DNA of 13,153 nt, taken from NCBI GenBank assembly GCA_021788415.1, contig JAJYKR010000009.1, positions 1 to 13,153 of the forward strand, read 5' to 3'. Origin of the DNA: an archaeon (lineage in GTDB: Archaea; Thermoproteota; Nitrososphaeria; Nitrososphaerales; UBA183). The translations under genes and the position numbers were made by a program. Under the pieces are notes generated by a model. The model was not told the DNA's origin, made no database searches, and saw nothing but the letters and a program-made list of their open reading frames with translations. Below, piece after piece: positions 1-13,153 of the stretch; position 1 is the first letter of the stretch, and every line of letters begins with the position of its first letter.

Positions 1-790
1 GGACCTTTCGCCCCCTGGCACTCTGAACTTGGACGGGAAGACGGCGTTCACTGGGGAGATAGAAGAGCACCTGGTCGACGAGAAGATCGACTTCGCGGTC
101 CATAGCATGAAGGACCTTCCTCCGATTCCTGACGACAGGCTGACGGTCGCAGCTACTCCCCGCAGAGGGGACGCCAGGGACGCCCTTGTGACCACCTCAG
201 GAGAGAAATTCGCCGCCCTGAGAAAAGGGGCCAGAGTGGGGACCTCGAGCGCGAGGAGGAAGGCCCAGATCCTTGCCGCGAAGAAGGACGTCGAGGTGAT
301 TGAACTGCATGGAAACGTCGAGACCAGGCTCAGGAAGCTGGAGGCAGAGGCGCTCGACGGGGTAGTCCTCGCTGCCGCAGGGCTGCAGAGGCTTGGCCTG
401 GGGTCGAGGATAACTCAGGTCTTTGAACCTGGCGAAATGGTCCCCGCGCCGTGCCAGGGGATTCTCGCTGTGCAGGCCAGGAGGGGAGACAGGAAGGTCG
501 TCGCGCTGCTCAAGAAGATCGATGACCCCGCTGCGAGACTGGCCAGTGAGTGCGAACGCGCCTTTTCCGAGGCACTGGGTGGAGACTGCGATGTGCCCCT
601 GGGTGCCTTTGCCAGCCTGGGCCCCGAAGGGTTGACGGCGATCGGGGTCCTGGCATGCCCTGACGGCTCGGAGATCGTGAAGATTTCGGCAACTGGAGGT
701 CGAGGAAAGGCGAAGGAGCTCGGACGCGAACTTGCCTCCAAGGTGTTCGCTTCGGGGGGCGGTAAGATCCTCAGGAAGTTGGAAGGATGA
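1..790 (+). CDS. hemC: Hydroxymethylbilane synthase (porphobilinogen deaminase), 5' end missing
   Basis: Polymerises four porphobilinogens into hydroxymethylbilane in the cytoplasm. The reading frame is open from base 2 to the left edge, so the gene is cut by the window; 262 residues are visible, and about 40-50 N-terminal ones are missing relative to the usual ~300. The catalytic aspartate lies in VHSMKDLP (Asp codon 113-115). The arginine-rich substrate-binding stretch GTSSARRKAQ and the HGNVETRLRKL segment follow. The cysteine that anchors the dipyrromethane cofactor is in GGDCDVPLGA (Cys codon 587-589). The stop codon overlaps the hemD start as ATGA. It is the first visible gene of the heme operon; any promoter and a possible hemA lie outside the window. 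Identification is secure; only the N-terminus is unknown. Confidence 0.96.
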   Translation, partial: DLSPPGTLNLDGKTAFTGEIEEHLVDEKIDFAVHSMKDLPPIPDDRLTVAATPRRGDARDALVTTSGEKFAALRKGARVGTSSARRKAQILAAKKDVEVIELHGNVETRLRKLEAEALDGVVLAAAGLQRLGLGSRITQVFEPGEMVPAPCQGILAVQARRGDRKVVALLKKIDDPAARLASECERAFSEALGGDCDVPLGAFASLGPEGLTAIGVLACPDGSEIVKISATGGRGKAKELGRELASKVFASGGGKILRKLEG

Positions 791-1542
791 CCAATAGTGG
801 AACGGAGGTCGTGGTGGCGAGATCGCGAGAAGGTAACGTGGAGCTGAAGCGGATGCTGTCCAGGCGGGGAATCGAAGCAGGTTCTGTCGAGGCGATCGGG
901 TTTGAAGATCCTGAATCCTGGGCTGCGGTCGATTCGGCGATTGCCAACATCTCCCGCTTCGATTGGGTCGCGTTCACATCGCCGAGGGCTGTGGCCGCTT
1001 TCGGGAGGAGGCTGAAGGCTCTGGGAATGGACGCGGAGGAGCTCGGCCCGAGATTCGCGGCCGTCGGGTCGAAGACTGAATCTGCCCTGCAGGAGATTGG
1101 GATCGAGCCCGAATACGTCCCCTCGGAGTTCCTGACGTCGGCCCTAGGCGAAGGGCTGCCCGCCAAGGAGGGGTCGCGCGTCCTTCTCATGCGGGCGGAC
1201 ATTGGTGACAGGAGCCTGGCGGAGTCGCTCGGAAGGCGGGGCATCGAGGTCGAAGAGGTGGCGGCGTACCATACAATGTTCGTCCCGGGCCCGGTCGAGT
1301 CCGATCTGATGAGAAAAGCCAGGGTAATAGCCTTCGCGAGCCCTTCGGAGGTCGAGGGCTTCCGCCGGAGGCTTGGCAGGTCTGAGTTCAGGGAACTCAC
1401 CGGAAGGGCGACGGCTGCCTGCATAGGGCCAGTCACGGCACGCGCCGCGAGCCGTGCAGGGTTCAGGTCGGTCGTGTTCGCGAAGGAGCACACGCTCGAA
1501 GCCCTGGCCGAAAAGATCGGGGAGATGATGGTAGATGCTTGA
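787..1542 (+). CDS. hemD: Uroporphyrinogen-III synthase
   Basis: Cyclises hydroxymethylbilane with inversion of ring D to give uroporphyrinogen III. The 251-residue product has the usual family length. HemD is poorly conserved, but the hallmarks are present: FDWVAFTSPRAVAAF at about residues 57-71, a second-lobe segment around GSRVLLMRADIGDRSL, then ARVIAFASPSEVEGF, and the C-terminal ATAACIGPVTARAASRAG. The ATG shares ATGA with the hemC stop, preceded by a GGAAGG ribosome-binding sequence inside hemC, which decides the start. Its 3' end overlaps hemB by 8 bases. Position directly after hemC and before hemB strongly supports the call. No oddity was seen. Confidence 0.95.
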   Translation: MTNSGTEVVVARSREGNVELKRMLSRRGIEAGSVEAIGFEDPESWAAVDSAIANISRFDWVAFTSPRAVAAFGRRLKALGMDAEELGPRFAAVGSKTESALQEIGIEPEYVPSEFLTSALGEGLPAKEGSRVLLMRADIGDRSLAESLGRRGIEVEEVAAYHTMFVPGPVESDLMRKARVIAFASPSEVEGFRRRLGRSEFRELTGRATAACIGPVTARAASRAGFRSVVFAKEHTLEALAEKIGEMMVDA

Positions 1543-2527
1543 AGGGCAGCGCTTCAGGATAGAGAACAGGGCGCGCCGCCTCAGGAGGACCGAGTCCATC
1601 CGCAGGATGCTAAAAGAGACCCGGCTTCACCGGGACATGCTGATCGTCCCGGTCTTCGTGACCGAAGGGAAGCACAGGGTCGAGGAGATTGACGGCATGC
1701 CGGGGGTGTCGCGCTATTCCATCGACGAGCTCCCCCCGTACCTTGAGAGGCTCACCGGACTCGGGCTCCGGAGCATTCTCCTGTTCGGCGTCCCCGACAG
1801 GAAGGACGAGGGGGGGACCGGGGCCTACGCCAAGGAAGGAGTCGTCCCAAGGACTCTGGCTGCGGTCAAGCCGAGCTTCCCTGAGCTCGTCGTGATGGCT
1901 GATGTGTGCATGTGCGAGTACACCTCCCACGGCCACTGCGGAGTCCTGTCGGGCGAGGATGTGGACAACGACAAGACCCTCCCTCTCCTTGCAAGGGCGG
2001 CGGTCGAATACGCCAGGGCGGGAGCCGACGTCGTCGCACCGAGCGCCATGATGGACGGCCAGGTGCTCGCGATAAGGAAGGCCCTCGAAGAAGCAGGGAT
2101 GGAGGACGCGGTTGTGATGGGGTACTCGGCGAAGCACGCCTCTGCCTTCTACAAGCCATTCAGGAACGCTGCGGGCTCCGCCCCTTCCTTCGGGGACAGG
2201 CGCAGCTACCAGATGCAGCCGGGGAACAGGAGGGAGGCGATGAGGGAGATACGGCAGGACATCGTGGAGGGGGCGGACATGGTCATGGTGAAGCCGGCCC
2301 TCGCCTACCTGGACGTAATATCGGAGGCGAGGAGGAATTTCGACCTCCCTCTGGCCGCGTACAACGTCAGTGGGGAGTACTCGATGATCAAGGCTGCATC
2401 CCTCAACGGATGGCTCGACGAGAAGCAGGCGGTGCAGGAGGTGCTGACCGGGATAAGGCGCGCGGGTGCTGACCTCATCATAACCTACTTCGCCGAGCAG
2501 GCTGCGGAGTGGATGGAGGGGTGGTGA
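1535..2527 (+). CDS. hemB: Delta-aminolevulinic acid dehydratase (porphobilinogen synthase), zinc type
   Basis: Condenses two 5-aminolevulinates into porphobilinogen. The 330 residues match the family length. The two Schiff-base lysines are Lys200 (MGYSAKHAS) and Lys253 (MVKPALAYLD). Three cysteines, Cys125, Cys127 and Cys135, in DVCMCEYTSHGHCG form the catalytic zinc site, so this is a zinc-dependent rather than magnesium-only enzyme. The C-terminal AAYNVSGEYSMIKAA is the substrate-binding segment. The ATG at 1535 lies inside the end of hemD (8-base overlap), indicating translational coupling. Its TGA overlaps the next start by one base (TGATG). The call is secure. Confidence 0.98.
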   Translation: MLEGQRFRIENRARRLRRTESIRRMLKETRLHRDMLIVPVFVTEGKHRVEEIDGMPGVSRYSIDELPPYLERLTGLGLRSILLFGVPDRKDEGGTGAYAKEGVVPRTLAAVKPSFPELVVMADVCMCEYTSHGHCGVLSGEDVDNDKTLPLLARAAVEYARAGADVVAPSAMMDGQVLAIRKALEEAGMEDAVVMGYSAKHASAFYKPFRNAAGSAPSFGDRRSYQMQPGNRREAMREIRQDIVEGADMVMVKPALAYLDVISEARRNFDLPLAAYNVSGEYSMIKAASLNGWLDEKQAVQEVLTGIRRAGADLIITYFAEQAAEWMEGW

Positions 2528-3243
2528 TGGAGGAGCACGCGGCCAGTGAACCTCCTGAAGAACAAGGGAAGAGGAAGCTCATGCGCTACGTCTTCTTCAA
2601 GGCCGGTAGAGAGTGGAGGTCCCTCGGCGAGAAAGAGAAGTCGCAGGGGGCGAGCGAGGCCCTGGGGGTCCTCGAGAAGCACTCCCGGACCCTCGACGTC
2701 CGCACCTACAGCCTCGTGGGTACCCGCGGGGACGTCGACTTCATGCTCTGGGTCGTAGCTGAGGACCTGGCGCCGATTCAGGAGTTCGTCGCGGAGCTGC
2801 TCTCCACGGGGCTCGGCAAGCACCTGGACGTCCCTCACTCGTTCCTGGCGATGACCAGGAGGTCGAAGTACCTGGGCTCGCACACGCATCCTGGCCAGGA
2901 GGGGGAGGGGGACGAGGGGACGAGGAGGAAGTACGCTTTCGTCTATCCGCTGGTGAAGAAGAGGGAGTGGTACAAAGTCCCCTTCGTGGAACGACAGAGG
3001 ATAATGGCCGAGCACTTCAAGATCGGCCACAAGTACCCGTCCATCAAGATCAACACAGGCTATTCCTTCGGGCTCGACGACCAGGAGTTCGTCCTCGCCT
3101 TCGAAGGGGACGACCCCGCCGAGTTCCTTGAGCTGGTGGAGGAGCTGCGGTCCTCCGACGCGAGCAAATACACCGAACGGGAAACCCCGATATTCACCTG
3201 TGTGTCGGTGGACCCCCGCACGATGGTCAGACTCCTGGGATAG
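2527..3243 (+). CDS. hemQ: Chlorite-dismutase-family protein, probable coproheme decarboxylase
   Basis: Expected to convert Fe-coproporphyrin III to heme b by two oxidative decarboxylations (HemQ/ChdC). From the ATG at 2527 it has 238 residues; an in-frame GTG at 2509 would add six but run deeper into hemB, and the TGATG junction favours 2527. The C-terminal half carries the family pattern: Tyr140 in FVYPLVKKREWY aligns with the catalytic tyrosine of coproheme decarboxylases, Lys144 follows four residues later, His163 in IMAEHFKIG is the proximal heme ligand, and YSFGLDDQEFVLAFEGDD is the beta-strand segment after it. The distal position next to INTGYSF appears aliphatic, not the arginine of true chlorite dismutases, so chlorite detoxification is unlikely. 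It sits between hemB and hemL in the heme operon, which supports a heme role. Residue alignment was done by eye. Confidence 0.88.
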   Translation: MEEHAASEPPEEQGKRKLMRYVFFKAGREWRSLGEKEKSQGASEALGVLEKHSRTLDVRTYSLVGTRGDVDFMLWVVAEDLAPIQEFVAELLSTGLGKHLDVPHSFLAMTRRSKYLGSHTHPGQEGEGDEGTRRKYAFVYPLVKKREWYKVPFVERQRIMAEHFKIGHKYPSIKINTGYSFGLDDQEFVLAFEGDDPAEFLELVEELRSSDASKYTERETPIFTCVSVDPRTMVRLLG

Positions 3244-3252
3244 CGTGGGCGC

Positions 3253-4542
3253 ATGGAACAGGGGAAGTCGGCGGACCTCTTCAGGCGGGCCTCCGGGGTC
3301 ATGGTCGGAGGCGTCTCCAGCCCGGTCAGGGCGTTCAAGTCGGTAGGCGGGACGCCGAGGTTCATCGCCAGGGGGAAGGGGGCCAGCATATGGGACGAGG
3401 ACGGCAACAGTTACACCGACTACGTCTGCTCCTGGGGGGCGCTGATACTCGGCCACGCCGACAGGAGGGTGCTGGCTTACGTGACCGCGAAGATGAAGAA
3501 GGGGACGAGCTTCGGCGCCCCCACAAAGGAGGAGATCCTCCTCGCCGAGAGGATTCGTGCATCCTTCCCTTCCGTCGACAAAGTGCGCTTCGTGAACTCC
3601 GGGACCGAGGCGACCATGTCCGCCCTGAGGGCTGCGAGAGGGTTCACAGGGCGGTCGAAGATGGTGAAGTTCGAAGGGTGCTACCACGGCCACGCTGACC
3701 AGTTCCTCACCAGGGCGGGATCAGGGATGGCAACCCTGGACCTCCCAGCCTCAGCGGGGGTGACGGATGGCTCGGTGGCAGACACCGTGACTCTGCCGTT
3801 CAACGACCTGGAGGCCGTCGAGGCGGAGTTCAGCAAGGAGGGAGGGAAGGTCGCGTCGGTGATAGTGGAACCAGTGGCTGGCAACATGGGGGTCGTCCCC
3901 CCGGCGGACGGGTTCCTCCGCCTGCTGAGGAAGAAGTGCACGGACGCCGGTGCCGTGCTGATATTCGACGAAGTGATCACAGGGTTCAGGGTCGGACCCG
4001 GAGGCGCCCAGGAGCTCTACGGGGTGGAACCGGACCTCACGACCCTGGGGAAGATCATAGGGGGAGGCTTCCCGGTCGGCGCTTACGGCGGGAGGAAGGA
4101 GATCATGGAGATGGTGGCTCCCGAAGGGCCGGTGTATCAGGCAGGGACCCTGTCAGGGAACCCGGTGGCCATGGCTGCAGGGCTGAGGACCCTGGGACTG
4201 CTCGGTCCGCGGGAATTCGGCACCCTGGAGAGGCGGTCGAAGGCCCTGGCGGATGGGCTGGAGTCGGGCGCTGCCAGAGCGGGGGTCGACCTGCGCATCA
4301 ACAGGGTCGGGTCGATGGTGGGGCTCTTCTTCTCAAAGCGCCCGGTGGGGAACTACGCCGAGGCGAAGAAGGCCGACCCGGAGGCGTACCGCGCCTTCTT
4401 CTGGAAGATGCTCGAGTCAGGGGTGTACCTCGCCCCGTCCGCCTACGAGACCGCCTTCGTCTCCCTTGCCCACCGTGCGGACGCCATCGAAGCGACCGTG
4501 GCCCGGGCGGGCAAGGCGTTCAAGGAGATGGGCGGCAGATGA
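3253..4542 (+). CDS. hemL: Glutamate-1-semialdehyde 2,1-aminomutase
   Basis: PLP/PMP enzyme that converts glutamate-1-semialdehyde to 5-aminolevulinate, the last step of the C5 route to tetrapyrroles. The product has 429 residues, as usual. The N-terminal VGGVSSPVRAF, FVNSGTEATMSALRAARG (about 113-130), EGCYHGHAD, the PLP-binding IFDEVITGFR (about 237-246) and the Schiff-base Lys267 in LGKIIGGGFPVGAYGG are all intact, as is YQAGTLSGNP. The ATG follows the hemQ stop by nine bases, and the stop overlaps hemE as ATGA. Its presence implies the glutamyl-tRNA pathway rather than ALA synthase; the partner reductase hemA is not in view and may lie upstream of hemC. Confidence 0.98.
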   Translation: MEQGKSADLFRRASGVMVGGVSSPVRAFKSVGGTPRFIARGKGASIWDEDGNSYTDYVCSWGALILGHADRRVLAYVTAKMKKGTSFGAPTKEEILLAERIRASFPSVDKVRFVNSGTEATMSALRAARGFTGRSKMVKFEGCYHGHADQFLTRAGSGMATLDLPASAGVTDGSVADTVTLPFNDLEAVEAEFSKEGGKVASVIVEPVAGNMGVVPPADGFLRLLRKKCTDAGAVLIFDEVITGFRVGPGGAQELYGVEPDLTTLGKIIGGGFPVGAYGGRKEIMEMVAPEGPVYQAGTLSGNPVAMAAGLRTLGLLGPREFGTLERRSKALADGLESGAARAGVDLRINRVGSMVGLFFSKRPVGNYAEAKKADPEAYRAFFWKMLESGVYLAPSAYETAFVSLAHRADAIEATVARAGKAFKEMGGR

Positions 4543-5564
4543 GCAGCGCATTCGTGGACGCCTGTCGCATGAAGCGGGTGGACCGGACGCCGGTCTGGTT
4601 CATGCGCCAGGCCGGGAGGTACCTGCCCAGCTACAGGAAGCTGAGATCCGAGAAGGGAATCCTCGAGATAGCGAAAGACCCGGAGCTCGCTTCCGACGTC
4701 ACTGTGGACCCGGTGAGGCAGCTGGGGGTGGACGCGGCCGTAATGTTTGCCGACATAATGCTCCCTCTCGAAGGCGTCGGGGTGAAGTTCAGGATTGAAG
4801 AGAACCTGGGACCGGTCGTAGATAACCCGATCAGGAGCAAGGAGGACGTCGAGCGCCTGGGGGAGTTCGACCCGGAGAGCCACGTCGGCAACGTCCTCCG
4901 CACCATCTCCCTGGCGACGGAGAAGCTGGACGGCGTCCCGCTCGTAGGCTTCTCGGGGGCGCCGTTCACTCTGGCGAGCTACCTCATAGAGGGCGCTCCT
5001 AGCCGGGAGTTCCGCCTCACGAAGAAGATGATGTATTCCGATCCTGAGACGTGGAAGCTCCTGGAGTCTCGGCTGACGGAGCTTGTCGTGAAGTATCTGA
5101 GGGCCCAGATCAGGCAAGGGGTGAGCGCGGTGCAGCTCTTCGACAGCTGGGTCGGGTGCCTGTCCCCGGCCGATTACTCGGCCTACGTCAAGCGCTACAG
5201 CACCGAGATATTCAGGGGGGTCGGGAAGAAGGTCCCGGCGATACACTTCTGCGCAGACTCGTCCTCCCTTCTCGAGGAGTTCGCGGAGACGGGGTGCGAC
5301 GTCCTGAGCGTCGACTGGAGGGTCCCCATCGAGACCGTGTGGGAGCGGAGCGGAGGGAAGAAGGGCGTCCAGGGGAACCTCGACCCGGCAGCGGCAGCGG
5401 CCGGGGGCAGGGTGATGGAGAAGGGGGTGGAGGAGATTCTCCGGAAGACTTCGGGGAGGAGGGGGCATGTGTTCAACCTGGGGCACGGGGTGCTCAGGGA
5501 GACGCCCCCCGAGAATCTGAAGCAGATAGTGGACGTGGTGCACAGGAGCGCGGGGAGGAAGTGA
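4539..5564 (+). CDS. hemE: Uroporphyrinogen-III decarboxylase
   Basis: Decarboxylates the four acetate side chains of uroporphyrinogen III to give coproporphyrinogen III. The frame is open far upstream into hemL, but the ATG at 4539, overlapping the hemL stop as ATGA, gives 341 residues, the usual length. Signature one is WFMRQAGRYLPSY (Arg23 and Arg27 bind the propionates), Asp72 in FADIMLP is the catalytic aspartate, signature two is GFSGAPFTLASYLIEG with Tyr148, and the conserved histidine is His316 in FNLGHGVLRETPPEN. The last motif has Arg where most relatives have Pro (GHGxLPETPxEN). The stop overlaps hemH as GTGA. HemE commits the pathway to coproporphyrinogen, which the siroheme-dependent archaeal heme route does not need. 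Confidence 0.98.
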   Translation: MSSAFVDACRMKRVDRTPVWFMRQAGRYLPSYRKLRSEKGILEIAKDPELASDVTVDPVRQLGVDAAVMFADIMLPLEGVGVKFRIEENLGPVVDNPIRSKEDVERLGEFDPESHVGNVLRTISLATEKLDGVPLVGFSGAPFTLASYLIEGAPSREFRLTKKMMYSDPETWKLLESRLTELVVKYLRAQIRQGVSAVQLFDSWVGCLSPADYSAYVKRYSTEIFRGVGKKVPAIHFCADSSSLLEEFAETGCDVLSVDWRVPIETVWERSGGKKGVQGNLDPAAAAAGGRVMEKGVEEILRKTSGRRGHVFNLGHGVLRETPPENLKQIVDVVHRSAGRK

Positions 5565-6460
5565 AGGGGATCCTCGTAATGGCCTACGGAGGGCCCTCGT
5601 CCCTGGATCAGGTGGAGTCCTACTACACCCACATCAGAAGAGGGACGAAGCCTTCGCCGGAGCAGCTCGAGGACCTGGTCTCGAGGTACAGGGCCATAGG
5701 CGGCTCGTCCCCGCTGCTTGGGATCACGGAGAGACAGGCGGCCGGCCTGGAGAGCGCCCTTCGGGAGAGGGGCGGGGCGAAGGTCTTCGCAGGGATGAAG
5801 CACTCTCCCCCGTTCATCGCGGACGTGGTGAAGGAGGCGAGCGCCAGCGGGGTGACCGAGCTGCTCTGCATCGCCCTGGCCCCCCACTATTCTAGCATCA
5901 GCATCGGGGGGTACGCCAGGGCGGTCGACGAAGGGAACCAAAAGCTTGGTGCCCCAATGAAGGTCAGTTTCGTGAAGTCCTGGCACAGGAACCCGAGGAT
6001 GATTTCGATGTGGGCAAGCCGCGTCAGGGAAGCGGGCAAGGCCGCAAGCTCGGACGCGTCCCTGGTCTTCTCTGCCCACAGCCTCCCGGAGCGGATCATC
6101 AGGGAGGGGGACCCATACAGGGACCAGCTGTTGGAGAGCTCCGGGCTCATCGCAAGCGAGGCGGGATGGAAAGACTGGAGCTTCACGTTCCAGAGCCAGA
6201 GCAAGACGGGGGAACCCTGGCTCGGCCCCGACATACTGGACCATCTCGAGTCCCTCTACGAAAAGGGGGAGAGAAAGTTCATCTCCGCCCCCATCGGCTT
6301 CGTCTCGGACCACCTGGAGATTCTGTACGACATTGACATCGAGGCCAGGGGATGGGCCAGGGAGCGCGGGGCTGAGCTTGTCAGGTGCAAGTCCCCCAAC
6401 GACTCTGCAGAGATGATAGACTCCCTAGTCGAGATCGCGGAACAGAACGGGTTCGCCTAG
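5561..6460 (+). CDS. hemH: Ferrochelatase, coproporphyrin-type (CpfC-like)
   Basis: Inserts ferrous iron into a porphyrin. The GTG at 5561, sharing GTGA with the hemE stop, gives 299 residues beginning MKGILVMAYGG; the upstream open frame is only a shadow of hemE. The catalytic pair is present: His173 in SAHSLPERI and Glu253 in GFVSDHLEILYD. Tyr9 in MAYGG aligns with the metal-facing Tyr13 of the Bacillus subtilis enzyme, and YYTHIRRG and FTFQSQSKTGEPWLGPDI also resemble that soluble monomeric type. There is no C-terminal membrane or iron-sulfur extension. With hemQ in the same operon, the likely substrate is coproporphyrin III rather than protoporphyrin IX. This is the last gene of the overlapping cluster. 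Confidence 0.95.
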   Translation: MKGILVMAYGGPSSLDQVESYYTHIRRGTKPSPEQLEDLVSRYRAIGGSSPLLGITERQAAGLESALRERGGAKVFAGMKHSPPFIADVVKEASASGVTELLCIALAPHYSSISIGGYARAVDEGNQKLGAPMKVSFVKSWHRNPRMISMWASRVREAGKAASSDASLVFSAHSLPERIIREGDPYRDQLLESSGLIASEAGWKDWSFTFQSQSKTGEPWLGPDILDHLESLYEKGERKFISAPIGFVSDHLEILYDIDIEARGWARERGAELVRCKSPNDSAEMIDSLVEIAEQNGFA

Positions 6461-6550
6461 CTTCGTCCCGGCGCTTCCACATGGCGCCTGCAGCCTAAGC
6501 GACGCAGCTTTCGTTACGTATTTACACCAGGCCCCGGAGGCGCAACCGAC
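6461..6550 (+). promoter_or_regulatory. Spacer with a possible promoter and ribosome-binding site for the PLP enzyme
   Basis: The 90 bases between hemH and the next gene are non-coding: an ATG at 6482 in the downstream frame is closed by TAA at 6497. An AT-rich patch near 6515-6524 (tacgtattta), in an otherwise GC-rich stretch, is centred about 30 bases before the TTG start and could be a TATA box. A GGAGG at 6536-6540 is ten bases before the TTG and is a good Shine-Dalgarno match. If the TATA patch is used, transcription would start after the GGAGG, so probably only one of the two elements works as suggested. A weak 5-bp inverted repeat (6470-6474 with 6484-6488) could aid termination after hemH. 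Confidence 0.4.
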
Positions 6551-7720
6551 TTGGCCGGGGATTCGACGAAGTCTGTCCACGAGTCCGAGCCCCTGGACGC
6601 GCAGACGGGCTCGATCACAGTGCCGATCTACGAGACCTCAACTTTCGGCTTCAGGAGGGCCGAAGACGTCCCCAAAGCTGTCGCAGGGTTCGGCGAAAAG
6701 GGGTACACCTACTCCAGGTGGGAGAACCCGACGGTCGTCGCCCTCGAAAAGAAGATCGCCGCGATGGAGCGCGGGGACGAAGGTTCGGCTTTCTCCTCGG
6801 GAATGGCTGCGATATCGACTGCCGTCTTCGCATTCCTGAAGAAGGGGACCCATGTGCTCGCCATCAAAGACCTCTACGGCGGCACCTACGGGCTCCTGCA
6901 CGACATCCTGCCTGAGATAGGGTTCTCCGCCGACCTCGTCGACACAGAGGACTCCGCCCTGGAAAGGGGGATGAAGAAGAGCACGGGCATCGTCTACATC
7001 GAGAGCCCCACCAACCCGACCATGAAGCTGGTGGACATCCCGAGGGCGGCCAGGCTCGCCCACAAGAACGGAGCGGTCCTGATGGTGGACAACACCTTCG
7101 CATCCCCAATCAACCAGAACCCCATCGACCTTGGGGCCGACGTCGTCCTCCACAGCGTGACGAAGTACATCAACGGCCATGCGGACCTCATCGCAGGGGC
7201 GGCGGTGGCCGACAGGGCGAAGACCCACACGATCAAGATGAGGAGGAGGGAGTTCGGAGGGACGATGGACCCCTTCCCCGCCTGGCTCATCCTCCGCGGC
7301 ATGAAGACGATGGCCCTGAGGGTGCGTCAGCAGAACGCCAACGCCATGGCCCTCGCGGAGTTCCTGTCGACCCACAGGAAGGTGAAGGCGGTGCACTATC
7401 CGGGGCTGAAGACCCATCCACAGCACCAGCTGGCGAGGAGGCAGATGAAGGCCTTCGGCGGGATGCTGAGTTTCGAGATCAAGGGGACGACGAAGGACGC
7501 CATGCGCTTCACGGAGTCGGTGAAGGTGGCGACCCTCGCAGCGAGCCTGGGAGGGGTCGAGACCTTGGTGTCCCAGCCCTACAACATGACCCACACGCAG
7601 ATGTCTGCCAAGGCGAGGGCCGAGACAGGCATCCCTGAGACCCTGGTGAGGGTTTCGGTGGGCATCGAGGATCCGGAAGACCTGGTCGCTGACTTCAAGC
7701 AAGCACTAGGGGCCGCGTAG
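6551..7720 (+). CDS. Cys/Met-metabolism PLP enzyme (cystathionine gamma-synthase/gamma-lyase family)
   Basis: Fold-type I PLP enzyme of transsulfuration, acting on cystathionine, O-acyl-homoserine or a related substrate. The product has 389 residues. Family marks: TVPIYETSTF, then YSRWENPT (Tyr54 and Arg56 bind the phosphate of the partner subunit's PLP), SSGMAAIS, Tyr109 in DLYGGTYGL stacking on the cofactor, Asp180 in VDNTFASP, and the Schiff-base Lys205 in HSVTKYINGH. The cysteine typical of methionine gamma-lyases near Tyr109 is absent, so gamma-synthase, gamma-lyase or a homoserine sulfhydrylase are the choices; sequence alone does not separate them. TTG at 6551 is the only sensible start: an in-frame stop lies at 6497 and the next ATG is at 6764. 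Its last 26 bases overlap the convergent tiaS. Confidence 0.93.
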   Translation: MAGDSTKSVHESEPLDAQTGSITVPIYETSTFGFRRAEDVPKAVAGFGEKGYTYSRWENPTVVALEKKIAAMERGDEGSAFSSGMAAISTAVFAFLKKGTHVLAIKDLYGGTYGLLHDILPEIGFSADLVDTEDSALERGMKKSTGIVYIESPTNPTMKLVDIPRAARLAHKNGAVLMVDNTFASPINQNPIDLGADVVLHSVTKYINGHADLIAGAAVADRAKTHTIKMRRREFGGTMDPFPAWLILRGMKTMALRVRQQNANAMALAEFLSTHRKVKAVHYPGLKTHPQHQLARRQMKAFGGMLSFEIKGTTKDAMRFTESVKVATLAASLGGVETLVSQPYNMTHTQMSAKARAETGIPETLVRVSVGIEDPEDLVADFKQALGAA

Positions 7721-8876
7721 GCGCGGACTCGAGCCACCCTGTCATGGGCGCGGCCCGCGTGCGGTCCTCCCTCCCGTACCTGGTCAACGGCTTCGTGAGA
7801 TGCCTGTTGGCCCGAGGGGACGAGATGTAGGTCCCCTTTGGAAGGGAGCCCTTCGACTTCAGCTGGAACTTCTCCATGTTGAGGACCGACGGGTGCAGCG
7901 ACGTGCCCCGCCTGACACCGCCGAACGCCCTGATCCTGTCCCCGGGATGGAGGAGCCTCGCGGTCCTCCTCAGGTCCCCCGTCGGCTCGTACGCCGCGGC
8001 GATCCGGGTCCTCCCCTCTGCGTTCAGGACCACGTACACGTGCCCTCCTGTCCCGGTGCTCACAGAATCGACCGTGCCATCGACCCACCCTGACGAGTAG
8101 ACCTTCCAGAGGAGCGGCTTCTGGAGGTGGGCGTCCGTGTGCTGGTTGGAGAGGTAGATTATGTGGCCCTGCAAAGGCTCGTCAATCCTCAGCATATGGA
8201 AAGCATCGGACACGCTCCGCGGGGAATCCCCCCTAATGCCGCAGAACACCGGGTCAGGGCCGTGGGGGGCGATGAGGACCTTCCTCTTCTGGTAGTCGTA
8301 GTTGTTGATCGTGTGGGGGAACGTCTTCGAGTCCATCTCTCTGACGGAGGCGCTGTCCACCGTGCGCCTGGTCTCCCAGAACTCCTTGCGCCTGTAGGCG
8401 ATCAGCTCGAATGTGTGGTCGGACCGGTCGGAGAAGCCAATGCAGCTCGCTGCTCCGACGATCCCCATCCCGTTCCCGAGCTCGAATGACTTCGCCCCGA
8501 CGCTCCGGAGGAGCTTGCGGACCCTGTGCGGGCTCACCATTCCTCTGAGAGCCTCGAGGTAGAGCAGCTCGAACTCGCGGGAGCTCCTTTCCACGAGCAC
8601 CATCCCGGAGTTCGCTCCCCCCTCCACGTCCGAGAGCTCGCTCACCTTTTTCGAGACCGATTCGAACACGGCCCCCGAATCTTGGCCTTCGACCTCCAAG
8701 CACACCGCGGCGTTGCCTCTCGTCTTGAACGGGATGTTGGGGTTGAGCCTGACCAGTCGTGGATAGGGGAGGACCTTCACTTCCGGGCCGAGGTCGGCCG
8801 CGATGCGAAATGCGAGGTAGGTCGTGCACCACCCCCGGGAAGAGTCGGTGTCGTCGATGCCTACGAGGAAACGCAC
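7695..8876 (-). CDS. tiaS: tRNA(Ile2) 2-agmatinylcytidine synthetase, without a C-terminal zinc ribbon
   Basis: Attaches agmatine to C34 of tRNA(Ile2) using ATP, so that the CAU anticodon reads AUA. It is found in archaea. The 393-residue product begins FLVGIDDTDS, then GWCTTYLAF with Thr18, aligned with the autophosphorylated Thr of the Archaeoglobus enzyme, followed by RLVRLNPNIPFKTRGN (about 40-55). The ferredoxin-like middle ends with PHTINNYDYQKRKVLIAPHGPDPVFCGIRGD (two adjoining motifs, about 187-217). An OB-fold follows (about 254-345, with GTVDSV and PGDRIRAFGGVR), then the tail SSPRANRHLTKPL. The protein has only four cysteines (17, 59, 145, 212) and none after residue 212, so the four-Cys zinc ribbon of the Archaeoglobus enzyme is absent. 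The start is GTG with a TATA-like box about 26 bases upstream. The end overlaps the upstream plus-strand gene by 26 bases. Confidence 0.94.
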   Translation of the reverse strand: MRFLVGIDDTDSSRGWCTTYLAFRIAADLGPEVKVLPYPRLVRLNPNIPFKTRGNAAVCLEVEGQDSGAVFESVSKKVSELSDVEGGANSGMVLVERSSREFELLYLEALRGMVSPHRVRKLLRSVGAKSFELGNGMGIVGAASCIGFSDRSDHTFELIAYRRKEFWETRRTVDSASVREMDSKTFPHTINNYDYQKRKVLIAPHGPDPVFCGIRGDSPRSVSDAFHMLRIDEPLQGHIIYLSNQHTDAHLQKPLLWKVYSSGWVDGTVDSVSTGTGGHVYVVLNAEGRTRIAAAYEPTGDLRRTARLLHPGDRIRAFGGVRRGTSLHPSVLNMEKFQLKSKGSLPKGTYISSPRANRHLTKPLTRYGREDRTRAAPMTGWLESAPTRPLVLA

Positions 8877-8897
8877 AGGACGATCACGTGCCGGGGC

Positions 8898-8907
8898 CTA
8901 TTTTAGC
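8898..8907 (-). promoter_or_regulatory. TATA-like box of tiaS (leaderless layout)
   Basis: On the minus strand this reads gctaaaatag in a GC-rich surround. Its centre is about 26 bases upstream of the G of the tiaS GTG, the usual archaeal distance from box A to the transcription start. The mRNA would therefore begin at or next to the start codon. No Shine-Dalgarno sequence precedes the GTG, consistent with this. Confidence 0.6.
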
Positions 8908-8918
8908 GTGGGACGGAG

Positions 8919-9152
8919 CTATGCTTCGACGACGATCATGGTGAGGGTGCTCCTCACCTTGTCGAGGCGGCGTATGTGCCAGGTGATGGTCTCTTTGACC
9001 TTCTCCATGGTGTCCGCTTCGACGCGGGCGACGATGTCGTAGACGCCGTAGACTACGTAGACCTCTTTGACGTTGGGGATCTCCCTGAGCTTCTTCAGGA
9101 GGTCCTCCTCAGCCCCAAGGTCAGCGTTTACGAGCACAAAAGCTTGGGGAAT
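8919..9152 (-). CDS. Stand-alone Lrp/AsnC ligand-binding (RAM) domain protein, probable ATT start
   Basis: A small protein made only of the Lrp/AsnC effector-binding alpha/beta domain, with no DNA-binding helix-turn-helix. Such proteins assemble into oligomers and bind amino acids or partner with full-length Lrp regulators; the ligand here cannot be told. Marks: LVNADLGAEEDLLKKL, then EVYVVYGVYDIVARVEAD, and the C-terminal ITWHIRRLDKVRSTLT, which resembles thaumarchaeal single-domain members. The first conventional start is GTG at 9137, giving 72 residues beginning VLVNADLG. Relatives begin M-P-x-A-[FY]-V-L-[IV]-N, and the codons just upstream read I-P-Q-A-F-V-L, with ATT at 9150-9152 where Met is expected; an in-frame TGA lies at 9159-9161. 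I therefore give the ATT start (77 residues). A CTG at 9156-9158 is another option. Confidence 0.85.
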   Translation of the reverse strand: MPQAFVLVNADLGAEEDLLKKLREIPNVKEVYVVYGVYDIVARVEADTMEKVKETITWHIRRLDKVRSTLTMIVVEA

Positions 9153-9175
9153 ATCCAGTCACTTCCTCTCCCCCT

Positions 9176-9183
9176 GTATATCG
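9176..9183 (-). promoter_or_regulatory. TATA-like box of the Lrp-type gene
   Basis: The minus strand reads gatataca, centred about 27 bases upstream of the ATT at 9152 and about 42 upstream of the GTG at 9137. The first distance fits a leaderless transcript beginning at the ATT. The purine-rich run between box and gene (gggggagagg on the minus strand) would then lie upstream of the transcript start. Confidence 0.5.
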
Positions 9184-9188
9184 GCGAG

Positions 9189-9236
9189 CGGTAATAACCG
9201 TTGCTCCTTACTTGTAGAAGACGTGTAGGCACACGT
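9189..9236. repeat. Two short inverted repeats upstream of the Lrp-type gene, possible operators
   Basis: The 259-base gap between the divergent Lrp-type gene and tsr3 (9153-9411) contains no open frame I trust and no tRNA. It holds two perfect dyads: cggt-aata-accg at 9189-9200, and acgtgt-aggc-acacgt at 9221-9236, each with a four-base spacer. Both lie just upstream of the likely Lrp-type promoter, where a dimeric regulator could act. Short dyads arise by chance in GC-rich DNA, so an operator role is a guess. Confidence 0.3.
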
Positions 9237-9373
9237 GCGACGGTACGACTCGGGGCGGCGATTGGCGGGATATTTCGATGGCGATGGCACCGTCTGCTCG
9301 GCGCGTCGTAGGCAGGGGCCCGTGGCTACATCGGCGTCAAAGGGGGTCGGCCGGGCAGACACCACCGACACCA

Positions 9374-9381
9374 CCTTAAGG
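9374..9381 (+). promoter_or_regulatory. Possible TATA-like box of tsr3
   Basis: The sequence ccttaagg with flanking bases is the only AT-containing patch before tsr3. It is centred about 34 bases before the ATG, which would give a leader of roughly eight bases. It is weaker than the other boxes in the window. Confidence 0.35.
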
Positions 9382-9411
9382 GAGCCGAAACCCACCCGGA
9401 ACTGAACATCG

Positions 9412-9933
9412 ATGCTCGGAGTTTTCGCCCTCGAGATGGGGCAGGACGACCCGACGAAGTGCACCGCCCGGAAGATGATCAACATGGGCCTGGCCAGGGG
9501 GGTGAGCAGGAAGTTCCACGCATCGGACAAGGTGATAGTTCTCAACCCCTGGGCACACCGGATGCTCTCCCCTCCCGACAGGGTGGCGAAGTCGGTCCTC
9601 GTCGTCGACGCTTCGTGGAACCTGGCCCAGGAGGTGTTCTTCAGGAAGCTCGGAGGGAAGCACAGGCGGCTCCCAGTGCTGCTTGCGGCCAACCCGACCA
9701 ACTACTCCAGGGCGGGGGTGCTTAGCTCCCTCGAGGCTGTGGCGGCGACGATGTACATCCTAGGGGAGGTGGAGGAGGCCTCTCGATACCTTTCTATCTA
9801 CAAGTGGGGCCCGAACTTCATCACCCTGAACCAGGAGCCCCTGGAGTCGTACCGAAAGGCGCGCACAGAAGGGAAGGTCATCCAAGCCCAGAGGGAGTAC
9901 TTCCCTCAGCTTTTCGAGCAGGCAAGCGTTTAA
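9412..9933 (+). CDS. tsr3: Tsr3 (DUF367), small-subunit rRNA aminocarboxypropyltransferase
   Basis: Transfers the 3-amino-3-carboxypropyl group of S-adenosylmethionine to a hypermodified uridine of small-subunit rRNA during ribosome maturation. It is conserved in archaea and eukaryotes. The 173-residue product has the family marks in order: DDPTKCTARK (about 12-21), VLNPWA, VLVVDASWN (62-70), RRLPVLLAANPTNYSRAGVLSSLEA (two adjacent motifs, about 85-109), and YKWGPNFITLN (130-140). The VVD-x-SW motif has Ala where many relatives have Cys. The ATG at 9412 is preceded by an in-frame TGA at 9403-9405, so the start is fixed. The stop codon TAA lies inside the TATA box of the RNase P RNA gene that follows. 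Confidence 0.94.
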   Translation: MLGVFALEMGQDDPTKCTARKMINMGLARGVSRKFHASDKVIVLNPWAHRMLSPPDRVAKSVLVVDASWNLAQEVFFRKLGGKHRRLPVLLAANPTNYSRAGVLSSLEAVAATMYILGEVEEASRYLSIYKWGPNFITLNQEPLESYRKARTEGKVIQAQREYFPQLFEQASV

Positions 9934-9935
9934 AC
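9928..9935 (+). promoter_or_regulatory. TATA box of the RNase P RNA gene, overlapping the tsr3 stop codon
   Basis: The palindrome gtttaaac is centred at 9931.5, 25-26 bases before 9957, the first base of the predicted P1 helix. It contains the tsr3 stop codon TAA (9931-9933), so the end of one gene and the promoter of the next share the same bases. Confidence 0.7.
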
Positions 9936-9956
9936 GGCGAGCCCGGTCGGTCCGCT

Positions 9957-10254
9957 CGACGCGAGCCGGTGGACGGGCCACGGGGATCTCCTGGGGAAGT
10001 TCCTCCCTCACAGCAGGACGCACGGCGCCAGGAGGCGCGACCGGAGACGGTCGGCTCCAGAACAGAAACGAGACCCGGCCCATCGCGGGCGATGATAGGG
10101 CGACCTTGAGGTCGGTGGGAAGCGGGATGAAACGGCTGACCCGTGCGGAGCAAGGCCAAACGTGGCCGATGAAAGGCCTGCAAGAGGCCAGGGTAGGCCG
10201 CTGAGCGGAATCCCGTCTAGAACAGAAGGAGGACTATCGCCGGGACGCGTCGTG
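9957..10254 (+). ncRNA. rnpB: RNase P RNA
   Basis: Catalytic RNA of RNase P, which removes 5' leaders from pre-tRNAs. Conserved blocks, compared from memory with the Escherichia coli RNA: cggagcaaggccaaa at 10146-10160, gggtaggccgctgag at 10191-10205, and acagaagg-agga at 10222-10233 (CR-V). Helices fit by hand. P1: 9957-9963 with 10246-10252 and 9966-9971 with 10238-10243. P2: 9972-9977 with 10212-10217. P4: 9998-10006 with 10228-10235, leaving U10000 bulged, as in the universal P4 bulge. Retaining the specificity-domain blocks suggests an archaeal A-like RNA; I did not fold the middle. The 5' end is set by P1 and the TATA distance. The 3' end is approximate. Confidence 0.93.
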
Positions 10255-10256
10255 AT

Positions 10257-10307
10257 CCCGGTGGGAGGAGGGAACTCCTCTCGCTGGGTCCTTTTCCTCT
10301 CATTTTC
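10257..10307 (+). terminator. Hairpin plus T-rich tract, probable rnpB terminator
   Basis: Bases 10257-10270 pair with 10275-10288 over 14 positions without interruption (Watson-Crick pairs plus G-U wobbles), closed by a GGAA tetraloop of the GNRA class. It begins a few bases after the predicted end of RNase P RNA helix P1. A pyrimidine tract with two T4 runs follows (10291-10307). The arrangement looks like an intrinsic terminator, or a 3' stabilising hairpin processed off the RNA. Confidence 0.65.
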
Positions 10308-10352
10308 CGCCTTATCGCAGGTTAATGTGGAGGCTCTGGCCAGGACGTCCGG

Positions 10353-10490
10353 ATGTTCGTCTGTAGGAACGACCTGGAGTGTCCGGAGAACAAGGACTTT
10401 GACGATCACTACCACTCGTTCGAGAAGTGCGCCGTCTGCGGGAAGATGACCACCTGCGCGGAATGCCTCTGCGGTCTCGGCCGGTTCTGA
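10353..10490 (+). CDS. 45-residue Cys/His-rich small protein, possible zinc binder
   Basis: A short frame from ATG 10353 to TGA 10488-10490. The peptide has seven cysteines (4, 10, 26, 29, 35, 38, 40) and histidines 19 and 21, in motifs VCRNDLEC, DDHYHSFEKC, CAVCGK and CAECLC. The two C-x2-C pairs (26/29 and 35/38), with further Cys/His, fit a compact zinc-binding fold. Acidic and basic residues between the motifs are unlike random read-through of GC-rich DNA. A TATA-like ttaat centred near 10324 would put a transcript start about three bases before the ATG. No Shine-Dalgarno sequence is evident. I do not recognise a named family. It could be a transcription- or ribosome-associated zinc protein, but nothing here shows a partner. 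Confidence 0.65.
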   Translation: MFVCRNDLECPENKDFDDHYHSFEKCAVCGKMTTCAECLCGLGRF

Positions 10491-10514
10491 ACCAGCGGCA
10501 GGGCTCTTGTTACG

Positions 10515-11165
10515 CTACCACTGCTCGAGATAAATGACGCCCATCCCGCTGACGCTCAACGAGACAGGATGCATGGGAAGTAACAGGCCAACCGGATTGA
10601 TGAGCGGCCCGAAATCCGAACCGCTCACATCCGAGGCGGCGTGCCCTACCGCCATGGGGAGTGAGTCGAAGGTGAAATACGGGACGGAGTTGCTGTAATA
10701 ACCGGTCGAGTTGGCGAGAGCAGTTATGGTGTAGAGGACTACCACGTAATCAGAGTAGGCCGTGAGGTTGACGGTTGCGGGGAGAACACTGACCTCGAAG
10801 GCGTTGGAAACGTCGGGCCAGCACCCATTTGATGCACATTGCTCGTTGGCCACGTCGAACGGGTAGAACTGATAGGGGCCGAAGGGCCTGCCGGGGGAGG
10901 CTGCCCAGTCGTAGAGGGGGTCCCCTTTCCAATAGGTCTGGTAGGTCACGCATGCGTAGGCGGTGGTGCCTGGTTGCATGAGGAGAACAGGGATCATGTG
11001 TGTGTCGCTGGGCTGCACGACGCTGTCCCCGCATGGTTGGACCGCGCTGCTCGTGGTTGAGGTTGTCGTCTGAGTCTTGCGAGAATTCACGCCAAACCAG
11101 TATCCCGTGCTGGCTCCAGCAACGACGAGTGCGATGAGGAGTACAGCGACCGTTGTATTTCTCAT
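10515..11165 (-). CDS. Secreted or membrane-anchored protein of unknown function
   Basis: A 216-residue protein. Residues 6-25 form a hydrophobic segment (VAVLLIALVVAGASTGYWFG) after a short basic start, a signal peptide or N-terminal anchor. A Thr/Ser-rich linker follows (about 32-42, TQTTTSTTSS). The remaining ~170 residues are rich in Tyr, Val, Pro and Ser with few charges and four cysteines (45, 72, 109, 114), a composition typical of an exported beta-rich domain. Cysteine spacing would allow two disulfides. No catalytic motif is evident and I do not recognise the family. The ATG has a TATA-like box 26 bases upstream, so it is probably transcribed separately from rad50, which lies 96 bases upstream on the same strand. 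Its stop is 24 bases from the end of the convergent small gene. Confidence 0.8.
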   Translation of the reverse strand: MRNTTVAVLLIALVVAGASTGYWFGVNSRKTQTTTSTTSSAVQPCGDSVVQPSDTHMIPVLLMQPGTTAYACVTYQTYWKGDPLYDWAASPGRPFGPYQFYPFDVANEQCASNGCWPDVSNAFEVSVLPATVNLTAYSDYVVVLYTITALANSTGYYSNSVPYFTFDSLPMAVGHAASDVSGSDFGPLINPVGLLLPMHPVSLSVSGMGVIYLEQW

Positions 11166-11186
11166 GGTTTCCAGTGAGGTTCAGTG

Positions 11187-11194
11187 TGATTTAC
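11187..11194 (-). promoter_or_regulatory. TATA-like box of the secreted-protein gene (leaderless layout)
   Basis: The minus strand reads gtaaatca, centred 25-26 bases upstream of the ATG at 11165. No ribosome-binding sequence stands between box and ATG. The layout matches that at tiaS. Confidence 0.55.
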
Positions 11195-11261
11195 GCCTGC
11201 TTACCAGAGCGGCGGGTGTGGTTCCAGTCCGGACGCATGGATGCCCCGCCAGCTGCGAGAC

Positions 11262-13153
11262 CTAGGCTCCGACTCCTGTGACGACAGAGCTCCCGTTCTT
11301 CTTCTCCACCCTGAATATGTGGTCGGCCATGGACTCGAGTTCCTTCTCGTGCGACACCAGGATGACCTGCCGGGAGTCGAGCTCGTCGAGGAGCCCCCTC
11401 ATCTTGAAGACCTGCTCCTTGCTGAAGCCGTCCGTCGGCTCGTCTAGTATCACCAGCTCGGGCCTCGAAGAGACCGTCTCCTTCACCACAGAGTTGAGGG
11501 CGAACCTGTAAGCCAGAGCCATGCTCGTCCGCTCCCCTCCGCTCAGGGCCTCGAAGTCCTGCTCGAACCCTTCCCTCTCGAAGACGGGTGAGAAGTCCTC
11601 CTTCACCCTGACGACCATGTCTGGGTCGTCGACCAAGGCGGTGAAGAAGCGCTGGAAGTGATCGTTGAACCTGGCAGCCGCCTGGGAGAGCGTCTGCTTC
11701 TCGATCAGCTCGACGGTCGGCCTGAAGTACTCGGCGAGCCAGTTCTGGTAGGTGGCCAGGCGCCGTGCCTCCGCTGTGGAAGCTTCCTTCTTCTTCACCT
11801 CGGCAGAAAGGCGTTCCAGTTCTCTGGAGGAGCGGGCCAATTCGGTCTTCGCCTGGGTGAGCTCAAGGGCCGCGGCTTTCTCGTCATTCCTCGCGCCGTT
11901 GAGCTTCGTCTCAAGCTCGGCTATCTGCTCGGACAGCGCGCCGGTCTCCTTGACCTTGGCTGCCGCTTCCTTCAGCTCCGACAGCGCCTTGGACAGCTTC
12001 ATGTTGTCCTGCTGCAGCTTCTTTCGGCCGGAAGAGAGTTCCTTCTCGAGTCTCGACTTCTCCTTTGAAGCCCTCTGGAACTCCTTCTCTGACTCTTCGA
12101 AGGTCTTGGCCGACTCCAGCTGCCTCGCCAGCCTGTCGACCTCGCCCCCTGTGGAGGAGATCTGCACCTCCAACTTCGCGAGCTCTCTTTGGGAGTGCTC
12201 GGTCTTCGTATGAAAGTCTCCTGAGATCCTCTGACCGCAGAGCGGGCACACTCCCTTCTCGACCAGGTCCCGGGCCCTCTCGATGTCCTCCTCCAGCACC
12301 CTCTTCGAATCCCTGAGCTGTGTGAGCGCTTCCTTCGCCTGATTCAGCGTCGTCTCGGCTTCCTTCGAACCCACGCTAGGGCGGGTGCTTGCCTCGAACT
12401 TCGTGATGACAGGGTCGATTTCGTTGGCTAGCTGCGATTCGAGTCCTCGGAGTCTCTCTTCGCCCTCCGCCATCTGATCCTTGAGGTCGGTGATGTCCTC
12501 CTCCAGCCTGGGAATCCTGGCCTCGGCCCTTCCGAGCTCCTCGCGGTCGAGGAGGGACTCTCTCCATCTGGCGTCCAGGTCCCGGACCAGCTTCGCGGCT
12601 GCCGCCTGCCTGCGCTCGGTCCGGGGAATCTCTTCCTCGAGGCGGGCGATCGCCTGCGACACCTCCTCCATCTCGTCCTTCTTTTCCTCCAGGTCCTCGG
12701 CCGCCATCCTGCGGTCGCGAGCGGCGTCCCTCAACTTCTTCTCGACTGTCTCGGAGTTCTCGGCAGCGGTCTGGTAGCTCTGGGCGCCTAGGACCCGGCG
12801 GATGACCTGGAGGCGCTCCTCGGAGTTCTGGGTGAGGATTTGTTTCATCTGTTCCTGGGGGGTGAAGACGGCGTAGCGGTAGACCAAGGTCTCCGCCTTG
12901 GGGTGGGTCGGCTCGTTGAATCCGAGGATCGAGACGACCCTCTCCTTGAGGTCGCTGGGCGAAAGACGTTCCCACTCTCCTGACGTCGATATGCGGCATT
13001 CGTCCTGGACGACGTCCTTGCCTTTGGCCTTCAGGCTCCGCTCGATGCTGTACTGGATCCCGTCGGTCTCGAAGGTGACGGAGACCCTCCCGCTGCTGCT
13101 TCCTTCGTTGAGCAGGTACGACCCCTTGAAGTCGCTGAAGCCGAAGAGGGCGA
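11262..13153 (-). CDS. rad50: DNA double-strand break repair ATPase Rad50, N-terminus missing
   Basis: SMC-like ATPase that works with Mre11 in DNA end processing. The frame runs on past the right edge (visible from ALFGFSDFKG), so the Walker A loop and the start, probably ~45-50 residues, are outside; 629 residues are visible. The first in-frame TTG at 12887 is internal. Order: N-terminal ATPase lobe, Q-loop YAVFTPQEQM, a first coiled coil of roughly 150-170 residues, the zinc hook CPLCGQ (Cys codons 12246-12248 and 12237-12239), a returning coiled coil, the ABC signature ALSGGERTSMALAYRFALN (from about 11546), Walker B and D-loop LVILDEPTDGFS (about 11422-11457), and a switch histidine in LVSHEKE. 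The inferred total of about 675 residues is shorter than the ~880 of Pyrococcus Rad50, reflecting short coils. mre11 may lie beyond the edge. Confidence 0.95.
   Translation of the reverse strand, partial: ALFGFSDFKGSYLLNEGSSSGRVSVTFETDGIQYSIERSLKAKGKDVVQDECRISTSGEWERLSPSDLKERVVSILGFNEPTHPKAETLVYRYAVFTPQEQMKQILTQNSEERLQVIRRVLGAQSYQTAAENSETVEKKLRDAARDRRMAAEDLEEKKDEMEEVSQAIARLEEEIPRTERRQAAAAKLVRDLDARWRESLLDREELGRAEARIPRLEEDITDLKDQMAEGEERLRGLESQLANEIDPVITKFEASTRPSVGSKEAETTLNQAKEALTQLRDSKRVLEEDIERARDLVEKGVCPLCGQRISGDFHTKTEHSQRELAKLEVQISSTGGEVDRLARQLESAKTFEESEKEFQRASKEKSRLEKELSSGRKKLQQDNMKLSKALSELKEAAAKVKETGALSEQIAELETKLNGARNDEKAAALELTQAKTELARSSRELERLSAEVKKKEASTAEARRLATYQNWLAEYFRPTVELIEKQTLSQAAARFNDHFQRFFTALVDDPDMVVRVKEDFSPVFEREGFEQDFEALSGGERTSMALAYRFALNSVVKETVSSRPELVILDEPTDGFSKEQVFKMRGLLDELDSRQVILVSHEKELESMADHIFRVEKKNGSSVVTGVGA

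Follow-up and report, generated by a model that had tools for sequence, protein, structure and literature searches.

The seven hem genes at the beginning of a 13,153-nucleotide stretch of archaeal DNA, called here the window, raise the question of the route by which their host makes heme. The coproporphyrin-dependent route is described as almost exclusively Gram-positive in a 2023 review (PMC10427985), and a survey published in 2024, covering 2,978 archaeal genomes, describes it as complete in some Halobacteria and in one Hydrothermarchaeota genome (PMC11459464). The analysis below leads to the prediction, with a probability of about 0.86, that this operon of a Nitrososphaerota archaeon encodes the synthesis of heme b by this very route; gene content, gene order, conservation and active-site residues are observed directly, and the substrates and activities are inferred from them.

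The genes are arranged in the order hemC-hemD-hemB-hemQ-hemL-hemE-hemH at positions 2-6460 of the plus strand, each overlapping or nearly touching the next (Table 1). Adjacent genes share 1-8 bases, with the exception of hemQ and hemL, which a gap of 9 bases separates. The operon described by an earlier sequence-only reading is confirmed. The frames from hemD to hemH are free of internal stops. The Pfam and NCBIfam profiles agree with that reading on the presence of hemE, a CpfC-like hemH and a HemQ/ChdC-like gene together with hemC, hemD, hemB and hemL. The neighbors, which it had considered archaeal (tiaS and tsr3), are indeed so, as TiaS domains and a Tsr3-type protein exceed the Pfam cut-offs. 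Neither CgoX nor CgoN is present in the window, and the operon contains no coproporphyrinogen oxidase.

Table 1. Heme biosynthesis genes of the window, with their supporting profile scores
Gene	Predicted product	Position	Strand	Remarks
hemC	hydroxymethylbilane synthase	2..790	+	TIGR00212 256 bits, Porphobil_deam 190 bits; 5' end cut by window start
hemD	uroporphyrinogen-III synthase	787..1542	+	HEM4 PF02602 164 bits
hemB	porphobilinogen synthase	1535..2527	+	ALAD PF00490 478 bits; stop overlaps hemQ start
hemQ/chdC	coproheme decarboxylase, chlorite-dismutase family	2527..3243	+	Chlor_dismutase PF06778 189 bits; ATG at 2527, 238 aa
hemL	glutamate-1-semialdehyde aminomutase	3253..4542	+	TIGR00713 593 bits (cut-off 527)
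hemE	uroporphyrinogen decarboxylase	4539..5564	+	TIGR01464 406 bits (cut-off 303); Pfam URO-D 391 bits
hemH/cpfC	coproporphyrin ferrochelatase	5561..6460	+	TIGR00109 226 bits (cut-off 125); Pfam Ferrochelatase 269 bits; GTG start, 299 aa

In the proposed pathway, HemL, HemB, HemC and HemD would lead to uroporphyrinogen III, which HemE would decarboxylate to coproporphyrinogen III. A factor encoded outside the operon would oxidize the latter to coproporphyrin III. In relatives this factor may be HemY or, alternatively, a small membrane protein resembling CopD/HemJ, each of which is encoded near a TIGR04053 radical-SAM gene; in genomes devoid of these two proteins air or another enzyme may serve. 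HemH (CpfC) would put iron into coproporphyrin III, and HemQ (ChdC), with peroxide, would decarboxylate coproheme to heme b.

The ferrochelatase fits this scheme. The residues listed by the sequence-only reading, Tyr9, His173 and Glu253, all exist in HemH as they do in coproporphyrin ferrochelatases, and the protein displays the combination typical of CpfC, a Tyr or Phe as proximal residue with a catalytic His and Glu; the Tyr is the Firmicutes-type variant, according to the clades given in PMC10427985. Among 63 archaeal HemH loci, the Tyr is found at position 9 in 58, His173 in 63 and Glu253 in 62; the replacement or gapping of Tyr9 in 5/63 counts against the coproporphyrin reading. Among solved structures, the top-scoring chains belong to short bacterial ferrochelatases, and several carry the name coproporphyrin III ferrochelatase.

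The match of HemQ to HemQ_actino reaches 132 bits for a cut-off of 235, which counts against the coproporphyrin reading, so the protein should be regarded as a member of the family and not as a curated equivalog. Its inclusion in Pfam Chlor_dismutase, and the public records that name its relatives accordingly, would suit an enzyme that works outside heme synthesis, as chlorite dismutase or as general peroxidase, and the 29 class-wide loci in which HemQ has no adjoining hem genes count against the heme reading. The residues, whose roles are those given in PMC7611857, point the other way. The catalytic Tyr, the proximal His and the actinobacteria-type distal His are all present, and Tyr141 aligns with the Tyr of three bacterial HemQ (3/3), whereas the two chlorite dismutase records have Ile or Val (2/2). 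This tyrosine is conserved in 25/25 Nitrososphaeria-type sequences and in 47/47 mostly Thermoplasmata ones, a set that includes L030 and L072, whose titles differ, five further loci (L026, L055, L074, L075 and L078) belonging to no group in this count. The catalytic distal Arg of chlorite dismutases is absent, the HemQ segment SIKINTG being aligned with NVKRKLYHSTG of the two records in one MAFFT alignment. With a gene located inside a hem operon and five coproheme decarboxylases as its five top-scoring PDB sequences, HemQ is extremely improbable as an enzyme foreign to heme synthesis. The operon could alternatively serve the protoporphyrin-dependent pathway, with oxidases encoded elsewhere in the genome and another role for HemQ. 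This was examined in 40 related genomes, all drafts, by applying profile cut-offs. CgoX/HemY exceeds its cut-off in four of them, which speaks for such a pathway, but HemF and HemJ (PF03653) do so in 0/40, and HemN_C in three, all Chloroflexota, and in none of the 37 archaeal genomes, two of which have matches below the cut-off. A HemH with the Firmicutes-type Tyr and a HemQ gene with the ChdC tyrosine inserted between hemB and hemL are equally at odds with a protoporphyrin pathway, which is considered very improbable.

A third possibility, that the operon was recently transferred from bacteria into this archaeon, would accord with the near restriction of the route to Gram-positive organisms stated in PMC10427985. 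In addition, three Chloroflexota loci contain related genes, in the different order Q-E-H-C-A-B-L, and the HemH of L002, L014 and L018 groups with Chloroflexota. The gene order was compared in 80 loci chosen by HemQ, some on contigs that end early, with titles mostly of Nitrososphaerota/Thaumarchaeota and Thermoplasmata: B-Q-L is found in 71/80, Q-L-E in 69, Q-L-E-H in 56 and Q-E-H in 8, and hemA lies upstream in relatives. The window's HemQ and HemH each branch within starred Nitrososphaeria sets of their trees; these trees cannot root a deeper origin. L011, titled 'bacterium', also groups with Nitrososphaeria. The sequence-only reading had left the choice between an old archaeal version and a transferred operon. 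Since the order recurs in the loci of two archaeal groups and both proteins are nested among Nitrososphaeria, an isolated transfer can be discarded, and a recent bacterial one, in the midst of archaeal neighbors, is unlikely; an old transfer, or an exchange between archaeal groups, may still account for the operon.

The coproporphyrin-dependent reading thus retained must accommodate the oxidation step. The claim that the gene set matches the route of monoderm bacteria holds for HemE, the ferrochelatase with its Firmicutes-type Tyr and HemQ/ChdC gathered in one operon. CgoN, like HemF and HemJ, is found in 0/40 related genomes, and the match is only partial because CgoX/HemY is not over its cut-off in 36/40. 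A candidate for this step is absent in 24/40, including the two closest, G001 and G003 (0.9 Mb, likely incomplete), which counts against the reading. The curated AhbD profile (TIGR04545) is over its cut-off in 0/40, though 38/40 have some radical-SAM match. Relatives encode an AhbD-like radical-SAM protein, TIGR04053, which falls below the curated AhbD cut-off. Across three genome sets, its gene occurs near HemY, beside the small CopD/HemJ-like membrane protein, or with siroheme-route genes, namely AhbA/B in L288 and L293, the two loci scanned. A class sample of 250 genomes includes 11 with HemY and no HemQ, and every one of these has the radical-SAM gene at most 3.4 kb from hemY (one copy being split in two frames); one locus from a genome without HemQ reads hemL-hemE-hemH-rSAM-hemY.

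The radical-SAM gene adjoins that of the CopD-like protein in 11/40 related genomes (once beside a broken copy) and in 9/12 class genomes having a strong CopD-like match; G067 and G225, which contain the pair and in which HemH and HemQ were not found, count against a link with this route. CopD matches at E 0.01 occur in 22 genomes, of which the 14 with short HemJ-like frames were counted, including G037, slightly under the Pfam cut-off, and excluding G008, G010, G018 and G038 (weak, dissimilar sequence) and G025, G027, G028 and G030 (long frames). Fisher tests were applied to hand-compiled sets of related genomes, and their p-values overstate independence. The likeness of the CopD-like protein to HemJ is weak: profile comparison gives a probability of 55-71%, one shuffle reaching 37%, with controls that include the non-membrane family HemD; PF03653 is not among the 25 families listed of the 43 matched by 29 CopD-like members. 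We propose that this membrane protein replaces CgoX in relatives and that the TIGR04053 enzyme is an oxygen-independent coproheme decarboxylase, a counterpart of HemQ. A more tentative model combines them: a four-helix CopD/HemJ-like protein might oxidize coproporphyrinogen III, its electrons probably passing to quinone, and would form with TIGR04053 an oxygen-independent heme branch parallel to HemQ, HemY being interchangeable with it beside the same radical-SAM gene.

These results extend the coproporphyrin-route gene set to two further archaeal groups, and surveys presumably miss the archaeal operon because one enzyme goes unrecognized. They also bear on the chlorite dismutase-like enzymes of unknown function that many ammonia-oxidizing archaea possess, according to a 2023 review (PMC10432482). 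The HemQ tyrosine is present in all of the best 30 of 198 class-wide matches, which favors heme synthesis over oxygen production, and we infer that the class genomes with HemQ-like matches include ammonia oxidizers. HemH is absent from most class genomes with chlorite dismutase-like matches.

Comparison with known systems places the operon and its relatives more precisely. The CopD-like protein resembles the protoporphyrinogen dehydrogenase HemJ/PgdH2 as a small helical membrane protein, alignable nearly end to end (136 profile columns), but their identity is about 20%, PF03653 finds it in none of the 40 genomes and its gene adjoins the radical-SAM gene instead of hemE. An AhbD gene beside hemY/hemH/hemQ, for a radical-SAM coproheme decarboxylase in a coproporphyrin-route cluster, is attributed to Dailey 2015 in PMC10548856; the gene of the relatives differs by its TIGR04053 subfamily, under the curated AhbD cut-off, and by its frequent pairing with the CopD/HemJ-like protein. 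In haloarchaea, the peroxide-type ChdC (PitA) and the radical-SAM AhbD are reported to serve the same last step, and Haloferax volcanii to lack uroD, cgoX and cpfC (PMC5746218, PMC8305020), whereas the window has HemE and CpfC. Thermoplasma and Picrophilus were noted in 2010 to have hemE and hemH without hemF/N or hemG/Y, by a route termed 'currently unclear' (Storbeck 2010, PMC3004389). The window, from a different phylum, adds hemQ in the same operon, and loci titled Thermoplasmata have the same order, which provides this gap with a testable gene candidate. Finally, compared with the Firmicutes/Actinobacteria pathway (HemE, CgoX, CpfC, ChdC), the operon lacks CgoX and has an archaeal host; it likewise clusters HemE, a Tyr/His/Glu CpfC and a Tyr-bearing ChdC, and it mixes the actinobacteria-type distal His in HemQ with the Firmicutes-type Tyr in HemH.

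The genes hemE, hemH (cpfC, coproporphyrin ferrochelatase) and hemQ (chdC, coproheme decarboxylase), placed by a sequence-only reading in one operon with hemC, hemD, hemB and hemL, were identified as such with Pfam and NCBIfam profiles. Adjacent genes overlap by 1 to 8 bases, and one pair is set apart by a 9-base gap. HemE, HemH, HemL and HemC exceed the cut-offs of curated named models; HemQ scores 189 bits against the chlorite dismutase family and 132 bits against the actinobacterial HemQ model, below its cut-off of 235. The archaeal neighbours tiaS and tsr3 of the same reading are also recovered by profile, and the contig is considered archaeal because TiaS and a Tsr3-type protein are encoded downstream. 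The Tsr3-type gene is separated from a Rad50-like one by a 216-residue frame, whose N-terminus looks signal-like by eye and which matches no Pfam family at E 0.001.

Features of the window, with their positions and supporting evidence
Feature	Position	Strand	Evidence
hemC-hemD-hemB-hemQ-hemL-hemE-hemH operon	2-6460	+	Pfam/NCBIfam profiles
Cys/Met-metabolism PLP enzyme, downstream of operon	6551-7720		Pfam/NCBIfam profiles
TiaS, downstream of operon	7695-8876	minus	Pfam/NCBIfam profiles
Tsr3-type protein, downstream of operon	9412-9933		Pfam/NCBIfam profiles
216-aa frame	10515-11165	minus	

The named best database matches of HemQ and HemH are mostly metagenome genomes assigned to Nitrososphaerota or Thaumarchaeota; the first named match shows 82% identity for HemQ and 84% for HemH. 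Scanning species genomes with a HemQ alignment gave 120 confirmed stretches, and the gene order of the best 80 was determined by tblastn. The order B-Q-L was found in 71 of these 80 loci, Q-L-E in 69, Q-L-E-H in 56 and Q-E-H in 8, part of the loci being on contigs that end inside the operon. The hemA gene is immediately upstream of hemC in 55/80, and hemH is on the opposite strand in L002, L038 and L070. By their record titles, the loci come from Nitrososphaerota/Thaumarchaeota, Thermoplasmata, a few otherwise named soil archaea and three Chloroflexota. The latter loci (L036, L051 and L063) are ordered differently, Q-E-H-C-A-B-L, and their genomes are without an over-cut-off HemY/CgoX (coproporphyrinogen oxidase), so that the missing oxidase may extend beyond the archaea. 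On a haloarchaeal plasmid, from Halomicrococcus (L234), hemH, a hemG-labelled protoporphyrinogen oxidase gene and hemE are clustered with ABC transporter genes.

The HemH residues singled out from the sequence are indeed conserved among archaeal loci: His173 in 63/63, Glu253 in 62/63 (the remaining one being a gap) and Tyr9 in 58/63 (otherwise two Leu, two Val and one gap). At the position of Tyr9, the proximal residue, a review excerpt gives Tyr for the Firmicutes CpfC, Phe for the actinobacterial CpfC and Met for human ferrochelatase (PMC10427985). In HemQ, with residue roles taken from part of PMC7611857, the essential coproheme decarboxylase Tyr is aligned in 25/25 Nitrososphaeria-type operon loci, 47/47 mostly Thermoplasmata loci, 3/3 Chloroflexota, 3/3 bacterial records and 30/30 class-wide sequences (the best-scoring 30 of 198, including one operon copy, L165); in two records of chlorite dismutase the position is Ile or Val. 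The actinobacteria-type distal His is aligned in the operon HemQ of 25/25 Nitrososphaeria-type, 45/47 mostly Thermoplasmata and 3/3 Chloroflexota loci, and in only 1/30 class-wide sequences. In the single alignment available for this comparison, the stretch of the window's HemQ that is aligned to the Arg of chlorite dismutases has no Arg itself; class-wide rows show in places Arg or another residue one aligned column earlier.

In quick trees, whose few and long bacterial rows leave the direction and age of transfers unreadable, the window's HemH (47 rows) falls within a starred set of seven, the other six being Nitrososphaeria. HemH of L002, L014 and L018, also Nitrososphaeria, clusters with Chloroflexota instead, which points to a replacement of hemH in place. 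At L002 the inverted HemH at the operon end (13.1-14.0 kb, minus strand) is about 36% identical to the window's and the remaining operon genes 70-85%, an apparent in-place replacement. In the HemQ tree (75 rows), a starred branch separates 41 operon rows (Nitrososphaeria, Thermoplasmata, soil archaea, Chloroflexota) from class-wide and three bacterial HemQ.

Known oxidases were searched for in 40 draft genomes holding operon loci, 37 taken as archaeal and 3 titled Chloroflexota. HemJ, CgoN, HemF and curated AhbD were each found in 0/40. HemN_C exceeds its cut-off in three genomes, all Chloroflexota, with two further matches below it. HemY/CgoX matches occur in 28/40 but exceed the cut-off in four, the others covering the model only partially; the G024 copy is interrupted by in-frame stops. 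The same oxidase gap in Thermoplasma and Picrophilus appears in a portion of Storbeck 2010 (PMC3004389). Coproporphyrinogen is partly oxidised by air, as stated in an excerpt of PMC10965808, and aerobic genomes could dispense with an oxidase enzyme.

A near full-length AhbD-like radical-SAM protein is encoded in 17/40 operon genomes (190-289 bits, against an AhbD cut-off of 500), and the four tested all pass the TIGR04053 cut-off. In a sample of 250 genomes of one class, taken as Nitrososphaeria from the title of the L002 record, HemQ was detected in 198, HemH in 20, and HemY and TIGR04053 over cut-off in 12 and 31. Eleven of the 12 HemY genomes are without HemQ, G020 carrying both; in all 11, TIGR04053 is on hemY's contig, at most 3.4 kb away, and in nine inside the 1.5-kb flanks. 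The G070 copy is in two frames, below cut-off. Locus L237 reads hemL-hemE-hemH-rSAM-hemY, with hemY and the radical-SAM gene over NCBIfam cut-offs and hemE and hemH over Pfam's only. In L237 and L238 (HemQ-less genomes G087 and G093), which share hemE-hemH-rSAM-hemY, the ferrochelatase is divergent, that of L237 additionally matching Pfam CbiX. TIGR04053 is grouped with hem genes and further radical-SAM genes in L288, L289, L291, L293 and L294; in the two loci scanned, L288 and L293, AhbB is over cut-off and AhbA slightly under; L288 additionally encodes a uroporphyrinogen methyltransferase that exceeds its cut-off, and an AhbC/NirJ-like protein that stays under the cut-offs. Since the siroheme and coproporphyrin routes share their last step, coproheme to heme b (part of PMC8305020), TIGR04053 would catalyse this conversion.

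A roughly 160-residue membrane protein of CopD-like type is encoded next to the radical-SAM gene in 11/40 operon genomes (G002, G006, G009, G016, G019, G021, G023, G024, G026, G037 and G040; the G024 radical-SAM copy is broken), and the pair is beside hemH or hemE at four operon loci (L016, L019, L038, L070). Strong matches to this CopD-like family (>180 bits) occur in 12 class-sample genomes, with TIGR04053 over cut-off in ten and both adjacent in nine. HemY or the short CopD-like protein is present in 15/17 radical-SAM operon genomes versus 1/23 of the others, the two co-occurring only in G020 and G024; 24/40 have neither, and 22 of those 24 are also without the radical-SAM protein. Profile comparison of the family with eight HemJ proteins aligned 136 columns at 55-71% probability, against 0.2% for the reversed control, 37% for the best of 120 shuffles and at most 3.3% for 11 other hydrophobic families. 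The records of two HemJ-like genes adjoining hemE carry the label 'CopD family protein'. Structure prediction for the CopD-like candidate gives a confident four-helix bundle, for which structure comparison found no informative match. These observations are suggestive, not proof, of a HemJ-like candidate oxidase.

Of the 198 class-sample genomes with HemQ, 183 yielded no HemH, and HemQ lies away from hem genes in 29 loci examined among L137-L166 of the same class. Many class members are presumably ammonia oxidisers. The function of their chlorite dismutase-like proteins is called unknown in a review passage (PMC10432482), and part of an earlier genome paper asked for the heme genes of ammonia oxidisers with such proteins (PMC4010524).

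No account of Nitrososphaerota with a hemC-D-B-Q-L-E-H operon was found by the literature search, in partly available sources; one may be mentioned in the main review of 2017, which was outside its scope. The radical-SAM part is not new in kind, because AhbD genes adjoining hemY/hemH/hemQ were previously described (part of PMC10548856). The coproporphyrin-dependent pathway itself is likewise known; what is new is the operon, conserved in archaea, and a HemJ-like protein that may take the place of CgoX.
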